NCBI GenBank assembly: GCA_012729785.1 | Contig: JAAYCL010000001.1 | Coordinates: 62,001-126,000, forward strand | Direction of reading: 5' to 3' | DNA: 64,000 nt | DNA from: Chlamydiota bacterium | GTDB lineage: Bacteria; Auribacterota; Tritonobacteria; UBA1439 | Shown: positions 1-64,000 of the stretch, piece after piece | Numbering within the stretch: position 1 is the stretch's first letter | How the letters are laid out: each line of letters starts with the position of its first letter | The notes under the pieces: model-generated | The model's input: the letters and a program-made list of their open reading frames with translations, nothing else | The model's database searches: none | Told to the model about the DNA's origin: nothing | Position numbers and translations under genes: made by a program

Positions 1-3000
1 GGCTGCAGCGTGGCGATCGGCGGGACGCTCTGGTCGTCGCTCTCCGTGTTGGACGACGGCGGGCGCATCGTGGTGCACTATTCCCCCGGCACTCTCGCCC
101 CAGGGAGATGGCCGGTTCGTGTCACGAACCCCGACGGGCAGACCTCCAACGAAAACGTGACGCTCGCCGTGAACGGCCCGCCGGCGCCCGCCGATATCCA
201 GATAGACCCCGACCGCGGCCCGAACAACAAGGTCGTGGACGTGATCATCACGGGGCTCAACTTCGTCGCGACCCCCTCGGTGCGGATAGGGACCACCTTC
301 TGCCTCAACGTGGCCCTGATCGACGCCGGGCGCCTGGAGGCCCAGGTCCCGACCGGCATCACGCCCGGCACGTACGATGTCGTAGTCACAAACCCCGACG
401 GCGGCACCGGAACCCTCCCGAACGGCTACACGGTCGAAGAGCCGCCCCTCGCCGTGCACGGCGTGAGCCCGCCGATGGGGAAGGACGACGCGGAGACGGA
501 CATCATCGTGGTCGGTGAGAACTTCAAGACGGACCCGAACATCCCCACGGTGAAAATCGGCGACGCGCCGGGGACGGAGTGCACGAACGTGCGTGTGGTC
601 AGTTCGACCTGCATCCTTGCGACGGTGCCGGCGATGATGCCGGGGCTCTACAACCTTATCGTGGACAACGCGGACGGCGAGCAGGCGACGCTCGAGAACG
701 GCTACACGGTGGTGGGGGTGCCGACGCTCTCCTCCGGCGGCCCGACGAGCGGGGCTGCGAACAAGACCACCCCCCTCACGGTACACGGCGCCAACTTCGT
801 CTACATCCCGAAGGTGGAGATACTGACCGACCCGCCGACGCGCTGCACGGACGTGAGGTTCGTCTCGTCGGCGCAGCTTGAGGCGAACGTGCCGTCGGGG
901 ATCGAGCCGGGGACGTACGGCATCCGGGTGACCAACCCGCTCGAAAAAGCGGGCGAGCTTCCGGCGGCATACGAGGTGACCGCGCCCCCCGTGAACGAGC
1001 CGACGGTGACGGGCGTGAACCCGGCGCGGGGCAGCAACGGCGCGGCGACGGAGGTCACGATCACGGGCTCGGGTTTCACAGACGTGATGGGTACCGTGAC
1101 GCTGGACACGGTGCCTCCCACGGTCTGCACGCCTCTGACGTGGACGGACACGCAGATCACGGCGACGGTCCCGGCGGGCCTGCGCGTGGGGAGCTATGAC
1201 GTGGCGGTGACCAACGCGACGGGCACGGGGGCGCTGACGCACGGCTTCACGGCGGGCGGATCCGGAACGCTGCCGGCGGGGCAGACGACGCTGGCGGGGA
1301 CGGTGCTGCTGACGGGTGACCTCGTGGTGCCCGCGGGTTCGACGCTGACGGTGGAGCCGGGGTCGATGCTGAGGTTCGAGGCCCTCTCCGACGACACGAG
1401 CGGGAACTGGGACGGTTCCCGCGGGGAGATCAAGGTCTCCGGCCGGCTGGAGATCCTCGGCGAAGAGACGGCGCGCGCGGCCCTGACATCCAACGGCGGG
1501 GCGGCGTCGGACTGGCTCGGCGTGATCCTCTCCGACACGACGGCGTCGGTGTGGATCGAGCACGCCGACTTCACGAACGCGGTGTACGGCCTCGCGTTCG
1601 AGTCGAACCTCGCGGTGCCGGCGGCGGACGATCCGCGCCCGTGGGTGCACGATATCTACGTGGCGAACTGCGCCACGGGCGTCGCCCTCAATAGCTCGAA
1701 GGCGTTCACCTGCCCGGCGATCGACGGCTGCACGATCGACACGGTGGAGACCGGGATCACGGCCCGGAGCACGGCGGCGCCGATCTTCACGACGGTGCTG
1801 TTCAGGAACGTGGCCGGGACGGGGCTGGAGGGGAGGGAGAACGCGATCGTGACGCTCGAGGGCTCCTCGATCGTGGACGCCCCGAAGGCAATCTCCTGCC
1901 CGGCGAAGGGGACGGGGGAGCAGGCGAACGCCTCGACGGTGAACCTCGTCTTCTCGGTGCTGGGGAACGGAGCGGTCGAGCTCTCGGACTCCTCCCGGCT
2001 GACGGCGAGGATGGTGACGCACCTCCTCTTCCCGGACACGGAGCTGGCGGCGGGGCTGCGCGGCGAGAAGGCGGCGGTGGCGCGGTTCGACTACTCCAAC
2101 GTCGTGCAGGGCGACCCGATGGGTGTGGGGATCGACTGGGGGAGCGCGGGCGACTGCGCCCTCTCCTACTCGGTGATCCACGACTGGGGCGTGGGGGTGA
2201 AGCGGGAGGGCGACTGCGGCGCGGTCGACCTCGGCGGCGACGTCTCGCCCGGCTGGAACGAGTTCCTCGGCGTGATGAATCCCGAGTTCAACGTCTGGAA
2301 CGATTGCGCGGACGAGATGACAGCGCAGAATAACTGGTGGCTCACGACGGACGAAACGGTCATCGGGAACCATCTCTACGACGGTCTCGACGACCCCGAG
2401 CTCGGCCTCATCGACTACGCGGGCTTCCTCGCCGCCCCGCGCACCTACTCGGTGTCGGGCACCATCCTGGACTCCTCGGAAACGGGTGTGGACCGGGTGC
2501 AGGTGGTGGCCGAGTACGCGACGCCGCACACGGACAACGACCGGATGGCGATGACGGACGAGAACGGCCGCTACACGATCTTCGGCCTCCTCCCCGGCGA
2601 CTACACCGTGCGCTTCGAGAAACAGGGATACCGATTCGAGCCGGACTCGTTCCCCGTCTCCATCGACCTCACCAACCCCACGGATATCAACGGGCAGGAC
2701 ACGGTGGCCGACGTCGCCCCTCCGGCGGTCTACGGCATCCGGCGGACGGACGGGGTGGCGAAAGCCCCCTACGGGACGCAGTGGGCGTACCGGCCGATGG
2801 CGACGGAGGTGACGATCACGGGCCTCAACTTCCGCCCCGGGGCGACCGCGGCGCTCGTCGGGCCGCTCCCGGCGGAGGCGCCGAACAACCTCCCGGTGCT
2901 GACGGTCGGCGCCACGACGATCACCGCGAGCGTCCCCGCGGGCTTCGCCCTCGGCGGGTACGGGGTGCGCGTGACGAATCCGGACACGCAGGCGGCCGAC

Positions 3001-6000
3001 TTCGGCCTCGACGAGGCGAGCCCGGCGTTCACGATCATCGATCCGCCCGCGCCGGTGGTGTCCGCGATCAGCCCCGCCTTGCCGACGAAGGATTACGACG
3101 GCCTCTTCGTCATCACCGGCCTGAACTTCTTCGGCGTGCCGGAGGTGCACTTTGGGGACGTCACGGGGTACTACAATTTGGAATACCCCAACTTCGATCC
3201 CGCGCCGACCTCGACGACGATCTGGATCCGCATCGCCCCGGAGGATCTCCTCTCGCTCTGCGACCAGGGGGAGCAGCCGGTCCAGGTCTTCAACCCGGAC
3301 GGGCAGGGGTCGAACACAGACATCATACTCACGGTGAACGGCCCGCCGCCGCCGACAGTGACGAGCGTGACGCCGGCGTCGGAGGAAAGCAACAAGGTCT
3401 GTACGATCACGATCGACGGGAGCGCCTTCGTGGAGACCCCGTCTGTCTACCTGGTGAATCCCGACACGGGCGTCGCGACCGACTGCCTCAACGAGACGTT
3501 CGTGTCGACCTCCCGGATCACGGCGGACGTGCCGACTGGCCTCGATCCGCGGGCGTACACGGTGCGGGTCTGCAACCCGCCGTGCAGCCCGGGGGCGCCG
3601 ATCCGCTGCGGCGAGCGAACCGGCGGTTTCACCGTGACGCTGCCGCCGCTGAACGTGATCGGCGTGAGCCCCCCGATGGGACTTCCCGGCGCCCCCACGG
3701 AGATCGTCGTGGTGGGGGAGAATCTCCAGCCCTCCGCGACGGTGCAAGTCGGGGCGATGGACTGCCCGGTCGTCCGCGTGGTGAGCACGACCTGCATCGT
3801 GGCGACAGTGCCCGCGGGGATGGAGCCGGGGCTCTACGGTCTCACGGTGGACAACCACGATGAGAACCCGACAGCGACGCTCCCGGATGCCTACACGGTG
3901 CCGGGGATCCCGACGATCACGTCGGTGACGCCCCCCAACGGTTTCCTGAACGCCACGACGCCTGTTACGGTAGAAGGCACGATGTTCGTCTACCCGCCCA
4001 TCGTCCGCCTGGAGCAGATCTTCGACGAGGAGACCTCGACGGGGGCGGATTCGAACACGATGACGGACACGGCCGCCGCATGGGAGGTGGATCAGCTCCG
4101 GAACGGTATCGTGCGGATCGTGCTGGGGCCGGGCGTGGGGCAGGAGCGGCGCATCGTCTCGAACACGGAGACCACGCTCACCGTCGCCCGCGACTGGGAT
4201 ATCCCCCCCGCGGCCTCCGGCTACCAGCTCGTCCTCGACGGCGCGTGGCATCGCTGCGTCCAGGCGGCGCAGGACCCGGACTCGCCCTCGACCAAGGTCC
4301 TGGCGAAGGTTCCGTCGGGTCTCCCGGCGGGGGCATACTTCCTGTCCGTGGTCAACCCGCTGAGCCAGAGCGGCGTCAGCACGCTCGCCGCGTTCACGGT
4401 GAATGCGGCGCCGGTGGGGGCGCCGGTGGCGGCGTCCGTGACCCCGCCCGACGGGACGAACGACAAGGAGACGTCGATCACGATCGAGGGGTCTAACTTC
4501 ACCGGCGCGACGGGTGTGACGGTGGGCGGGACGGCCTGCACGAGCGTGACGGTGGTGAGCGACACGCAGATCACGGCGACTGTGCCGGCGGGCTTGAGGG
4601 TGGGGAGTTATGACGTGGCGGTGACCAACGCGACGGGCACGGGGGCGCTCACGCACGGCTTCACGGCGGGCGGATCCGGGGGACTCGACCCCGCCGCCGA
4701 CACGACGATCGCGGGAGGGGTGCTGCTCACCGGCGACATCGTGGTGCCCGCCGGCAGGACGCTGACGCTGGAACCGGGGACGGTCGTCACGGTTGCGCTC
4801 GGCGACTCCACCGGGACCGGCTGGGACACGGAGAGGACCGAGATACTGGTCTACGGCCGCCTGAATGTCCCCGGCGACGCGGAGGCCGACACGGTTCTCC
4901 TCGCCTCCGCGGACAACAACGCGTCGGATTGGCTCGGCGTCGTCTTCGCCGATTCGACCGCCTCGGCGTGGGTGCGGCACGCGGAGATCTCCGGCGCGGT
5001 CTACGGCCTCGACTTCAAGTCGAGCGTGAAGCTTCCGACCGCGGCGAACCCGCGGCCGTGGATTCAGCGCCTCCTCGCCCAAAAATGCGCCACCGGCGTC
5101 GCGCTGGGCAGTTCGATCGGCTTCAGCGCGCCCGCCCTCGACGCCTGCGAGGTGCGTGACTGCGCGACGGGGATCGCCGCGGGCGGGACCGCCGCGCCCA
5201 TCTTCACCGCGCTCCTTCTCACCGGGGCCGATGCGTCGACCGCCGCGGGCAACTCGATCGTCACCGTCAAGGACTCGGCGTTTGTCTCCGCGGGAACGAT
5301 CGCGCTCGCGGACGCCGCCTCGCTCAACCTGATCGGTTCGACCGTCGATGCCGCGGGGGGGGTCGTCTGCACGGGCTCCTCCGCCGCCGCGGCGCTGTTC
5401 AGCGCGCTCCTCGACGCGCCGGTCGCCCTGAAGGATTCCTCCTCGCTCGCCGCCCGCACGACGACGTTCCTCGGCAAGGGGATCGGCGCCGAGGGGGACT
5501 CGAGACTCTCGGCCGCGCATTCCGCCGTCGTCCGGGGGAACTACGAGGGGACCGGGGTCTCCTGGGGCAGCACCGGGCCGTGCGCCTTCAGCACCACCGT
5601 CTTCGGAGGGTGGAACATCGGCCTCGACCGGGCGGGCGGGTGCGGCCCGGTGCAGCTGGGGATCAGCCTGGAGAGCGGGGGGAACGAGTTCCTCGGCGCG
5701 CAGAACCCCGGGGCGGAGTACAACGTGGCGAACAACTGCCCCCTGGGCATCTCCGCCCAATACAACTGGTGGCTCGTGGCCGACGACGGGTCGGTGATCG
5801 GCGACTATATCTGGGACGCGGCTGACGCGGACGGGCTGGGCCTCGTCGACTACTCGAACCAGCTGACGGAGCCGCGAACCTATATGGCCGCGGGGCGCGT
5901 GACGGACGTCTCGGGCGCCGGCGTGCCGGGGGCCCGCGTGGAGGCGCGGGGAGTTCCCGCCGCCCCGTACGCGGACGGCGACAGGATCACCTTGACCGAC

Positions 6001-6678
6001 GCCAACGGCTACTACGTCATCTACGGACTCGTCCCCGGCGACTACACGATAGAGGCCAAGGCGCCGGGAGCCGCGTTCGACGTATTGTCCGTGACGATCG
6101 CGGACACGTCCCTGGCGGGTCTCGACTTCCCCGGGATCGCCCCCACGCCGACCCCCACCGCGGTGCCGACGTCGACGGCGACGCCGATGGTCACCCCGAC
6201 GCCGACGGTTACCCCGACGCCGACGCGCACGCCCACTCGGACGCCGACGCGCACGCCCACGCGCACGCCCACGCGCACCCCGACCCGGACGCCGATTCCG
6301 CTCACCCTGAACGTCGTCCCCGCGGCCCCCAAGGTGTTCGGCCCGGTCCGGTTCGACGTCACCGTGAGCCCGCTCTCCATCGCCGTCGACGCGTGGGGCG
6401 CGATCTTCATGCCGGGAGGGAAGATCCTGTTCCTGACCGGCCCGCCGCCGTGCGCGCTCAGCACCGCCGCGGCGCCCATCGCGCGGAACGTGATGCTCCC
6501 CGCGGGCGGCTACAAGGGGACGCTCTTCTCGGTCCCCGCCATCCCGCTCGGGTACGAGGGGACGTACAAGGTGGTCGTGGGCCTGGCGCGCGCCGGCTCC
6601 CCCGTGAACCCGGTGAGCCCGTACGGTCTCTACGACGGCTTCTGGGCCCAGAAGATCGTGACGGTGACACTCCCGTAG
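1..6678 (+). CDS. Giant IPT/TIG - beta-helix - CarboxypepD-like repeat protein (5' end outside window)
   Basis: The frame is open to base 1, so the N terminus and any signal peptide lie outside; residues are counted here from the GTG at base 10. It is a tandem duplication of one module order: several IPT/TIG Ig-like repeats (1-415), a right-handed beta-helix-like segment (about 420-805), a carboxypeptidase-regulatory/Cna-B-like domain (about 810-900), then again IPT repeats (900-1555), beta-helix (1557-1953) and Cna-B-like domain (1958-2040). A Thr/Pro linker of PTRT units (2046-2097) leads to a C-terminal beta-rich domain. Such architectures are typical of secreted or surface adhesins or carbohydrate-binding proteins; the role here is inferred. 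No sortase or PEP-CTERM tail is visible at the C terminus. One IPT unit carries an inserted module (1338-1416). Confidence 0.8.
1147..1265 (+). repeat. Intragenic repeat, copy 1
   Basis: This 119-base stretch matches 4561-4679 with about 7 substitutions, all synonymous, so 39-40 residues (from [11 protein letters not shown] to TAGGSG) are identical. It covers the end of the last IPT unit and the junction into the first beta-helix. Confidence 0.85.
4561..4679 (+). repeat. Intragenic repeat, copy 2
   Basis: Second copy of the segment at 1147-1265, at the same IPT/beta-helix junction of the second module. Neighbouring parts of the two modules are far more diverged, which points to recent conversion or duplication of this patch. 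Confidence 0.85.
6139..6300 (+). repeat. Low-complexity Thr-Pro linker repeat
   Basis: Tandem ACGCCGACC / ACGCGCACCCCC-type units encode TPTP followed by repeated PTRT. It stays in frame and separates the second Cna-B-like domain from the C-terminal domain, so it is a flexible linker rather than a non-coding satellite. Confidence 0.9.
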
Positions 6679-6686
6679 ACGTTGTA

Positions 6687-6705
6687 TGCAACCCCTACGG
6701 TTGCA
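6687..6705 (+). terminator. Small hairpin after the giant repeat gene
   Basis: TGCAACC and GGTTGCA pair around a 5-base loop 9 bases after the stop codon. There is no T run, so classic intrinsic termination is uncertain. Confidence 0.3.
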
Positions 6706-6815
6706 GGGAGTAGCGACGTTATTCGTCCCCGCCGCGTCTTCGTTTCCGCCGCCATTCCTCCAGGCGCGTCCTTCTCCGCCTCCCCGCGACGGCGTCGCGT
6801 GAAGCGCGGGGCCTG

Positions 6816-6824
6816 TGCTATAAT
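6816..6824 (+). promoter_or_regulatory. Extended -10 promoter (TGC-TATAAT) for the GT28 gene
   Basis: A perfect TATAAT with TG one base upstream lies 22 bases before the ATG at 6847, in an otherwise GC-rich gap. No good -35 is visible, which suits an extended -10 promoter. Confidence 0.6.
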
Positions 6825-6846
6825 CGGCCCGTTCCCGCTGACGCCC

Positions 6847-8031
6847 ATGAAGAAGATCCTCGTCCTCTACGGGTTCGAGCACTCGGGGCACCACGCCGCG
6901 GCGCTTGCCCTCCGCGACGCCTTCCTCGACTGCGACCCGGCGCTCTCCGTCGATCTCTTGAACCTCTTCGCCTACGCGAGCAGGATCATCGAGAAGATCG
7001 CCACGGGGATCTTCTTCCGCATCGTCAAGAGCACCCCCTCGGTGTGGGACGGGATCTACACGAACCCCAGGAGCGACCCGCGCTTCGACAGGTTCAGGAG
7101 CGTGGTGCGGCGGCTGGCGTCGCGCGGCGTCGAGGACGCGTTGCGGGAGTACCAACCCGACGCGGTGGTCTGCACGCAGTCGTTCCCCTGCGGGATGGTC
7201 CACGACTTCAAGGAGCGGCGCAACGCGGCCGTCCCCCTCTACGGCGTCCTGACGGACTTCTCCGTCCCCCCGTACTGGGTCTACCGTCGGGTGAACCGGT
7301 ACTTCGTCGCGTCCGCGGAGGCGAAGGAGGCGCTCGCGCGTCAGGGGATCGACGAGGATCTGATCGAAGCGGCGGGCATCCCGATACACCCGCGCTTCGC
7401 CCGGCCGCGCGACCGCCTCGAGGCCCGCGCGGCGTTCGGCCTCGACGCCTCCGCGCCGGTCGTCCTCGTCGCGGGCGGATGGAGCGGCTGGGGCGCGCTC
7501 GAGCGTCTCGCGGCTGAGACGGCGAGGAGGGGAGGGGGCTGCAGGGTCGTGGTCGTGGCGGGGAACAACAGGGAGCTTTACGGGCGCCTCAGCGGCCGCG
7601 GCGAACTGAAACGGCTCGGCGTGACCGTCCTTCCGCACGTCGAGCGGATGGACCTGCTGATGGCCGCCGCGGACCTGCTCGTCGGGAAGGCGGGCGGGAT
7701 GAGCGCATCGGAGGCGCTCGCCTCCGGTTTGCCGATGGTCCTGGTGGACTCCCTCCCCGGGCAGGAGCGCCACAACGCGCGGTATCTGTGCCGCGGCGGC
7801 GCCGCCGTCGAGGCGCGCGGGGTCGCGGAGGCCGCGGAGGCAGCCGCCGCGCTCTCCCGCGACGCAACGCGCCTGCGCCTGATGGGGGAGCGGGCGAGGA
7901 AGATGGCCAGGCCGGACGCGGCGCGCGTGGTGGCGAGGGGGGTGCGGGAGGGGGCGGCGCGGATGGAGGCGCGCCCGACGGGGGAGGCACGGCGGGCGAT
8001 CGCGAGGGATCCCGCGCGCGCCTTCGCGTGA
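6847..8031 (+). CDS. GT28-family glycosyltransferase, MGDG-synthase / diacylglycerol glucosyltransferase-like
   Basis: 394 residues. The start MKKILVLYG followed by HSGHHAAA matches the N terminus of monogalactosyldiacylglycerol synthase and processive diacylglycerol glucosyltransferases (UgtP type), which transfer a sugar from a nucleotide sugar to diacylglycerol at the inner membrane face. The C-terminal donor-binding half shows the family pattern LVGKAGGMSASEALASGLP and DSLPGQERHN (about residues 278-312). An earlier in-frame start exists at 6682, but the promoter at 6816 and the family N terminus favour 6847. It is followed by an acyltransferase and a GT2 enzyme, which supports a role in glycolipid or envelope assembly. 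Exact sugar and acceptor cannot be read from sequence. Confidence 0.85.
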   Translation: MKKILVLYGFEHSGHHAAALALRDAFLDCDPALSVDLLNLFAYASRIIEKIATGIFFRIVKSTPSVWDGIYTNPRSDPRFDRFRSVVRRLASRGVEDALREYQPDAVVCTQSFPCGMVHDFKERRNAAVPLYGVLTDFSVPPYWVYRRVNRYFVASAEAKEALARQGIDEDLIEAAGIPIHPRFARPRDRLEARAAFGLDASAPVVLVAGGWSGWGALERLAAETARRGGGCRVVVVAGNNRELYGRLSGRGELKRLGVTVLPHVERMDLLMAAADLLVGKAGGMSASEALASGLPMVLVDSLPGQERHNARYLCRGGAAVEARGVAEAAEAAAALSRDATRLRLMGERARKMARPDAARVVARGVREGAARMEARPTGEARRAIARDPARAFA

Positions 8032-8117
8032 ACCCCTCCCGCGAACCGGAACGCCTCGACGCGCCGGCGAAGGATGCGGCAGGCGACAGGCGCGTGCCGC
8101 ATCGACGGAGGGGCCGC

Positions 8118-8996
8118 ATGCTCCTGTATCTGGGGTATCTGATCGCCTGGTGGGGGATACGGATCTTCCCGCGCCCGTGCTGCGTCTGGTTCAGCAAGCG
8201 GGTCGCGGACCTCTGCTTCATCTTCGACACGGCCGCCCGCAGGGCGGTGATCGCCAACCTGTCGCACGTGCTCGCCCGCACGGGGCGCGAGACGCGGTCT
8301 CGGCGCGGCAGGGCCGGCATCAACCGGCTCGCGCGGGAGACGTTCGAGAACTTCGCCGTCCATATCATGGATTTCCTGCGCGTCTACAGGGTCCGGGACG
8401 ACATCGAGTCGGGCCTCCTCCGCGTGGAGCATTTCGACCGGTTCACGAAGGAGTTCTCCCGGGGGAAGGGGCTCATCTCGGTCACGGCGCACATCGGGAA
8501 CTGGGAGATGGGGGCCGCGGCGGCCGCGTGCCTCGGGATGCCGCTCAGCGCGGTGGCGATGAAGCTTCCCGACCCGCGGCTCGACCGCTTCTTCACCGAG
8601 CTGCGGCAGTCCGGGCACATCCGCCCGTTTCCCGCGGGGCAAGCGGCGCGCGGCTGCTTCAGGGTTCTGGCGAAGGGGGAGATGCTCGCCTTCGTGGCGG
8701 ACAGGTCGCTCGACGGGAACGGCATCCGGGTGAAGCTGTTCGGCAGGGAGGTCACCATCCCGCGCGGGCCCGCGGAGATGGCCTCGCGCACCGGGGCGCC
8801 GATCGTGCCGGCGTACTGCCTGCAGGAGGCGGGGGGGCATTTCCGCCTGGTGATCGAGGAGCCGATCGAGGTGGACGAGGCGCTCCCGGCGCCGGAGAAG
8901 GTGGCGGCGATCGCCCAGGCGATGGCTCGCGGCTTCGAGGAGTATATCTCGCGCTACCCCGCGCAATGGTTCGCCTTCTACAAGGTGTGGGGCTGA
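8118..8996 (+). CDS. Lysophospholipid / lipid A-type acyltransferase (HtrB/LpxL superfamily)
   Basis: 292 residues, close to the LpxL family length. An N-terminal hydrophobic segment (LLYLGYLIAWWGIRIF) would anchor it in the inner membrane. The catalytic H-x4-E motif is H125-IGNW-E130, followed by the substrate-binding region and the family signature RGPAEMASRTGAPIVPAY. The start at 8118 is preceded by CGGAGGGG as ribosome binding site. These enzymes transfer acyl chains from acyl-ACP to lipid A precursors or related glycolipids. Placed directly after a glycolipid-type glycosyltransferase, it may acylate that lipid or a lipid A equivalent; which one is inference. Confidence 0.85.
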   Translation: MLLYLGYLIAWWGIRIFPRPCCVWFSKRVADLCFIFDTAARRAVIANLSHVLARTGRETRSRRGRAGINRLARETFENFAVHIMDFLRVYRVRDDIESGLLRVEHFDRFTKEFSRGKGLISVTAHIGNWEMGAAAAACLGMPLSAVAMKLPDPRLDRFFTELRQSGHIRPFPAGQAARGCFRVLAKGEMLAFVADRSLDGNGIRVKLFGREVTIPRGPAEMASRTGAPIVPAYCLQEAGGHFRLVIEEPIEVDEALPAPEKVAAIAQAMARGFEEYISRYPAQWFAFYKVWG

Positions 8997-9063
8997 ACGC
9001 CGTTTCTCGCGGACCGTCTCCGGTTTTCCGGAATCGGGCGCGGCGGCGGACGGGAACGAAGAT

Positions 9064-9732
9064 ATGCGCGTCTGCGCGGTGATACCCGCCTTCAACGAGG
9101 CGGCGCGGGTCGGGGATGTCGTGCGGGAGGCGCGGGGGCGCCTCCCGGGGGTCGTCGTCGTGGACGACGGCTCGGCGGACGGGACCGCCGACGCCGCGCG
9201 GCGGGCGGGCGCCGAGGTGCTGCGCCATCCGGCGAACCGGGGCAAGGGGGCCGCGTTGAAGACCGGGATGGGACGCGCGTTCGACGACGGGTACGACGCG
9301 GTCGTCGTCCTCGACGCGGACGGGCAGCACGCCCCCGGGGAGATCCCCCTCTTCCTGGAGGCGGCGGAGCGGACCGGGGCCGATATCGTGGTGGGGAACA
9401 GGATGGAGAACGCAACGGGGATGCCGCTCGTCCGCTACTTGACGAACCGGTTCACCTCCGCCGTCGTCTCGAAGCTGGCGGGGCAGCGGATCCCCGACAG
9501 CCAGTGCGGCTTCCGGCTGATCAACGAACGGGCGTTCAGGCGGATGGGGTTCGCCACGTCGCGTTTCGACACCGAGTCGGAGATGCTGATCGAGGCGGGG
9601 CGCGCCGGGTGCCGCATCGTGTCGGTGCCGGTGCGCACGATCTACGGGGCCGAAAAGAGCAAGATCAATCCGTTCGTCGACACGGCGAGGTTCTTCCGCC
9701 TGGTGGCGCGCCACCTGCGAAGGCCCCGGTGA
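9064..9732 (+). CDS. GT2-family glycosyltransferase, dolichol/polyprenyl-phosphate mannosyltransferase-like
   Basis: 222 residues forming a single GT-A domain. The nucleotide-sugar site is VIPAFNEAARV near the N terminus, then VVDDGSADGT and the metal-binding LDADGQH. No membrane anchor is present, as in short DPM1-like enzymes. Family members transfer mannose or glucose from GDP/UDP-sugar to polyprenyl phosphate on the cytoplasmic face, giving donors for extracytoplasmic glycosylation. It closes the three-gene cassette that begins at 6847. The product could equally decorate a glycolipid; substrate is not readable. Confidence 0.85.
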   Translation: MRVCAVIPAFNEAARVGDVVREARGRLPGVVVVDDGSADGTADAARRAGAEVLRHPANRGKGAALKTGMGRAFDDGYDAVVVLDADGQHAPGEIPLFLEAAERTGADIVVGNRMENATGMPLVRYLTNRFTSAVVSKLAGQRIPDSQCGFRLINERAFRRMGFATSRFDTESEMLIEAGRAGCRIVSVPVRTIYGAEKSKINPFVDTARFFRLVARHLRRPR

Positions 9733-9791
9733 AGCCCCTTTTCCCGGGGCACACGCGATTATGTCCCGGGGATGAGAATCATTACAACCTT

Positions 9792-9829
9792 AAGGCACAC
9801 TTAAGTGTGCCCTGGGGCTGTGGATAACT
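9792..9829. repeat. 38-base palindromic repeat, copy A
   Basis: Read on the minus strand it starts AGTTATCCACAGCCCCAGGG and ends in the perfect 18-base palindrome GGCACACTTAAGTGTGCC (9794-9811). A second copy at 20632-20669 agrees at 35 of 38 positions. It lies in the gap after the GT2 gene and touches the first possible start codon of the next gene. Confidence 0.8.
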
Positions 9830-10495
9830 ATGGTGCAAACGGGTATGGACGAAACGGGCTTTGCACGCGAGCGCGAGCTGATGGTCGCACAGCAGCTCGC
9901 GCGCAGGGGGATTCGAGACCCGAGGGTGCTGGAGGCGTTCCGCCTCGTCCCGCGGCACCTGTTCGTCGGGGCCTCGCGCCGAAACGGGGCCTACGCGGAC
10001 CATCCCCTGCCCATCGGCGAGGGGCAGACCATCTCCCAGCCGTACATGGTCGCCCTGATGACGCAGTGCCTCGCGCTCGAGGGAAGCGAGCGCGTGCTGG
10101 AGATCGGGACCGGCTGCGGCTACCAGGCGGCGATACTCGCCCGCCTCGCGGCGGAGGTCGTCACGGTCGAGCGCATCGCGCCGCTCTCGGAAAAAGCCGA
10201 GGCGTTGCTGGGGAGGTTGGGGTATACTAACGTCCGTTTCGTCGTCGGGGACGGCACGCGGGGCTTCCCCCCGTCCGCTCCGTACGGCGGCATCGTCGTG
10301 ACGGCGGGCTCCCCGAAGATCCCCGAGCCGCTGACCGAGCAGCTCGCGGAAGGGGGGCGTCTGGTCATCCCGGTGGGGGGCCGCTGGGCGCAGGAGCTCC
10401 TCGTGGTGCGCAGGGAGGGCGCGGCGCTGGCGGAGCAGCGGGTCTGCGGTTGCGTGTTCGTGCCGCTGGTGGGCGAGCACGGATGGAACGGATAG
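9830..10495 (+). CDS. pcm: Protein-L-isoaspartate O-methyltransferase
   Basis: 221 residues from ATG 9830; an alternative ATG at 9845 (MDETGFARER) is equally likely, since neither has a clear ribosome binding site. The enzyme uses S-adenosylmethionine to methylate L-isoaspartyl residues in damaged proteins so that they can revert to aspartate. The family core is intact: RHLFV, then GEGQTISQPYMVALM, SAM motif I EIGTGCGYQ, and the late GGRLVIPVGG segment. The 5' boundary is formed by a dispersed palindromic repeat (9792-9829), which may have replaced the original leader. A membrane protein gene follows 48 bases downstream. Confidence 0.93.
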   Translation: MVQTGMDETGFARERELMVAQQLARRGIRDPRVLEAFRLVPRHLFVGASRRNGAYADHPLPIGEGQTISQPYMVALMTQCLALEGSERVLEIGTGCGYQAAILARLAAEVVTVERIAPLSEKAEALLGRLGYTNVRFVVGDGTRGFPPSAPYGGIVVTAGSPKIPEPLTEQLAEGGRLVIPVGGRWAQELLVVRREGAALAEQRVCGCVFVPLVGEHGWNG

Positions 10496-10543
10496 CCGGC
10501 GCCTTGTCGGGAGCCGGGGACGGGAATAGGAGAGGAGGGCACG

Positions 10544-11131
10544 ATGCGCTGGTTGAGACGCCTGTACGACTGGGTGCTGCACTGGGCCGACACGCCCTAC
10601 GCCGCGCCGGCGCTCTTCCTCCTCGCATTCTCGGAATCCTCCTTCTTTCCGGTGCCCCCCGACGTGCTCCTCATCGCCCTCGTGATGGGGGCGAGGAGGC
10701 GCTGGTTCCAATACGCCCTGCTCTGCACGATCGCCAGCATCCTGGGCGGCCTCACGGGCTACGGGATCGGCTACTGGCTGATGGACACGGTGGGGCAGAG
10801 GATCATCGCCTTCTACCACGCCCAGGAGTATTACCGGCAGGTGATGGAATGGTACAGCCGGTACGACTACTGGATCGTCTTCATCGCCGCGTTGACGCCG
10901 ATCCCGTACAAGGTGTTCACCATCGCCTCCGGGGCGTTTCATATGAATATCCCCGGATTCATGGTCATTTCGATGCTGGGGAGGGGGATGCGCTTCTTCC
11001 TCGTCGCCGGCCTCCTGTTCTGGTTCGGGCCGCCCATACAGAGGTTCATAGACCGTTATTTCAACCTCCTCTCCTTCCTTTTTGTTATACTGCTGATCGG
11101 CGGGTTCCTGGTCATCAAGATCTGTGTGTAG
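10544..11131 (+). CDS. YqaA/DedA-type (VTT domain) membrane protein
   Basis: 195 residues with about four to five hydrophobic segments. The [14 protein letters not shown] motif early in the protein and the re-entrant [15 protein letters not shown] motif are characteristic of the YqaA branch of the SNARE-associated/DedA (VTT) superfamily, which includes lipid scramblases and transporters. The ATG has a strong GGAGAGGAGG ribosome binding site. The C terminus ends with a hydrophobic anchor ([14 protein letters not shown]). The gene lies between pcm and tRNA-Pro. The transported substrate is unknown; undecaprenyl-phosphate recycling is known for other DedA members and is only a possibility here. 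Confidence 0.85.
11083..11091 (+). promoter_or_regulatory. Possible extended -10 (TGT-TATACT) upstream of tRNA-Pro
   Basis: An A/T-rich TATACT with upstream TG lies inside the 3' end of the preceding gene, about 85 bases before the tRNA. Its location within coding sequence makes it tentative. Confidence 0.3.
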
Positions 11132-11175
11132 CGCGGGCGGGGATTCCGTTCCCCGCGCGGCGCGCGGGGGCATAT

Positions 11176-11252
11176 CGGGGCGTAGCGCAGCTGGCTAGCG
11201 CGCAGCGTTCGGGACGCTGAGGCCGTGGGTTCAAATCCCACCGCCCCGACCA
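11176..11252 (+). tRNA. tRNA-Pro (anticodon CGG)
   Basis: The acceptor stem CGGGGCG (11176-11182) pairs with CGCCCCG (11242-11248), followed by discriminator A and an encoded CCA. The anticodon stem CAGCG/CGCTG encloses the loop TTCGGGA, giving anticodon CGG. The T arm is GTGGG-TTCAAAT-CCCAC. This reads CCG codons, fitting the GC-rich codon use of the neighbours. Confidence 0.97.
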
Positions 11253-11329
11253 TTACCGAAGGCGGGCGGCCCCGCCCTCTCGCGGCGTGCCTCGGGCGGC
11301 TCCGTCTTTCGGGTTCGAGGAGTGCGGCG

Positions 11330-11998
11330 ATGCTCACCCCCTTGGATATCGTCGTGCGGATGCTGGCATCCGCCCTGTTCGGCGGCGTGGTCGGCTTCGA
11401 GCGCGAGCGTCATAACCAGCCGGCGGGGCTCCGCACGCACGTCATCCTCTCCATCGGCTCCTGCCTCGCGATGTGCGTCTCCATCAACCTCGCGATGCAG
11501 TTCCGCCCGCTCGTCCCCAACGGCGACCCCGCCCGCCTCGCGGCGCAGGTTCTCTCGGGGATCGGTTTCCTCGGCGCGGGGGCGATCCTCCGCTACGGCA
11601 CGAATGTGCGCGGGCTCACGACCGCCGCCTCCCTCTGGACCATCGCCGTCGTCGGTCTCGCCGCGGGCGCCGGCCACTTCATCCCCGCCCTCGTCGCGAC
11701 CGCGCTCCTGTTCGCGGTGCTCCAGGTCCTCGACAGGCTGGAGAAACGGTACATGGGGAACCTCGTCCCCAAGATCATCACGGTCAGGGCGAAGGACCGC
11801 TACGGCGTGGTGGACGAGGTGAAGAATGTCGTCCAGGGGTTCCACAGCACCTTGAAGACGATGAGCCTCTCCAAGAACCTCGAGCGTCACGAGATCGAGA
11901 TCGAGGCGGTGGCGAGCATCCCCGCCGGGGAGACGATGGACAAGGTCTTCTTCTCTCTCTCGTCGATCAAGGACGTCACCTCCGTCGAGGTGCAGTAG
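11330..11998 (+). CDS. MgtC/SapB-family membrane protein
   Basis: 222 residues. The N-terminal two thirds hold four or five membrane helices with the MgtC signature: GGVVGFERERHNQPAGLRTH, then GIGFLGAGAILR and GLTTAASLW. The C-terminal soluble part (about 140-222) resembles the small ACT-like tail found in MgtC proteins. MgtC affects magnesium homeostasis and ATP synthase activity in enterobacteria; function in other phyla is mostly unknown. The ATG at 11330 has GAGGAG 7 bases upstream. An upstream GTG at 11225 is in frame but lies inside the tRNA gene and was not used. A CDF-like transporter gene follows 43 bases later. Confidence 0.88.
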   Translation: MLTPLDIVVRMLASALFGGVVGFERERHNQPAGLRTHVILSIGSCLAMCVSINLAMQFRPLVPNGDPARLAAQVLSGIGFLGAGAILRYGTNVRGLTTAASLWTIAVVGLAAGAGHFIPALVATALLFAVLQVLDRLEKRYMGNLVPKIITVRAKDRYGVVDEVKNVVQGFHSTLKTMSLSKNLERHEIEIEAVASIPAGETMDKVFFSLSSIKDVTSVEVQ

Positions 11999-12041
11999 TC
12001 TCTCGTCCCCCCGGCGGGCGTCTCACGGGCACCCGGACCCG

Positions 12042-12632
12042 ATGCACGACCTTCGCAGGAAAGCCCTTCTCCTCTCGTACCTCACCGTCGGCTACAATCT
12101 TCTCGAGGGGATCGTGTCGGTCCTGGCGGGCGCCGCCGCGGGAAGCGTCGCCCTTGTCGGGTTCGGCCTGGACAGCGCGGTGGAGTCGCTCTCGGGGTGC
12201 GTGATGATATGGCGGCTGCGGCGGGCGGCCGCGGGGGGCGGGGAAGAGGAGGAACGCGTGGAGCGGAAGGCGCTCCGGCTGATCGGGGCGACCTTCTTCA
12301 TCCTCGCCGCGTACGTGCTGTACGAGTCGGGGGCGTCGCTCCTCTCGGGCGAGGCCGCCGGGCGGACCGTCCTGGGCGTCATCATCGCGGCGGTGTCACT
12401 CGTCACGATGCCCGCGCTCTTCTGGGCCAAGCGCCGCCTCGGCGTGAAAATGGGGATGGGCAGCCTCGTCGCCGACTCCAAGGAGACGCTCGCCTGTGCG
12501 TTCCTCTCGGCGGCGCTCCTCGCCGGGCTCGGGCTCAACTACCTCTGGGGGCTCTGGTGGGCGGACCCGGCGGCGGGGCTGGTCATCGCGGCGTTCCTGG
12601 TGCGGGAGGGGGCGGAGGCGGTTTCAGGCTGA
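12042..12632 (+). CDS. Short cation-efflux (CDF-like) membrane protein
   Basis: 196 residues, all membrane helices, without the C-terminal cytoplasmic domain of full-length cation diffusion facilitators. The N-terminal pattern SVALVGFGLDSAVESLSG, with Asp in a helix, and a later DSKET in the MGSLVADSKETLACAFLS stretch correspond to the two metal-site helices of CDF transporters. This short type is widespread and annotated as cation transporter; the metal is not known. It follows an MgtC-family gene, so both could deal with divalent cation stress, but that is inference from neighbourhood only. Confidence 0.75.
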   Translation: MHDLRRKALLLSYLTVGYNLLEGIVSVLAGAAAGSVALVGFGLDSAVESLSGCVMIWRLRRAAAGGGEEEERVERKALRLIGATFFILAAYVLYESGASLLSGEAAGRTVLGVIIAAVSLVTMPALFWAKRRLGVKMGMGSLVADSKETLACAFLSAALLAGLGLNYLWGLWWADPAAGLVIAAFLVREGAEAVSG

Positions 12633-12671
12633 CAATCGAGGCGGACGGGTCGCAAGAAAGGAGGCGCCGGG

Positions 12672-13523
12672 ATGCAAGGGAGAAGGGTGTTGTTCAAGGG
12701 GTCGCCGCTCACGCTGGCCGGGCGGACGGTGCGGACCGGCGACGCGGCGCCGGAATTCCGCGCGACGACGAAGGAGCTCAAGGAGATGCGCCTCTCCGAC
12801 TTCCGGGGGAAGGTGAAGGTGATCACCTCGTTCCCCTCGATCGACACCCCGGTCTGCGACCTCCAGGTGAAGGAGTTCAACGCGCGCGCGGCGGAGCTCG
12901 GCGTCGGGGTGGCGGTCGTCGGGATCAGCAAGGACCTCCCGTTCGCCCAGCATCGTTTCTGCGAGACGTTCGAGATCGCGAACGTACAGCTGCTCTCCGA
13001 CTACCTCCACTCCTCATTCGGCCTGAACTACGGCCTGCTCGTCAAGGAGCTGAATCTCCTGGCGCGCGCCGTGCTCATCGTGGACGCAGGCGGCGTCCTG
13101 CGCTACCTCCAGGTGGTGCCCGAGATCGCGTCCCCGCCGGACTACGACGAGGCGCTCGCCGCCCTCCGAGAGGTGTTGAAGTCGCCCGGCGATCCGTCGA
13201 AGGCGGCGCCCGCCCCCCGGTGCGTCCCGTGCGAGGGCGGCGTCCAACCGCTGCCGCCGGGGGAGGCCGCCTCCCTCGCGGCGGGCATGCCGGGATGGGG
13301 GATCGTCGAGGGAACGCGGCTCGTCCGCGACTACGCATTCGGCGACTACCGCGATGCGGCATATTTCGTCGACCTCGCCGCGGCGTTGGCGGAGGAGCAG
13401 GGGCACCACCCCGTGCTGACGCTCTCCTGGAACAAGGTCGCGGTCTCCCTCACGACGCACGCGGCGGGCGGGCTCACGCGAAACGACTTCACGATGGCCG
13501 CCCTCCTCGACCAGCTCCTCTAG
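12672..13523 (+). CDS. tpx: Thiol peroxidase fused to pterin-4a-carbinolamine dehydratase
   Basis: 283 residues with two domains. Residues 1-175 are an atypical 2-Cys peroxiredoxin of the Tpx family: TPVC62DLQ holds the peroxidatic cysteine and RFC97ETF the resolving cysteine, at the usual spacing. After a Pro/Ala linker (about 176-190), residues 190-283 match 4a-hydroxytetrahydrobiopterin dehydratase (PCD/DCoH) with the full signature: E-x3-H245-H246-P, W253, H263 and D272. Tpx reduces hydroperoxides with thioredoxin; PCD recycles pterin cofactors or acts in molybdopterin/folate-related roles. Both active sites look intact, so the fusion is probably bifunctional. GGAGG lies just before the ATG. 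The stop codon touches the left end of the RAYT element. Confidence 0.9.
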   Translation: MQGRRVLFKGSPLTLAGRTVRTGDAAPEFRATTKELKEMRLSDFRGKVKVITSFPSIDTPVCDLQVKEFNARAAELGVGVAVVGISKDLPFAQHRFCETFEIANVQLLSDYLHSSFGLNYGLLVKELNLLARAVLIVDAGGVLRYLQVVPEIASPPDYDEALAALREVLKSPGDPSKAAPAPRCVPCEGGVQPLPPGEAASLAAGMPGWGIVEGTRLVRDYAFGDYRDAAYFVDLAAALAEEQGHHPVLTLSWNKVAVSLTTHAAGGLTRNDFTMAALLDQLL

Positions 13524-13552
13524 TGGGGTCAGGTCCTTATTTATTATACTAG
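13523..13552 (+). repeat. Left inverted end of the RAYT element
   Basis: Thirty bases starting GTGGGGTCAGGTCC, complementary to 14600-14629 with two mismatches. The first base is the last base of the tpx TAG stop codon. It contains a TATACT (13545-13550) that could act as a -10, but there is no matching -35. Confidence 0.85.
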
Positions 13553-13637
13553 GGGGCCGAAAGAGCCCCGTTTCGACAGACGGCGACGGCGTCTTCGACG
13601 ATCTCTCCGGGCGGGGAGGGGGGAAGGGGGGGAGGGC

Positions 13638-14603
13638 ATGTCCAGGCCCCAGAGGATCGAATACCCCGGCGCGCTCTATCACGTGACAAGCCGCGGCAAC
13701 GAAAAGGGAGCCATCTTCTGGGAGGACAGGGACAGGCGCAAATTCCTGTCGCTGATCGACGCCGCGCATCAGCGCTATGAGATCCTGCTCCACGCCTATC
13801 TCCTCATGCCGAATCATTACCACCTGCTGATCGAAACCCCCCGGGGGAACCTCGCCAGGGTGATGCACGATCTGAACGGAGTCTACACGGGGTACGTGAA
13901 CGCCGTCCGGAAGAGGACCGGCCACCTGTTCCAGGGGCGCTACAAGGCGATTGTGGTGGAGAAGGACCGGTACCTCCTCGAACTGTCGCGGTATATACAC
14001 CTCAACCCCGTGCGCGCGGGGTTGGTGAAACTGCCCGGACAGTACGCGTGGAGCGGGGTGCACTACCTCCTGGGCGCCGCCGACGCCCCCGCATGGTTCG
14101 ACGCGGATTTCACGCTGCGTATGTTCGCCGAATCCCGGCGCGATGCGAGGGCCGCGTATCGCGAATTCCTGCGCCAGGGCCTGGAGAAGAAGAGCCCGCT
14201 TGAAGACGTCTACGCGCAGTGCATGCTCGGTTCGACGTCGTTCATCGCCGCGGTCAAAAGCGCATGGATGCAGGATGACCGCATCGGCCGGGACGTGGTG
14301 CGCGCGAAATCCCTCTCCAGGAAGGCGACCCTCGACTCGATCAGGGATCTTGTGGCCGGGGAGGCGGGGCCGAATGAACAGCCGTTTCCCCGCCCCGGGA
14401 CGCGGAAGGACCATCTCGGCGTGAAACTCTTTATCTACTTGGCCCGAAGATACACGGACAAGACCCTGCGGGATATTGCGGACTATTTGGGCTGGATGAA
14501 CGCAAACGCGGTCTCCCAGGCGCATTTCACGTTCAAGCGGCGGCTCGAGCGGGACAAAACGATCCAGGCGACTGTCGCCCGGCTCGAGCAGGCGCTGCGC
14601 TAG
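13638..14603 (+). CDS. REP-associated tyrosine transposase (Y1_Tnp family)
   Basis: 321 residues. The N-terminal domain is a Y1 HUH single-strand transposase: IEYPGALYHVTSRGN, the metal-binding H60-Y-H62 in MPNHYHLLIETP, and the tyrosine region RYIHLNPVRAGL (about Y119). The C-terminal part (about 255-318) looks like a DnaA domain IV-type helix-turn-helix (LARRYTDKTLRDIADYLG), known from many RAYT proteins. The GGGGAGG run before the ATG can serve as ribosome binding site. The last codons and the stop lie inside the right-end repeat. The reading frame is intact and motifs complete, so the enzyme may still be active. Confidence 0.92.
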   Translation: MSRPQRIEYPGALYHVTSRGNEKGAIFWEDRDRRKFLSLIDAAHQRYEILLHAYLLMPNHYHLLIETPRGNLARVMHDLNGVYTGYVNAVRKRTGHLFQGRYKAIVVEKDRYLLELSRYIHLNPVRAGLVKLPGQYAWSGVHYLLGAADAPAWFDADFTLRMFAESRRDARAAYREFLRQGLEKKSPLEDVYAQCMLGSTSFIAAVKSAWMQDDRIGRDVVRAKSLSRKATLDSIRDLVAGEAGPNEQPFPRPGTRKDHLGVKLFIYLARRYTDKTLRDIADYLGWMNANAVSQAHFTFKRRLERDKTIQATVARLEQALR

Positions 14604-14630
14604 ACTAATAAATAAGGACCTGACCCCACG
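14593..14630 (+). repeat. Right end of the RAYT element, copy 1
   Basis: Thirty-eight bases that include the last two codons and stop of the transposase and the inverted end. Identical to 14643-14680. Confidence 0.9.
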
Positions 14631-14642
14631 ATGATGAGCGGA

Positions 14643-14680
14643 CGCTGCGCTAGACTAATAAATAAGGACCTGACCCCACG
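14643..14680 (+). repeat. Right end of the RAYT element, copy 2
   Basis: Exact copy of 14593-14630 after a 12-base spacer; it ends one base before the GTG start codon of murJ, so it occupies that gene's ribosome-binding region. Confidence 0.9.
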
Positions 14681-16234
14681 GTGAGGAGGATTGCGCGGGC
14701 GTCGATGCTGCTGGCGGCGGCGAGCGCGGGGTGCCACGTCCTCGGGCTGGTCAAGGAGATGCTGATCGCCGGGCAGTTCGGCATCAGCCGGGCGATGGAC
14801 GCGTTCTACGCCGCCCTCGCGGTCCCGCACGCGCTCAACAATATCCTCCTGTCGGCGTTCGGCGCCGTCTTCATCCCCGCCTACGTGCGCCACGCCCTCC
14901 TCGGCAACGAGGCCGCCGACCGCGTCGCCGCCGCGGCGCTGCGCCGCCTCGGGCTCATCCTCGCCCTGGCGGCGGCCGCCCTCTTCGCCGGGGCCCCGCT
15001 CGTCATCGGGCTCGGATTCCGGGGCCTGCCGCCCGACGGGGCGGGGGAGGCGGTCCGGATCCTCAAGGTCGTCGCCTTCACGATGGTGCTGAGCGGGGCG
15101 GCGGGGGCCTTGTCGGGCGTGCTCAACGCGCGCGCGCACTTCTTCTGGCCCGCGGTCTCGCCGGTCCTCGTCACCCTCGTCAGCATCGTCTTCATCGTGC
15201 TGGGCGCCCAACGGATGGGGGTGATGGCGCTCGCCTGGGGCCTGGGCGCGGGACTCCTCGCCCAGTGCCTCGTCCTCGCCGCCGCCGCCCGCCGCGAGGG
15301 GTTTCGTCCCGCGTTCCTCGACGCCCGGGGAGAACCGGCGGTGCGGGAGATGACCGCCGGGGCGCTCCTGCTCATCGTCGGCATCGTCGCGGCGCAGGGG
15401 AACGTCCTCGTGGACAGCGTGATGGCGTCGTACCTCGCCCCCGGCAGTCTCGCCGCGCTCTCCTACGCGGCGAAGCTCGTGATGGTCCCCCTCGTCGTCT
15501 TCACCGGATCCCTCGCCACCGCGGCGTTCCCCCACTTCTCGAAGCAGGCCGCCGGGGGGAGGATCGCGGAGCTGAAGGAGGCGCTCGCGGCGAGCATCCG
15601 GATGGCGGGCTTCGTCTTCCTCCCGCTGACGGTCGCGCTCGTTATCCTGGCGCGGCCGCTGATCGCGCTCCTCTTCCAGCGCGGGGCGTTCGACCGCGAG
15701 GCGGCGGAACTGACCTCGGCCATCCTGGCCTGCTATGCGCCCCAGATGTTCTTCTGCACGGTCAGCATCCTCCTCGTGCGCGTCCACCTCGCGCTCGACG
15801 AGAGGGCCGTGATGGTGAAGGTCGCATTCGCGGGGGTGGGGATGAACGTCGCCTTCAACCTCCTCTTCATCCGGTTGATCGACCCGCCGGCGGCCGGTCT
15901 GGCCCTCTCGACCTCGCTCGTCCAGTGCATCGCGTCGTGGCTCTTCTACCTGCCGCTGGCCCGCCGCATCGGCGCCTTGCACGCGCAGGACCTTCTCCCG
16001 GCGCTGCTCCGCACCGCCTGCGCCTCCGCCGCGATGGCCGCGGCGATCCTGGCGGCGTCGGCCGCGGCCGGGGCGCGCGGGGCGGGGCCCGTCGCGTGCC
16101 TGGCTGTTTCCGCCGCCGCGGGGGCGGTCGTGTTTCCCGCGGCGGCGCGGCTGCTCGGGTCCACCGAGCTCGACGGCCTGGCGCGCCTCGCGCGGGACGC
16201 ATGCCGGCTTCGGCGGCCGGGGGGGAGCCGGTGA
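14681..16234 (+). CDS. murJ: Lipid II flippase MurJ (MviN family)
   Basis: 517 residues with about 14 hydrophobic helices, normal for MurJ, which moves lipid II across the inner membrane for peptidoglycan synthesis. The family N terminus is clear: MLLAAASAGCHVLGLVKEML, then AMDAFYAALAVPHALNN and GAVFIPAYV. The GTG at 14681 directly abuts a transposon end repeat and has no ribosome binding site; an ATG at 14705 is an alternative start. The insertion may therefore have changed its expression. The stop overlaps the next gene's GTG by four bases (GTGA), which suggests translational coupling with the glycosyltransferase. Confidence 0.92.
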   Translation: MRRIARASMLLAAASAGCHVLGLVKEMLIAGQFGISRAMDAFYAALAVPHALNNILLSAFGAVFIPAYVRHALLGNEAADRVAAAALRRLGLILALAAAALFAGAPLVIGLGFRGLPPDGAGEAVRILKVVAFTMVLSGAAGALSGVLNARAHFFWPAVSPVLVTLVSIVFIVLGAQRMGVMALAWGLGAGLLAQCLVLAAAARREGFRPAFLDARGEPAVREMTAGALLLIVGIVAAQGNVLVDSVMASYLAPGSLAALSYAAKLVMVPLVVFTGSLATAAFPHFSKQAAGGRIAELKEALAASIRMAGFVFLPLTVALVILARPLIALLFQRGAFDREAAELTSAILACYAPQMFFCTVSILLVRVHLALDERAVMVKVAFAGVGMNVAFNLLFIRLIDPPAAGLALSTSLVQCIASWLFYLPLARRIGALHAQDLLPALLRTACASAAMAAAILAASAAAGARGAGPVACLAVSAAAGAVVFPAAARLLGSTELDGLARLARDACRLRRPGGSR

Positions 16235-17391
16235 GCGGCCCCCCCCGCGTCTGCATGGTCGTGTGCAACTTCAGCCCGGCCGTGGGGGGGACCGAGAGGC
16301 AGGCGGAGGCGCTCGCGCGGGGGCTCCTGGCGGAGGGCGGCGAAACGTTCGTGCTGACGCAGCGCGCCGCCGGGCTGCCGCGCGAGGAGATCAGCGGCGG
16401 GCTGCGCGTGCTCAGGAGACTGGGCGGCCCCGAACGGCGCGGCATCGAGGGGATCGGCTACCTGCTGGGGGCGGCGCGCCTCCTCCTGCGCGAACGCCGC
16501 CGCTACGACCTGATCCACTGCCACGGGATCTACCTGCACACCGTCGCGGCGGTGCTCGTCGCCCGGGCCGCCGGGAAGCGGGTCGTCGTGAAGGCCGCCT
16601 GCGGGGGCGCGTACGGCGATCTCGCGGCGATGCGGCGGCACAAGGGCGGCCGGGCGCTCATCGCGATCTGCCGCGCCGCGGACCGTTTCGTCGCCGTCAG
16701 CTCCGAGATCGCCGACGAGCTCCGCGCCGCGGGCGTCCCCGCGCGGCGGATCGTTGCGATGCCGCCCCTCCTGGACACGGAGCGGTTCAGGCCGGCCGAA
16801 ACCGCGGAGAAGGCGGCGCTGCGGGGCGCGCTCGGCCTGCCGGCCTCGGGGCTGCTCGTCTCGTCTGTCGGCCGCCTCGCGCCGCAGAAGGGGCTCGGCA
16901 CGCTCCTCGACGCGTGGGGGCGTCTCGTGGACCGGCCGCGCGCCACCCTCCTGCTCGTCGGCGACGGCCCCGCGCGCGGCGAACTGGAACGGCGCGCGCG
17001 CGGAGACGATACGGCGGGGCGGGTGCGCTTCCTCGGGGAACGCCGCGACGTCGCCGACATCCTGCGCGCCTCGGACGCCTTCGCATTCCATTCGCTTTCG
17101 GAGGGGATGCCGAACGCCCTCGTCGAGGCGATGGCCTGCGGCCTCCCGTGCGTCTCGTCGGCGACCGGGGGGGCGCGCGACCTCGTCCGCCACGGCCTGA
17201 ACGGGCTGCTGGTCGAACCGTCAGACGCGGCGGCGCTCGCCGGGGCGCTCGAGACGATCCTCCTCGACGCGGGGCTGCGCCTCCGGCTCGGGGAGGCGGC
17301 GCGGGCCGCGGCCGCGGCCCGCTGCGCCGCGCGGCTCGTCACGGGCCGTTACCGCGCCCTGTACCGGGAACTCCGCGCCCCGGCGGTGTAA
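16231..17391 (+). CDS. GT4-family glycosyltransferase
   Basis: 386 residues from a GTG that overlaps the murJ stop. The N-terminal Rossmann half begins VCMVVCNFSPAVGGTERQAEALA, typical of GT4 enzymes, and contains DLIHCHGIY. The donor-binding half has SVGRLAPQKG, LLLVGDGPARGELE, and the E-x7-E region SEGMPNALVEAMACGLP, followed by GLLVEPSD. Such retaining glycosyltransferases build lipopolysaccharide, capsule or exopolysaccharide. Coupling to murJ suggests an envelope role. Substrate is not identifiable from the sequence. Confidence 0.9.
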   Translation: MSGPPRVCMVVCNFSPAVGGTERQAEALARGLLAEGGETFVLTQRAAGLPREEISGGLRVLRRLGGPERRGIEGIGYLLGAARLLLRERRRYDLIHCHGIYLHTVAAVLVARAAGKRVVVKAACGGAYGDLAAMRRHKGGRALIAICRAADRFVAVSSEIADELRAAGVPARRIVAMPPLLDTERFRPAETAEKAALRGALGLPASGLLVSSVGRLAPQKGLGTLLDAWGRLVDRPRATLLLVGDGPARGELERRARGDDTAGRVRFLGERRDVADILRASDAFAFHSLSEGMPNALVEAMACGLPCVSSATGGARDLVRHGLNGLLVEPSDAAALAGALETILLDAGLRLRLGEAARAAAAARCAARLVTGRYRALYRELRAPAV

Positions 17392-17406
17392 TTGTCGGCC
17401 CGGATA

Positions 17407-17415
17407 TGCTATAAG
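17407..17415 (+). promoter_or_regulatory. Extended -10 (TGC-TATAAG), leaderless start
   Basis: TATAAG with TGC upstream ends 6 bases before the ATG at 17422, so the expected transcription start coincides with the start codon. Confidence 0.6.
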
Positions 17416-17421
17416 GTGCCC

Positions 17422-18147
17422 ATGCGTTACGCGATATTCGGCGACGTCCACGGCAACCGCGAAGCGCTCGAGGCGGTGCTGCTCGACATGGAGCAGGCCC
17501 GCGTCGACCGGCGGCTCTGCCTCGGCGACATCGTCGGGTACGGCGCCGACCCGGTCGACTGCCTGCGCCGGATACGGGACCTCAAGATAGAAACGGTGCA
17601 GGGGAACCACGACTCCGCGGCGGTCGGCGAGACCCCGCTGGACTATTTCAACCCGTTCGCGAAACGGGCGATCGAATGGACGGCCGGGCGGATCGGGAAG
17701 GAGGACGCGGCCTGGCTGAAGGGCCTCCCGCTCGTGCGCGACTGCGGCGGCTTCACCCTCGTCCACTCCTCGCTCGCCCGCCCGCGGGAGTGGGGGTACA
17801 TCCTCGACTACGAGGCGGCGCAGCGTTGCTTCCGCCTCCTCTCGTCGCGCGCCTGTTTCATCGGCCACTCGCACGTGCCGCTCGTCTTCAGGGACCACGA
17901 CGACGCGGTCACCGTACGCCGCGCGGCCACGGTGGCGATCGAGCAGGCGGCGCGGTACATCGTCAACGTCGGCAGCGTGGGGCAGCCGCGCGACGGCGAT
18001 CCGCGGGCGGCCTACGGGATCTACGACGAGGGGGGCGGCACGCTGGAGCTGCGGCGCGTCGAATACGATATCCCCGCCGCGCAGCGCAAGATCGTCGAGG
18101 CGGGGCTCCCGGAGTTTCTGGCGGTGCGGCTGGAGGCGGGGCGCTGA
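17422..18147 (+). CDS. Calcineurin-like metallophosphoesterase
   Basis: 241 residues with the full dimetal set: GDVHGNREA at the N terminus, GDIVGYG, GNHDSA, and the C-terminal GHSHVPL. This composition matches the YfcE/ApaH-like predicted phosphodiesterases (Metallophos_2 type). Family members hydrolyse phosphodiesters or nucleotides; the substrate here is unknown. The -10 box at 17410-17415 places the transcript start on the ATG, so the message is probably leaderless. The VanZ-like gene follows one base after the stop. Confidence 0.9.
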   Translation: MRYAIFGDVHGNREALEAVLLDMEQARVDRRLCLGDIVGYGADPVDCLRRIRDLKIETVQGNHDSAAVGETPLDYFNPFAKRAIEWTAGRIGKEDAAWLKGLPLVRDCGGFTLVHSSLARPREWGYILDYEAAQRCFRLLSSRACFIGHSHVPLVFRDHDDAVTVRRAATVAIEQAARYIVNVGSVGQPRDGDPRAAYGIYDEGGGTLELRRVEYDIPAAQRKIVEAGLPEFLAVRLEAGR

Positions 18148-18148
18148 G

Positions 18149-18514
18149 ATGTCACGACCGTACGCGATCGCGGCGTTTCTCTGGGCGGCGCTGATGCTCG
18201 TGGCCGCGGTCTCGCAGACGCAGCCCGCCGCGGCGACGCTCTTCCCCCAGGAGGACAAGCTCCTCCACTTCATCGAGTACGCGGTGTTCGCCCTCCTCCT
18301 GTACCGGGTCTTCAGCCACTCCTCCGACACGCGGATTATCGGGAGGGCGGCGCTCTACACCGCCTGCATCGCGATCGGCTACGGGATCGCGCTCGAGGCG
18401 CTCCAGTCCACGCTGCCGTACCGGGAGTGCACCGTCTACGACTTCCTGGCGAACTGCGCCGGCGTGGCGTTCACGCTGGGGCTCTGCTGGAGGCCGGGGC
18501 CGCCGGCGGCCTGA
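18149..18514 (+). CDS. VanZ-like small membrane protein
   Basis: 121 residues with four hydrophobic segments. The VanZ-type pattern is visible: QEDKLLHFIEYAVFALLLY in the second segment, then EALQSTLPYRECTVYDFLANCAG. VanZ confers low-level teicoplanin resistance in enterococci, but most VanZ-like proteins have no known role. The start lies one base after the phosphoesterase stop. A second, longer VanZ-like gene occurs at 37419. Confidence 0.8.
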   Translation: MSRPYAIAAFLWAALMLVAAVSQTQPAAATLFPQEDKLLHFIEYAVFALLLYRVFSHSSDTRIIGRAALYTACIAIGYGIALEALQSTLPYRECTVYDFLANCAGVAFTLGLCWRPGPPAA

Positions 18515-20566
<2,052 letters not shown>

Positions 20567-20631
20567 CGGACGCGGCGCGTTCGCTCGGTTCCCCCGAACT
20601 CCCCATCGGAGTGCCCCGCACTACGATACAA

Positions 20632-20669
20632 AGTTATCCACAGCCCCAGGGCACGCTTACGTGTGCCCT
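20632..20669. repeat. 38-base palindromic repeat, copy B
   Basis: Begins AGTTATCCACAGCCCCAGGG and continues into a near-palindrome around GCACGCTTACGTGTGC. It matches the copy at 9792-9829 (opposite orientation) at 35 of 38 positions. It lies between the convergent ligA and yfhO-like genes and contains the latter's stop codon. Confidence 0.8.
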
Positions 20670-23098
20670 GGAGAGGGCGGTGGATATGGGATTGTCTTGC
20701 CGCTTCGGGCGCACATGGTTATGACAAGACCCGCGAGCGTGAAGAGGGAGACGACCGCCCCGATGCGGAACCCCGGCGGCGTGTAGCGCAGGCGCACCGC
20801 ATGCCTCCCCGGGGGCAGGCGGATCCCGCAGAATATCCCGTTCGTCCTCGTCACCTCGACCGGCGTTCCGTTCAGGGCCGCCTCCCACCCCGGCGCCCAG
20901 ATCTCCCGCGTGCACAGGTGGGCGGGCTGCTCCGTCGCGACCTCCGCCTCGAGCAGCCCCGGCGCGGCCCGCCGCACCGAAACCGCCCTGAACCCGCCCT
21001 CCGCGGCCAGCGGCCGCGCGCCGGGGGCGAGGAGCGCCTCCAGGCGCGGGTCGAACGACCGCAGCGTCCGTCCCTCCTCCCCCGGCGGGCAGACCGTTGC
21101 GCGCGCGACGAGCCAGGCGTGGGGAAGCCGTTCGGGATTCCGGAAGAGGAGGAGGCGCGGCGCGACCCCCTCCCCGAGGAACTGCCGGTAGACCGGGACG
21201 CCGGCGAAGACGCCGTCGGGACGCAGGCCCGGGATGCCGGGCGGGCGGTCCGAGAGCACGAGCCCGACGCCGAGCAGCGAGAGGAGCTCGGGCGCCTCGA
21301 TCGAGTGGACGGCGAGCGACCAGCGGGGCAGCGGGCCCGCCGCGCCTGAGGCCAGGTCCAAAAACCGGGCGTAGGCGGAGAAGTTGACCGGGGTGTAGCC
21401 GTCCACGCGCGAGATGTCGAGCGCGGTGCTCGACGCAAACGGGTACGCCGCCCAGAACGCCGCCCCGCGGGGCGGGGTCATGTCGAGCATCCGCCCGCAG
21501 TCGTTCCCCGCCTTCCCTATCGCGGCGGCGAGGGGGGAGGCGGGATGGAGCAGGCCGAGCGGCTGCGCGGCGAGGAACGCCCCCGAGGAGCGGAGAAGCT
21601 CGAGGAACGCCAGCGCGCAGAACGCGAAGGAGAAGACGCCTCTCCGGATGCGGGCCCGTTCCCTCAGGGCGCAGAGGAGGCAGAGGACGGGGACGAGCAG
21701 CAGGGAGAAGCGCAGGGAGCCGACGGCGTCGGCGAGGTGGCGGGAGGCGCCGCGCGCGGCCCGCGCGGCGTCGAGCAGCGGGAGCCGGGCCTCGCCGAAA
21801 AGAAAGACGAACCGGTTCGAGAGGTTCGCGGCGAGGCGGGCGGGGTCGGCGCCGCGCATCGCCGCCCAGAGCGTGCCGTACAGGAGCATCCCCGCCGCGC
21901 AGACGGCGAACCAGGCCCGCCCGGCCCCTCCGCGCCGCGGCTCCATCGCGCCCGCGACGGCGTCGAAGAGGCGCGCGGCGAGCATCGCGAGGAAGAACGG
22001 AACCAGATAGAGCAGCCGCCCCGGGTTGCGGAATCTGCCGAAGAACGGGACCAGGCGGTCGAGCGCGGCGTGGACGAAGGAGAGCTCCCGCGCGGAGAGC
22101 AGCACGGCGCCCGCGGCGAGAAGCCCCCAGAGGGCGACGTCGCGCCGCGTCATGCGGGACGGCGCGTTGCGGAGGAGCAGGAGCAGGGGCGCGACGCCGG
22201 CGAAGAGCGCGCACTCCCACGAAAGCGTCCCTAGAGGAGCGTACTCGCCGACGAGGGAGGGGGAGACGAGGGACGCGGCGATCTCGCCGAGCGAAGGGGC
22301 GAAGTCGAACCGCGCCTGGCCGAGGGGGTGCGACCGGGAGAGGAGCGGGTAGAGGCGGTGGGCCGGGAGGAGGTAGAAGGCGGAGAGCGGCGCGGAGAGG
22401 AGGACGCCGAGGAGAAGGCAGCGCCGCGCCTGGCGGGGAGCGGCGGTGACGGGCGTCGCGCGCGGCCGCAACGCGGCGTAGGCCGCGATCCCCGCCAGGG
22501 CGCAGGCGAGGATCTGCGCCTCGCCGGTGAGGCAGGCGAGCGAGAGGGAGACCGCGAGGCACGCCGCGGAGGCGGCGGAGGGCGCTCGGAGGCAGCGCTC
22601 GGCGCAGAAAAACAGCAGCGGGATGAAGGAGAAGATCGCCAGGCGCGAGTAGAGCCCCGCCTGCGCGTGCGTGAGGCTCCGCGCGCCGAGCGAAACGACG
22701 ATCCCCGCCAGCAGGGCGCCGGCCCGCGAGCAGCCCGCCTGCCGGGCGCAGGCGAAGGAGAGCGCCCCCGCGAGGAAGAAGTGCAGGAGGAAGCCGAGGT
22801 TCAGGGCCAGCGCCGGGGGCAGGGGGGAGAGGAGGAGGGAGGGGAAGGAGAACGCGGGGTAGAGCGGGTTGGGGAAGGCGGGGGTTCCCGCGCACTCGTA
22901 CGGGTTCCAGAAGGGGAGGCGGCGGTGCACGAGCAGGGACCGCCGGACGAAGACCTGGTGCGGGAGATACTGCGTGACGGCGTCGCTGAAGCGGGTGGCG
23001 AGGAGGTTCGACGGGGTGAACGCGGGCGGGGGGAAGGCCGCGGCGACGAGCAGGAGCAGCAGCCCGATGCAGACGAGATCCTTCGCGCCCGGTTTCAC
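20657..23098 (-). CDS. YfhO-family multispanning membrane protein
   Basis: 813 residues. About twelve hydrophobic helices fill the N-terminal two thirds, followed by an extracytoplasmic region and a final membrane helix (VVSLFTLAGLVITM). YfhO hallmarks are the early loop DAVTQYLPHQVFVRRSL...LPFWNPYECAGTP and the late APGWEAALNG with a 'xxPxGxHxVRLRYTPPGFRIG' ending. YfhO-like proteins glycosylate lipoteichoic acid in Gram-positives; in Gram-negative lineages the role is unknown. A GTG at 23098 is chosen because an extended -10 box ends 6 bases upstream, which implies a leaderless transcript. The last codons (PSPGHT) and the stop are provided by a dispersed repeat. Confidence 0.85.
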   Translation of the reverse strand: MKPGAKDLVCIGLLLLLVAAAFPPPAFTPSNLLATRFSDAVTQYLPHQVFVRRSLLVHRRLPFWNPYECAGTPAFPNPLYPAFSFPSLLLSPLPPALALNLGFLLHFFLAGALSFACARQAGCSRAGALLAGIVVSLGARSLTHAQAGLYSRLAIFSFIPLLFFCAERCLRAPSAASAACLAVSLSLACLTGEAQILACALAGIAAYAALRPRATPVTAAPRQARRCLLLGVLLSAPLSAFYLLPAHRLYPLLSRSHPLGQARFDFAPSLGEIAASLVSPSLVGEYAPLGTLSWECALFAGVAPLLLLLRNAPSRMTRRDVALWGLLAAGAVLLSARELSFVHAALDRLVPFFGRFRNPGRLLYLVPFFLAMLAARLFDAVAGAMEPRRGGAGRAWFAVCAAGMLLYGTLWAAMRGADPARLAANLSNRFVFLFGEARLPLLDAARAARGASRHLADAVGSLRFSLLLVPVLCLLCALRERARIRRGVFSFAFCALAFLELLRSSGAFLAAQPLGLLHPASPLAAAIGKAGNDCGRMLDMTPPRGAAFWAAYPFASSTALDISRVDGYTPVNFSAYARFLDLASGAAGPLPRWSLAVHSIEAPELLSLLGVGLVLSDRPPGIPGLRPDGVFAGVPVYRQFLGEGVAPRLLLFRNPERLPHAWLVARATVCPPGEEGRTLRSFDPRLEALLAPGARPLAAEGGFRAVSVRRAAPGLLEAEVATEQPAHLCTREIWAPGWEAALNGTPVEVTRTNGIFCGIRLPPGRHAVRLRYTPPGFRIGAVVSLFTLAGLVITMCARSGKTIPYPPPSPGHT

Positions 23099-23104
23099 GC
23101 GGAT

Positions 23105-23113
23105 AGGATAGCA
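23105..23113 (-). promoter_or_regulatory. Extended -10 (TGC-TATCCT), leaderless start of yfhO-like gene
   Basis: On the minus strand TGC-TATCCT is followed by six bases and the GTG start codon, the same geometry as at 17407. The -35 region is weak. Confidence 0.5.
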
Positions 23114-23174
23114 CCGGAGGGCGCCTCGGCCCACGGATAATCGGCATCCCGGCCGTTCCCCGCGCAGTTCACCC

Positions 23175-23203
23175 TTGTCCCGAAGATGCGTTTCTGATAG
23201 GGT
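23175..23203 (+). promoter_or_regulatory. Sigma70-type promoter for the EF-G-like gene
   Basis: TTGTCC, a 17-base spacer ending TGA, then TAGGGT: both a -35 and an extended -10. The start site would lie about 50 bases before the ATG. It is divergent from the yfhO-like promoter. Confidence 0.55.
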
Positions 23204-23263
23204 ACGACTGTATCCGGGCTCGGACCTCGCGCCCGGCAGACCCCTGAGAAAGGACTGCGCATC

Positions 23264-25300
23264 ATGAAGGGTATTTCCGTCGAGAAGGTGCGGACCCTCT
23301 CCCTGATCGGCCACGGCGGCTGCGGCACGACAGGCCTCGCGGACGCGATGATGTTCCTGAGCGGCGCGAACGACCGGCACGGCCGCGTCGACGCCGGCTC
23401 CTCCATCGCCGACACCAGCGACGAGGAGAAGGAACGGAAGGGCAGCATCCAGTCGCACCCGCTCCATATGGGATGGAAGGAGCACAGCCTCTTCGTCGTC
23501 GACACCCCCGGGGACGCCGACTTCGTCGGGGACGCGGTCTGCGCCCTCCGCGTCTCGGACGCCGCGGTCGTCGTCGTGGACGCCCTCGCGGGCGTGGACG
23601 TGGGGACGCTCCGGGTCTGGCGACTCGCCGACCAGCGCTCCCTGCCGCGCGCGGTCTTCATCAACAAGCTCGACAAGGAGAACGCCGACTACGCCAAATG
23701 CCTCGAGGCGGTGAAGAGGAGCCTCGGCCCCGCGTGCGTGCCGGTGACGCTGCCCGTCGGCAGGCAGGCGGGCCTCAGCGGGGTGGCGGAGGTGCTCTCC
23801 GGCGCGGGGATGGACCGCCTCGACGAGGACGTCAAGGCGCTCGCCGCGGGGCTCCGCGAGAAGCTCACCGAGGCGGCCGCGGAGACCGACGACGCCCTCA
23901 CGGAGAAGTACCTCGAGAGCGGGACGCTCGACCCCGAGGAGGTCGGTCGCGCGTTGCGGAGGGCGGTGAACGCCGGAACGCTCGTGCCGGTCTTCTGCGG
24001 CTCGGCCGACAAGGAGATCGGGGTGGCCGAGCTGCTCGACGGGATCGTCGGCCTCTTCCCCTCCCCGGCGGACCGCGGGCCGGTCAAGAGCGCGGACGGC
24101 GGAACGGTCGAGCCGAGGCCCGACGCCCCGTTCAGCGCCTTCGTCTTCAAGAACATCACCGACCCGTTCGTGGGCCAGCTCACCTACTTCAGGGTCTACG
24201 CGGGGACGCTCCGCGCCAACAGCTCCTTCCTCAACGCGACGCAGAAGAAACCGGAGCGGTTCGGCCACCTGTACCTGATCAAGGGGAAGGAGCAGATCTC
24301 GGTCGACGAGGTCGGCCCCGGCGACATCGTGGCCGTCCCGAAACTGAAGCTGACCGGTGTGGGGAACAGCATCTCCTCCGAGGAGCACCCGGTCGAGTTC
24401 GAGCCGCTCTGGCTGCCGAAGACGGTGATCTCGTTCGCCGTCCACGCCAAGAAGGCCGGGGAGGAGGAGAAGATCGCCGCGGGGCTCCACCGGCTCATGC
24501 AGGAGGACCCGACGCTCAGGGCCGCGCGGAACGTCGAGACGAAGGAGTTCATCGTCTCGGGGATGGGCGACGTCCATATCTCGACCGCCCAGCAGCGGCT
24601 GAAGAACAAGTTCAACGTCGACGTCGAACTCCGGCTGCCCACGGTCCCGTACAAGGAGACGATCAAGTCCAGCGCGGAGGGGCACGAGCGGCACAAGAAG
24701 CAGACCGGCGGGCGCGGACAGTACGCCGAGGTGTACCTCAAGCTGGAGCCGGCGGAGCGCGGGGCCGGCTTCGAGTTCGTGGACGACATCGTCGGCGGCG
24801 CGATCCCGAAAGGGTTTCTGCCCGCCATCGAGAAGGGGGTGCGCGGCTCGATGGCCCAGGGCGTCGTCGCGGGGTTCCCGGTCGTCGACCTGCGCGTCCG
24901 CTGCTACGACGGCACCTTCCACGACGTCGACTCGTCCAACATGGCGTTCGAGCTCGCCGGCTCGAAGGCGTTCAAGGACGGGATGGCGAAGGCGCGCCCG
25001 ATACTCCTCGAGCCGATCTACGTGCTCGAGGTGACCGTCCCGGCCGACTACATGGGCGCCATCACCGGCGATCTCAACAGCCGGCGCGGGCGGATCATGG
25101 GGATGGAGCAGATGGGCGAGCTGCAGAAGATCAAGGCGCAGGTGCCGCTCTCCGAGATGCTCAGCTACTGCACCCAGCTGCGCTCGCTCACCGGGGGGCG
25201 GGGGACGTTCGAGATGGAGTTCTCCTCCTACGAGGAGGTCCCGGCGGCGCTTGTGCAGAGGGTCGTCGCGCAGCAGCAGGCGAAGAAAGAAGAGAAGTAG
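23264..25300 (+). CDS. EF-G-like translation-factor GTPase with altered P-loop
   Basis: 678 residues with all five EF-G domains, related to EF-G-like (EF-G2/FusA2-type) proteins. G3 is VVDTPGDADF and G4 is INKLDKE, both good. The P-loop, however, reads G16-HGGC-G-T22-T23, so the lysine of GxxxxGK[ST] is replaced by threonine (codon ACG at 23327). Domain IV (LPTVPYKETIK, GGRGQYAEVYL) and domain V (RRGRIMGMEQMGEL) are intact. EF-G-like proteins bind GTP but their ribosomal role is not settled; loss of the P-loop lysine predicts poor nucleotide binding. AAAGGAC lies before the ATG. A radical SAM gene follows closely. Confidence 0.9.
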   Translation: MKGISVEKVRTLSLIGHGGCGTTGLADAMMFLSGANDRHGRVDAGSSIADTSDEEKERKGSIQSHPLHMGWKEHSLFVVDTPGDADFVGDAVCALRVSDAAVVVVDALAGVDVGTLRVWRLADQRSLPRAVFINKLDKENADYAKCLEAVKRSLGPACVPVTLPVGRQAGLSGVAEVLSGAGMDRLDEDVKALAAGLREKLTEAAAETDDALTEKYLESGTLDPEEVGRALRRAVNAGTLVPVFCGSADKEIGVAELLDGIVGLFPSPADRGPVKSADGGTVEPRPDAPFSAFVFKNITDPFVGQLTYFRVYAGTLRANSSFLNATQKKPERFGHLYLIKGKEQISVDEVGPGDIVAVPKLKLTGVGNSISSEEHPVEFEPLWLPKTVISFAVHAKKAGEEEKIAAGLHRLMQEDPTLRAARNVETKEFIVSGMGDVHISTAQQRLKNKFNVDVELRLPTVPYKETIKSSAEGHERHKKQTGGRGQYAEVYLKLEPAERGAGFEFVDDIVGGAIPKGFLPAIEKGVRGSMAQGVVAGFPVVDLRVRCYDGTFHDVDSSNMAFELAGSKAFKDGMAKARPILLEPIYVLEVTVPADYMGAITGDLNSRRGRIMGMEQMGELQKIKAQVPLSEMLSYCTQLRSLTGGRGTFEMEFSSYEEVPAALVQRVVAQQQAKKEEK

Positions 25301-25309
25301 ACGCCGGCG

Positions 25310-26284
25310 ATGGAGCGCAGCGAACTGGCCTGCCGCGCCCGGGAAGCGCTCGCGATGCAGTCGCCGTGCCGCCTCTGCCCCCGCCGCTGCGGGGCGCGGC
25401 GGGCCGCGGGGGAGCGGGGGGCGTGCGGCGAGGGGGCGGCGGCGCGCGTCTACCGCGCCGCGCCGCATCGCGGCGAGGAACCCCCGCTCTCCGGCGTCGC
25501 CGGGTCGGGCACGGTCTTCTTCAGCGGCTGCACCCTCCGCTGCGTCTACTGCCAGAACCACCCGTTCAGCCAGGGGGGGGCGGGGGAGGAGCTCTCGGCG
25601 GCGGAGCTCGCGGGCGTCTTCCTCGCGCTTCAGGCGGCGGGGTGCCACAACCTGAACCTCGTCACCCCGACGCACGTCCTCCCGCAGATACTCCAGGCGC
25701 TGGAGCGGGCGGTTGGCGACGGGTTCGCGCTCCCGGTGGTCTACAACACCAGCGGGTACGAGACGCCCGAGGCGCTGCGGCTGCTCGACGGCGTTGCGGA
25801 CATCTACCTGCCCGACCTCCGATATGCCGACGGGGACGCCGCGGCGCGCTACTCGGGCGCGGCCGACTACCCGGCGTTCAGCCGCCGCGCGGTGCGGGAG
25901 ATGTGGCGGCAGGTGGGGCCGCTCGCGACCGACGCGGCGGGGATCGCCCGGCGGGGGCTCATCGTGCGGCACCTGGTCCTCCCCGGGGGGGTCGCCGGCA
26001 CCGGGGAGGTCATGCGGTTCCTCGCCGAGGAGGTCTCCCGCGACGTGCGCGTCAGCCTGATGCGCCAGTACACGCCCTGCTTCCGGGCGGTTGGAGACCC
26101 GGTCATCGGCCGCAGGGTGACGCGGCGCGAGTTCGACGAGGCGGTCGCGGCGATGCGCCGGGCGGGCCTCTCGCGCGGCTGGGTGCAGGAGGGGGCCGAC
26201 GAGGCGCCCGAAGAGTTCCTCGGGGAATCGTTGGCGCCGAAACGCGCACAAATGCGTACTGTGCGGACCCGGAATCGCGTATAA
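25310..26284 (+). CDS. Radical SAM protein, PflA-like
   Basis: 324 residues. The radical SAM cluster motif C-x3-C-x2-C is in FSGCTLRCVYCQNHP (about residue 75). An N-terminal cysteine set (CRLCPRRCG, GACG) precedes it, as in the PflA-like/YgiQ-neighbouring group annotated as 'radical SAM protein'. The TIM-barrel core continues with HNLNLVTPTH and VVYNTSGYE. The enzyme would cleave S-adenosylmethionine at a 4Fe-4S cluster, perhaps to activate a glycyl radical protein, but no such partner is in the window. The start is 9 bases after the preceding gene, so they are probably co-transcribed. Confidence 0.88.
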   Translation: MERSELACRAREALAMQSPCRLCPRRCGARRAAGERGACGEGAAARVYRAAPHRGEEPPLSGVAGSGTVFFSGCTLRCVYCQNHPFSQGGAGEELSAAELAGVFLALQAAGCHNLNLVTPTHVLPQILQALERAVGDGFALPVVYNTSGYETPEALRLLDGVADIYLPDLRYADGDAAARYSGAADYPAFSRRAVREMWRQVGPLATDAAGIARRGLIVRHLVLPGGVAGTGEVMRFLAEEVSRDVRVSLMRQYTPCFRAVGDPVIGRRVTRREFDEAVAAMRRAGLSRGWVQEGADEAPEEFLGESLAPKRAQMRTVRTRNRV

Positions 26285-26285
26285 T
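26280..26285 (+). promoter_or_regulatory. -10 box (TATAAT) for the yebC-ruv operon
   Basis: A consensus TATAAT overlaps the stop codon of the upstream radical SAM gene and lies 39 bases before the yebC ATG. The -35 region is weak. Confidence 0.55.
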
Positions 26286-26324
26286 GCGCACGGATTTCCC
26301 GGCGCCTGCCGGGGGAGGGGATCG

Positions 26325-27080
26325 ATGAGCGGACACTCGAAATGGGCCAGCATCAAGCACAAGAAGGGCGCGGCGGACCAGAAGCGCGGCAAGATCTTCA
26401 GCAAGTTCGTCAGGGAAATCAGCGTGGCGGCGCGTTTCGGCGGCGGCGATCCGGCCTCGAACCCGCGCCTCCGCACGGTGATCGCCAAGGCGAAGCAGTT
26501 CAACATGCCGGCGGACAACATCGACAAGGCGATCAAGAAAGGGACCGGCGAGCTGCCGGGGGTCTCCTACGAGGAGATCACCTACGAGGGGTACGGGCCC
26601 GCGGGCGTGGCGTTGATGGTCGACTGCCTCTCGGACAACAAGAACCGCACCTCGTCCGAGATCCGCAACATCTTCGACAAGCGGAACGGGCGGATGGCGG
26701 GGGCGGGTTCCGTGGCGTGGAACTTCAACAAGAAGGGGTTCATCGCGGTGGAGAAGGAGGGGGTCGACGAGGACCAGCTGCTCGCCGTCGCCCTCGACGC
26801 GGGGGCCGAGGATTTCAACGCCGAGGAGAAGGGGGCGTACGAGATCTTCACCCGGCCCGAGGCGCTCGAGGAGGTCAAGAAGGCCCTCGAGGCCAAGGGG
26901 ATACGCTACTCCCATGCCGAGATCGCCCGCATCCCCAAGACCACGGTGGCCGTGACCGGGAAGGACGCGCAGCACGTCCTGGAGCTGATGGAGGAGCTGG
27001 AGGACCACGACGACGTGCAGAACGTCTCGTCGAACGCGGACCTGCCGGACGACCTCGTCGAGGCCGCGGCGAAGCGCTGA
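26325..27080 (+). CDS. yebC: YebC/TACO1-family protein
   Basis: 251 residues, standard length. The start MSGHSKWASIKHKKGAADQKRGK is the family signature, and GGGDPASNPRLRTVI and VSYEEITYEGYGPAGVALMV follow. YebC proteins act in translation of difficult sequences such as polyproline (recent work) and were earlier described as transcription regulators of ruv genes. The start has GGGGGAGGGG upstream. It heads a conserved block with ruvC, ruvA and ruvB. Confidence 0.97.
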   Translation: MSGHSKWASIKHKKGAADQKRGKIFSKFVREISVAARFGGGDPASNPRLRTVIAKAKQFNMPADNIDKAIKKGTGELPGVSYEEITYEGYGPAGVALMVDCLSDNKNRTSSEIRNIFDKRNGRMAGAGSVAWNFNKKGFIAVEKEGVDEDQLLAVALDAGAEDFNAEEKGAYEIFTRPEALEEVKKALEAKGIRYSHAEIARIPKTTVAVTGKDAQHVLELMEELEDHDDVQNVSSNADLPDDLVEAAAKR

Positions 27081-27096
27081 TCGCCGGGGGGACGCG

Positions 27097-27645
27097 GTGA
27101 GAATAATCGGCATCGACCCCGGCACCATCGTGACCGGCTACGGGATCGTGGACCGGAAACGAAGCGCCGTCTCCTTCGTCGCCTGCGGTTGCATCGTGAA
27201 CCGGCCCCACGTTCCGCTTCCCGTCCGGTTCCTGAAGATCCACCGGGAGCTGGGGGAGGTTCTGGACGCCTACCGGCCGGCGGAGATGGCGGTCGAGGGG
27301 ATCTTCTTCTGCAGGAACGTGAAGACGGCGCTGGCGCTCGGCGAGGCCCGCGGCATCGCGATGCTGGCGGCGGCCGAGCGGGGCCTGGGGGTGTTCGAGT
27401 ACGCGCCGCGGCGGGTGAAGCAGGCGATCCTCGGCCGCGGGGGCGCGGACAAGGCCCAGGTGCAGTTCATGGTGAAGGCGATCCTCGGCCTCCCGGAGGC
27501 GCCGCGCCCCGCCGACGCGGCCGACGCGCTCGCCCTCGCCCTCTGCCACGCGTACACGGGGGCCGGGTGCGCGGCGCGGGCCCCCGATCCCGCCTTGGGC
27601 GGGCGGGCAGAGGCGCGGCCGGCGCGCGGCCGCGTGAAAGGGTGA
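27097..27645 (+). CDS. ruvC: Holliday junction resolvase RuvC
   Basis: 182 residues beginning with GTG. The RNase H-fold carboxylates are present: D in IIGIDPGTIVTGYG, E in MAVEGIFFCRN, and D residues in RPADAADALALALCH. RuvC cuts four-way junctions resolved by the RuvAB motor. The C-terminal tail of about 25 residues (Arg/Ala/Pro-rich) exceeds the core. It lies 16 bases after yebC and four bases before ruvA. Confidence 0.97.
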   Translation: MRIIGIDPGTIVTGYGIVDRKRSAVSFVACGCIVNRPHVPLPVRFLKIHRELGEVLDAYRPAEMAVEGIFFCRNVKTALALGEARGIAMLAAAERGLGVFEYAPRRVKQAILGRGGADKAQVQFMVKAILGLPEAPRPADAADALALALCHAYTGAGCAARAPDPALGGRAEARPARGRVKG

Positions 27646-27649
27646 GCGG

Positions 27650-28237
27650 ATGATCACGCACCTCGAGGGGGAGCTCAGGGAGGCCCAGCCGACCCGCGTC
27701 GTGATCGACGTGGCGGGGGTGGGCTACGAGTGCGTCATCCCCCTGAGCAGCTTCGACCGTCTCCCGCGGAGCGGGGCGCGGGTTTCGATCCTGACGCATC
27801 TGCATCTCCGCGACGACGGGCTGGTGCTCTTCGGCTTCCTGACCGAGGAGGAGCGCGGGCTTTTCCGCCTCCTCATCTCCGTCTCGGGGATAGGGCCCAA
27901 GATCGCCATCGGCATCCTGAGCGGCATCTCCCCGCGCAACTTCCGCGCGGCGGTGCGGGAGGGGAACGCCGCGGCGCTCTCCGCGGTCCCGGGGATCGGC
28001 AAGAAGAAGGCCGAGCGTCTCATCCTGGAGCTGAAGGACCGCGTCGAGGCGTTCGAGGAGGGGGAGCCGGGGGTTCCGGCGGCGGGGCGCGCGGAGAACG
28101 ACGCGGCGATGGCGCTCGTCTCGCTCGGCTACTCGCAGGCGGAAGCCGCGCGGGCGGTCCACGCCGCGGCGAAGCGGATCGGGAAGGCCGCGGATGCGGA
28201 AACGCTCATCCGCGAGGCGCTGAAGGCGGCGAACTGA
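27650..28237 (+). CDS. ruvA: Holliday junction DNA helicase subunit RuvA
   Basis: 195 residues: N-terminal OB domain (MITHLEGELREAQP, VGYECVIPLSSF), two helix-hairpin-helix motifs (SGIGPKIAIGILSG, VPGIGKKKAERLILELK) and a C-terminal three-helix domain III that contacts RuvB. RuvA tetramers bind the junction. ruvC and ruvA are separated by four bases with a GTGAGCGG ribosome-binding region, so they are translated together. A 190-base gap with an inverted repeat separates it from ruvB. Confidence 0.97.
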   Translation: MITHLEGELREAQPTRVVIDVAGVGYECVIPLSSFDRLPRSGARVSILTHLHLRDDGLVLFGFLTEEERGLFRLLISVSGIGPKIAIGILSGISPRNFRAAVREGNAAALSAVPGIGKKKAERLILELKDRVEAFEEGEPGVPAAGRAENDAAMALVSLGYSQAEAARAVHAAAKRIGKAADAETLIREALKAAN

Positions 28238-28280
28238 GAGGGACCGTGGTCTTCGACGCGGCTGACGAGATCGCATTGTT

Positions 28281-28365
28281 GCCGCGGATGAACGCGGATC
28301 GTCGCGGGGACGGGCGCGGGGTGCGCGGCACGACAGGTCCGCGCCGTTCCGCGAAGATCCGCGGC
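28281..28365. repeat. Inverted repeat with GCCGCGGAT ends, ruvA-ruvB gap
   Basis: Left arm 28281-28299 (GCCGCGGATGAACGCGGAT) and right arm 28343-28365, read on the other strand, share the form GCCGCGGATNNNCGCGGA. It resembles short intergenic repeats built from CGCGGATNNN units found in many uncultured bacteria. No gene is visible in 28238-28427. Confidence 0.6.
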
Positions 28366-28427
28366 TGCACAAACGATATATCTTGTCGCGGCGGGATCCG
28401 CGGGCGGGAAACGGCGACTGGTTCGCC

Positions 28428-29450
28428 ATGACGGAGCGATTCGTGGAAAAGGCGCTGAAGGACCGGGACCCCCAGCTCGATCTCACGCTCCGCCCCGCGG
28501 AGTTCGGCGAGTTCATCGGGCAGGAGCGGATCAAGGAGCGGCTCGGGATATTCATCCGCGCCGCGCGCGAGCGGGGCGAGGCGCTCGAGCACGCCATCTT
28601 CTCGGGCCCGCCGGGACTCGGCAAGACCACGCTCGCCCACCTGATCTCCCGGGCGATGGGCTCCAACATCAAGGCCACCTCCGGGCCGGTCATCGAGAAG
28701 GCCGGCGACCTCGCGGGGCTTTTGACCAACCTCGAGAACGGCGACATCCTCTTCATCGACGAGATCCACCGGCTGAACAAGGTGATCGAGGAGTACCTGT
28801 ACCCGGCGATGGAGGACTTCACGCTCGACATCATCATCGACCAGGGCCCCAGCGCCCGGAGCGTGCGCCTCAACCTCGCCCGGTTCACGCTCCTCGGCGC
28901 CACGACCCGGAGCGGGCTCATCAGCGCCCCGCTCCGCTCGCGTTTCGGGATGACGATACGGCTCGACTACTACCCTGCCGCCGACCTCGAGAAGATCGTC
29001 CGGAGGAGCGCGGGGATCCTCGGCGTCGAGATCGACGACGGCGGCGCGGCGGAGATCGCCCGGCGGGCGCGCGGCACCCCCCGCATCGCCAACAACCTCC
29101 TCCGCCGGGTGCGGGACTACGCGCAGGTGAAGGCCGGCAACCGCATCGACGCCGCGACGGCCGACGCGGCCCTCTCCTTCCTCGACGTGGACCGGCACGG
29201 CCTCGACGAGATGGACGCGCGGATACTGACGACCATCATCCGAAGCTTCGGCGGGGGGCCGGTCGGGATCGGCAGCCTCGCCGTGGCGGTGGGAGAGGAG
29301 CGGGAGACGATCGAGGAGGTGTACGAGCCGTACCTCATCCAGCAGGGGTATCTGAAGCGCACCTCGCAGGGGCGTGTCGCCACGGAGAAGGCCCGCGCCA
29401 TGTTCGGGGAGCCCGGGAAGGGCGGGGCGGGGCAGGGGGAGCTTCTCTGA
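28428..29450 (+). CDS. ruvB: Holliday junction DNA helicase subunit RuvB
   Basis: 340 residues. The family N terminus ([19 protein letters not shown]) follows directly from the ATG at 28428, so an earlier TTG at 28383 is not needed. Walker A is [12 protein letters not shown], Walker [13 protein letters not shown], sensor 1 [12 protein letters not shown] with the arginine finger region, and the C-terminal winged helix is [29 protein letters not shown]. RuvB is the AAA+ motor for branch migration. The protein is complete and well conserved. Confidence 0.97.
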
Positions 29451-29475
29451 GGCCGCGGAGGGGTGCGCGACGCCG

Positions 29476-30543
29476 ATGACCCGCCTCAGGACCTCCGACT
29501 TCGACTACCCGCTCGACCCGGGGTACATCGCGCAGGAGCCGCCTCCCCGGCGCGAGGCGGCCCGTCTGATGGTCTGCCGGGGCGGGGCGGCGGGCGTCGT
29601 CCACACGGTCTTCGACCGGATCGGGGATCATCTCGAGGACGGGACGCTCCTGGTGCTCAACGACACGAAGGTCTTTCCCGCGCGGCTGGCCGGCAGGAAG
29701 GCGGGCACGGGCGGACGGGTGGAGGTGCTGCTGCTCCGCGAGCGCGGGGGAGGGGAGTGGGAGTGCCTCCTCAAGCCGGGGAGGCGGCTCCCGCGGGGCG
29801 CCGAGATCGAGTTCGAGGGCAGTCCGCTCGTCGGGCGGGTCGAGGATCGGCTGCGCGGCGGCGCGTTCGCGGTGCGCTTCCGCGGAACGGGGGAGATCGA
29901 GCGGGAGATCGACAGGATCGGCCGGGTGCCGCTGCCGCCGTACATCCGCCGGCCGCCGGCCGGGGGGCGCCGCGCCCCCTGCGACGACCGGGAGCGATAC
30001 CAGACGGTCTACGCGCGGCGGCGGGGGGCGGTCGCCGCCCCCACGGCGGGGCTCCACTTCTCCGTGACGCTTCTGGAGCGCCTCGCGGCCCGCGGCATCG
30101 CGACGGCGGCGCTCACCCTCCACGTCGGCCCGGGGACGTTCCTCCCGGTCCGCGAGGAATACGTCGACGACCACCGGATGCACCCGGAGTGGTACGAGAT
30201 CGGGGAGGAGACCGCCGCGAAAATCGCCCGGGCGCGGGAGGAGGGGAGGCAGCTGGTGGCGGTGGGGACGACCGTCGCGCGGGCGCTCGAGGCCGCCGCC
30301 GACGAGCGGGGCGCGGTGCGGCCCGGCGCGGGCTGGACGGATATCTTCATCCGCCCCCCGTACCGTTTCAAGGTCGTGCGGAACCTGCTCACGAACTTCC
30401 ATCTTCCCGGCTCGACGCTCCTGATGCTGGTCGCGGCGCTCGCGGGCAGGGAGACGGTGCTGGGCCTCTACGAGACCGCGAAGAGGGAAGGGTACCGGTT
30501 CTACAGCTACGGGGACGCGATGCTCGTGTCGAGCGCGCCGTGA
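29476..30543 (+). CDS. queA: S-adenosylmethionine:tRNA ribosyltransferase-isomerase QueA
   Basis: 355 residues. Family motifs are FDYPLDPGYIAQEPPPRREAARL at the start, LLVLNDTKVFPARL, AAPTAGLHFS, LTLHVGPGTFLPVR and NFHLPGSTLLMLV near the end. QueA adds the epoxycyclopentandiol ring to preQ1 in tRNA during queuosine synthesis. ATG 29476 is chosen because it begins the family N terminus. tgt, the preceding enzyme of the pathway, is two genes downstream with an exported hydrolase in between. Confidence 0.96.
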   Translation: MTRLRTSDFDYPLDPGYIAQEPPPRREAARLMVCRGGAAGVVHTVFDRIGDHLEDGTLLVLNDTKVFPARLAGRKAGTGGRVEVLLLRERGGGEWECLLKPGRRLPRGAEIEFEGSPLVGRVEDRLRGGAFAVRFRGTGEIEREIDRIGRVPLPPYIRRPPAGGRRAPCDDRERYQTVYARRRGAVAAPTAGLHFSVTLLERLAARGIATAALTLHVGPGTFLPVREEYVDDHRMHPEWYEIGEETAAKIARAREEGRQLVAVGTTVARALEAAADERGAVRPGAGWTDIFIRPPYRFKVVRNLLTNFHLPGSTLLMLVAALAGRETVLGLYETAKREGYRFYSYGDAMLVSSAP

Positions 30544-30560
30544 CAAGAGGAGTTCGTTCC

Positions 30561-31529
30561 ATGCCGAAGAGATTCCTGCGCATCCTGCTGGCCCCGCTCC
30601 TCGCCGCGGGCCTGTTCGCGGCGCGGGGCGGGGCCGCGCCGCCCGCCGCGCTGCCCGCCTCCCCCCTCGCCGTGCACGTCCTGGACGTGGGGCACGGGGA
30701 CGCGATCGTCATCCTCACCCCCGGCGGCCGGTGCGTCCTCATCGACGCGGGCGGCGGCCGGAGGGGCGGGGGGGCGGTCCTCTCGCTGCTGAAGGAGAAG
30801 CGGGTCCGGCGGCTGGATACGGTCGTGATGTCGCACGCGGACTCCGACCATATCGGCGGGATGCCCGCGGTCCTCTCCAGCGGAATCGAGGTCGGCGAGT
30901 TCCTCGACCCGGGGTACCCGCATACGACCACCCTGTACCGCCGCGTGCTCGAGGCGGTGCAGGCGAGGCCGGAGACGCGCTACCGCACCCCCAGGGCGGG
31001 GGAGCTCCTCGACTGGGGGAAGGAGCTGCGGGTCCGGGTGCTCGCCCCCGGGGACGATCCGCGCGGCACCAACGACAGCTCGATCGTGATCCGCCTCACC
31101 TACGGCACGGTCAGCTTCCTGTTCACCGGCGACGCCGGGCGACGCTCCGAGCGGGAGATGGCCCGCCGCTTCGGGACCGGGCTCAGGGCGCAGGTGCTGA
31201 AGGCGGGGCATCACGGCTCCAAGTCGTCGTCGACCGCGCCGTTCTTGAAGCTCGTGAAGCCTGAGGTGGCGATCGTCAGCACGCGGGGCGCGGGGCCGGA
31301 CGATCCGTACCGGGAGACGACCGCCCGGCTGCGCGCGGCGGGGTCGAAAATCTACCAGACGGGCAGGTACGGGATGGTCACGGTCTATTCCGACGGTGCC
31401 GGGTACCGGGTGGTCACGGAGCGCGAGGTCGAGCCCGCCGAGGCGGAGGTCCGCGAGACCGCCGCGGCCACCGGCGCGGCCGCGCCGCCGCGGGAGCTGC
31501 CTGCATCGACCGCGGCGGTCGCGCACTGA
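30561..31529 (+). CDS. Exported ComEC-like metallo-beta-lactamase-fold hydrolase
   Basis: 322 residues. An N-terminal signal sequence (KRFLRILLAPLLAAGLFAARGGA) is followed by an MBL fold of the ComEC/competence-associated type: LDVGHGDAIVI, VVMSHADSDHIGGMP, NDSSIVIRLTYG, FLFTGDAG and LKAGHHGSKSS. All metal ligands expected for this family are visible. The soluble ComEC-like enzymes are probable nucleases or phosphodiesterases; ComEC itself has the MBL domain in a membrane channel, which is absent here. AGAGGAG precedes the ATG. It sits between queA and tgt, probably co-transcribed. Confidence 0.85.
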   Translation: MPKRFLRILLAPLLAAGLFAARGGAAPPAALPASPLAVHVLDVGHGDAIVILTPGGRCVLIDAGGGRRGGGAVLSLLKEKRVRRLDTVVMSHADSDHIGGMPAVLSSGIEVGEFLDPGYPHTTTLYRRVLEAVQARPETRYRTPRAGELLDWGKELRVRVLAPGDDPRGTNDSSIVIRLTYGTVSFLFTGDAGRRSEREMARRFGTGLRAQVLKAGHHGSKSSSTAPFLKLVKPEVAIVSTRGAGPDDPYRETTARLRAAGSKIYQTGRYGMVTVYSDGAGYRVVTEREVEPAEAEVRETAAATGAAAPPRELPASTAAVAH

Positions 31530-31604
31530 GTTCCCGCGGGCGGCCGGGATCCGCGGGGGCGCGCGTTCGGCCGCCGCATCGGCGAGGCGAGGGGGATCCG
31601 ACAG

Positions 31605-32726
31605 ATGGAGTTCACCGTTCACCGGACGGATGCGCAGACCCCCGCCCGCCTCGGCACGATCGCCACCCCGCACGGTTCCTTCGACACCCCCGTCTTCATG
31701 CCCGTGGGCACGCAGGGGACGGTGAAGACGATGAGCCCGGAGGAGCTCCGCGAGATCGGCTTCGGCATCATTTTGGGGAACACCTACCACCTCTCCCTCC
31801 GACCCGGCGCCGACATCGTCGCCCGCGCCGGCGGCCTCCACCGGTTCATGCACTGGGACGGGGCGATACTGACCGACAGCGGCGGCTACCAGGTCTTCAG
31901 CCTGGCGACGCTGCGCGAGATATCCCCCCGCGGGGTTTCGTTCCGCTCGCACATCGACGGGGCGGCCCACTTCCTGAGCCCCGAGCGGGCGGTGGCGATC
32001 CAGGAGGCGCTCGGCGCCGATATCATGATGGTGCTCGACGAGTGCACCCCGTACCCGTGCGCGCAGGATTATGCTTGCCAATCGATGGAGCGGAGCCTAG
32101 AATGGGCGTCCCGCTGCAAAGTCGCCCGCCGTTCGCCGCACGCGGCCCTCTTCGGCATCGTCCAGGGGGGGACGTACGCCGCCTTGCGGACGCGATCAGC
32201 GGCGGGGCTGGCGCGGATCGGCTTCGACGGGTACGCCATCGGCGGCCTCAGCGTCGGCGAGCCGGGGCCATTGATGCTCGAGCTCGTCGCGCACTGCTGC
32301 CGGGAGCTTCCCGGCGACAGGCCCCGTTATCTGATGGGGTGCGGGACGCCGGTGGAGATCGTCGAGGCGGTGGCGCGCGGCGTGGACATGTTCGACTGCG
32401 TGATGCCCACCCGGAACGGGAGGAACGGGACGGCGTTCACCGCCCGGGGGAAGCTCGCCGTGAAGAACGGCGCGTTCAAGGAGGATTTCAGGCCGATCGA
32501 GGAGGGGTGCGGCTGCGCCGCCTGCCGGCACTACACGCGCGCCTACCTGCGCCACCTGTTCAACGCCGGGGAGGTGCTGGGGCTCAGGCTGGTGACGTGC
32601 CACAACCTGTACTTCTATCACCAACTGATGCGGCGGATCCGTGAGGCGATCGCCGCGGGGACGTTCGAGCGGTTCAGGCGGGAGTTCATCGAAAGGTACC
32701 AACGCGGGGGGGAATCGTGCACGTGA
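31605..32726 (+). CDS. tgt: tRNA-guanine transglycosylase
   Basis: 373 residues. Tgt exchanges guanine-34 for preQ1 in tRNAs with GUN anticodons. Visible motifs are TPVFMPVGTQGTVK, GNTYHLSLRPG, LTDSGGYQVFSL (base-recognition Asp), MFDCVMPTRNGRNG (nucleophile Asp) and the zinc site C-G-C-A-A-C...CHNLY. The last ten bases overlap the start of yajC. Together with queA this indicates queuosine-tRNA modification from imported or locally made preQ1. Confidence 0.97.
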   Translation: MEFTVHRTDAQTPARLGTIATPHGSFDTPVFMPVGTQGTVKTMSPEELREIGFGIILGNTYHLSLRPGADIVARAGGLHRFMHWDGAILTDSGGYQVFSLATLREISPRGVSFRSHIDGAAHFLSPERAVAIQEALGADIMMVLDECTPYPCAQDYACQSMERSLEWASRCKVARRSPHAALFGIVQGGTYAALRTRSAAGLARIGFDGYAIGGLSVGEPGPLMLELVAHCCRELPGDRPRYLMGCGTPVEIVEAVARGVDMFDCVMPTRNGRNGTAFTARGKLAVKNGAFKEDFRPIEEGCGCAACRHYTRAYLRHLFNAGEVLGLRLVTCHNLYFYHQLMRRIREAIAAGTFERFRREFIERYQRGGESCT

Positions 32727-33082
32727 CCATCTGTGCAAAGGGGCTGTGGAACGCGGCACGCGGAGCGGGATTCGTCCCCCCGCCCGGCGGCGCGGGGGGC
32801 GAGGCGCCCGGCTTCGGCTCGTACCTGCCGATGATCGCGATGCTGGTCGCGATCTTCTACCTGATGATCTTCCGCCCGCAGCAGAAGAAGCAACAGGAGC
32901 AGAAGGCGATGCTCGGCTCCCTGAAGAAGGGAGACCAGGTGGTCACCACCGGCGGCATCCACGGGGTCGTGGCGGGGGTCCGGGACGACGTCGTGGTGCT
33001 GAAGGTGGCCGACAACGTGAAGATCGAGTTCTCGAAGAGCGCCGTCGCGGCGGTCGTCAAGGCGGAGAAGGCGTCGTCGTGA
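32717..33082 (+). CDS. yajC: Sec translocase accessory protein YajC
   Basis: 121 residues from a GTG overlapping tgt. It has one membrane helix (LPMIAMLVAIFYLMIF) followed by the hallmark RPQQKKQQEQKAM and a small beta domain (LKKGDQVVTTGGIHGVV). An N-terminal Gly/Pro stretch precedes the helix. YajC forms a complex with SecD and SecF in Sec-dependent export; secDF lies one gene downstream. The stop codon overlaps the next GTG (GTGA). Confidence 0.95.
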   Translation: MHVTICAKGLWNAARGAGFVPPPGGAGGEAPGFGSYLPMIAMLVAIFYLMIFRPQQKKQQEQKAMLGSLKKGDQVVTTGGIHGVVAGVRDDVVVLKVADNVKIEFSKSAVAAVVKAEKASS

Positions 33083-33741
33083 CGGTGACGATCGGGCAGG
33101 TCAGGAAGAACGGGGAGGTCAACGCCTACCTGGAGAAGACCGACCGGTGCATGGTGTCGATGGGCTACACCGAGCACGGGGCCCGGCACGCGCGCATCGT
33201 CTCGGACGCCGCGCGCGCCATCCTCCTCAAGCTCGGCGTCCCCGCGCGCGAGGCGGAGCTCGCGGCGATCGCCGGCTACCTCCACGACCTCGGCAACCTC
33301 GTGAACCGAGAGAACCACGCCCTCACCGGGAGCGCGATGGCCCGCGACATCCTCCAGGCGATGGGGATGCCGGCCGCGGAGGTCGCCGACATCGTCGCGG
33401 CCATCGGGCACCACCAGGAGGAGAACGGGGAGCCGATGAGCGGCATCTCCGCCGCGCTCATCCTCGCCGACAAGATCGACGTCCACCGCGGGCGCGTCCG
33501 CAAGAGCAACCAGATGGACTTCGACACGCACGACCGCGTGAACCACTCCGCGAAGCGCTCGGTCGTCAAGGTGAGCCGCAAGAGGCGGACGATCCGCTAC
33601 GACCTGACGATCGACACCCGCCTCTCCAGGGTGATGGACTATTTCGAGATATTCATGTCGCGGATGATCATCGCCCGGAAGGCCGCGGCGTTTCTCGGCT
33701 GCAGACTGGAACTGGTGATCAACGGCGCCAAGATGCTTTAA
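33079..33741 (+). CDS. HD-domain phosphohydrolase
   Basis: 220 residues starting with a GTG that overlaps the yajC stop. It has an HDIG-like core: EHGARHARIVSDAARAIL, LHDLGNLVNRENH and IGHHQEENGEPMSG, with metal-binding His/Asp residues in order. The C-terminal part (about 130-220) with VNHSAKRSVVKVSRKRRTI is not recognisable. HD domains hydrolyse phosphoesters or nucleotides; this group is often annotated as HD domain protein next to yajC and secDF in uncultured phyla. Function is unknown. Confidence 0.85.
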   Translation: MTVTIGQVRKNGEVNAYLEKTDRCMVSMGYTEHGARHARIVSDAARAILLKLGVPAREAELAAIAGYLHDLGNLVNRENHALTGSAMARDILQAMGMPAAEVADIVAAIGHHQEENGEPMSGISAALILADKIDVHRGRVRKSNQMDFDTHDRVNHSAKRSVVKVSRKRRTIRYDLTIDTRLSRVMDYFEIFMSRMIIARKAAAFLGCRLELVINGAKML

Positions 33742-33742
33742 T

Positions 33743-33847
33743 CAGCTGTACGCCGTGAGCTGTACGATATACGCTGAAAGCTTGCGGCGCACATCCAAGC
33801 GGCTTGCAGCTTGCGTTGTATGGCGTACAGCGTATAGCGTACAGCTG
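33743..33847. repeat. Imperfect inverted repeat before secDF
   Basis: Left arm 33743-33774 and right arm 33816-33847 both begin (in opposite sense) CAGCTGTACGC and share a second block CTGTACG. The base composition (A/T-rich with TATAC units) differs sharply from surrounding genes. It fills nearly the entire gap and could fold as a long hairpin in the secDF leader. Confidence 0.75.
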
Positions 33848-33861
33848 AAAAGGGAGGATTC

Positions 33862-36378
33862 ATGAATCGCAACCTGAAATGGAGGATCGCCCTCATCTTC
33901 GCGGTGCTCCTCGGCTGTTTCTACTACATCTACCCGACCGCGCGCTGGGCGGGGCTTTCGCTTGAAAGGCGGAAGGCGCTGGAGGGCGAATGGGCGCGCC
34001 GCGACGCCGAGACCAGCGGCGAGGGGCTCGCCACCCGCGTCTTCTACTCCCTGGAGAAGTGGCTGCGCGGCGACCCGCGCAGGATCCTGAACCTCGGGCT
34101 CGACCTGCGCGGCGGGATGCACCTCGTGCTCCAGGTCGAGACGGCGGAACTCACCGACGACGCGAAGCGGGACGCGGTCCCCCGCGCCCTCGAGATCATC
34201 CGCAACCGCGTCGACGAGTTCGGCGTCGCCGAGCCGTCGATCTACCCGGAGGGACGGGACCGCATCGTGGTGCAGCTCCCCGGCATCGACGACCCGCGGC
34301 GCGCCATCGACCTCATCGGCAAGACCGCCCTGCTCGAGTTCAAGCTGGTGGCCGAGGACGCGCTCACCGAGAGGACGCTCGACGCGATCGACGCGAAGCG
34401 GCCGCTCCTCTCCCACCTCGAGGACGACCGCGGCAGGACCTCCGAGGGGGTCGGCTACACCTCCTGGCACGTCCTCGAGGCCAAGGCGGGGCTCGTGGAG
34501 GAGATCCTCGCCTCGCCCGAGGCCCGGGAGCTCGTCCCCGACGGGTACGAGTTCCTCCTCGGGAGGGCGCTCCCGTCCCCGCGGACGAAGGACCGGATGC
34601 GGGGCGTGCACCTCGTCCGGGAGGAGCCGATCATCAGGGGGCTCTCGCTGAAGAACGCGCAACTGAGCCGGGCCGGCGCGTTCAACCAGCCCGTGGTGAC
34701 GATGGACTTCGACCGGGAGGGGATGCGCAAGCTCCGGATCGTCTCCGGCGAGGCGGAGAAGCGGTACAAGGATCCGAAGAACCCCGTGGTGACGCGCCTG
34801 GGGATCGTGCTCGACGACGTGGTCTACTCCGCGCCGCTGATGATGGTCAAGCTCGACTCGAGCCCGTTCATCGAGGGGCGGTTCAGCGTGGAGGAGGCGA
34901 ACGATCTCGCCATCGTGCTCAGGGCGGGGTCGCTCCCGGCCCCGGTGAAGATCGCGGAGAACCGGATGGTGGGTCCGAGTCTCGGCCGCGACTCGATCGC
35001 GGCGGGGGTGAAGGCCTCGATCTTCGGCCTCGCGCTCGTCGTCCTGTTTATGATGGCCTACTACCTCCGGGCGGGCGTCGTCGCCGACTTCGCCCTGCTC
35101 TTCAACGGCCTCCTGATGATCGCCGCCCTGTCGATGTTCCGCGCCACGCTCACCCTCCCCGGTATCGCGGGCATCATCCTCTCGCTAGGGATGGCGGTCG
35201 ACGCGAACGTCCTCATCTTCGAACGGATCCGCGAGGAGATGGCCATCGGCCGGAAGATACGCGCGGCGATCGAGAACGGCTACGCCAGGGCGTTCGTCAC
35301 GATCGTCGATTCCAACCTCACCACGCTCGCCGTGGCGCTCATCCTCTACTGGATAGGCACGGGGCCGGTGCGCGGCTTCGCGGTGACGCTGAGCATCGGC
35401 ATCCTGACCGGCATGTGGACCTCCCTCTTCGTCACCCGCGCGGTCTTCGACTCGATGTGCCTCAGGCCTTCGTTCACGCGCCTCCGGATGCTCCAGGCGA
35501 TCAAGCTGACGAAGATCGACTTCATCGGGAAACTCCCGTACGCGCTCGCCCTCTCCGTGCTCCTCATCGCGCTCGGCTGCTGGAGCTTCTTCGGGCGCGG
35601 ATGGAAGAACAACTTCGGCGTCGACTTCAGCGGGGGCGCGCTCCAGCAGTACAGGTTCGAGCGCCCGGTCCGGATGGAGGAGGTCAGGAAAGGGGTGCGC
35701 GAGCTCGGCCTCCAGGATTCGATGATCCAGAACGTCGAGGAGGGGCGGGAGCTCATCATCAAGACCGCCTCCGACCGCGGCGCGGAGATGCTCGCCCTCT
35801 TCACGGCCATCTTCCCGGACAACCCCGCCACGCTGCTCAGATCGGAGGTCGTCGGGCCGGTGGCCGGAAGGGCGCTCAGGCAGCAGGCGGTGCTGGGCCT
35901 GCTGGTCTCGTTCGTCGCGATCGTCATCTACGTCGGCGTGCGGTTCCGAAACGTCCAGTACGGGCTCGCCGGCGTGATCGCCCTCGTGCACGACGTGCTC
36001 GTCACGGTCGCCGCCTGCGCCCTCACCGGGAGGCCGTTCGACCTCGGCATCGTGGCGGCGCTGCTCACGATCGTCGGCTACTCGATCAACGACACCATCG
36101 TGATCTTCGACCGCATCCGCGAGGATCTGCGCCTGATGAAGAAGACGAGCTTCCGCGAGATCGTCAACCTGAGCATCAACCAGACGCTCTCGCGCACGAT
36201 GATCACCTCGTTCACCTCCCTGCTGATGGTGACCTGCGTCTTCATCTGGGGAGGCCCGGTCATCCACGACTTCGCCTTCGCCCTGATCGTCGGCATGGTC
36301 GCGGGGATCTACTCCACCGTCTATATCGCCGCGCCGATCCTGATCCTCTGGCCCGGCGCGCGGCGGTCGGGGGCCTGA
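33862..36378 (+). CDS. secDF: Fused protein translocase SecDF
   Basis: 838 residues combining SecD (1 to about 540) and SecF (about 545-838) in one chain, a known arrangement. SecD part: N-terminal membrane helix, LGLDLRGGMHLVLQVE, the large P1 region and a second membrane block with LSLGMAVDANVLIFERIREE. SecF part: KIDFIGKLPYALALS, NNFGVDFSGGALQQYRF and TIVGYSINDTIVIFDRIRED. It uses the proton motive force to pull proteins across the membrane. AGGGAGG lies before the ATG. Confidence 0.97.
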   Translation: MNRNLKWRIALIFAVLLGCFYYIYPTARWAGLSLERRKALEGEWARRDAETSGEGLATRVFYSLEKWLRGDPRRILNLGLDLRGGMHLVLQVETAELTDDAKRDAVPRALEIIRNRVDEFGVAEPSIYPEGRDRIVVQLPGIDDPRRAIDLIGKTALLEFKLVAEDALTERTLDAIDAKRPLLSHLEDDRGRTSEGVGYTSWHVLEAKAGLVEEILASPEARELVPDGYEFLLGRALPSPRTKDRMRGVHLVREEPIIRGLSLKNAQLSRAGAFNQPVVTMDFDREGMRKLRIVSGEAEKRYKDPKNPVVTRLGIVLDDVVYSAPLMMVKLDSSPFIEGRFSVEEANDLAIVLRAGSLPAPVKIAENRMVGPSLGRDSIAAGVKASIFGLALVVLFMMAYYLRAGVVADFALLFNGLLMIAALSMFRATLTLPGIAGIILSLGMAVDANVLIFERIREEMAIGRKIRAAIENGYARAFVTIVDSNLTTLAVALILYWIGTGPVRGFAVTLSIGILTGMWTSLFVTRAVFDSMCLRPSFTRLRMLQAIKLTKIDFIGKLPYALALSVLLIALGCWSFFGRGWKNNFGVDFSGGALQQYRFERPVRMEEVRKGVRELGLQDSMIQNVEEGRELIIKTASDRGAEMLALFTAIFPDNPATLLRSEVVGPVAGRALRQQAVLGLLVSFVAIVIYVGVRFRNVQYGLAGVIALVHDVLVTVAACALTGRPFDLGIVAALLTIVGYSINDTIVIFDRIREDLRLMKKTSFREIVNLSINQTLSRTMITSFTSLLMVTCVFIWGGPVIHDFAFALIVGMVAGIYSTVYIAAPILILWPGARRSGA

Positions 36379-36430
36379 GCCGGTCGTCGCGCCGGCGCCG
36401 TTCCCGCCGCCGAGCGAGGCAGCGCCCCGA

Positions 36431-37393
36431 ATGACGGCCGATCCGCGGACGGTCCTCGTCGTCAGCCTCGGGGGCCTCGGGGATTTTCTGACCCGCTGGC
36501 CCCTCTGGCAGTCCGTCCGGCGCTCGTTTCCCGGCGCCCGGATCGTCTACCTCGGCGCCCCCCGCCACGCCCGCCTTCTCGCCGCCGCGGGCCTCTGCGA
36601 CGAGGCGCGGGATTTCGACGCCGCGGACCGCCGGTTGCCGAACAGGGCGGACACGCTGGTCTCCGCGCTCGGGGCGCGCGGGGCGGCGTGGGCGGAGCGG
36701 CTGGCGCGGGAGACGGGGGCGGCCCGTCTCGTGTCGATCGAACCGTTCCCCGGGGAGGAGGCGCGCGTGCCGGTGGGGGTGCATGTCGAGCGGCAGATCT
36801 CCGCCGCGGGTCTGGCGGCGCCGGATCCGCCGGAATGCCGCATCCCGGAGCCGCTGCGCCGATGGGCGGCCGAACGCCTCGCGGAGCGGGGGCTCGACGG
36901 GGCCCGCACGGTCGCCATCCACCGCGGGAGCGGGTCGCCCGCCAAGAACTGGCCGCGGGAGCGGTTCGAGGCCCTCGCGGCCGGGGCGGCCGGGCGCGGC
37001 TTCGAGGCGCTGTTCCTCGACGGGGAGGCGGAGGAGGGGCGGTTTTCCGAAACCCCGGGGACCGCCAGGTTCCGCGGCCTCGACCTCGCGGAGGCCGCCT
37101 CCCTCCTCGCCGCGTGCCGGGCGTACGTCGGCAACGACAGCGGCGTCTCGCATCTCGCGGCGCTGCTCGGCGTGCCGACGACGGTCATCTTCGGCCCCAC
37201 CGACCCGGCGGTCTGGGCGCCGCGCGGGAGGCGCGTCACCGTGCTGGCGGGCCGGGCCCCCTGCGCCCCCTGCGGCCGGGAGCGGATGCAGAGGTGCGGA
37301 AATCGCCGGTGTCTCGCGGAGATCTCAACGGAAAAGGTTTTGGACGCGCTGGGGCGCGCGGGCCGTGCGGCAACGTCGCGCGAACCCGTCTGA
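36431..37393 (+). CDS. GT9-family (heptosyltransferase-like) glycosyltransferase
   Basis: 320 residues. VVSLGGLGDFLTRWPLWQSVRR, AIHRGSGSPAKNWPRERFEALA and AYVGNDSGVSHLAALLGVPTTVIFGPTDP are the ADP-heptose:LPS heptosyltransferase (GT9) signature. A C-terminal cysteine cluster (CAPCGRERMQRC) follows, as in many WaaF/WaaC-like proteins of uncultured phyla. It would transfer a heptose or similar sugar onto an LPS core precursor. It lies 52 bases after secDF and before a VanZ-like gene. Confidence 0.9.
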   Translation: MTADPRTVLVVSLGGLGDFLTRWPLWQSVRRSFPGARIVYLGAPRHARLLAAAGLCDEARDFDAADRRLPNRADTLVSALGARGAAWAERLARETGAARLVSIEPFPGEEARVPVGVHVERQISAAGLAAPDPPECRIPEPLRRWAAERLAERGLDGARTVAIHRGSGSPAKNWPRERFEALAAGAAGRGFEALFLDGEAEEGRFSETPGTARFRGLDLAEAASLLAACRAYVGNDSGVSHLAALLGVPTTVIFGPTDPAVWAPRGRRVTVLAGRAPCAPCGRERMQRCGNRRCLAEISTEKVLDALGRAGRAATSREPV

Positions 37394-37418
37394 CGCCTCG
37401 GCGCGGGGGGGCGATGCC

Positions 37419-38285
37419 GTGCCCGTCGCGTGCCGCTGGATCGTCGCCGCCTGCTACGCCGCCGCCCTCCCGTTCCTGCGCGGGGGCTGGGAGCGGATCC
37501 GCGCGCGCGGCGGGGATTCGTTCGCCGCGGCGCTTCCGTTCGCCGCCGCGGCGGCGCTCGCCGCGGCGCTCCTCTGGTACCTCGCGGCGAGGAAACGCGA
37601 GACGAGAGTCACCGTCTACCTTCTGCTCGCCGTCCTGTGCGCCGCCGCCCTCGCCCTCTTCCGCTCCTCCCCCGAGCCGATTGCGAGGATCCACATCGCC
37701 CAGTACGCCTTGCTCGGTCTCCTCGTCTTCTGGGCCATGGACGGCCCGCGCGAGGGACGGATCTGCTGCCTCGGGGCCTTCCTCGCCGGCTCCGCACTCG
37801 GCCTCGCCGACGAGACGCTCCAGGGCGTCCTCCCGTCGCGCATCTACGACCTCCGGGACGTCGCGCTCAACATCCGCTCCGTCCTCCTCGGCCAGGCGGC
37901 GATCCTTTTCGTGCTGCGGCCGTGGGAGCGCAACGGGGGCGGGCCCCCGAGGCGGGGAGGGGGCGGGCGACTCGCCCTGCCGGCCTGCGCCTTCTCGCTG
38001 GCCGCGCTCCTGTGCCTGGCGAACGTCGCGCTGGTCGAGATGGGGACGCCGACGCGCCCGGGGTGGGAAGGCGCCGTCGCGGGCGGGAGGGACGGGTTTC
38101 GGCACTTCGGCCCCGCGGCGGTCGCCGCCAACACGGTCGGCATCGCCGCGGCGGTCGCGATGCTCGGCGCCGCGCGCGGGCCGCTGCGGGGCGCGGCGCG
38201 CCTCCTCCGCGCCGCGGCCGTCTGCGGGCTTCTCCCACCGCTGATCCTCCTCGTCGGGGCGCTTCTGGGGCTGCGGTTCCGCTGA
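37419..38285 (+). CDS. VanZ-like membrane protein, long form
   Basis: 288 residues with about seven hydrophobic segments from a GTG. The N-terminal VanZ-type region reads IHIAQYALLGLLVFWAMD ... LADETLQGVLPSRIYDLRDVALN, resembling the smaller protein at 18149. The C-terminal half has three more helices with no recognisable motif. Co-transcription with the GT9 gene is likely (26-base gap). Function unknown; VanZ-like proteins may affect envelope or glycopeptide sensitivity. Confidence 0.7.
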   Translation: MPVACRWIVAACYAAALPFLRGGWERIRARGGDSFAAALPFAAAAALAAALLWYLAARKRETRVTVYLLLAVLCAAALALFRSSPEPIARIHIAQYALLGLLVFWAMDGPREGRICCLGAFLAGSALGLADETLQGVLPSRIYDLRDVALNIRSVLLGQAAILFVLRPWERNGGGPPRRGGGGRLALPACAFSLAALLCLANVALVEMGTPTRPGWEGAVAGGRDGFRHFGPAAVAANTVGIAAAVAMLGAARGPLRGAARLLRAAAVCGLLPPLILLVGALLGLRFR

Positions 38286-38316
38286 ACGGTTCCCCGCGCG
38301 GGCGGGGCGTTTTCGC

Positions 38317-38345
38317 TTGCCCCGTCGCGGGCGGGATGCTACCGT
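38317..38345 (+). promoter_or_regulatory. Sigma70-type promoter for the four-repeat protein gene
   Basis: TTGCCC, a 17-base spacer ending TGC, then TACCGT. The start codon lies 27 bases downstream with AAGGAGG between, a complete promoter-RBS set. Confidence 0.65.
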
Positions 38346-38371
38346 GAGGGCTGTTCGCAAGGAGGATCCCC

Positions 38372-40312
38372 GTGCCTGCACGCATCGCCCTCATCCTCGC
38401 TTTCGCGTGGGCCGCGTCTGTCCCGCCGCTTGCCGCCGCCCCGCCCCCCGCGCCCGCCGCGGGGTGCCGCATCGACCTCGACGCGTTTACGGTGGACGGC
38501 GTCGGCCTCCGTTCGTCCGCGGCCGAGGTGCGCGCCGCGCTCGGGGCGCCCGAGGAGGAGCAGCGGATCTCCGGCGTCGTCACCGACGCGGAGCGCGAAC
38601 GCGAACGGGCCTCGACCGACGCCGAGGAGGGGGAGGAGCCGGACGTCCGCGACCCGCAGACGCGGCAGGCGCGGGTCGTCTACGCCTATTTCGCCAAGGG
38701 GATACGGGTCGTCTTCCTCGCGGAGACGATGCGCGTCGAATCGATCGACCTGTACATCAAGGCCCTCCCCCCGTACGCCCGCTTCACCGGCTCGTTCGTC
38801 CAGCCGTTTTCGGTCGAGGTGCGCGAGGCGGACCTGCTCCGCCCCCTCGCCGGCCGGATCTACAAGGACAGCCCCGTCTCCCTCTCCCTGAAAAAGGACG
38901 ACGCCGCGCCGAAACGGGAGACGGCGCTCCTCTCCTTCGGCGTCGAGGGGTGGCTCACCCGGGTGACCTTCTCGTGGGAGGAGAATCTCGAGATCGACTT
39001 CGACCGGCTCAGCGTGGCGGGGATCGGCCCCGGCGACCCCGTCTCGCGCGTGCTCGAGCGCCTCGGCCCCCCCGACCGCCACGCCGTCCGCGCGAAACAG
39101 ACGATCGGCAGGTGGGAGCGGGAGGGGCTGCGGATCCACGCCGGGCAGCATGACGGGCGGGTCTGCCGCATCGTCGTCGCCCTCGCCAGGTTCGACGGCG
39201 GGGCCGCGCAGGGGTTCCCGCTCGCGCAGCGCAAGGACGCGTACCGCGCCCATCTAAAAGACCGGATCTACCAGGAGTCGAGCGCCCGGATATGCGCCTA
39301 TCGGGCGGGGGAGCCGCTGAGCCCGCAGAAGCTGATCCTCAACTTCGACGAGAGCGACCGCCTGAAGTCCGTCGTCATCGACGTCGCGCCGAATGTCGCG
39401 GTCGACCTCGCCTCGTTCGCCATCGGCGGGATCCGCGTCGGGGACCCGGCGAAGAAGGTGCGGAAGGCCCTCGGCTCGCCGAAGAAATGGCGCAGGGCGG
39501 GCAGGCAGGTGATCCTCGGCTACCCGGTCGAGGGGATCCGGGTGCATCTGGAGGACGCGGCGGAGCGCGAGGACGACCGGAAGGCGCCGGAATTTTCCTG
39601 GAAGACGCTGGGCGAGGTGAAAAGGGTGGAGGCGCTGCTCGAGACCTCCCCGCGCCTGTACGGGACCCCGTTCTCGTTCGGGTCCCCGGCGGCGGAGTGG
39701 GAGAAGGAGGCCTCCGCGATGCGTTTCAGCAAAAAGGGGGAGACGCTCTACCTCAGCCCGGACGGGAAACCGCCCGCGCGCGGCGTGGCCGCGCTGGTCG
39801 CGTTCGAGAAGATCGGCTGGCCGCGCGCCGCGATGATCAGGGAGTTCAGCGACGTCCTGATCGACATGAAGAACTTCTCGGTGCACGGGGTCACGCTCGG
39901 GACGCACGCCGACGAGGTGCGCAGACTGCTCGGCAAACCGGAGAGGGCCCGCGTGCTGGAGAAGCAGCACCTGGAGGTGCTGCGCTACCTCGGGAAGGGG
40001 CTCGTCGTCGTGATCGACCGGATGAACCGGGGGGTCTGCAAGATCACGGTCCATATGGACCGGTTCGAGGGCTCGTTCGCGCAGGACCTCTCCCCGGACT
40101 CCAACGCCGACGAGTTCGAGAAGGCGGTCTACGCGCAGATCTACACGCAGGACGAGAAGCGGCTCTGCCTCAGCCGCGACGGGAACCCGCCGGTCTGGGA
40201 GGAGGGGATCGTCAACTTCGGCCTCTCCGGCGAGGTGGACACGATCGTCTTCCAGACGCTCGGCATCAAGAAGGAGGGGATTCTCCTTGACATAACCCGC
40301 GAGCTCGAATGA
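38372..40312 (+). CDS. Exported protein of four tandem ~150-residue repeats, unknown function
   Basis: 646 residues from GTG 38372 with AAGGAGG upstream. A signal peptide (ARIALILAFAWAASVPPLAAA) is followed by four repeats at about 31-204, 205-340, 341-494 and 495-646. Each begins with a strand and a turn like 'DxxxFxVxGxxLGxxxxxVxxxLGxP', recalling the G-x3-V-x3-LG-x-P turn of BamE/SmpA-like folds, and ends with an 'IYxxxxxRLCLSxxGxPP' section and 'FG...V.F..'. Repeat 1 has an inserted Glu/Arg-rich loop (about 75-95). No enzyme motif or membrane helix beyond the signal is visible. It has its own promoter and is followed by a zinc-ribbon gene. BamE-like fold is inference. Confidence 0.8.
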   Translation: MPARIALILAFAWAASVPPLAAAPPPAPAAGCRIDLDAFTVDGVGLRSSAAEVRAALGAPEEEQRISGVVTDAERERERASTDAEEGEEPDVRDPQTRQARVVYAYFAKGIRVVFLAETMRVESIDLYIKALPPYARFTGSFVQPFSVEVREADLLRPLAGRIYKDSPVSLSLKKDDAAPKRETALLSFGVEGWLTRVTFSWEENLEIDFDRLSVAGIGPGDPVSRVLERLGPPDRHAVRAKQTIGRWEREGLRIHAGQHDGRVCRIVVALARFDGGAAQGFPLAQRKDAYRAHLKDRIYQESSARICAYRAGEPLSPQKLILNFDESDRLKSVVIDVAPNVAVDLASFAIGGIRVGDPAKKVRKALGSPKKWRRAGRQVILGYPVEGIRVHLEDAAEREDDRKAPEFSWKTLGEVKRVEALLETSPRLYGTPFSFGSPAAEWEKEASAMRFSKKGETLYLSPDGKPPARGVAALVAFEKIGWPRAAMIREFSDVLIDMKNFSVHGVTLGTHADEVRRLLGKPERARVLEKQHLEVLRYLGKGLVVVIDRMNRGVCKITVHMDRFEGSFAQDLSPDSNADEFEKAVYAQIYTQDEKRLCLSRDGNPPVWEEGIVNFGLSGEVDTIVFQTLGIKKEGILLDITRELE

Positions 40313-40386
40313 GAATGTCTCCGCGCGGGTTCCGTCGCTCGGCATCCGTTCGCGGCGCGGGCGATTCGCAACCGGAGGAGGTCGTC

Positions 40387-40533
40387 ATGGCGGAGGGGTA
40401 TTGCGTGAAGTGCAAGGCCAAGAGGGAGATGGTCGGCCCTGAGGATGTCACCCTGAAGAACGGCAAGAAGGCGATCAAAGGCAAGTGCCCCGACTGCGGG
40501 ACGGGGATGTTCAAGATCACCGGCAAGGCCTGA
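40387..40533 (+). CDS. DUF5679-type mini zinc-ribbon protein
   Basis: 48 residues. YCVKCKAKREM and CPDCGTGMFKI supply two C-x2-C pairs for one zinc ribbon, matching DUF5679 over its entire length. GGAGGAGG precedes the ATG with normal spacing. Proteins of this family are small and without known role; some resemble ribosome- or RNA-polymerase-associated zinc ribbons. Confidence 0.85.
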   Translation: MAEGYCVKCKAKREMVGPEDVTLKNGKKAIKGKCPDCGTGMFKITGKA

Positions 40534-40560
40534 GCCTCGTCGCGAGGACAGGCGGCCTCA

Positions 40561-40602
40561 AACGGAACAGGCGGAGTGGCCCGTCAGTCCGCTTGTTCCG
40601 TT
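40561..40602 (+). terminator. Hairpin after the zinc-ribbon gene
   Basis: AACGGAACAGGCGGA and TCCGCTTGTTCCGTT pair over 15 bases with one G-T wobble, loop of 12. Only three T residues follow, so it could be a terminator or an mRNA processing site. Confidence 0.45.
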
Positions 40603-40659
40603 TCCGCCTCTCCCGGGCCGGTCGCGCGCCCGTGCCGAGGGGCGGATGAGGAAAGGCGG

Positions 40660-41844
40660 ATGAGCGAGGAACTCTGTTTCGTCGCGATCAACCCGTACAC
40701 GATACGCAAGTCGCGCACCGGCGGCGTGATCGGGCGCCTCCTGTCGCGTTCGAGCCTCGAACTCGTGGCCGCCAGGATGTACGCCCCCTCGCGGGAGCTC
40801 GTCGAGGAGTACCTCTCGACCATCCCGGCGAGGCGAAACGACCCGGACCGGCAGGTCAGGACACTCATCAGGAACTACGTGCGGCTGAACTACGCCCCCG
40901 GGCCGAATGGGAGCCGCCGCCGGGTGATGTTCCTCCTCTTCAAGGGGCCCAACGCCTGCCGCGAGCTCTCCGAGGTCGTGGGACACATCACCAGGAGCAG
41001 CCTCTCCGGCGAGTGCATCCGGGACACCTACGGGGACTGCATCTGGAGCGGCCGCGGCACCGTGCGGTACTTCGAGCCCGCCGTCCTCATCGTCCCCGCC
41101 GGGGAGGCCCCCGGGCCGTCGCTGCGGATCTGGGGGCGGCACGCGGCGCGCGACGGCGGGCTCCTGACGGACGTCATCCCCTGGCCGAAAGGGGTGCGGC
41201 CCGAGGAGACGACGGTGCTCATCAAGCCCGAGATCTTCAGCTCCCGGAGCATCCGGGCGGGCAACATCATCGACATCTTCTCCAAGGCCGACCTGTACAT
41301 CGTCGCCGCGAAGCTGCTCCGGATGAGCGTGGCCCAGGCCGAGGAGTTCTACGGTCCCGTCCGCGACTCGCTCGCCGAGAAACTGCGGGGGCCGGTCACC
41401 GCCCGCGCCCGGCTCGCGCTCGAGAAGGAGTTCGGCTTCACCCTCCCGGAGGGGACCGCGCGCGGCATCGGGGGCCGCCTGAACCGCCTCGTCGCCGAGG
41501 ACCAGTTCAGGCAGATCGTGCGGTTCATGACCGGGCGTGACGCCGCCTCGACCCCCCCCGCCGAGCGCGACGCGCCCGGGCTCGTGCGGTGCCTCGCCCT
41601 CGTCTACCAGGGGGTGGACGCGGTGCGCAAGATCCGCGCGATCATCGGCGCGACGGACCCGAAGAAGGCGGATGTGGCGACGGTGCGGAAGGAGTTCGGG
41701 AGGGACATCATGGTGAACGCGGCGCACGCCTCCGACTCCCCCGAGAACGCCCGGCGCGAGATGCGGATCATCGACTTCGAGCGCGACGACGTCGGGCCGG
41801 CGATCGAGGAGCACCTCGCCGCGCGTCAAGAGCGGGAGGGGTGA
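40660..41844 (+). CDS. Two-domain nucleoside diphosphate kinase-like protein
   Basis: 394 residues. Residues 1-170 form a first NDK-like domain (LCFVAINPYTIRKSRTGGVIGRLL, MFLLFKGPNACRELSEVVGHI, SGECIRDTYGD) that lacks the NxxH histidine motif. Residues 185-394 form a second domain (TTVLIKPEIFSSRSIRAGNIIDIF ... YQGVDAVRKIRAIIGATDPKKA) with the complete motif N-AA-H356-ASDSPENARREM. NDK transfers gamma-phosphates between nucleotides through that histidine. A helical insertion of about 90 residues lies inside domain 2, so the active site may be modified. ATG 40660 starts the family N terminus. Single-domain NDK is about 140 residues, so this is unusual. Confidence 0.8.
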   Translation: MSEELCFVAINPYTIRKSRTGGVIGRLLSRSSLELVAARMYAPSRELVEEYLSTIPARRNDPDRQVRTLIRNYVRLNYAPGPNGSRRRVMFLLFKGPNACRELSEVVGHITRSSLSGECIRDTYGDCIWSGRGTVRYFEPAVLIVPAGEAPGPSLRIWGRHAARDGGLLTDVIPWPKGVRPEETTVLIKPEIFSSRSIRAGNIIDIFSKADLYIVAAKLLRMSVAQAEEFYGPVRDSLAEKLRGPVTARARLALEKEFGFTLPEGTARGIGGRLNRLVAEDQFRQIVRFMTGRDAASTPPAERDAPGLVRCLALVYQGVDAVRKIRAIIGATDPKKADVATVRKEFGRDIMVNAAHASDSPENARREMRIIDFERDDVGPAIEEHLAARQEREG

Positions 41845-41850
41845 CCGGCG

Positions 41851-43023
41851 ATGGCCAGCCGCGGCTTTGCGCGCTCCGTTGAGGCGGTCGAGCCGTCGCA
41901 CACCCTCGCCATCGACGCCAGGGCGAAGGCGCTGCGCCTGGCGGGGAAGGACGTGGTGGGGTTCGGCGCCGGCGAGCCGGACTTCGACACCCCCGCGCAC
42001 GTGAAGGAGGCCGCCTGCCGCGCGATCGCCGAGGGCCGGACCAAGTACACCCCGGTCGCCGGCATCCCCGCGCTCAGGGAGGCGGTCGCCCGCAAGCTCG
42101 CCGCCGACAACGGCGTCTCCTACCGGCCGGACGAGATCGTCGTCTCCTGCGGGGCGAAGCACGCCCTCTACAACGCCATCCGCGTCCTCCTCAACCCCGG
42201 CGACGAGGCCCTCATCCTGTCCCCCCACTGGGTCACCTACCCGGCGCAGGTGATCCTGGCGGGGGGGAACCCGGTCTTCGTCGCCGCCGAGGCCGCAGAC
42301 GGGTTCCGGATCGATCCGGAGCGGGTCGAGGCCGCGGTGACGCCGCGCACCCGCCTGATCATCGTCAACAGCCCGAACAATCCGACCGGCTGGGTCGCGG
42401 AGCGCGACGAACTGGCCGGCCTCGCGGAGATCGCGCTCCGGCACCGCCTCCACCTGATCTCCGACGAGATCTACGAGAAGATCGTCTATCCCCCCGCCGC
42501 GCACCTGAGCATCGCCTCCCTGGGGCCCGAGATCAAGGAATGCACGATCGTCGTGAACGGCGTGTCGAAGTCGCACGCGATGACCGGGTGGAGGATCGGG
42601 TATCTTGCCGCTTCCCGGAAGATCGCCGCGCTCGCCGAGCGGCTGCAGAGCCACTGCACCTCGAACCCGGACTCGATCGCGCAGGCCGCGGCGGTCGAGG
42701 CGCTGGGCGGGGACCGGGGGTTCGTCGAGATGATGTTGCGCAGCTTCCAGGCGCGCCGCGACCTCCTCGTCGGCCGCCTCGCCGCGATGCCGGGCGTGCG
42801 CTGCGCGGTGCCGCGCGGCGCCTTCTACGCATTCCCCGACATCTCCTCTTTCGGCGTGGGGTCCGCCGCCCTCGCGGAGGAGCTGCTGGAGAAGGCGCTC
42901 GTGGCGGTGGTGCCCGGCGCGGCGTTCGGCGCCGACGCGCACCTGCGCCTCTCCTACGCGACCTCGACGGAGCAGATCGAGAAGGGGATGGACCGGATGG
43001 AGCGGTTCCTCCGGTCGCGCTGA
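41851..43023 (+). CDS. aspC: Class I aminotransferase, aspartate-type
   Basis: 390 residues of fold-type I PLP enzyme. The N terminus has FGAGEPDFDTPAHVKEAA, the middle YTPVAGIPALREAVA and NSPNNPTGWV, then the PLP lysine K240 in VSKSHAMTGWRIGY and the C-terminal substrate arginine in LRLSYATS. This is the subgroup Ib aspartate/prephenate aminotransferase pattern, transferring amino groups between aspartate and 2-oxoglutarate. It is seven bases after the NDK-like gene. Other substrates cannot be excluded. Confidence 0.92.
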   Translation: MASRGFARSVEAVEPSHTLAIDARAKALRLAGKDVVGFGAGEPDFDTPAHVKEAACRAIAEGRTKYTPVAGIPALREAVARKLAADNGVSYRPDEIVVSCGAKHALYNAIRVLLNPGDEALILSPHWVTYPAQVILAGGNPVFVAAEAADGFRIDPERVEAAVTPRTRLIIVNSPNNPTGWVAERDELAGLAEIALRHRLHLISDEIYEKIVYPPAAHLSIASLGPEIKECTIVVNGVSKSHAMTGWRIGYLAASRKIAALAERLQSHCTSNPDSIAQAAAVEALGGDRGFVEMMLRSFQARRDLLVGRLAAMPGVRCAVPRGAFYAFPDISSFGVGSAALAEELLEKALVAVVPGAAFGADAHLRLSYATSTEQIEKGMDRMERFLRSR

Positions 43024-43101
43024 CGGATTGCAGGCGGCCCCGGGGCGCGCATATCCCCGGCACCGGCGAGCCGTTCGCGGCCGCGCCGGAGATCAGACCC
43101 T

Positions 43102-44310
43102 ATGCCCGACAAGATCAGAATCGCCGACGACGGCTCCCTCGCGGTCCCCGACCGCCCGATCATACCCTACATCGAGGGGGACGGGGTGGGGCCCGAGATA
43201 TGGCGCGCCGCCTCGGCTGTCCTCGACGCGGCGGTGGCGCGCGCCTACGGGGGGGGGCGGCGCATCGCCTGGCGGGAGATCTACGCGGGGGAGAAGGCCG
43301 CGGCGCGTTTCGGGGCGGACACGTTCCTCCCCGAGGAGACGATCGCGGCGATCGCGGAGCACGCCGTGGCGATCAAGGGGCCGCTCACGACGCCCGTCGG
43401 CGGCGGCTTCCGGTCGCTGAACGTGGCGCTGCGGCAGCGCCTCGACCTGTACGCCTGCGTGCGCCCGGTAAGGTATTTCCCCGGGGTCCCGTCGCCGATG
43501 CGGCACCCCGAGCGCCTCGACGTGGTCATCTTCAGGGAGAACACCGAGGACGTCTACGCGGGCATCGAGTGGCCCTCCGGGAGCCCGGAGGCCGAGGCCC
43601 TCGCCGGGTTCCTCTCCTCCCGCCTCGGCGCGGCGGTGCGGCCCGGCTCCGCGCTCGGCATCAAGCCGGTCTCGCCGGAGGGGTGCAGGCGGCTCGTGCG
43701 CCGCGCCGTGCGCTACGCGGTCGACCGGGGCCGGAAAAGCGTCACGCTGGTCCACAAGGGGAACATCATGAAGTGGACCGAGGGGGCGTTCCGCGAGTGG
43801 GGCTACGCCCTCGCGGCGGAGGAGTTCGCCGGGGCGGTCGTCCGCGAGGGGGAGGGGGGGGAGGGGAGCGGAGCGGTGGTGATCAAGGACCGGATCGCCG
43901 ACTCGATGTTCCAGCAGCTCCTCCTCCGCCCGGAGGAGTACGACGTGATCGCGACGACGAACCTCAACGGCGACTACCTCTCGGACGCCTGCGCGGCGCA
44001 GGTGGGCGGGCTGGGGCTGGCGCCCGGCGCGAACATCGGGGACCGGGCCGCGGTCTTCGAGGCGACGCACGGCAGCGCCCCGAAGCACGCGGGGAAGGAC
44101 CGGGTGAACCCCGGCTCCCTCATCCTCTCGGGGGCGATGCTGCTCGAGCATATCGGCTGGGCCGAGGCGGCGGCGCTCGTCGTCCGGGCGCTCGGTGACA
44201 CCATCCGCGCGGGCACCGTGACCTACGACCTCGCCCGCCAGATGGAGGGGGCCCGCGAGGTCGGGTGCGGCGCGTTCGCCGCGGCGGTCATGCGGGCGAT
44301 CGAGCGGTGA
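43102..44310 (+). CDS. icd: NADP-type isocitrate dehydrogenase
   Basis: 402 residues of beta-decarboxylating dehydrogenase. The motifs [32 protein letters not shown] (the isocitrate-binding serine loop of IDH), [30 protein letters not shown] and [20 protein letters not shown] fit bacterial homodimeric IDH of the E. coli type. It makes 2-oxoglutarate in the TCA cycle. The stop codon overlaps the mntP GTG start (GTGA), indicating coupling. Confidence 0.95.
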
Positions 44311-44873
44311 ATCCGATCCTGCTGCTCGCCCTGGCCGCGGCGCTTGCGATGGACGCGTTCGCCGTCTCGCTGGCGATCTCGCTCCTTCTCGGGAGGCCGT
44401 CCGGCGCCCAGACGTTCAGGCTCGCCTTCAGCTTCGGCCTCTTCCAGTTTGCGATGCCCGTGGCCGGCTGGTTCGCCGGGCGCGGGATCCGGGCATACAT
44501 AGAGGGGGTCGATCACTGGATCGCGTTCGGCCTCCTCCTCTTCATCGGGGGCAGGATGCTCCGCAGCGCCGGCAGGCTCGACCGCGACGGCGGCTGCCCC
44601 CCGTGCGACCCGACCTGCGGCGCATCCCTCCTCATCCTCTCCGTGGCGACCAGCGTCGACGCGCTCGCGGCGGGGCTGAGCTTGAGCTTCCTGGGCGTGG
44701 AGGTCGCCATCCCCGCCATGGTGATAGGCGCCGTCGCCTTCCTGCTGACGGCGCTGGGGATGCGGATCGGGCCTCTCGCCGGCCGTCTGTTCGGCCGGCG
44801 GGCGGAGATCGCCGGGGGGCTCATCCTGATCGCCATCGGCGCCGGGATCCTCGTTGACCATCTGTGCGCCTGA
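44307..44873 (+). CDS. mntP: Manganese exporter MntP
   Basis: 188 residues in six hydrophobic helices. [12 protein letters not shown] in helix 1 and [13 protein letters not shown] in helix 4 carry the two conserved Asp residues of the MntP family, which exports Mn2+. The GTG at 44307 overlaps the icd stop. There is no separate leader, so a yybP-ykoY riboswitch is not present in this arrangement. Confidence 0.9.
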
Positions 44874-44910
44874 GCGGACGGTGCGGCCCCCCGCCTGCGC
44901 CCCATTTCCC

Positions 44911-44939
44911 TTGAACCGCGCGCATCTTTTCGCTACCGT
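44911..44939 (+). promoter_or_regulatory. Sigma70-type promoter of the amino-acid operon
   Basis: TTGAAC, a 17-base spacer, TACCGT. The predicted start site coincides with an in-frame ATG at 44946, while a ribosome-binding site (GGAAG) serves the ATG at 44979. Confidence 0.65.
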
Positions 44940-44978
44940 GGTGCGATGTCGCTTCGCCACGGAGCGGAAGGCGCGGGA

Positions 44979-46277
44979 ATGAAGAAGATCAGGATCGGGC
45001 TCATCGGCCTCGGCACCGTCGGCACGGGCTTCGCGAAGGCGCTCGCGCGGAACGGGCCGGTCATCCGGCAGCGGTTCGGGATCGACCTCGACCTCGCGCT
45101 CGTGGCCGAGAAGAACCGGCGGGCGGGGAGGGAAGCGCCCATCCCGCCCTCGCGCCGGGTGCGGGATGCGGCGCGGCTCGTCCGGGATCCCGAAATCGAC
45201 ATCGTCGTGGAGCTGATCGGCGGCTGCGGCGCCGCCAAACGCCTCATCGCGGAGGCGTTGCGCCGGGGGAAGCACGTCGTCACCGCCAACAAGGCGCTGC
45301 TCGCCGAGCACGGGCGCGAGCTGTTCGGCATCGCGCAGGAACGCGGCGCGGATCTCTACTACGAGGCGAGCGTCTGCGGGGCGATCCCGATCGTCAGGGC
45401 GCTCCGGGAGGGGCTCGCCTCGACCCGTGTCGCGTCGATCTTCGGCATCGTCAACGGCACCTGCAACTACATCCTCTCGCGGATGACCGGTTCCGGGATC
45501 GACTTCCGCGCGGCGCTCCGCGAGGCGCAGCGCCTCGGCTACGCCGAGGCGGACCCGGCCCTCGACATCGACGGCACCGATTCGGCGCACAAGCTGGCGA
45601 TCCTGGCCACCCTGGCCAGCGGGAGCTGGGTGCCGCTGGGGGCGGTCTACGTCGAGGGGATACGGCGCATCTCGGCGATCGACATCCGGTTCGCGAAGGA
45701 GTTCGGCTACGTCATCAAGCTCCTCGCCATCTACAAGCAGCGGGCCGGGCAGGTGGAGGCGCGCGTCCACCCGACCTTGATCCCCGCGAGCCACCTCCTC
45801 TCCTCGGTGGGCGAGGCGTTCAACGCGGTCTGCGTCGAGGGCTGGCCCGCGGGCGAGATCGTGCTCTACGGCCGCGGCGCGGGGCAGGCGCCCACCGCGA
45901 GCGCCGTCCTCGGGGACGTCATCGACATCGCGCGCAACATCGGGCGCGGCTGCTGCGGGAGGGTCCCGCCGGTGGCGGCGCGCGTCGGCGCCCCTCGCGT
46001 ACGGCCGGTCGAGGAGATCGAGACCCAGTACTACCTGCGCTTCTCCGTGGTGGACCGGCCCGGCGTCCTCGCGCGGATCACCGGCATACTCGGCAGGCAG
46101 GGGATCAGCATCGCCTCGGTGCTCCAGACGGAGCGCAGGATAGGCGGCGTGGTGCCGGTGGTGCTGATGACGCACCGGTCGCGCGAGGGGAACGTGCGCC
46201 GGGCGATCGCGAGGATCGACCGTCTCGCCGATGTCCGCGACAGGACCGTCCTGCTGCGCGTGGAGGAGAAGGTCTAG
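44979..46277 (+). CDS. hom: Homoserine dehydrogenase with ACT domain
   Basis: 432 residues from ATG 44979; an alternative leaderless start at 44946 would add 11 residues. The NAD-binding start is IRIGLIGLGTVGTGFA, followed by HVVTANKALLAEHG, NGTCNYILSRM and the catalytic region EADPALDIDGTDSAHKLAIL. The C-terminal ACT domain (YLRFSVVDRPGVLARITGIL) suggests threonine feedback control. The enzyme makes homoserine for threonine and methionine. It heads a run with apgM, lysC, cimA and valS. Confidence 0.95.
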   Translation: MKKIRIGLIGLGTVGTGFAKALARNGPVIRQRFGIDLDLALVAEKNRRAGREAPIPPSRRVRDAARLVRDPEIDIVVELIGGCGAAKRLIAEALRRGKHVVTANKALLAEHGRELFGIAQERGADLYYEASVCGAIPIVRALREGLASTRVASIFGIVNGTCNYILSRMTGSGIDFRAALREAQRLGYAEADPALDIDGTDSAHKLAILATLASGSWVPLGAVYVEGIRRISAIDIRFAKEFGYVIKLLAIYKQRAGQVEARVHPTLIPASHLLSSVGEAFNAVCVEGWPAGEIVLYGRGAGQAPTASAVLGDVIDIARNIGRGCCGRVPPVAARVGAPRVRPVEEIETQYYLRFSVVDRPGVLARITGILGRQGISIASVLQTERRIGGVVPVVLMTHRSREGNVRRAIARIDRLADVRDRTVLLRVEEKV

Positions 46278-46355
46278 CCGGGAACGAGAAAGGCGCGAGG
46301 CGGAGCACCCGGTTCCCGCACACCTTGTTCCCCGGTTCCCGACCTTGCCATAGAG

Positions 46356-47597
46356 ATGAAATACGCAATCCTCGTGGGCGACGGGATGGCGGACCACCCG
46401 GTGCCCGAGATGGGACACCGCACCCCGCTCGAGGTGGCGCGCACCCCCCGGATGGACCTTCTGGCCCGCGGCGGGGCGGGCGGCCTGGCCAGGACCGTGC
46501 CGCCCGGGATGGAGCCGGGGAGCGACGTCGCGAATCTTTCGATCCTGGGGGTGGACCCGGCCCGCTGCTACACGGGGCGGGGGCCGCTCGAGGCGGCGAG
46601 CATGGGCGTCGAGCTCGCCGACGACGAGTACGCGTTCCGCTGCAACCTGGTGACGGTCGCCGACGACACGATGGTCGACCACAGCGGCGGGAACATCTCG
46701 AGCGGCGAGGGGCGCGTGCTGATCGGGCTGATCGCCGAAAAATTCCGGGGCCGCGGCGTCCGCTTCTTCCCCGGCGTCAGTTACCGGAACCTGATGGTCG
46801 CGCCCGAACGGCTGCTGTCCGACGGCGAAGGGCCGCTCAGGTGCATGCCGCCGCACGACATCGCGGGGAAGCCGTTCGTTCCGCACCTCCCGTCCGGCAG
46901 GGGGAGCCGCCTCCTCCGGGAGCTGATGCAGGCCTCCCGCCTGATCCTCTCGCAGGAGCCGATCAACCGGGTGAAGGTGGACCTCGGCGAGAATCCCGCC
47001 AACATGATCTGGCTCTGGGGCGGGGGGACAAAGCCGCGGATCGGGTCGTTCGCCTCGAAACGGGGCGTCCGGGGGGCGGTGATCTCGGCGGTCGATCTCG
47101 TCAAGGGGATCGGGAGCTGCCTCGGCCTCGCCGTGGTCGACGTCCCCGGCGCGACCGGGCACTACGACACCGACTACTCCGCCAAGGCGGCGGCCGCCCT
47201 CGAGGCCCTGCGGGAGACGGACTTCGTCCTTGTCCACGTCGAGGCCGCGGACGAGGCCGGGCACCACGGCGACCGCTCCGAGAAGGTGCGGGCGATCGAG
47301 AACTTCGACCTGAAGGTGGTCGGACCGGTGCTCGAGGGGCTGCAGCGCTCCGGCGAGCCGTTCCGGATCCTGGTGCTGCCCGACCACGCGACCCCGCTCG
47401 CGTTGCGGACACACACCGCCGAGCCGGTCCCGTTCTGCCTCTTCGGCCGGGGGATCGCGCCCGACGGGATGGCGGGGTTCAGCGAGAAGGCCGCGCGGGG
47501 CGGCTCCCTCATCGTCGAGGAGGGGTGGCGGCTGATGGACGCCCTCCTGGCGGAAGGACCGCCGGGCGAGGCGGAGGGGGTCCGGGGATGGCGCTGA
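46356..47597 (+). CDS. apgM: Cofactor-independent phosphoglycerate mutase, ApgM type
   Basis: 413 residues. MKYAILVGDGMADHPVPEMG opens the alkaline phosphatase-like core; SDVANLSILGVDPARCYTGRGPLEAASMG carries the catalytic serine, and HVEAADEAGHHGD and LPDHATPLALRTHTAEPVPF are the metal sites. This archaeal-type iPGM (often annotated as apgM) interconverts 3- and 2-phosphoglycerate in glycolysis. The family includes a homoserine kinase-like (ThrB-alternative) group, and a position between hom and lysC would suit such a role. Assignment between the two is open. The stop overlaps lysC by 10 bases. Confidence 0.88.
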   Translation: MKYAILVGDGMADHPVPEMGHRTPLEVARTPRMDLLARGGAGGLARTVPPGMEPGSDVANLSILGVDPARCYTGRGPLEAASMGVELADDEYAFRCNLVTVADDTMVDHSGGNISSGEGRVLIGLIAEKFRGRGVRFFPGVSYRNLMVAPERLLSDGEGPLRCMPPHDIAGKPFVPHLPSGRGSRLLRELMQASRLILSQEPINRVKVDLGENPANMIWLWGGGTKPRIGSFASKRGVRGAVISAVDLVKGIGSCLGLAVVDVPGATGHYDTDYSAKAAAALEALRETDFVLVHVEAADEAGHHGDRSEKVRAIENFDLKVVGPVLEGLQRSGEPFRILVLPDHATPLALRTHTAEPVPFCLFGRGIAPDGMAGFSEKAARGGSLIVEEGWRLMDALLAEGPPGEAEGVRGWR

Positions 47598-48826
47598 TCG
47601 TCCAGAAGTACGGCGGCAGCTCGGTCGCCGACCCGGAGAGGATCCGGGATGTCGCGCGGAGGGTGGCGCGCGCGCGGAAGGGGGGGGACAAGGTCGTGGC
47701 GGTCGTCTCCGCGATGGGCGACACCACCGACGAGCTGACCGCCCTCGCGCACCGGGTCTCCGCGGCCCCCACCGACCGCGAGATCGACATGCTCCTCTCC
47801 ACCGGGGAGCAGGTCACCGCGGCGCTGCTCGCGATGGCCCTGCACGACCTCGGCGTCGACGCCGTCTCGCTGACCGGCGGGCAGGTGGGGATCGCCACCG
47901 ACGGGGCGCACCGGCGGGCGAAGATCATCGGGATCAGCACCGGCAAGATCGCCGAGCACCTCGCCCGGGGCACCGTCGTCGTGGTCGCGGGGTTCCAGGG
48001 GGTGGACGAGGATCTCGACATCACCACGCTCGGCCGGGGCGGCTCTGACGCGACCGCGGTGGCCCTCGCGGCGGTCCTCGGCGCGGACGTCTGCCGGATC
48101 TACAAGGACGTGGAGGGGGTCTACACGGCGGATCCCCGGATCGTGCCCGCCGCGGGCAAGATCGACCGGATCGGCTACGACGAGATGCTCGAGATGGCGA
48201 GTCTCGGCGCCCAGGTGCTCCAGTCGCGCGCCGTGGAGTTCGCCAAGAAGTACGGGATCAAGGTGGAGATCCTGTCGAGTTTCAACGACGCCCCCGGCAC
48301 GGTGGTCTCGGGGGAGGGGGGGAAGATGGAAGACCTGGTGATACGCGCCGTCACGGTGGACCGCGGCGAGGCGAAGCTGACGATCCGGCGCGTCCCCGAC
48401 CGCCCCGGCATCGCCGCCTCGATCTTCGGGGCGATGGCGGAGGCGAACGTGAACGTGGACATGATCATCCAGAACGTGAGCGAGGACGGCTACACCGATG
48501 TCTCGTTCACCGTGTCGCGCGAAGACTGCGCGCGCGCCGTCCGGGCCCTGGAGCGCACCGCCGCCGGGATCGGCGCCAAGGGGATCACGCGGGACGAGCG
48601 GATCGCGAAGGTCTCGGTCGTGGGCGTGGGGATGAAGAGCCACAAGGGGGTCGCCTCGACGATGTTCGGGACGCTCGCGCGGGAGGGGATCAACATCGAG
48701 ATGATCTCCACGAGCGACATCAAGATCTCCTGCGTGGTGGACGAGGCGGACCTGGAACGGGCGGCGCGCGCGCTGCACGCGGCGTTTGGGCTCGGGGCGG
48801 ACGGGGAGGCCGGACAAGAGAGATGA
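47588..48826 (+). CDS. lysC: Aspartate kinase
   Basis: 412 residues. The kinase domain begins [20 protein letters not shown] and includes [27 protein letters not shown] and [19 protein letters not shown]. Two ACT domains follow (about 265-412: [21 protein letters not shown] and [20 protein letters not shown]), as in lysine/threonine-regulated enzymes. It catalyses the first step to lysine, threonine and methionine. It overlaps apgM by ten bases and cimA by four, so the three genes are translationally coupled. Confidence 0.96.
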
Positions 48827-50412
48827 AGACCGTCACACTGTACGACACCACGCTGCGCGACGGGTCGCAGGCCGAGGGGATCAGTTTCTCCAGTGCGGAC
48901 AAGCTCCTCATCGCGCGCAAGCTCGACGAGTTCGGCGTCCACTACATCGAGGGCGGCTGGCCCGGTTCGAACCCGAAGGATATCGACTTCTTCGCACAGA
49001 TACGCTCCCTGGGCCTGAAGCGGTCGCGCGTCGCCGCCTTCGGGAGCACCCGGCGCGCGAAGACGCCCGTGGCGGAGGATCTGAATGTCATCCGGCTCCG
49101 CGAGGCGGAGACGCCGGTGGTCACGATATTCGGCAAGAGCTGGATGCTCCACGTGAAGGAGGTGCTCCGGACCAGCCCCGAGGAGAACCTCGCGATGATC
49201 CGCGACACCGTCCGCTACTTCAAGGAGCTGGGCCGGGAGGTCATCTACGACGCCGAGCATTTCTTCGCCGGCTGGCACGCGGACCGCGACTACGCCCTGG
49301 CGACGCTTCTCGCCGCCGAGGAGGCGGGCGCCGACACCGTCGTCCTCTGCGACACGAACGGGGGGACGCTCCCCCTGCAGGTCGCCGCGGTCGTCCGGGA
49401 GGTCCGGCGGCGGCTGAAGGCCCCGCTCGGGATCCACTCGCACAACGACTCCGGGATGGGGGTCGCGAACGCGATCATCGCCGTGGAGGAGGGGGCGGTC
49501 CACGTCCAGGGGACGATCAACGGCTACGGGGAGCGCTGCGGCAACGCCGACCTCACCACCATCATCCCCACCCTCGTTTTGAAGATGGGGATCCCCTGCG
49601 TCGACCGGACGCGGCTGCGGTCGCTCGTGGAGCTGTCCCGTTTCGTGGACGAGATCGCCAACATGGCGCCGTGGCCGCGGGCGCCGTACGTCGGGGTCAG
49701 CGCCTTCGCGCACAAGGGGGGCGTCCACGCCGACGCGGTGTTGAAGAACCCGTGCGGCTACGAACACGTCGACCCCGCGGCGGTCGGCGGCGCGCGGAGG
49801 GTCCTCGTCTCGGAACTGGCGGGCAAGTCGAGCGTCTTCATGAAGGCGCGCGATATGCGCTTGGGGCTCGCCAAGGACGCCCCCGCCATCCGCGGCGTGC
49901 TTGAGGTGATCAAGCGCCTCGAGAGCGAGGGGTACGAGTTCGAGGCCGCCGAGGGGTCGTTCAAGCTCCTGATCGAGAAGGCGCTGAAGCGGCACACCGC
50001 CTTCTTCGGCCTGGAGGGCTTCCGGGTGAGCGTCGAGAAGCGCGCCGACGGAAGGCTCATCTCCGAGGCGACGATCAAGGTGAAGGTCGGAACGCTGTTC
50101 GAGCACACCGCCGCGGAGGGCGACGGGCCGGTCAACGCGCTCGACAACGCGCTGCGGAAGGCGCTGCTCCCGTTCTATCCCGCGATCGCCGACCTCGCCC
50201 TGGCCGACTACAAGGTGCGGGTCCTCAACGTGAAGAAGGGGACGGCCGCCAAGGTCCGCGTCCTCATCCAGTCGAAGGACCGCAACGCCGAGTGGGGGAC
50301 GGTGGGCGTCTCCGATAACATCATCGAGGCGAGTTGGCAGGCCCTCGTGGACGGGGTGGAGTACAAGCTGCTGAAGGACCGGGTGAAGCCCGCCCTGGTC
50401 CGGAGGGGCTGA
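48823..50412 (+). CDS. cimA: Citramalate synthase
   Basis: 529 residues. [27 protein letters not shown] is the DRE-TIM opening; [14 protein letters not shown] and [16 protein letters not shown] follow, then [15 protein letters not shown]. The C-terminal regulatory domain (about 390-529) with [15 protein letters not shown] matches the LeuA-type dimer domain. This CimA/D-citramalate synthase makes citramalate from pyruvate and acetyl-CoA, the threonine-independent path to isoleucine. ATGA overlaps the lysC stop. Confidence 0.95.
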
Positions 50413-50421
50413 GACGGCGCC

Positions 50422-53061
50422 ATGAAAGAGCTCGCGACGCGCTACGATCCGAAGACGGTCGAGGACCGCTGGTACTCGCGCTGGGAGTCCCGCGGCTACT
50501 TCGCCGCCTGCCCGCGCCCGGGGGCGGAGCCGTACGTGATCGTCATCCCCCCCCCCAACATCACCGGCATCCTCACGATGGGGCACGTCCTCAACGCCAC
50601 GCTCCAGGACATCCTCGTCAGGTGGAAACGGATGGAGGGGCGGGAGGTGCTCTGGCTCCCCGGCACCGACCACGCCGGCATCGCCACGCAGAACGTCGTC
50701 GAGAAGGAGCTCGCCAAGGCGGGGACGAAGCGCGGGATGCTCGGGCGCGAGGAGTTCCTGAAACGGGTCTGGGACTGGAAGGAACGCTACGGCGGGACCA
50801 TCATCCGGCAGCTCAAGAAGCTCGGCTGCTCCTGCGACTGGAGCCGGGAGCGGTTCACGATGGACGACGGGCTCTCGCGCGCCGTGCGCGAGGTCTTCGT
50901 GCGCCTCCACGAGAAGGGGCTCGTCTACCGCGGCCGCTACATCATCAACTGGTGCCCGCGCTGCCACACCGCGCTCTCCGACGAGGAGGTCGAGCACGAG
51001 GAGCACGACGGGCACCTCTGGCACATACGCTACCCGCTGAAGGACGGGAACGGGCACGTCACGGTGGCGACCACGCGCCCCGAGACGCTGCTCGGGGACA
51101 CGGCGGTCGCGGTCAACCCGTCGGACGCGCGCTACCGCCTCCTCGTCGGGAAGACGCTGGTCGTCCCCTCGGTGCGGCGCGAGATCCCGGTCATCGCGGA
51201 CGAGTTCGTGGACCCGAAATTCGGCACCGGCGCCGTCAAGGTGACGCCCGCGCACGATCCGAACGACTTCCAGATGGGCCTGCGCCACGACCTCCCCCAG
51301 GTGGCGGTCATGGACGGGAACGCGGCGATGACGGAGGAGGCGGGCCCGGAGTACGAGGGGATGGACCGGTTCGAGTGCCGCGAGGCGCTCCTCGACGCCC
51401 TCCAAAAGATGAAGCTCCTCGACAAGATCGAGAAACACCGCCACGCCGTGGGGCACTGCTACCGGTGCCGCACGGTGATCGAGCCGTACCTCTCCCCGCA
51501 GTGGTTCGTCAAGATGAAGCCGCTGGCCGAACCCGCCCTGCGGGCGGTGCTCGAGGGGAACGTCGCCTTCTGCCCGGAGCGCTGGGTGAAGGTCTACCAG
51601 CACTGGATGGAGAATATCCGCGACTGGTGCATTTCGCGCCAGCTCTGGTGGGGGCACCGGATCCCGGTCTGGTACTGCGCCGGATGCGGGGAGACGGTCG
51701 TGGCGCGCGAGACCCCCGCCTCCTGCCCGCGCTGCGACGGGACGAACCTGGCGCAGGACGAGGACGTGCTGGATACCTGGTTCTCGTCGTGGCTCTGGCC
51801 CTTCTCGACGCTCGGCTGGCCCGACAGGACGGAGGATCTGCGCCGCTTCTACCCGACCTCGACGCTGGTCACGGGGCCGGACATCATCTTCTTCTGGGTC
51901 GCCCGGATGATCATGGCGGGGATCGAGTTCACGGGGGAGGTCCCGTTCGGGCGCGTCTTCTTCACCGGGATCATCCGCGACATGCAGGGGCGCAAGATGA
52001 GCAAGTCCCTCGGCAACTCCCCCGACCCGCTCGACGTCATCTCGCGGTACGGCGCCGACGCGCTCCGTTTCACCATTGCGCGCCTGAGCCCGGTCGGGCA
52101 GGACGTCCACTACGCCGACGAGTCGTGCGAGCTGGGCAGGAACTTCGCCAACAAGATCTGGAACGCCTCCCGGTTCCTGCTGCTGAACCTCGACGGAGAC
52201 GACGCAACGGGCGGCGACGCGGCCGCCCCGACGATGGACGACCGGTTCATCCTGAGCCGGCTGCACCGCGCCATCCGGGACGTCACCGCCGCGCTGGAGG
52301 CGTTCAGGTTCAACGAGGCGGCCGAGCGGCTGTACGACTTCTTCTGGAACGACTACTGCGACCGGTACATCGAGTCGGCGAAGGGGCGCCTCCAGGCGAA
52401 GACGGGGCCCGGCGCGCGGCGGGCGCGGGCCGTTCTGCTGCGGTGCCTGGAGACGTTCCTGCGCCTGCTCAGCCCCTTCATGCCGTTCCTGAGCGAGGAG
52501 ATCTGGCAGATGCTCCCGAACCGGGACGGCGAATCGGTCACCCGCTGCGCCTGGCCCGCGCCCGATCCGTCGCTGATCGACCCCGCCCTCGAGCGACAGG
52601 TGGATCTCAGGTTCGAGGCCGTGCGCGCGGTGCGCAACCTCCGCAAGGAGCACGGGGTGGCGGCCGGGACCGCGGTGGAGGTGGTCGTCAAGCCCGCCTC
52701 TTCCGACGAGGCGGCGGCGCTGGAGGAGGGGCGGGAGGTCTGCGAGGCGCTGATGCGGGCGCGGGCGATGCGCATCGACCCTCGATTCGCGCCCCCGCGC
52801 ACGATGCCGGCCGCGCCGCTCTCGTCGGGGACGATCGTCTACGTGGACCTCTCCGAAATCCTCGACCCCGCCGCCGAGCGGAGCCGCATCGCCCGCGAGA
52901 TCGAGGGGATCGACCGCGAGCTCGCGAAGGTCGACCGGGAGCTCGCCAACGAGGCGTTCGTCGCCAAGGCGCCGCCGAAGGTCGTGGAGATGCGGCGGAA
53001 CAAGCGGGAGGCGCTCGCCGCCCGCCGCCTGAAGGTCATGAAGGGGCTGGAGACGCCCTGA
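50422..53061 (+). CDS. valS: Valyl-tRNA synthetase
   Basis: 879 residues. The class I signature is IPPPNITGILTMGHVLNATL, with TMGH where HxGH is usual, and KMSKSLGNSPDPLDVI is the KMSKS loop. WDWKERYGGTIIRQLKKLG and TTRPETLLGDTAVAV (CP1 editing domain) are intact. An anticodon-binding domain and a C-terminal coiled-coil arm (about 815-875, ERSRIAREIEGIDREL) close the protein, as normal for ValRS. It lies nine bases after cimA, the last gene of the operon. Confidence 0.96.
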   Translation: MKELATRYDPKTVEDRWYSRWESRGYFAACPRPGAEPYVIVIPPPNITGILTMGHVLNATLQDILVRWKRMEGREVLWLPGTDHAGIATQNVVEKELAKAGTKRGMLGREEFLKRVWDWKERYGGTIIRQLKKLGCSCDWSRERFTMDDGLSRAVREVFVRLHEKGLVYRGRYIINWCPRCHTALSDEEVEHEEHDGHLWHIRYPLKDGNGHVTVATTRPETLLGDTAVAVNPSDARYRLLVGKTLVVPSVRREIPVIADEFVDPKFGTGAVKVTPAHDPNDFQMGLRHDLPQVAVMDGNAAMTEEAGPEYEGMDRFECREALLDALQKMKLLDKIEKHRHAVGHCYRCRTVIEPYLSPQWFVKMKPLAEPALRAVLEGNVAFCPERWVKVYQHWMENIRDWCISRQLWWGHRIPVWYCAGCGETVVARETPASCPRCDGTNLAQDEDVLDTWFSSWLWPFSTLGWPDRTEDLRRFYPTSTLVTGPDIIFFWVARMIMAGIEFTGEVPFGRVFFTGIIRDMQGRKMSKSLGNSPDPLDVISRYGADALRFTIARLSPVGQDVHYADESCELGRNFANKIWNASRFLLLNLDGDDATGGDAAAPTMDDRFILSRLHRAIRDVTAALEAFRFNEAAERLYDFFWNDYCDRYIESAKGRLQAKTGPGARRARAVLLRCLETFLRLLSPFMPFLSEEIWQMLPNRDGESVTRCAWPAPDPSLIDPALERQVDLRFEAVRAVRNLRKEHGVAAGTAVEVVVKPASSDEAAALEEGREVCEALMRARAMRIDPRFAPPRTMPAAPLSSGTIVYVDLSEILDPAAERSRIAREIEGIDRELAKVDRELANEAFVAKAPPKVVEMRRNKREALAARRLKVMKGLETP

Positions 53062-53140
53062 GCCCGCGGCGCCGCCCCCGCCCCGCGCCCCCGGCGAACG
53101 CCGCGAATCCGCCCCGAAGGGGCGCCTGCCGAGGCGCAGG

Positions 53141-53920
53141 ATGCGACAGGAACCGGTCGTCTTCGAGAACGAAGGCCAGAAGCTGTTCGGGACGGTCCAC
53201 GTCCCGGACCCCCCGCACCTCCCCCCGTTTCCCGCGCTCGTGATGCTGCACGGCTTCACGGGGAACCGGATCGAGGCGCACCAGCTGTTCGTCAAGGCCG
53301 CGCGCCGGTTCGCCGCGGCGGGGATCCTCGTCCTCAGGTTCGACTTCCGATGCTGCGGCGAGAGCGAGGGGGAGTTCCGGGACCTGACCGTCCGGGGGGA
53401 GATATCGGACGCCGTGAAGGCGCTCGGGCTCGTCCGGGGGAGGGGGGACGTCGACGCCTCCCGCGTCGGCCTGCTCGGGCTGAGCCTCGGGGGCGCCGTC
53501 GCCGCCTGCGTCGCCGGGATGCCGACACACGCGCCGCGCTGCCTCGTCCTCTGGGCGGCGGTGGCGGACCTGCCGCGCGCGTTCGGAGGGAAGATCGCGG
53601 GGAAGATCGCGCCGGATCCCGGGCAACGCCGCGTGCACGACCATTTCGGGAACGCGTTGAGCCGGGCCCTCCTCGACGAGCTCCGCGGCTTCGCTCCGCT
53701 CGCGTCCCTGGGCGGATGGGCCGGGCCGGCGCTCGTCGTCCACGGCGACGCCGACGCGGGCGTCTCCCCCGATGACGCGCTCCTCTACGAGGAGGCGCTC
53801 TCGGGGCGGGGGTTCGTTGAACTGCGGATGATCCGCGGCTCCGGCCACACCTTCGCGGGACTGGCGTGGGAACGCGAGGTCATCGAGACCACCGCCCGCT
53901 TCCTCGAATCCCGGCTCTGA
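53141..53920 (+). CDS. Alpha/beta hydrolase
   Basis: 259 residues in a complete alpha/beta hydrolase fold. Oxyanion-loop sequence MLHGFTGNRIEAHQLFV, nucleophile elbow GLLGLSLGGAVA, acid residue in VVHGDADAGVSPDDA and His in GSGHTFAG are all in order. It looks like a dienelactone/acyl-aminoacyl peptidase-like esterase, cytoplasmic (no signal). The substrate is not known. It may be read from the valS operon, with an 80-base gap. Confidence 0.85.
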   Translation: MRQEPVVFENEGQKLFGTVHVPDPPHLPPFPALVMLHGFTGNRIEAHQLFVKAARRFAAAGILVLRFDFRCCGESEGEFRDLTVRGEISDAVKALGLVRGRGDVDASRVGLLGLSLGGAVAACVAGMPTHAPRCLVLWAAVADLPRAFGGKIAGKIAPDPGQRRVHDHFGNALSRALLDELRGFAPLASLGGWAGPALVVHGDADAGVSPDDALLYEEALSGRGFVELRMIRGSGHTFAGLAWEREVIETTARFLESRL

Positions 53921-53977
53921 CGCGCGGTGCGCGCCGCGCCGTCGGCCCCGGCGCGCCGCGGACGGGCCGGAAGGAAA

Positions 53978-54012
53978 CGCGGGAGGGGACGGCGTCGCCG
54001 CCCCCTCCCGCG
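53978..54012. terminator. GC-rich hairpin between convergent genes
   Basis: Two 17-base arms pair with one mismatch (CGCGGGAGGGG and its complement) around a tiny loop, between genes that end toward each other. A bidirectional stop is plausible although no T run follows. Confidence 0.55.
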
Positions 54013-54035
54013 TCGAAGGGGGCGCGAAGGCGCCG

Positions 54036-55241
54036 CTACCTCAGCGTGATCTCCTTCCCCGACTTGATCACGTGGCGCGGGGCCTCGTGGTTCCAGATCG
54101 CCTCCCAGACCGCCTCGGCGTTCAAGACGACCAGGTCGGCCCTGTTCCCCTCCTTCAGGCCGAACTCTTCGATCCCGAGCGCGCGCGCCGCGTTGGTCGT
54201 GATCAGGTCGTAGAGGATCTCCATATCCTGCGGGGTGCTCATCCACATCAGGTGCGCGGCGAGGAACGCCACCTCGAGCATATTGTTCCTGCCGAACGGG
54301 TAGTAGGCGTCCGCGATGTCGTCCTGGCCGAGGGCGACCCCGATCCCGGCGGCGTACAGGTCCCGCACCCGCGCGTGGAGCGGGCCGGTCTGCGGATCGC
54401 TCACGATGCCGACCCGCGCCTTCTTCAGGAGCGCCTCGATCTTCCGGTAGTACGGCTCGGGGTAGAGGGCCATCGCGCGCGCGTGCTGCGCCGTGACGCG
54501 CCCTTCCCATCCGGTCTCGAGCGTCTTCATGATAAGCATCTCGAGCGTGCGGAGGCCCGGGTCGCCCGCGTCGTCCACCAGCATCGAGACGCCCTTGTCG
54601 TACCGCGTGGCGAGGGCGAACATCAGATCCACGTGCCGTCGGGCGTCCGCCTCGGTGTATTCGATCCACGGGATCCCGCCGACGACGTCGGCCCCGAGGT
54701 CCATCGCCTGCCGGACGTACTCCTCGGCGCCGGGGTCGCGCACCACGCCGTCCTGCGGGAAGGCCACCACCTGGATCTCGACCCGGTCCTTGAACTCCTC
54801 GCGCGCCCGCAGCAGCGCCTTGACCCCCTCGAGTTTGGCCTTGGTGTCGACGTCCGCGAAGGCGCGGATGTGCGTGTTGCCGTGCTTCACCGCCAGCGCA
54901 ACGGCTTTGCGGACATTTTCGATGATCCACTTCTCGTCGTAGTCGGCCTTCACGCGCGCGGCCTGCTCGATCGCCGTCATCGCCCCGCCCATGGCGCCCG
55001 CGGTGTAGGAGGAGAGGGCGTCCATCCCGACCCGCGTGAGCGTGTAGACCTTGTCGAGATGCAGGTGCCCGTTGACGAACGACTCCGTGACGAGCGCCCC
55101 GTCCGCGTCGATCTTTCGCTTCGCCTCGCCGCCGATCCTCTGGCCGATCTTGGCGATGCGTCCGCCCGCGATGCCGATATCGAGCGTCGTCCCCTTCGAG
55201 AACCTGGTGCGCGCGTTTTTGATCAGCAGATCGAGTTTCAC
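54036..55241 (-). CDS. Amidohydrolase, cytosine deaminase-like
   Basis: 401 residues from a GTG with GGAGG upstream. The metal-dependent hydrolase motifs are NGHLHLDKVY (HxH), GNTHIRAFADVD, QVVAFPQDGVV, GGIPWIEYTEADARRHVDL, VDDAGDPGLRTLEML, QHARAMAL and GQDDIADAYYPFG. The pattern resembles the CodA/AtzF-like cytosine deaminase group, which deaminate or hydrolyse N-heterocycles. Actual substrate is not known. Its C-terminal segment ends at the composite beta-sandwich common to the superfamily (GNRADLVVL). Confidence 0.85.
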   Translation of the reverse strand: MKLDLLIKNARTRFSKGTTLDIGIAGGRIAKIGQRIGGEAKRKIDADGALVTESFVNGHLHLDKVYTLTRVGMDALSSYTAGAMGGAMTAIEQAARVKADYDEKWIIENVRKAVALAVKHGNTHIRAFADVDTKAKLEGVKALLRAREEFKDRVEIQVVAFPQDGVVRDPGAEEYVRQAMDLGADVVGGIPWIEYTEADARRHVDLMFALATRYDKGVSMLVDDAGDPGLRTLEMLIMKTLETGWEGRVTAQHARAMALYPEPYYRKIEALLKKARVGIVSDPQTGPLHARVRDLYAAGIGVALGQDDIADAYYPFGRNNMLEVAFLAAHLMWMSTPQDMEILYDLITTNAARALGIEEFGLKEGNRADLVVLNAEAVWEAIWNHEAPRHVIKSGKEITLR

Positions 55242-55302
55242 CCGCCCCTCCTTTCCGTCCGATGCGCGAGGCGCCGGGCCCTCGGCGCCCCCGCGCGTGG
55301 AT

Positions 55303-55308
55303 AGTATA
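55303..55308 (-). promoter_or_regulatory. -10 box (TATACT) for the amidohydrolase gene
   Basis: TATACT on the minus strand, 62 bases before the GTG; a TTGGAC lies 19 bases upstream as a possible -35 (55328-55333). Confidence 0.5.
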
Positions 55309-55397
55309 GGCAAAGGAGGGGGGGCGCGTCCAATATCTAAATCGCCTTCCGCGCCCCGTTTTCGGCGGAGGGTCCTGTGGCGCCGGGGGCCGGAAGA

Positions 55398-55406
55398 TGC
55401 TACAGT
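55398..55406 (+). promoter_or_regulatory. Extended -10 (TGC-TACAGT) for nadC
   Basis: TACAGT with TGC upstream, divergent from the amidohydrolase promoter. The nadC-birA-coaX-mnmA run would start from here. Confidence 0.5.
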
Positions 55407-55450
55407 GTGATCCCCTCCCACGTGCAAGGACGGGGATGCGGAAGGCGGGT

Positions 55451-56302
55451 ATGAAGCTCGATCCGGCGGCGGTGAAGGAACTGGTCAGGCGCGCCCTCGA
55501 GGAGGATATCGGGCCCGGCGACATCACGACCGCCGCCCTCGTCCCCCCGGAGGAGGAGGTGAGCGCCGAGATCGTCGCCGGCGAACCGCTTGTCGTCGCG
55601 GGCCTGCCGGTGGCGGCGGAGGTCTTCGCGCAGCTCGACGCGCGGGTGGTCTTCGAGCCGCTCCTTGCCGACGGGAGCGCGGTCTCCGCCGGCGCCAGGG
55701 TGGCCGTCGTCTCGGGCCCCGCCGCCCCGATCCTCACGGGCGAGCGCACGGCCCTCAACTTCCTCCAGCGCCTTTCCGGCGTCGCCACGCTCACGCGCCG
55801 CTTCGTGGAGCGCGCGGAGGGGGGGTCCGCCACGATCCTCGACACGCGCAAGACCACGCCGGGGTTGCGCCACCTCGAGAAGTACGCCGTGGCCGCGGGC
55901 GGCGGCGCGAACCACCGGATGGGCCTGCACGACCGGATCCTCGTCAAGGACAACCACCTCTGCATCCTGAAGCGCTACAGCGCCGACGCAGTCGCCCGGG
56001 CGGTGGCGCTCGCGAGGGAGAGGAGTCCCGGCGTCCCCGTGGAGGTGGAGGCCGACCGTCTCGAGGAGGCGGAGGCCGCGGCGAAGGCGGGGGCGGACTG
56101 CATCCTGCTCGACAACATGACCGCGGGGGAGCTGCGCGAGGCGGTCGAGCTCATCGACGGCCGGGCGGCCGCAGAGGCCTCCGGCGGCGTGACCCTGGAG
56201 ACGGTCGCGGAGATCGCCCGCACCGGGGTGCAGTTCATCTCCGTCGGCGCGCTCACGCACTCGGCGCGGGCGGTCGACCTCAGCCTCGCGATACTCGCAT
56301 GA
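55451..56302 (+). CDS. nadC: Nicotinate-nucleotide pyrophosphorylase (carboxylating)
   Basis: 283 residues from ATG 55451 (an ATG at 55436 with AAGGA upstream is an alternative). Family motifs are LVRRALEEDIGPGDITT, RTALNFLQRLSGVAT, DTRKTTPGLRHLEKYAVA, NHRMGLHDRILVKDNHL, EVEADRLEEAEAAAKAGAD and FISVGALTHSARAVDLSL. NadC joins quinolinate and PRPP to make nicotinate mononucleotide in de novo NAD synthesis. nadA and nadB are not in the window. ATGA links it to birA. Confidence 0.96.
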   Translation: MKLDPAAVKELVRRALEEDIGPGDITTAALVPPEEEVSAEIVAGEPLVVAGLPVAAEVFAQLDARVVFEPLLADGSAVSAGARVAVVSGPAAPILTGERTALNFLQRLSGVATLTRRFVERAEGGSATILDTRKTTPGLRHLEKYAVAAGGGANHRMGLHDRILVKDNHLCILKRYSADAVARAVALARERSPGVPVEVEADRLEEAEAAAKAGADCILLDNMTAGELREAVELIDGRAAAEASGGVTLETVAEIARTGVQFISVGALTHSARAVDLSLAILA

Positions 56303-57288
56303 CCTCCCGTCCCGGCGACGACAGGGAAGACGCCATCCTCGAGCGCCTGCTTCGCGCCGACGGATACGTCTCGGGCGAGGAGATCGCGCAGCATCTCCGG
56401 ATCTCCCGCACCGCGGTCTGGAACCATGTCAGCGCCCTGAAACGGATCGGCCTGGAGATCGAATCGCAGCCGCACCTCGGCTACCGGCTCGCGGCGGAGC
56501 CCGACCTCCTGCTCCCCGCCGTACTGCGGCACGGCCTCAAGTCGGAGCTGATCGGCCGCGCGATCGTCTATTTCGAACGAACCTCCTCGAGCAACGACGA
56601 GGCGGAGCGGCTGGCCCGGGGCGGCGAGCCCGAGGGGACGGTCGTCGTCGCCGAGGAACAGACCGCGGGGAGGGGGAGGGTGGGGCGGGAGTGGCGCTCC
56701 CCGAGGCACAGGGGGATCTACCTCTCGCTGATCCTTCGCCCGGCCCTCTCCCCGGCGCGTGTTTCGTTTTTGACGCTCTGCTCGGCGACGGCGGCGCAGC
56801 GGGCGATAGAGGCCTGCGCGCCCGGGCTCCAGGCGTCGGTGAAATGGCCCAACGACGTGCTCGTCGGGGGGCGGAAGGTCTGCGGCATCCTGACCGAGCT
56901 CGGCACGGAGGCGGACCGGATCAACCACGCCGTCCTCGGCGTCGGGATGAACGTCAACCACGAGCCCGAGGACCTCGAGGGGATCCCGGCGGCGACCTCG
57001 CTCCGCATCGAGACCGGCGGGGAACTGTCGCGGCCCGCCCTCGCCCGCGCGTTCCTGGAGGAGTTCGACATCCAGTACGCGCTTCTGCGCGCCGGGCGCC
57101 ACACCGAGATCATCGGCCGGTGGCTGGACGCGTCGGTCACCGTCGGGCGGCGCATGCGCGTCGTCTCCCTCGCCGGCGGGCGGTGGGAGGGGGTCGCGAC
57201 CGGGCTGGACGACGACGGCCGCCTGCTTTTGCGCCTGGACAACGGCCTCACCCGCCGCGTCACCGGCGGGGACGTAACGCTGCTCTGA
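56299..57288 (+). CDS. birA: Biotin-[acetyl-CoA-carboxylase] ligase with DNA-binding domain (BirA)
   Basis: 329 residues. An N-terminal winged helix (ILERLLRADGYVSGEEIAQHLRISRTAVWNHVSALKRI) precedes the ligase core with GTVVVAEEQTAGRGRVGREWRSP, the biotinyl-AMP site and VKWPNDVLVGGRKVCGILTE. The C-terminal SH3-like domain ends DNGLTRRVTGGDVTLL. BirA attaches biotin to carboxylases and, with the HTH, represses biotin genes when loaded; no bio operator was identified here. The overlap with nadC by four bases indicates coupling. Confidence 0.95.
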   Translation: MTSRPGDDREDAILERLLRADGYVSGEEIAQHLRISRTAVWNHVSALKRIGLEIESQPHLGYRLAAEPDLLLPAVLRHGLKSELIGRAIVYFERTSSSNDEAERLARGGEPEGTVVVAEEQTAGRGRVGREWRSPRHRGIYLSLILRPALSPARVSFLTLCSATAAQRAIEACAPGLQASVKWPNDVLVGGRKVCGILTELGTEADRINHAVLGVGMNVNHEPEDLEGIPAATSLRIETGGELSRPALARAFLEEFDIQYALLRAGRHTEIIGRWLDASVTVGRRMRVVSLAGGRWEGVATGLDDDGRLLLRLDNGLTRRVTGGDVTLL

Positions 57289-57313
57289 GCGGCGGCGGAA
57301 GGGGATCGCGCGC

Positions 57314-58108
57314 ATGGCTGCACGAACGCCTCGATCGGAGCGGTTCCTGATCGCCGACGCGGGGAACACGACCGTCCATTTCGGGATCTGCACCGCGACG
57401 CGGCTGCTTTGCCGATTCCGCGTCCCCAGCCGGCCGACGGGGGCGCTGGCCGCCGCGAAAGGCGAACTCGCCGCGGGAATCGCGGCGCACGGCCCGCTCG
57501 CCGGGGCGCTCGTCTCCAGCGTGGTCCCGCGCCTGAACGGGACGCTCGCGCGGATCTGCCGGGATGCGGGCGTCGCCGCCGTCTTCCTGACGCACGAGAC
57601 GCCCTCCGGGATACGGCTCGCCTATCCGAGGCCGTGGGAGATCGGCGCGGACCGGATCGCCAACGCCGTCGCGGCGCGGGAACTCCACGGGGCGCCGGCG
57701 ATCGTGGTGGACGTCGGCACCGCCCTCACCTTCGACTGCATCTCCGCGCGGGGGGAGTACCTCGGGGGGATCATCGCGCCCGGCCCGCGTCTTTCCTGCG
57801 CGGCGCTGGCCGGGCACACCGGCCTCCTCCCGCTCGTGGAACCGGCCGCGCCGCCCGGGGTCATCGGCCGCAGCACCGTGCAGGCGATCCGGTCGGGCGT
57901 GGTGCTGGGCACGCGCCTCCTCATCCGCGGACTCGTCAAGGAGCTCCGCCGCCCGCTGGGGGGCCGGCCGGCGCTCATCTTCACCGGCGGCCAGTTCGGC
58001 CTGGTCGCGCGCGGGTGGGCGCACCACGGGCTGGTCGAGCCGTTCCTGACGCTGCACGGGCTTCGGATCATCCGCGCCCGGCTCCCCCGCGGCGACGGCC
58101 CGGGATGA
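57314..58108 (+). CDS. coaX: Type III pantothenate kinase
   Basis: 264 residues. The ASKHA-type phosphate loops are FLIADAGNTTVHFGI at the N terminus and VVDVGTALTFDCISARGEYLGGIIAPG in the middle, with PRPWEIGADRIANAVAA between them. CoaX phosphorylates pantothenate, the first step of CoA synthesis. Length and motifs are standard. The stop overlaps mnmA in ATGA (58105-58108). Confidence 0.95.
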   Translation: MAARTPRSERFLIADAGNTTVHFGICTATRLLCRFRVPSRPTGALAAAKGELAAGIAAHGPLAGALVSSVVPRLNGTLARICRDAGVAAVFLTHETPSGIRLAYPRPWEIGADRIANAVAARELHGAPAIVVDVGTALTFDCISARGEYLGGIIAPGPRLSCAALAGHTGLLPLVEPAAPPGVIGRSTVQAIRSGVVLGTRLLIRGLVKELRRPLGGRPALIFTGGQFGLVARGWAHHGLVEPFLTLHGLRIIRARLPRGDGPG

Positions 58109-59142
58109 AGATCGTCGTCGGCATGTCGGGAGGCGTGGACAGCGCCTGCGCCGCCCTGCTGCTCAAGGAGGCGGGGCACGAGGTCGTCGGCGTCGTTCTC
58201 GACCTGCTCCCCGACGCCCGGGCGGGCGAGGAGGGGATCGGGGCGGCCCGCGCGGCCGCGGAGCGGATCGGGATCCCCCTGGAGACGATCGACGCGCGAA
58301 AACGGTTCCAGGAACGGGTCATCGAGCGCTTCCGGGAGGCGTACGCGTCCGGCCGGACGCCGAACCCGTGCGTCGTCTGCAACGCCGAGGTGAAGTTCGC
58401 CGCGCTCATCCGCCGCGCGGACGAGATCGGCGCGGCGGCGGTCGCCACCGGCCACTACGCGCGCATCGCGCACGGCCCCGCCGGCCCTCTGCTTTTACGG
58501 GGGGTGGACCCCGCCAGGGACCAGTCCTACTTCCTGTCGCGGCTGGCCAGGCCGCTGCTGCGGCGCCTCTGCTTCCCGCTCGGCGGCCTTCTCAAAGACG
58601 AGGTGCGCCGCCTTGCCGCGAAGGGCGGGCTGGACGCCTGTGTCCGCCCGGAGAGCCGGGAGATCTGCTTCGCCGCCGGGGGCGACTACCGCCTCCTCCT
58701 GCCGGCCGGGCGCGGGGAGGGCGACATCCTCGACGCCGCGGGGAGGGTCGTCGGGCGCCACCCGGGCATCGGCCATTTCACCATCGGGCAGAGGGCGGGG
58801 CGCTACCTGCGGTCCGGGGGGCGCCGCTACGTCCTCTCGATCGACCCGGCGCGCAATGCGATCACCGTGGGGGAGGCCGCGGAACTGCTCACGCCGGGCT
58901 TCGCGGCACACCGGCTCAACTGGCTGGCGTTCGACGGTCCGCCGGGCCCGTTCCGCGCCCTCGTGAAGATCCGTTCCGCGCACGCGGGCGCGATGGGGCG
59001 GCTGCGCCCCGGGCCGGGCGGGACCGCCGAGGTTCTGTTCGACGAACCGCAGCCGGCGGTGACCCCCGGGCAGGCGGCCGTCTTCTACGACGGGGAGATC
59101 GTCCTGGGCGGCGGGTGGATAGAGAAAATGGCAACGGAGTAG
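58105..59142 (+). CDS. mnmA: tRNA-specific 2-thiouridylase
   Basis: 345 residues. The PP-loop is VVGMSGGVDSACAALLL; the catalytic cysteine pair is in RTPNPCVVCNAEVKF and SREICFAAGGDYR; ATGHYARI, DQSYFLSRL and HFTIGQRAG follow, with a C-terminal beta-barrel domain. MnmA makes 2-thiouridine at wobble position 34. No gap separates it from coaX. It ends the nadC operon; 153 bases with a promoter follow. Confidence 0.95.
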   Translation: MKIVVGMSGGVDSACAALLLKEAGHEVVGVVLDLLPDARAGEEGIGAARAAAERIGIPLETIDARKRFQERVIERFREAYASGRTPNPCVVCNAEVKFAALIRRADEIGAAAVATGHYARIAHGPAGPLLLRGVDPARDQSYFLSRLARPLLRRLCFPLGGLLKDEVRRLAAKGGLDACVRPESREICFAAGGDYRLLLPAGRGEGDILDAAGRVVGRHPGIGHFTIGQRAGRYLRSGGRRYVLSIDPARNAITVGEAAELLTPGFAAHRLNWLAFDGPPGPFRALVKIRSAHAGAMGRLRPGPGGTAEVLFDEPQPAVTPGQAAVFYDGEIVLGGGWIEKMATE

Positions 59143-59254
59143 ACGGCGCCCCGCGGAGCTTCCACAGGACCGGAAAGAGACGAAGGGAAGATCGTTCCGC
59201 GGATCGCGGGGATAACGGCGCGCGCCGTCCGCACGACCGGCAGGCGCCGCCCGA

Positions 59255-59283
59255 TTGACGCCGCGGCGGCCCTGTGACATACT
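59255..59283 (+). promoter_or_regulatory. Sigma70-type promoter for trkH
   Basis: TTGACG, 17-base spacer, CATACT; the start codon lies 12 bases after the -10, so the leader is only about six bases and lacks a ribosome binding site. Confidence 0.65.
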
Positions 59284-59295
59284 GAACCCCATCCC

Positions 59296-60714
59296 ATGAG
59301 AATACGATTGGCCTCCTCCGCGCCCCTCGACGCGCCGCGGCCGAGGACGCGGAAGAACGTCAACCCCTCGCGGATCATCGTCTCCACCTTCGCCCTCGCC
59401 ATCCTTCTCGGGACGGCGCTGCTCTCCCTGCCCGCGGCCGCGGCCGGCGGCGCGGCGCTCTCCTGGCTCGACGCCCTGTTCCTCGCCACCTCGGCGGTCT
59501 GCGTGACCGGCATGAGCCTGTTCGACATCGGCGAAACCCTGTCCCCGTTCGGCACCTGCGTGGTGCTGGCCCTGGTGCAGATCGGCGGCCTCGGGATCAT
59601 GACCCTCTCCTGTTCCTTCCTCCTGCTCCTCGGAAGGCGGCTCTGTTTCCGGGACCAGCTCGTCGTCAAGGAGAGTTTCGACCGGTGCAGGATCTCCAGC
59701 CTGCGCGGCCTGATCACGAGCATCGTCCTGACCACGCTGGCGTTCGAGTGCGCGGGGGCGCTCGTCCTCGGCGCGCATTTCAGGCGCGCCTACGACTATG
59801 CCCCGCTCCGGGCGATCTCCCACGGCGTCTTCCACAGCGTCTCGGCGTTCTGCAACGCGGGCTTCACCCTCTACCCGACCAGTCTCGAGCGGTTCAATTG
59901 CGACTGGGTGGTGCTGGCAACCTGCGGAACGCTCCTGGTCGCGGGCGGCCTCGGCTTCGTCGTGATCCACAACCTGTCCGGCTACCGTTTCTGGAGGAGG
60001 GGCCATGCCGCGCGCGGCGTCCTGAGCATGCAGACGCGGACGGTCCTCGCGACGACCGGCGCGCTCGCCGCCCTGATGGCCGCGTGCGTGCTGGGCCTGG
60101 AATGGAACTCCGCCCTCGGGGGGTTTTCCGTGCCGGGCAAGCTCCTCAACGCCCTCTTCCACGCCGTGACACCCCGCAGCGCCGGCTTCCACACCGTCTC
60201 GATGGAGGCGATGGGATCGCCGACGCTCTTCGTCACGATCATCATGATGTTCATCGGCGCGTCGCCCGGCTCCACCGGGGGAGGGATCAAGACCTGCACG
60301 CTCGCGGTGCTGATCGCCGCCTCGATCGCGATACTGCGCGGGAGGGAGGAGGTGCGCCTGATGAAACGCTCGGTGGAGCCCCGGGCCGTCTCGGAGGCGA
60401 TCTGCGTGACCTTCTTCGCCGCCCTTCTCGTGATCCTGGTCTGCACCCTCCTGCTGATCACCGAGCGCGGCCTCGCCACGGACAGCCCCGAGAAGGGGCA
60501 CCTGCTCTGCCTCCTCTTCGAGACGGTCTCGGCGTTCGGCATGGCCGGCCTCTCGACCGGGATCACCCCGGCGCTCACCGCGTGGGGGAGGATCCTGCTC
60601 GTCCTGACGATGTTCGCGGGGAGGGTGGGGCCGCTCACGCTCGCCCTGATCATCATGCGCCGCGAGCGCCCCCCGGTGATCCACTACCCCGAGGAGAGCA
60701 TCATGATCGGCTAG
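59296..60714 (+). CDS. trkH: TrkH/KtrB-family potassium uptake protein
   Basis: 472 residues with four pore repeats. Selectivity-filter segments are TSAVCVTGMSLFD, HSVSAFCNAGFTLYP, VTPRSAGFHTVSM and ETVSAFGMAGLSTGITP. This is the KtrB/TrkH branch of K+ transporters, with the regulatory partner TrkA/KtrA encoded next. ATG 59296 is reached by a very short leader. Together they form one K+ uptake system. Confidence 0.94.
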   Translation: MRIRLASSAPLDAPRPRTRKNVNPSRIIVSTFALAILLGTALLSLPAAAAGGAALSWLDALFLATSAVCVTGMSLFDIGETLSPFGTCVVLALVQIGGLGIMTLSCSFLLLLGRRLCFRDQLVVKESFDRCRISSLRGLITSIVLTTLAFECAGALVLGAHFRRAYDYAPLRAISHGVFHSVSAFCNAGFTLYPTSLERFNCDWVVLATCGTLLVAGGLGFVVIHNLSGYRFWRRGHAARGVLSMQTRTVLATTGALAALMAACVLGLEWNSALGGFSVPGKLLNALFHAVTPRSAGFHTVSMEAMGSPTLFVTIIMMFIGASPGSTGGGIKTCTLAVLIAASIAILRGREEVRLMKRSVEPRAVSEAICVTFFAALLVILVCTLLLITERGLATDSPEKGHLLCLLFETVSAFGMAGLSTGITPALTAWGRILLVLTMFAGRVGPLTLALIIMRRERPPVIHYPEESIMIG

Positions 60715-60734
60715 TGGCAAACCGGCGCCCGCGA

Positions 60735-60743
60735 TGGTATACT
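60735..60743 (+). promoter_or_regulatory. Extended -10 (TGG-TATACT) for trkA
   Basis: TATACT with TGG upstream lies 36 bases before the GTG at 60779; the -35 region TGGCAA is poor. trkA can thus be read separately from trkH. Confidence 0.55.
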
Positions 60744-60778
60744 TTTCCCCGTGCGGCGGGTCTCCGCGGGGCGGGCCA

Positions 60779-61462
60779 GTGAAACAGTTTGCGGTCATCG
60801 GGGCGGGGCGTTTCGGGGCGAGCGTGGCGAAGACCCTCAGCGAACAGGGGTGCGACGTCATCCTCATCGACAACAACGCGGAGCGGTTGCGCGCCCTCGA
60901 CGATCTGGTCACCCAGGCGATCGAGCTCGACGCGACCGACGAGAAGGCGCTCGCCGCCGCGGGGATCGCCGAGGTCGACGCCGTCGTCCTCGCGCTCGGC
61001 CGGAGGATGGAGGAGAGCATCCTCATCACGATGCTGCTGAAGGAGATGGGGATCAAGCAGGTCATCGTCAAGGCGACGAGCGAGGCGCACTACAAGATCC
61101 TCACCCGGATCGGCGCGGACCGGATCGTATTCCCGGAACGGGAGATGGGGGTCAAGGTCGCCAACAGCCTCATCAACCCGACGATCCTGGACTATATCGA
61201 GGTCGCCCCGGGCTACAACATCATCGAGACCAGGCCGCCCGAGGATATCGTCGGAAAATCGCTCGAGGAGTCCAAGGCGCGCTCGCGCTACGGCGTGGAT
61301 ATCATCGCCCTGAAGCGGATGAAGCCCGTCCTCGACGCCGCCGGGGACAGCCGCCTCGAGGAGGAGGTGACCATCGTTCCGCACGCGCACGAGGTCATCA
61401 ACGAGAACGACACGATCATCGTGATAGGCAGGGAGGACCTGCTCGCGGAGTTCAGGCGCTGA
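60779..61462 (+). CDS. trkA: TrkA/KtrA-type potassium channel regulator
   Basis: 227 residues. The RCK-N Rossmann domain begins FAVIGAGRFGASVAKTLSEQGCDVILID with an acidic residue for NAD binding, and the RCK-C domain (about 140-227) contains NDTIIVIGREDLLAEF. It gates TrkH by binding nucleotide. The GTG at 60779 begins the family N terminus; an ATG at 60734 overlaps the promoter and was not used. Confidence 0.93.
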   Translation: MKQFAVIGAGRFGASVAKTLSEQGCDVILIDNNAERLRALDDLVTQAIELDATDEKALAAAGIAEVDAVVLALGRRMEESILITMLLKEMGIKQVIVKATSEAHYKILTRIGADRIVFPEREMGVKVANSLINPTILDYIEVAPGYNIIETRPPEDIVGKSLEESKARSRYGVDIIALKRMKPVLDAAGDSRLEEEVTIVPHAHEVINENDTIIVIGREDLLAEFRR

Positions 61463-61481
61463 GGGCGCCGGGGAGAGGGGA

Positions 61482-61787
61482 ATGGCGGCGGGGAAGAACA
61501 AGGCGCAGTTCTCCGCGAAGATGAGCAGGGCATCGAAGGAGCCCGCCGCGCTGCTCGCGCTGGGGAAAAGCGCCTTCCTGTCGGAGTGCTACGCGGAGGC
61601 GGTCGAGGCGTACACCCGGTGCATCGCGCTCGACCCGCGCAACGCCGCCGCCTACTACAACCTCGGGGTCGCCTGGCAGGCGTTGGGGAAGCCCCGCGAG
61701 GCCAATCGGGCGTTCGTGAAGGCGCTCGAGATCGATCCGAAGCACAAGGCAGCGCAGCACGCCTTGAATCTCCTTGCCGCCTACTGA
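61482..61787 (+). CDS. Small TPR protein
   Basis: 101 residues with two TPR units (LGKSAFLSECYAEAVEAYTRCIALDP and AAYYNLGVAWQALGKPREANRAFVKALEIDP). No signal or catalytic motif. TPRs bind other proteins; partner unknown. The start is 19 bases after trkA. Confidence 0.8.
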   Translation: MAAGKNKAQFSAKMSRASKEPAALLALGKSAFLSECYAEAVEAYTRCIALDPRNAAAYYNLGVAWQALGKPREANRAFVKALEIDPKHKAAQHALNLLAAY

Positions 61788-61882
61788 TGCGACGGCACGC
61801 GCGCCCGCGCCGCTCACAGGGAGGGGCACCCCGTGGAAGCGGTCGTCGTCACCCCCCCACGCGCACCACAAGGAGGAGTCCC

Positions 61883-62098
61883 ATGAAGAGGATCCTGTCG
61901 GCCGCGGCGGTCGTCCTGCTCTGCGTTGCGGGCGTTTGCCTGGCCCAGACCGCGCACAAGGAGTCGGAGATGGAGAAACGGATCGCCGGGATCTCCGCCG
62001 CGCTGGAGACGATCGCGGCCAACCAGGCGAAGCTCGACAAGATCCTCTCCAACCAGGATACGATCATCCAGATGCTGAAGATCCAGCGCTGGCGTTGA
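61883..62098 (+). CDS. Small exported coiled-coil protein
   Basis: 71 residues. A signal peptide (KRILSAAAVVLLCVAGVCLAQ) is followed by about 45 residues of heptad-like sequence (MEKRIAGISAALETIAANQAKLDKIL). AAGGAGGAG lies before the ATG. The signal ends VCLAQT, so both signal peptidase I and lipoprotein processing at the cysteine are conceivable. Function unknown. Confidence 0.65.
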   Translation: MKRILSAAAVVLLCVAGVCLAQTAHKESEMEKRIAGISAALETIAANQAKLDKILSNQDTIIQMLKIQRWR

Positions 62099-62107
62099 GC
62101 GTTCGGC

Positions 62108-62893
62108 ATGCCCCCCTATCGCCGGTACGATCTGCGGCTCGACCTCGGGTTCCCGTTCAACGACGGGGTGCGGCGGATTTTGCTGGCGACCGGCGCCTGC
62201 TTCCTCCTCCAGAACCTCGTCGGGCCCCGGTTCGACCGCCTCTTCGGCCTCGTCGCCGGCGGGGCGGTCGGGCGGCTGATGCCGTGGCAGTTCGTGACCT
62301 ACCTGTTCCTCCACGCCGGCGTCCTGCACCTCGTCTTCAACATGTTCGTCCTCTGGACGTTCGGGCGCGACGTCGAGGCGGCGCTGGGCACGAGACGCTT
62401 CGTCGCCTTCTACCTCCTCTGCGGGGCGGGCGCGGGCCTGTGCGCCTACGCGTTCTACCCGCCCCCCGCGGTCATCCTGGGCGCCTCCGGGGCCGTCTTC
62501 GGGGTGATGACGGCGTTCGCGATGCTCTACCCCGACCGGGTGCTCACGCTCCTCGTCTTCTTCGTGATCCCGGTCCAGATGAAGGCCCGGCAACTGGTCC
62601 TTCTCTTCGCGGGGATAGAGCTGCTCTTCGTGGTGGCGAACCCGTACGGGGGGGTCATCGCCCACTTCGCCCATCTCGGCGGGGCGCTGTGCGGCTACCT
62701 CGCGATGCGCTGGTACGGCCTGGGGGAGTGGCGCATTCTCGGGGGGCGGCGACGGGGGGGATTCCAGGCGCGCGTCAGCGGGGAGGGGGAGGAGCCGGAC
62801 GTGGACGAGGTGCTGGACAAGATCGCGCGGCACGGCATCGGCGCGCTCACCGAGAAAGAGCGCGAACTGCTGCGCCGCGCCTCGCGCCGCTGA
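62108..62893 (+). CDS. Rhomboid-family intramembrane serine protease
   Basis: 261 residues. Six hydrophobic segments; the catalytic serine S127 is in LGASGAVFGVMTAF and the His H189 in HFAHLGGALCGYL. An early WQFVTYLFLHAGVLHLVFNMFVLW is the L1/TM2 signature. A C-terminal soluble tail (about 215-261, Glu/Arg-rich) resembles the linker found after the rhomboid core in many bacterial members. It cleaves single-pass membrane proteins; substrate unknown. Ten bases separate it from the small exported protein. Confidence 0.9.
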   Translation: MPPYRRYDLRLDLGFPFNDGVRRILLATGACFLLQNLVGPRFDRLFGLVAGGAVGRLMPWQFVTYLFLHAGVLHLVFNMFVLWTFGRDVEAALGTRRFVAFYLLCGAGAGLCAYAFYPPPAVILGASGAVFGVMTAFAMLYPDRVLTLLVFFVIPVQMKARQLVLLFAGIELLFVVANPYGGVIAHFAHLGGALCGYLAMRWYGLGEWRILGGRRRGGFQARVSGEGEEPDVDEVLDKIARHGIGALTEKERELLRRASRR

Positions 62894-62989
62894 GCGGGCG
62901 CGGCGCGCCATGCGGGCGCCGAAACAAACGGACAGGCGGGGCGGGTCTCGCGGCCCCGGGGGGCGGACAGGGCGCGGGGAGGCACGCAG

Positions 62990-63607
62990 ATGCTCGAGGG
63001 GATCCACTGGCTGGGACACGCGGGTTTCAGGATCGACGGGGAGAAGGTCGTCTACATCGACCCGTACCGGATCTCGGGGGGGCCCCCCGCCGACCTGATC
63101 CTCATCACGCACGCGCACTACGACCACTGCTCCGCGATCGCCGTCGAGCGGATCCGCGGGGACAAGACGGTCATCGTGACGAACGCCGCGTGCGCGCGCA
63201 GGTTCCGGGGCGACGTGCGCGTCGTCGCGCCGGGCCGGTCGATCTCCGTGGAGGGGGTCGGGATCGAGGCGGTGGCGGCCTACAACGTCGGCAAGCCGTT
63301 CCACCCGAAGGCGGACGGAGGGCTCGGCTTCGTCGTCTCGACCGGGGGGCGCAGGATCTACCACGCGGGCGATACCGATCTGATCCCCGAGATGGCGATG
63401 GTGCGGGCCGACGTCGCCCTTCTCCCCGTGAGCGGAATCTACCTGATGACGGCCGAGGAGGCCGCGGAGGCGGCGCGGCGGATCAGGCCCGCGGCGGCGG
63501 TCCCGATGCACTACGGGAGCATCGTCGGCTCGTCGTCGGACGCCGCGCGATTCATGGAGCTGGCGGAAGTCAGGGTCGAGATCCTCGAACGGGAGGGGAG
63601 GGGCTGA
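62990..63607 (+). CDS. Metallo-beta-lactamase-fold hydrolase, UlaG/YtkL-like
   Basis: 205 residues. WLGHAGFRIDGEKVVYIDPY is the family start; THAHYDHCSAIAVE provides the H-x-H-x-D-H site, YHAGDTDLIPEM and AAAVPMHYGSI the remaining metal ligands. The UlaG-like group includes L-ascorbate-6-phosphate lactonase and many uncharacterised enzymes. No signal peptide. Substrate unknown. Confidence 0.85.
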   Translation: MLEGIHWLGHAGFRIDGEKVVYIDPYRISGGPPADLILITHAHYDHCSAIAVERIRGDKTVIVTNAACARRFRGDVRVVAPGRSISVEGVGIEAVAAYNVGKPFHPKADGGLGFVVSTGGRRIYHAGDTDLIPEMAMVRADVALLPVSGIYLMTAEEAAEAARRIRPAAAVPMHYGSIVGSSSDAARFMELAEVRVEILEREGRG

Positions 63608-63610
63608 ACG

Positions 63611-64000
63611 GTGCGCGCGAAGCTCATCTATAACCCCGCCTCCCGCGGCGCGGTCGGCCCCTGGCGCCAGCGGAGGATCGAACGGGCGCTCCTCGCCGGC
63701 GGCATCGAGACGGAGGTCTGCACCGCGGTCCGGCCGGGCGACGCCCGCCAGTACGCCGTCTCGGCCCGGGACGGTTCCTGCGGGATGGTGATCTGCGCGG
63801 GCGGGGACGGGACGATCAACGAGGTCATCAACGGCATCGCCGGATCGAACCTCCTGCTGGGGATACTCCCGATGGGGACGGGCAACGTGCTGGCCTGGGA
63901 GCTCGGCATCCCGCTCGACCCGCTCGGCGCCTGCGCGGTCGTGACCGGCGGGATGGAACGCACGATCGACCTCGGGCGCTCGTCCGGCGGGCACTACTTC
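63611..64000 (+). CDS. Diacylglycerol kinase-family protein (3' end outside window)
   Basis: The first 130 residues, from GTG 63611. AKLIYNPASRGAVGPWRQRRIERAL and CAGGDGTINEVINGI (ATP/Mg loop) with MGTGNVLAWELGIPLD are the DAGK catalytic-domain (YegS/DgkB-like) signature, phosphorylating diacylglycerol or sphingosine-like lipids. The gene is cut by the window end. It is three bases after the UlaG-like gene, so the two are probably co-transcribed. Confidence 0.85.
   Translation, partial: MRAKLIYNPASRGAVGPWRQRRIERALLAGGIETEVCTAVRPGDARQYAVSARDGSCGMVICAGGDGTINEVINGIAGSNLLLGILPMGTGNVLAWELGIPLDPLGACAVVTGGMERTIDLGRSSGGHYF

Follow-up and report, generated by a model that had tools for sequence, protein, structure and literature searches.

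Thiol peroxidases (Tpx) are recognised by a peroxidatic cysteine in a T-x-x-C motif and a resolving cysteine on a later helix, and pterin-4a-carbinolamine dehydratases (PCD) by a catalytic His-His...His...Asp set; in textbook accounts, PCD receives its substrate from an aromatic amino-acid hydroxylase. In the window, the stretch of 64,000 nucleotides that was analysed, both kinds of domain are encoded by a single gene (Table 1). Like known atypical 2-Cys thiol peroxidases (NF001808; solved structures 2jsy, 3p7x, 2yzh, and 1qxh), the encoded protein has the whole Tpx domain with both cysteines at the Tpx positions; unlike these, it continues at its C-terminus into a PCD half of some 110 residues, and many of its Omnitrophota copies lie in oxygen-defence loci. 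Likewise, it shares with PCDs (PF01329, COG2154; PhhB, DCoH) a full-length domain, the HHP / TH / D residues, and the N-terminal CxxC of many bacterial PCDs, but it carries an attached peroxidase and belongs to genomes without the hydroxylase and usually without MoaC. Both domains are known. For the fused enzyme, and for its place among oxygen-defence genes in genomes that lack the hydroxylase, no description was found in openly licensed papers in PubMed Central; the earlier note, too, knew of no such described enzyme. Domain databases may list the architecture.

Table 1. Features of the fusion locus (nucleotide positions in the window; residues of the encoded protein).
Feature	Position	Strand	Remarks
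Tpx-PCD fusion gene	12672..13523	+	283 aa, ATG to TAG; same one-frame architecture in 63 of the best 80 relatives
Thiol peroxidase half, residues 5-166	12684..13169	+	NF001808 178 bits; model superposes on solved Tpx chains
C184-V-P-C187 motif, start of PCD half	13221..13232	+	kept in 63/64 fused proteins
Pterin-4a-carbinolamine dehydratase half, residues 193-282	13248..13517	+	PF01329 85.8 bits; solved PCD/DCoH chains match residues 198-283
MurJ-like flippase gene	14681..16234	+	downstream of fusion gene

The fusion of Tpx to PCD reported in the earlier note is real: there are no internal stop codons in the 283 codons, and both halves are above the Pfam cut-offs, with 91.5 bits for Redoxin over residues 22-162 (cut-off 26.6) and, for Pterin_4a, a match to profile positions 2-91 of 91 (cut-off 26). 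The peroxidase half is also above the cut-off of the NCBIfam thiol peroxidase equivalog (123 bits). The narrower NCBIfam PCD equivalogs (NF002016-NF002020) score 51.7-76.3 bits, all under their cut-offs (80-146), and the PCD half is therefore a divergent member, although judged by its Pfam score it is well inside the family. Neither a second Tpx nor a second PCD was found in the genome of the window beyond the fusion gene.

Residue conservation was counted over 64 aligned fused proteins, being 63 relatives and that of the window. The peroxidatic cysteine, C62 in T59-P-V-C62, is present in all 64 and C97, the resolving cysteine by alignment with Tpx, in 63, both at the positions given in the earlier note. 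The PCD signature is complete in the window protein (E241-x3-H245-H246-P247...W253...H263...D272). Among the fused proteins H245, H246, T262, N271, and D272 are invariant (64/64), H263 is replaced once, by F (63/64), and E241 is kept in 51 with Q in 11. At position 253 most have Y (57 proteins), with W in 6. Based on these key residues, both halves look catalytically competent, as had been suggested.

The fusion was modelled from an alignment of 57 of the 64 fused proteins, leaving aside longer, shorter, or near-duplicate rows (L015, L024, L031, L036, L043, L050, and L055). The model has a mean pLDDT of 89.7 and a pTM of 0.80, its weakest stretch being the joint at residues 171-190 (mean pLDDT 70). 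Its Tpx half matches 3p7x_B with Z 28.6 and rmsd 0.9 over 163 aligned residues (44% identity). In two fold searches with the whole model, only peroxiredoxins and no PCD chain were among the 50 matches listed in each; the Tpx half fills these lists, which are therefore uninformative on the PCD half. The assignment of that half rests on Pfam and on solved PCD chains matched by sequence.

A scan of genome contigs gave at least 509 relatives, the best 80 of which were compared. Sixty-three have Tpx and PCD in one frame (one of them, L055, cut by the contig start), 16 have a Tpx without an in-frame PCD (among them L064, whose PCD lies in a different frame), and the remaining one, L081, ends in a degenerate tail. 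Fusion carriers among these 80 are mostly Omnitrophota, with Auribacterota, Brocadiales, Gammaproteobacteria, and others. Within the window's own phylum the full fusion is present in 5 of 44 genomes, all in a single family (f1, which has 6 genomes), outside which Tpx and PCD are separate proteins. In 384 Omnitrophota genomes, 49 of the matches listed span both halves, and the PCD domain lies in frames of at least 281 residues, also in 49 cases. Plasmid records searched with the PCD half gave 36 matches, all below 60% identity; the six inspected are all unfused PCDs.

In a quick tree of the PCD domain, based on 104 columns and giving no firm inner branching order, all 64 fused copies and one split copy (L175) form a single clade (SH-aLRT 98). 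It is therefore likely that there was one single fusion event. In the Tpx tree, the bootstrap of which is not yet settled, the fused label requires five changes, and ten unfused Tpx of Omnitrophota form a clade nested among the fused ones (100/99). These ten are best read as having lost the PCD half, which would therefore be dispensable in some of these organisms. The window groups weakly with L016 and L021 (83/45). Three PCD-less Tpx (L072, L074, and L077, each at 3001-3558) have a short tail with two cysteines, followed by a frame for an FAD/NAD oxidoreductase. In L064 (1232-2079) the fusion is apparently split over two frames, and in L175 (2442-3267) the Tpx is in two pieces and the PCD in its own frame; either case may be decay, real splitting, or sequencing error.

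The genes around the fusion often belong to oxygen defence. A core oxygen-defence gene (flavodiiron, desulfoferrodoxin, rubrerythrin, hybrid-cluster/prismane, or ferritin) is present no more than about 3 kb away at 36 of the 63 fused loci versus 0 of 40 SHMT control loci, similar in length and from the same genome set, in a translated search leaving out each locus itself; the contrast somewhat favours the fused loci, since the queries were taken from them. This agrees with the connection to peroxide defence drawn in the earlier note. In the other 27 fused loci there is no core gene nearby. The neighbours of 62 fused loci (without L061 and the window) were also clustered, the clusters being named by Pfam on one representative each, except that the larger oxidoreductase subunit (cluster 4) was named from its own sequence and its neighbour. 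The commonest clusters were flavodiiron protein, found in 18 loci, DJ-1/PfpI in 16, FAD/NAD oxidoreductase in 15, desulfoferrodoxin in 13, 2-oxoacid:ferredoxin oxidoreductase subunits in 13 and 11, hybrid-cluster/prismane in 7, rubrerythrin in 6, VIT1 in 6, and ferritin in 4. In 15 loci DJ-1/PfpI is the next gene downstream, no more than 100 bases away. The window locus and the Auribacterota loci L016, L021, and L088 have no adjoining oxygen-defence gene, and have murJ downstream.

Forty unfused PCD loci of Omnitrophota were compared with the fused ones; most came from the top of a ranked table, so they are not a random sample. The HHP...TH...D pattern is present in all 40. Six have a core oxygen-defence neighbour: the split fusion L175, and L139, L140, L141, L142, and L144, which in the PCD tree branch at the same poorly resolved fork as the fused clade. 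No such neighbour was found for the 32 Omnitrophota PCDs in a large standalone clade or for the two PhhB-like ones (L159 and L160). The five are nearest to the fusion in the tree and have the same type of neighbour (flavodiiron or rubrerythrin); unlike the fusion, they have no Tpx attached, nor is there one in the about 6 kb read per locus. In L141 (2971-5186) and L142 (2971-5185) the PCD, an FNR-like oxidoreductase, and a flavodiiron protein lie in a row, with a gap of about 10 bases between the aligned parts of the first two, possibly a pterin-linked oxygen-reduction operon. In L139 a flavodiiron gene is upstream of the PCD on the same strand. The location of these five among oxygen-defence genes indicates that the association of this line of PCDs with oxygen defence either is older than the fusion to Tpx or arose separately from it.

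An aromatic amino-acid hydroxylase (PF00351) was found neither in the window's genome nor in any of 50 other fusion genomes, which were reached through 50 of the 63 fusion loci. It was likewise found in none of the 384 Omnitrophota genomes; one of 14 control genomes, Caulobacter, was positive. The fusion genomes are mostly metagenome assemblies, many of them surely incomplete, so that single gene absences mean little; the joint absence of the hydroxylase across them is clear. The earlier note had coupled peroxide defence with pterin recycling, and this part of the idea must change, given that the hydroxylase is absent from all 51 fusion genomes tested. Of 52 fusion genomes, SHMT was identified in 49 and HPPK in 45, in both cases including that of the window, which makes folate the sole pterin system detected in almost all of these genomes. 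Formate-THF ligase is over its cut-off in just 27 of the 52, and not in the window's genome; Wood-Ljungdahl-type folate use is thus not required as a common factor. Protection or repair of a reduced pterin, with folate as the only near-universal pathway here, is possible and is the version that we prefer.

We therefore propose, tentatively and at somewhat less than even chances, that the fusion is an oxygen-stress enzyme of anaerobes, in which Tpx clears peroxide and PCD processes a reduced pterin or folate oxidised at C4a. The domains and genomic context are well supported; as to the substrate, we infer that it is most likely tetrahydrofolate or its precursors. The Tpx half would reduce hydrogen peroxide or organic hydroperoxides at C62, with C97 as the resolving residue and thioredoxin as the probable reductant, and the PCD half would dehydrate a 4a-hydroxy-tetrahydropterin, arising without a hydroxylase through oxidative attack on C4a of the reduced pterin. 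Should Tpx accept a pterin 4a-hydroperoxide, the two reactions would be consecutive, with 4a-OOH converted to 4a-OH by Tpx and 4a-OH to quinonoid dihydropterin by PCD; some reductase, possibly the FNR-like neighbour, would then re-reduce the product. This proposal is supported by the conserved halves, the absence of the hydroxylase, the presence of folate genes, the neighbouring genes, the nearest unfused PCDs, and the lack of any second Tpx or PCD in the window's genome. It is weakened by the 27 of 63 loci and the Auribacterota loci without such neighbours, by the losses of PCD, and by the E241Q and H263F variants.

A stricter version, that the fusion is a dedicated repair enzyme in which Tpx converts a C4a-hydroperoxide to the C4a-alcohol and PCD yields a quinonoid dihydropterin that can be re-reduced, is doubtful. 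According to PMC9737128, tetrahydropterins autoxidise to quinonoid dihydropterin and hydrogen peroxide and electrophiles oxidise mainly C4a-N5, but the equilibrium towards the pterin peroxide lies to the left and oxygen and radicals attack C8a. The disfavoured peroxide and the attack at C8a weaken the hydroperoxide step, and removal of peroxide beside clearance of the carbinolamine would be more likely than a true hand-over of the hydroperoxide. This stricter version would give PCD a task independent of any hydroxylase and would add to the oxygen defence of anaerobes a branch that protects folate. PCDs are widespread in genomes that lack a hydroxylase, and there is no settled view of their function there; for example, 138 of the 384 Omnitrophota genomes encode a PCD that scores over the cut-off, and the hydroxylase is missing from all 384. 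The peroxidase fusion and its unfused relatives in flavodiiron operons offer an explanation that can be tested, namely that these PCDs deal with reduced pterins damaged by oxygen. If this is true, folate would rank with iron-sulfur clusters as a recognised target of oxygen for which anaerobes have a dedicated repair enzyme.

It is also conceivable, if unlikely, that the PCD half has been kept for its fold, assembling or anchoring the peroxidase, and that catalysis is incidental. PCD/DCoH proteins occur as dimers and tetramers, and members with other jobs do exist: DCoH is a binding partner of HNF1, and some PCD-like proteins help to assemble Rubisco. The absence of the hydroxylase and, mostly, of MoaC from the fusion genomes fits such a role. 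However, a scaffold would have no need of the invariant H245, H246, T262, N271, and D272, and the unfused PCDs of Omnitrophota retain HHP...TH...D without exception.

Two further cysteines that the earlier note does not mention, C184 and C187, open the PCD half, and their presence as a pair in 63 of 64 fused proteins raises an alternative that we regard as improbable, a redox relay in which C184-x-x-C187 takes the disulfide from C62-C97 or acts as a redox switch of the PCD half. Three of the ten PCD-less Tpx of the nested clade (L072, L074, and L077) have two-cysteine tails, in keeping with a relay. Against it, the joint at residues 171-190 is the least confident region of the model, and the CxxC is also present in standalone PCDs (10 of 11 in one set and 33 of 40 in the Omnitrophota set), among them the unfused PCD of P. 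aeruginosa. The pair therefore predates the fusion, and the CxxC is ruled out as a fusion-specific feature.

A role of the PCD half in molybdopterin metabolism has very little probability. Such a role is predicted for PCDs (COG2154) in a table of PMC3223725; for the fusion it is mostly ruled out by the rarity of MoaC: only 10 of the 52 fusion genomes, the window's not among them, score above the cut-off, whereas the same model matches 11 of 14 control genomes. Still less probable is that the fusion serves an aromatic amino-acid hydroxylase by regenerating its pterin, as a PhhB-like enzyme with a peroxidase attached: the PCD half does resemble PhhB-type enzymes, and the unfused P. aeruginosa PCD adjoins phhA, but PF00351 was nowhere found (0 of 51 fusion genomes and 0 of 384 Omnitrophota genomes), which refutes it within the limits of incomplete genomes. 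An assembly artefact or frameshift, with two genes merged by a lost stop codon, has nothing in its favour and is ruled out for practical purposes because the one-frame fusion recurs in 63 of the best 80 relatives, spread over several phyla and numerous assemblies, and neither a separating stop codon nor a lack of fused relatives, both raised in the earlier note, was found.

At the window locus, a cation-efflux gene is upstream of the fusion gene, and an IS200-like element followed by the MurJ-like gene is downstream. In the Auribacterota relatives the two genes overlap, murJ beginning 1-4 bases ahead of the point where the fusion gene ends; in the window the element (13523-14679) parts the stop codon of the fusion gene from murJ. 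The element contains an IS200-like (Y1) transposase gene (13638-14603) flanked by inverted repeats of 30 bases (13523-13552 paired with 14600-14629 and 14650-14679). It is overlapped by a 50-base tandem duplication (14586-14685).

Follow-up and report, generated by a model that had tools for sequence, protein, structure and literature searches.

We describe a gene whose product is predicted to be exported and consists largely of four divergent repeats, each of which most likely holds two copies of one small BLIP/BamE-type fold. The explanation that best covers the evidence as a whole, to which we give an even chance, is an exported string of eight units that arose by duplication and would serve as a multivalent protein-binding scaffold in the periplasm; for the scaffold function taken by itself we would put the chance just short of a half. 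Computation supports the repeats, the orthology, the synteny, the predicted fold, the presence of two units per repeat and a promoter belonging to the gene itself. The features are collected in Table 1, in positions of the window, by which we mean the whole stretch of 64,000 nucleotides that was analysed.

Table 1. Features of the four-repeat gene and of the DNA before it
Feature	Positions	Strand	Basis
Terminator-like hairpin after the upstream VanZ-like gene, CCCCGCGCGGGCGGGG then CGTTTTCGCT	38292..38307	+	sequence scan
Promoter CTTGC-N16-TGCTACCGT, equal to TTGCCC-17-TACCGT with extended -10	38316..38345	+	motif conservation
Ribosome binding site AAGGAGG	38359..38365	+	read from sequence
Whole gene, 646 aa, predicted exported four-repeat protein	38372..40312	+	ORF reading, searches, orthologs
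Putative N-terminal signal peptide, then a linker rich in proline and alanine, residues 1-32	38372..38467	+	by eye
Repeat 1, residues 33-206, two predicted units, acidic loop 68-99	38468..38989	+	repeat alignments, full-length model
Repeat 2, residues 207-342, two predicted units	38990..39397	+	repeat alignments, full-length model
Repeat 3, residues 343-494, two predicted units, least conserved	39398..39853	+	repeat alignments, full-length model, ortholog identity
Repeat 4 unit 1, residues 495-563, predicted helix and 4 strands, BamE-like turn GVTLGTHADEVRRLLGKP	39854..40060	+	AlphaFold2, pLDDT about 97
Repeat 4 unit 2, residues 564-629, predicted helix and 4 strands, probable diverged copy of unit 1	40061..40258	+	AlphaFold2, hhalign, ortholog identity
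Conserved C-terminal tail LGIKKEGILLDITRELE, residues 630-646, outside the repeats	40259..40309	+	ortholog identity

Four divergent repeats and their conservation

The reading frame is intact and opens with a GTG codon, preceded by the ribosome binding site that a preliminary description of this DNA had pointed out. The putative signal peptide was read by eye from a hydrophobic segment and an AxA-type region, in the window protein as well as in two of its orthologs (L004 and L005), and residues 1-32 have a pLDDT of 31-33 in the full-length AlphaFold2 model.

It had been proposed that everything after the signal peptide is four divergent repeats of about 150 residues. We cut the protein near residues 207, 343 and 495 into R1 to R4 and scored local alignments of each pair against 1000 residue shuffles, which gave z-scores of 25.6 (R2-R4), 18.0 (R1-R4), 14.6 (R3-R4), 10.8 (R2-R3), 9.1 (R1-R3) and 5.1 (R1-R2). 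Five of the six pairs exceeded all 1000 shuffles, and R1-R2 alone was reached, by a single shuffle in 1000. The self-similarity is thus significant, and since all four repeats are also retained in the orthologs, the proposal of four divergent repeats stands, while the word "only" has to be relaxed: the repeats measure 174, 136, 152 and 135 residues from R1 to R4, R1 carries an extra acidic loop of roughly 30 residues that is modelled with low confidence, and a tail of 17 residues follows R4. This tail has a mean pairwise identity of 69% in five orthologs and a pLDDT of 35-43 in the full-length model.

In a tree of 21 repeats, R1, R2, R3 and R4 each form their own supported clade according to position, which means that the four-copy state predates the split of these genera and that the repeats are old and non-interchangeable. 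Just 3 columns are invariant across all repeats, versus 33-48 per repeat among the five orthologs, and this argues for separate partner surfaces rather than for one repeated active site. Moreover, the repeat alignment contains no catalytic-looking set of residues that recurs through the four domains. The cysteines C308 and C556 are retained in all five orthologs.

Conservation is uneven along the chain. Among the repeats, mean pairwise identity is highest in R4 (61%) and lowest in R3 (44%), and in every repeat the second unit is better conserved than the first, with unit 2 of R4 (65%) at the top of all repeat units. Together with the modular string of domains, the ranking of R4 and the tail above R3 would agree with a protein that is mainly a structural spacer or tether across the periplasm, anchored by its C-terminal repeat and tail. 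We consider such a role very unlikely, as the second units of R1 and R2 (59% and 56% mean identity) are conserved beyond what a passive spacer would need. In a binding scaffold, the C-terminal repeat and the tail would form the main contact.

Predicted fold and the two probable units of each repeat

The preliminary description had likened the opening turn of each repeat to BamE/SmpA proteins, had found nothing that matched the second half, and had suggested modelling a single repeat. The AlphaFold2 model of repeat 4, run with an alignment of 21 repeats, is confident (pLDDT 94.1) and shows secondary structure in the order H-EEEE-H-EEEE, a fold of BLIP/BamE type. In the full-length model, at a pLDDT of 76, this order appears four times over, and the other four models reach 51-65; with mean pLDDT of 51-76 over the five, the arrangement of the repeats relative to one another is unreliable. 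As a helix and four strands occur twice in the model of repeat 4, the second half of each repeat is most likely a diverged second copy of the small fold of the first half; at the level of the fold, the statement that it matches nothing is not upheld. Each repeat being a pair of units, the protein would hold eight BamE/BLIP-like units, each with a helix packed on four antiparallel strands.

Profile comparison points the same way. With hhalign, the unit 1 half and the unit 2 half of the repeat alignment paired over 25 columns in register (DMKNFSVHGVTLGTHADEVRRLLGK opposite RFEGSFAQDLSPDSNADEFEKAVYA) with an E-value of 0.002 and a score of 19.9. None of 300 column shuffles reached this score (maximum 13.9), and the reversed half gave 8.7. 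Yet the hhalign probability is just 14%, in one single test over 25 columns, so the alignment supports common descent of the two units and does not prove it. In a distant relative from outside the phylum (L041) the unit 1 profile signature occurs twice in tandem; in another (L043) the tandem is visible in weaker form, its first copy scoring poorly. An alignment extended with these two relatives was not used, because their second unit fell on unit 1 of the repeats. L043 (1-1548, + strand, outside the phylum) has a protein-kinase-like N-terminus, and its C-terminal BamE-like tandem lies behind an STN-like stretch (sub-threshold in Pfam).

We regard the BLIP/BamE-type fold, with one helix and four antiparallel strands per unit, as highly probable from these models, leaving a small probability to a wholly new fold. 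Foldseek comparison of the repeat 4 model with the PDB gave, among the 50 matches listed, five chains at probability 1.00, namely 4ifa, two chains of 4h0a, 4ygt and 9j9w, with moderate TM-scores of 0.51-0.55; BLIP, OmlA and PepSY structures are absent among these 50. Against viral models, the second match was a phage "CAP-associated protein" model, again at probability 1.00. A beta-propeller suggested by Foldseek for the full-length model was rejected, its TM-score being about 0.1 and its rmsd 19-27 despite E-values of 1e-5 to 1e-3.

Relation to known families

By sequence, the whole protein has no significant match in Pfam, NCBIfam, PHROGs or PDB sequences. A strong match to a characterised family, which had been named as the finding that would speak against a new one, was looked for in Pfam, NCBIfam and PDB sequences; none was found, and whole-protein membership of such a family was rejected. 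The likeness of the opening turn to BamE holds: the Pfam model PF04355 touches R3 with an E-value of 0.069, and the predicted unit of a helix and four strands agrees with it, but the 13.4 bits lie below the cut-off of 23.2, as do the 11.8 bits of the ortholog L003. The CAP-associated N-terminal domain (CAP_assoc_N, PF14504) had no match in the family members or the whole genome, a Bacillus subtilis control being positive, and DUF4309 (PF14172) had none up to an E-value of 10 with whole proteins or of 1 with single repeats. By these searches, the protein falls outside BamE, CAP_assoc_N and DUF4309 as Pfam defines them. A PHAF1 match in L005 (E-value 0.025, 14.3 bits versus 27) was below the cut-off and was set aside.

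The families that the structural matches bring forward resemble the repeats in different ways. The SCP/CAP proteins 4ifa and 4h0a, which we take to carry PF14504, are the best Foldseek matches, align over the whole repeat and share an exported domain of about 140 positions; they hold one such domain next to an SCP/CAP domain, whereas the window protein has neither an SCP/CAP domain nor a PF14504 match. YjgB (4ygt, DUF4309) matches across the whole repeat at a TM-score of about 0.5, but with one domain as opposed to four and with no sequence match. In the literature searched we found nothing on the function of DUF4309 or of the CAP-associated domain. BamE/SmpA/OmlA proteins share the turn GxxxGxxxxxVxxxLGxP and the helix-plus-strands unit, yet BamE, a lipoprotein subunit bound to BamA/BamD, has one unit, as against eight predicted units and no conserved lipobox here.

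The BLIP-like superfamily, comprising BLIP, SmpA/OmlA, PepSY and DUF2874, has been described as secreted or periplasmic proteins built of tandem units of a helix and four strands, one to four units per protein, which are thought to work in the periplasm by binding partners (PMC2954215). The window protein shares the predicted tandem units with BLIP and DUF2874/PepSY, and perhaps the location, but differs in its eight units arranged in pairs and in the lack of a sequence match; no sequence link to the families of the superfamily reaches threshold. On the predicted fold, it represents a new family and a new architecture inside a known superfamily. The earlier designation as an undescribed family thus holds for the sequence, with no match in Pfam, NCBIfam, PHROGs or PDB sequences, and does not extend to the fold superfamily, which is well described (PMC2954215).

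The superfamily also offers a precedent for inhibition (PMC2954215), and the protein might be an inhibitor of secreted or periplasmic enzymes such as hydrolases, penicillin-binding proteins or proteases, in the manner of BLIP or PepSY and with four inhibitory domains per chain. Proteins with a PepSY domain have penicillin-binding proteins and lytic enzymes among their interaction partners (PMC10653890), and the Foldseek match 9j9w (probability 1.00, 112 columns, rmsd 3.4) is the effector-immunity complex TsiN-TseN, for which two folds are described (PMC12574953); from these descriptions, the matched chain A would be the immunity protein TsiN and not the DNase. TsiN-TseN has no sequence relation to our protein, and no effector gene adjoins the window gene. 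The targets of BLIP proper are class A beta-lactamases, which it inhibits. The annotated neighbours include no peptidase, hydrolase, lactamase or toxin, and the repeats have no single conserved contact surface in common. We therefore judge inhibition unlikely.

Further BamE-like proteins came up in the searches. One of them (L029, 1576-2166, - strand, contig 13 of G004) has 196 aa and a tandem of two BamE-like units, adjoins an argininosuccinate lyase-like gene and matches DUF7738 and DUF7256, both below threshold; it was rejected as an ortholog and is a separate tandem protein. The genome of the window holds two adjacent ORFs on contig 42 (L037 and L039), each ending in a sub-threshold BamE-like motif (LPGMTPREVRDAWGWPDLTHPVHG and LVGMTEREARAAWGSPDLTHPVRG), and a lipoprotein-like ORF (VVCGCGTLRTERLKAGMTQDEVTALYGQP; L038, 1215-1758, - strand), also BamE-like below threshold.

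Orthologs and genomic neighbourhood

Within its own genome the protein is unique, with no second copy. In a protein search of 98 genomes, four others from the same family proved to encode full-length relatives (48-62% identity), so that five genomes are known with the multi-repeat form; one of the relatives, at the G003 locus, also exists as a public copy (L007). A further genome of the family (G005), 83% complete, had no match. Another family of the class has a protein of 223 aa with a single repeat (L006; profile E-value 2.7e-32) and a lipobox-like N-terminus (VLCGC). Its gene is located between a VanZ-like gene and a nucleoside diphosphate kinase (NDK) gene, as is the window gene, and because of this context the single-repeat, lipoprotein-like protein is very likely the ortholog of the four-repeat one. 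The remaining 37 of the 44 genomes of the phylum contained nothing comparable. A search with the repeat profile, one of the checks proposed at the outset, covered 384 genomes and outside the class gave only weak and mostly single-unit matches. In the ortholog alignment the four-repeat form has no conserved lipobox. At the end of contig 382 of G001, L002 is unrelated to the other orthologs up to and including the beginning of repeat 1, owing either to a chimeric contig end or to a real rearrangement.

The annotated neighbours in the window are GT9, VanZ-like, DUF5679, NDK and aminotransferase genes. All six genomes have NDK downstream, and four have VanZ upstream; in G001 the contig ends too near the gene to show it. 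The product of the NDK neighbour in the window (40660-41841) has 394 aa, with three stretches that match NDK; HASDSPENA is retained in the C-terminal part, and the N-terminal part, which lacks the catalytic histidine, resembles a degenerate second NDK. NDK of the sister family is ordinary, with 157 aa.

An Omp85 gene is present in the genome, on a different contig, so the cell is probably diderm and a signal peptide would direct the protein to the periplasm, the surface or secretion. We infer a periplasmic location from the signal peptide read by eye and from this gene. Perhaps the protein is an outer-membrane assembly factor, a lineage-specific and expanded BamE-type partner of the BAM complex. 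The BamE-like turn and the sub-threshold BamE match would fit, no BamE above the Pfam cut-off occurs in the genome though Omp85 does, and the gene lies downstream of yajC-secDF in the window and in two other genomes. We hold this to be decidedly unlikely: as far as the flanking stretches were read, neither G003 nor the single-repeat relative shows the linkage to secDF, the Omp85 gene lies on another contig, and the four-repeat form is without a conserved lipobox. Moreover, the genomes searched from other families of the phylum, whose outer-membrane proteins presumably need assembly as well, did not yield the protein, and the genome of the window has other sub-threshold BamE-like proteins.

Promoter

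The promoter that had been proposed for the gene is well supported, because its motif is conserved across genera and stands just after the terminator-like hairpin. In all four genera compared (window, L003, L004 and L005), the start is preceded at a distance of 26-33 nt by the pattern CTTGC-N16-TGNTANNNT; shuffling each stretch of 120 nt gave it at a frequency of at most 1e-4, a value to be taken as a guide only since the pattern was written after seeing the sequences. It has 1 match in the 64 kb window and 0 in shuffles. Over the genome it occurs at 13 sites, whereas the reversed pattern has 0; it thus has the look of a promoter form in general use in the organism, which suggests a common extended -10 promoter of the lineage. 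The hairpin alone is just suggestive, as the terminator scan of its region gave 4 sites against 1.9 in shuffles.

A possible envelope scaffold

Partner binding in the superfamily, the presence of Omp85 and the lack of a recurring catalytic set together favour a multivalent binding scaffold. The protein would be exported by Sec and would act non-enzymatically in the periplasm, each repeat offering its own partner-specific surface. Both the binding function, drawn from the superfamily, and the choice of surfaces that would bind are our inference. Counting against a scaffold, the neighbour that is kept most constantly is NDK, an enzyme of cytoplasmic type, which suggests no envelope partner. The four two-unit domains would have originated by duplication of a single-domain ancestor resembling the sister-family lipoprotein between the VanZ and NDK genes. 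More speculatively, and with rather low confidence, we put forward a lineage-specific envelope scaffold whose eight BLIP-like units would offer four different client sites per chain, and in which duplication made a single-domain lipoprotein a soluble multi-client hub.

The fold is already known, and nothing established is overturned. The protein adds a sequence family without a curated model to an envelope superfamily of mostly unknown functions, and it outlines how, within a single class, a one-domain lipoprotein is likely to have become a four-domain protein. As the single- and four-domain forms can be compared, they may provide a clean case for what tandem BLIP-like units bind.
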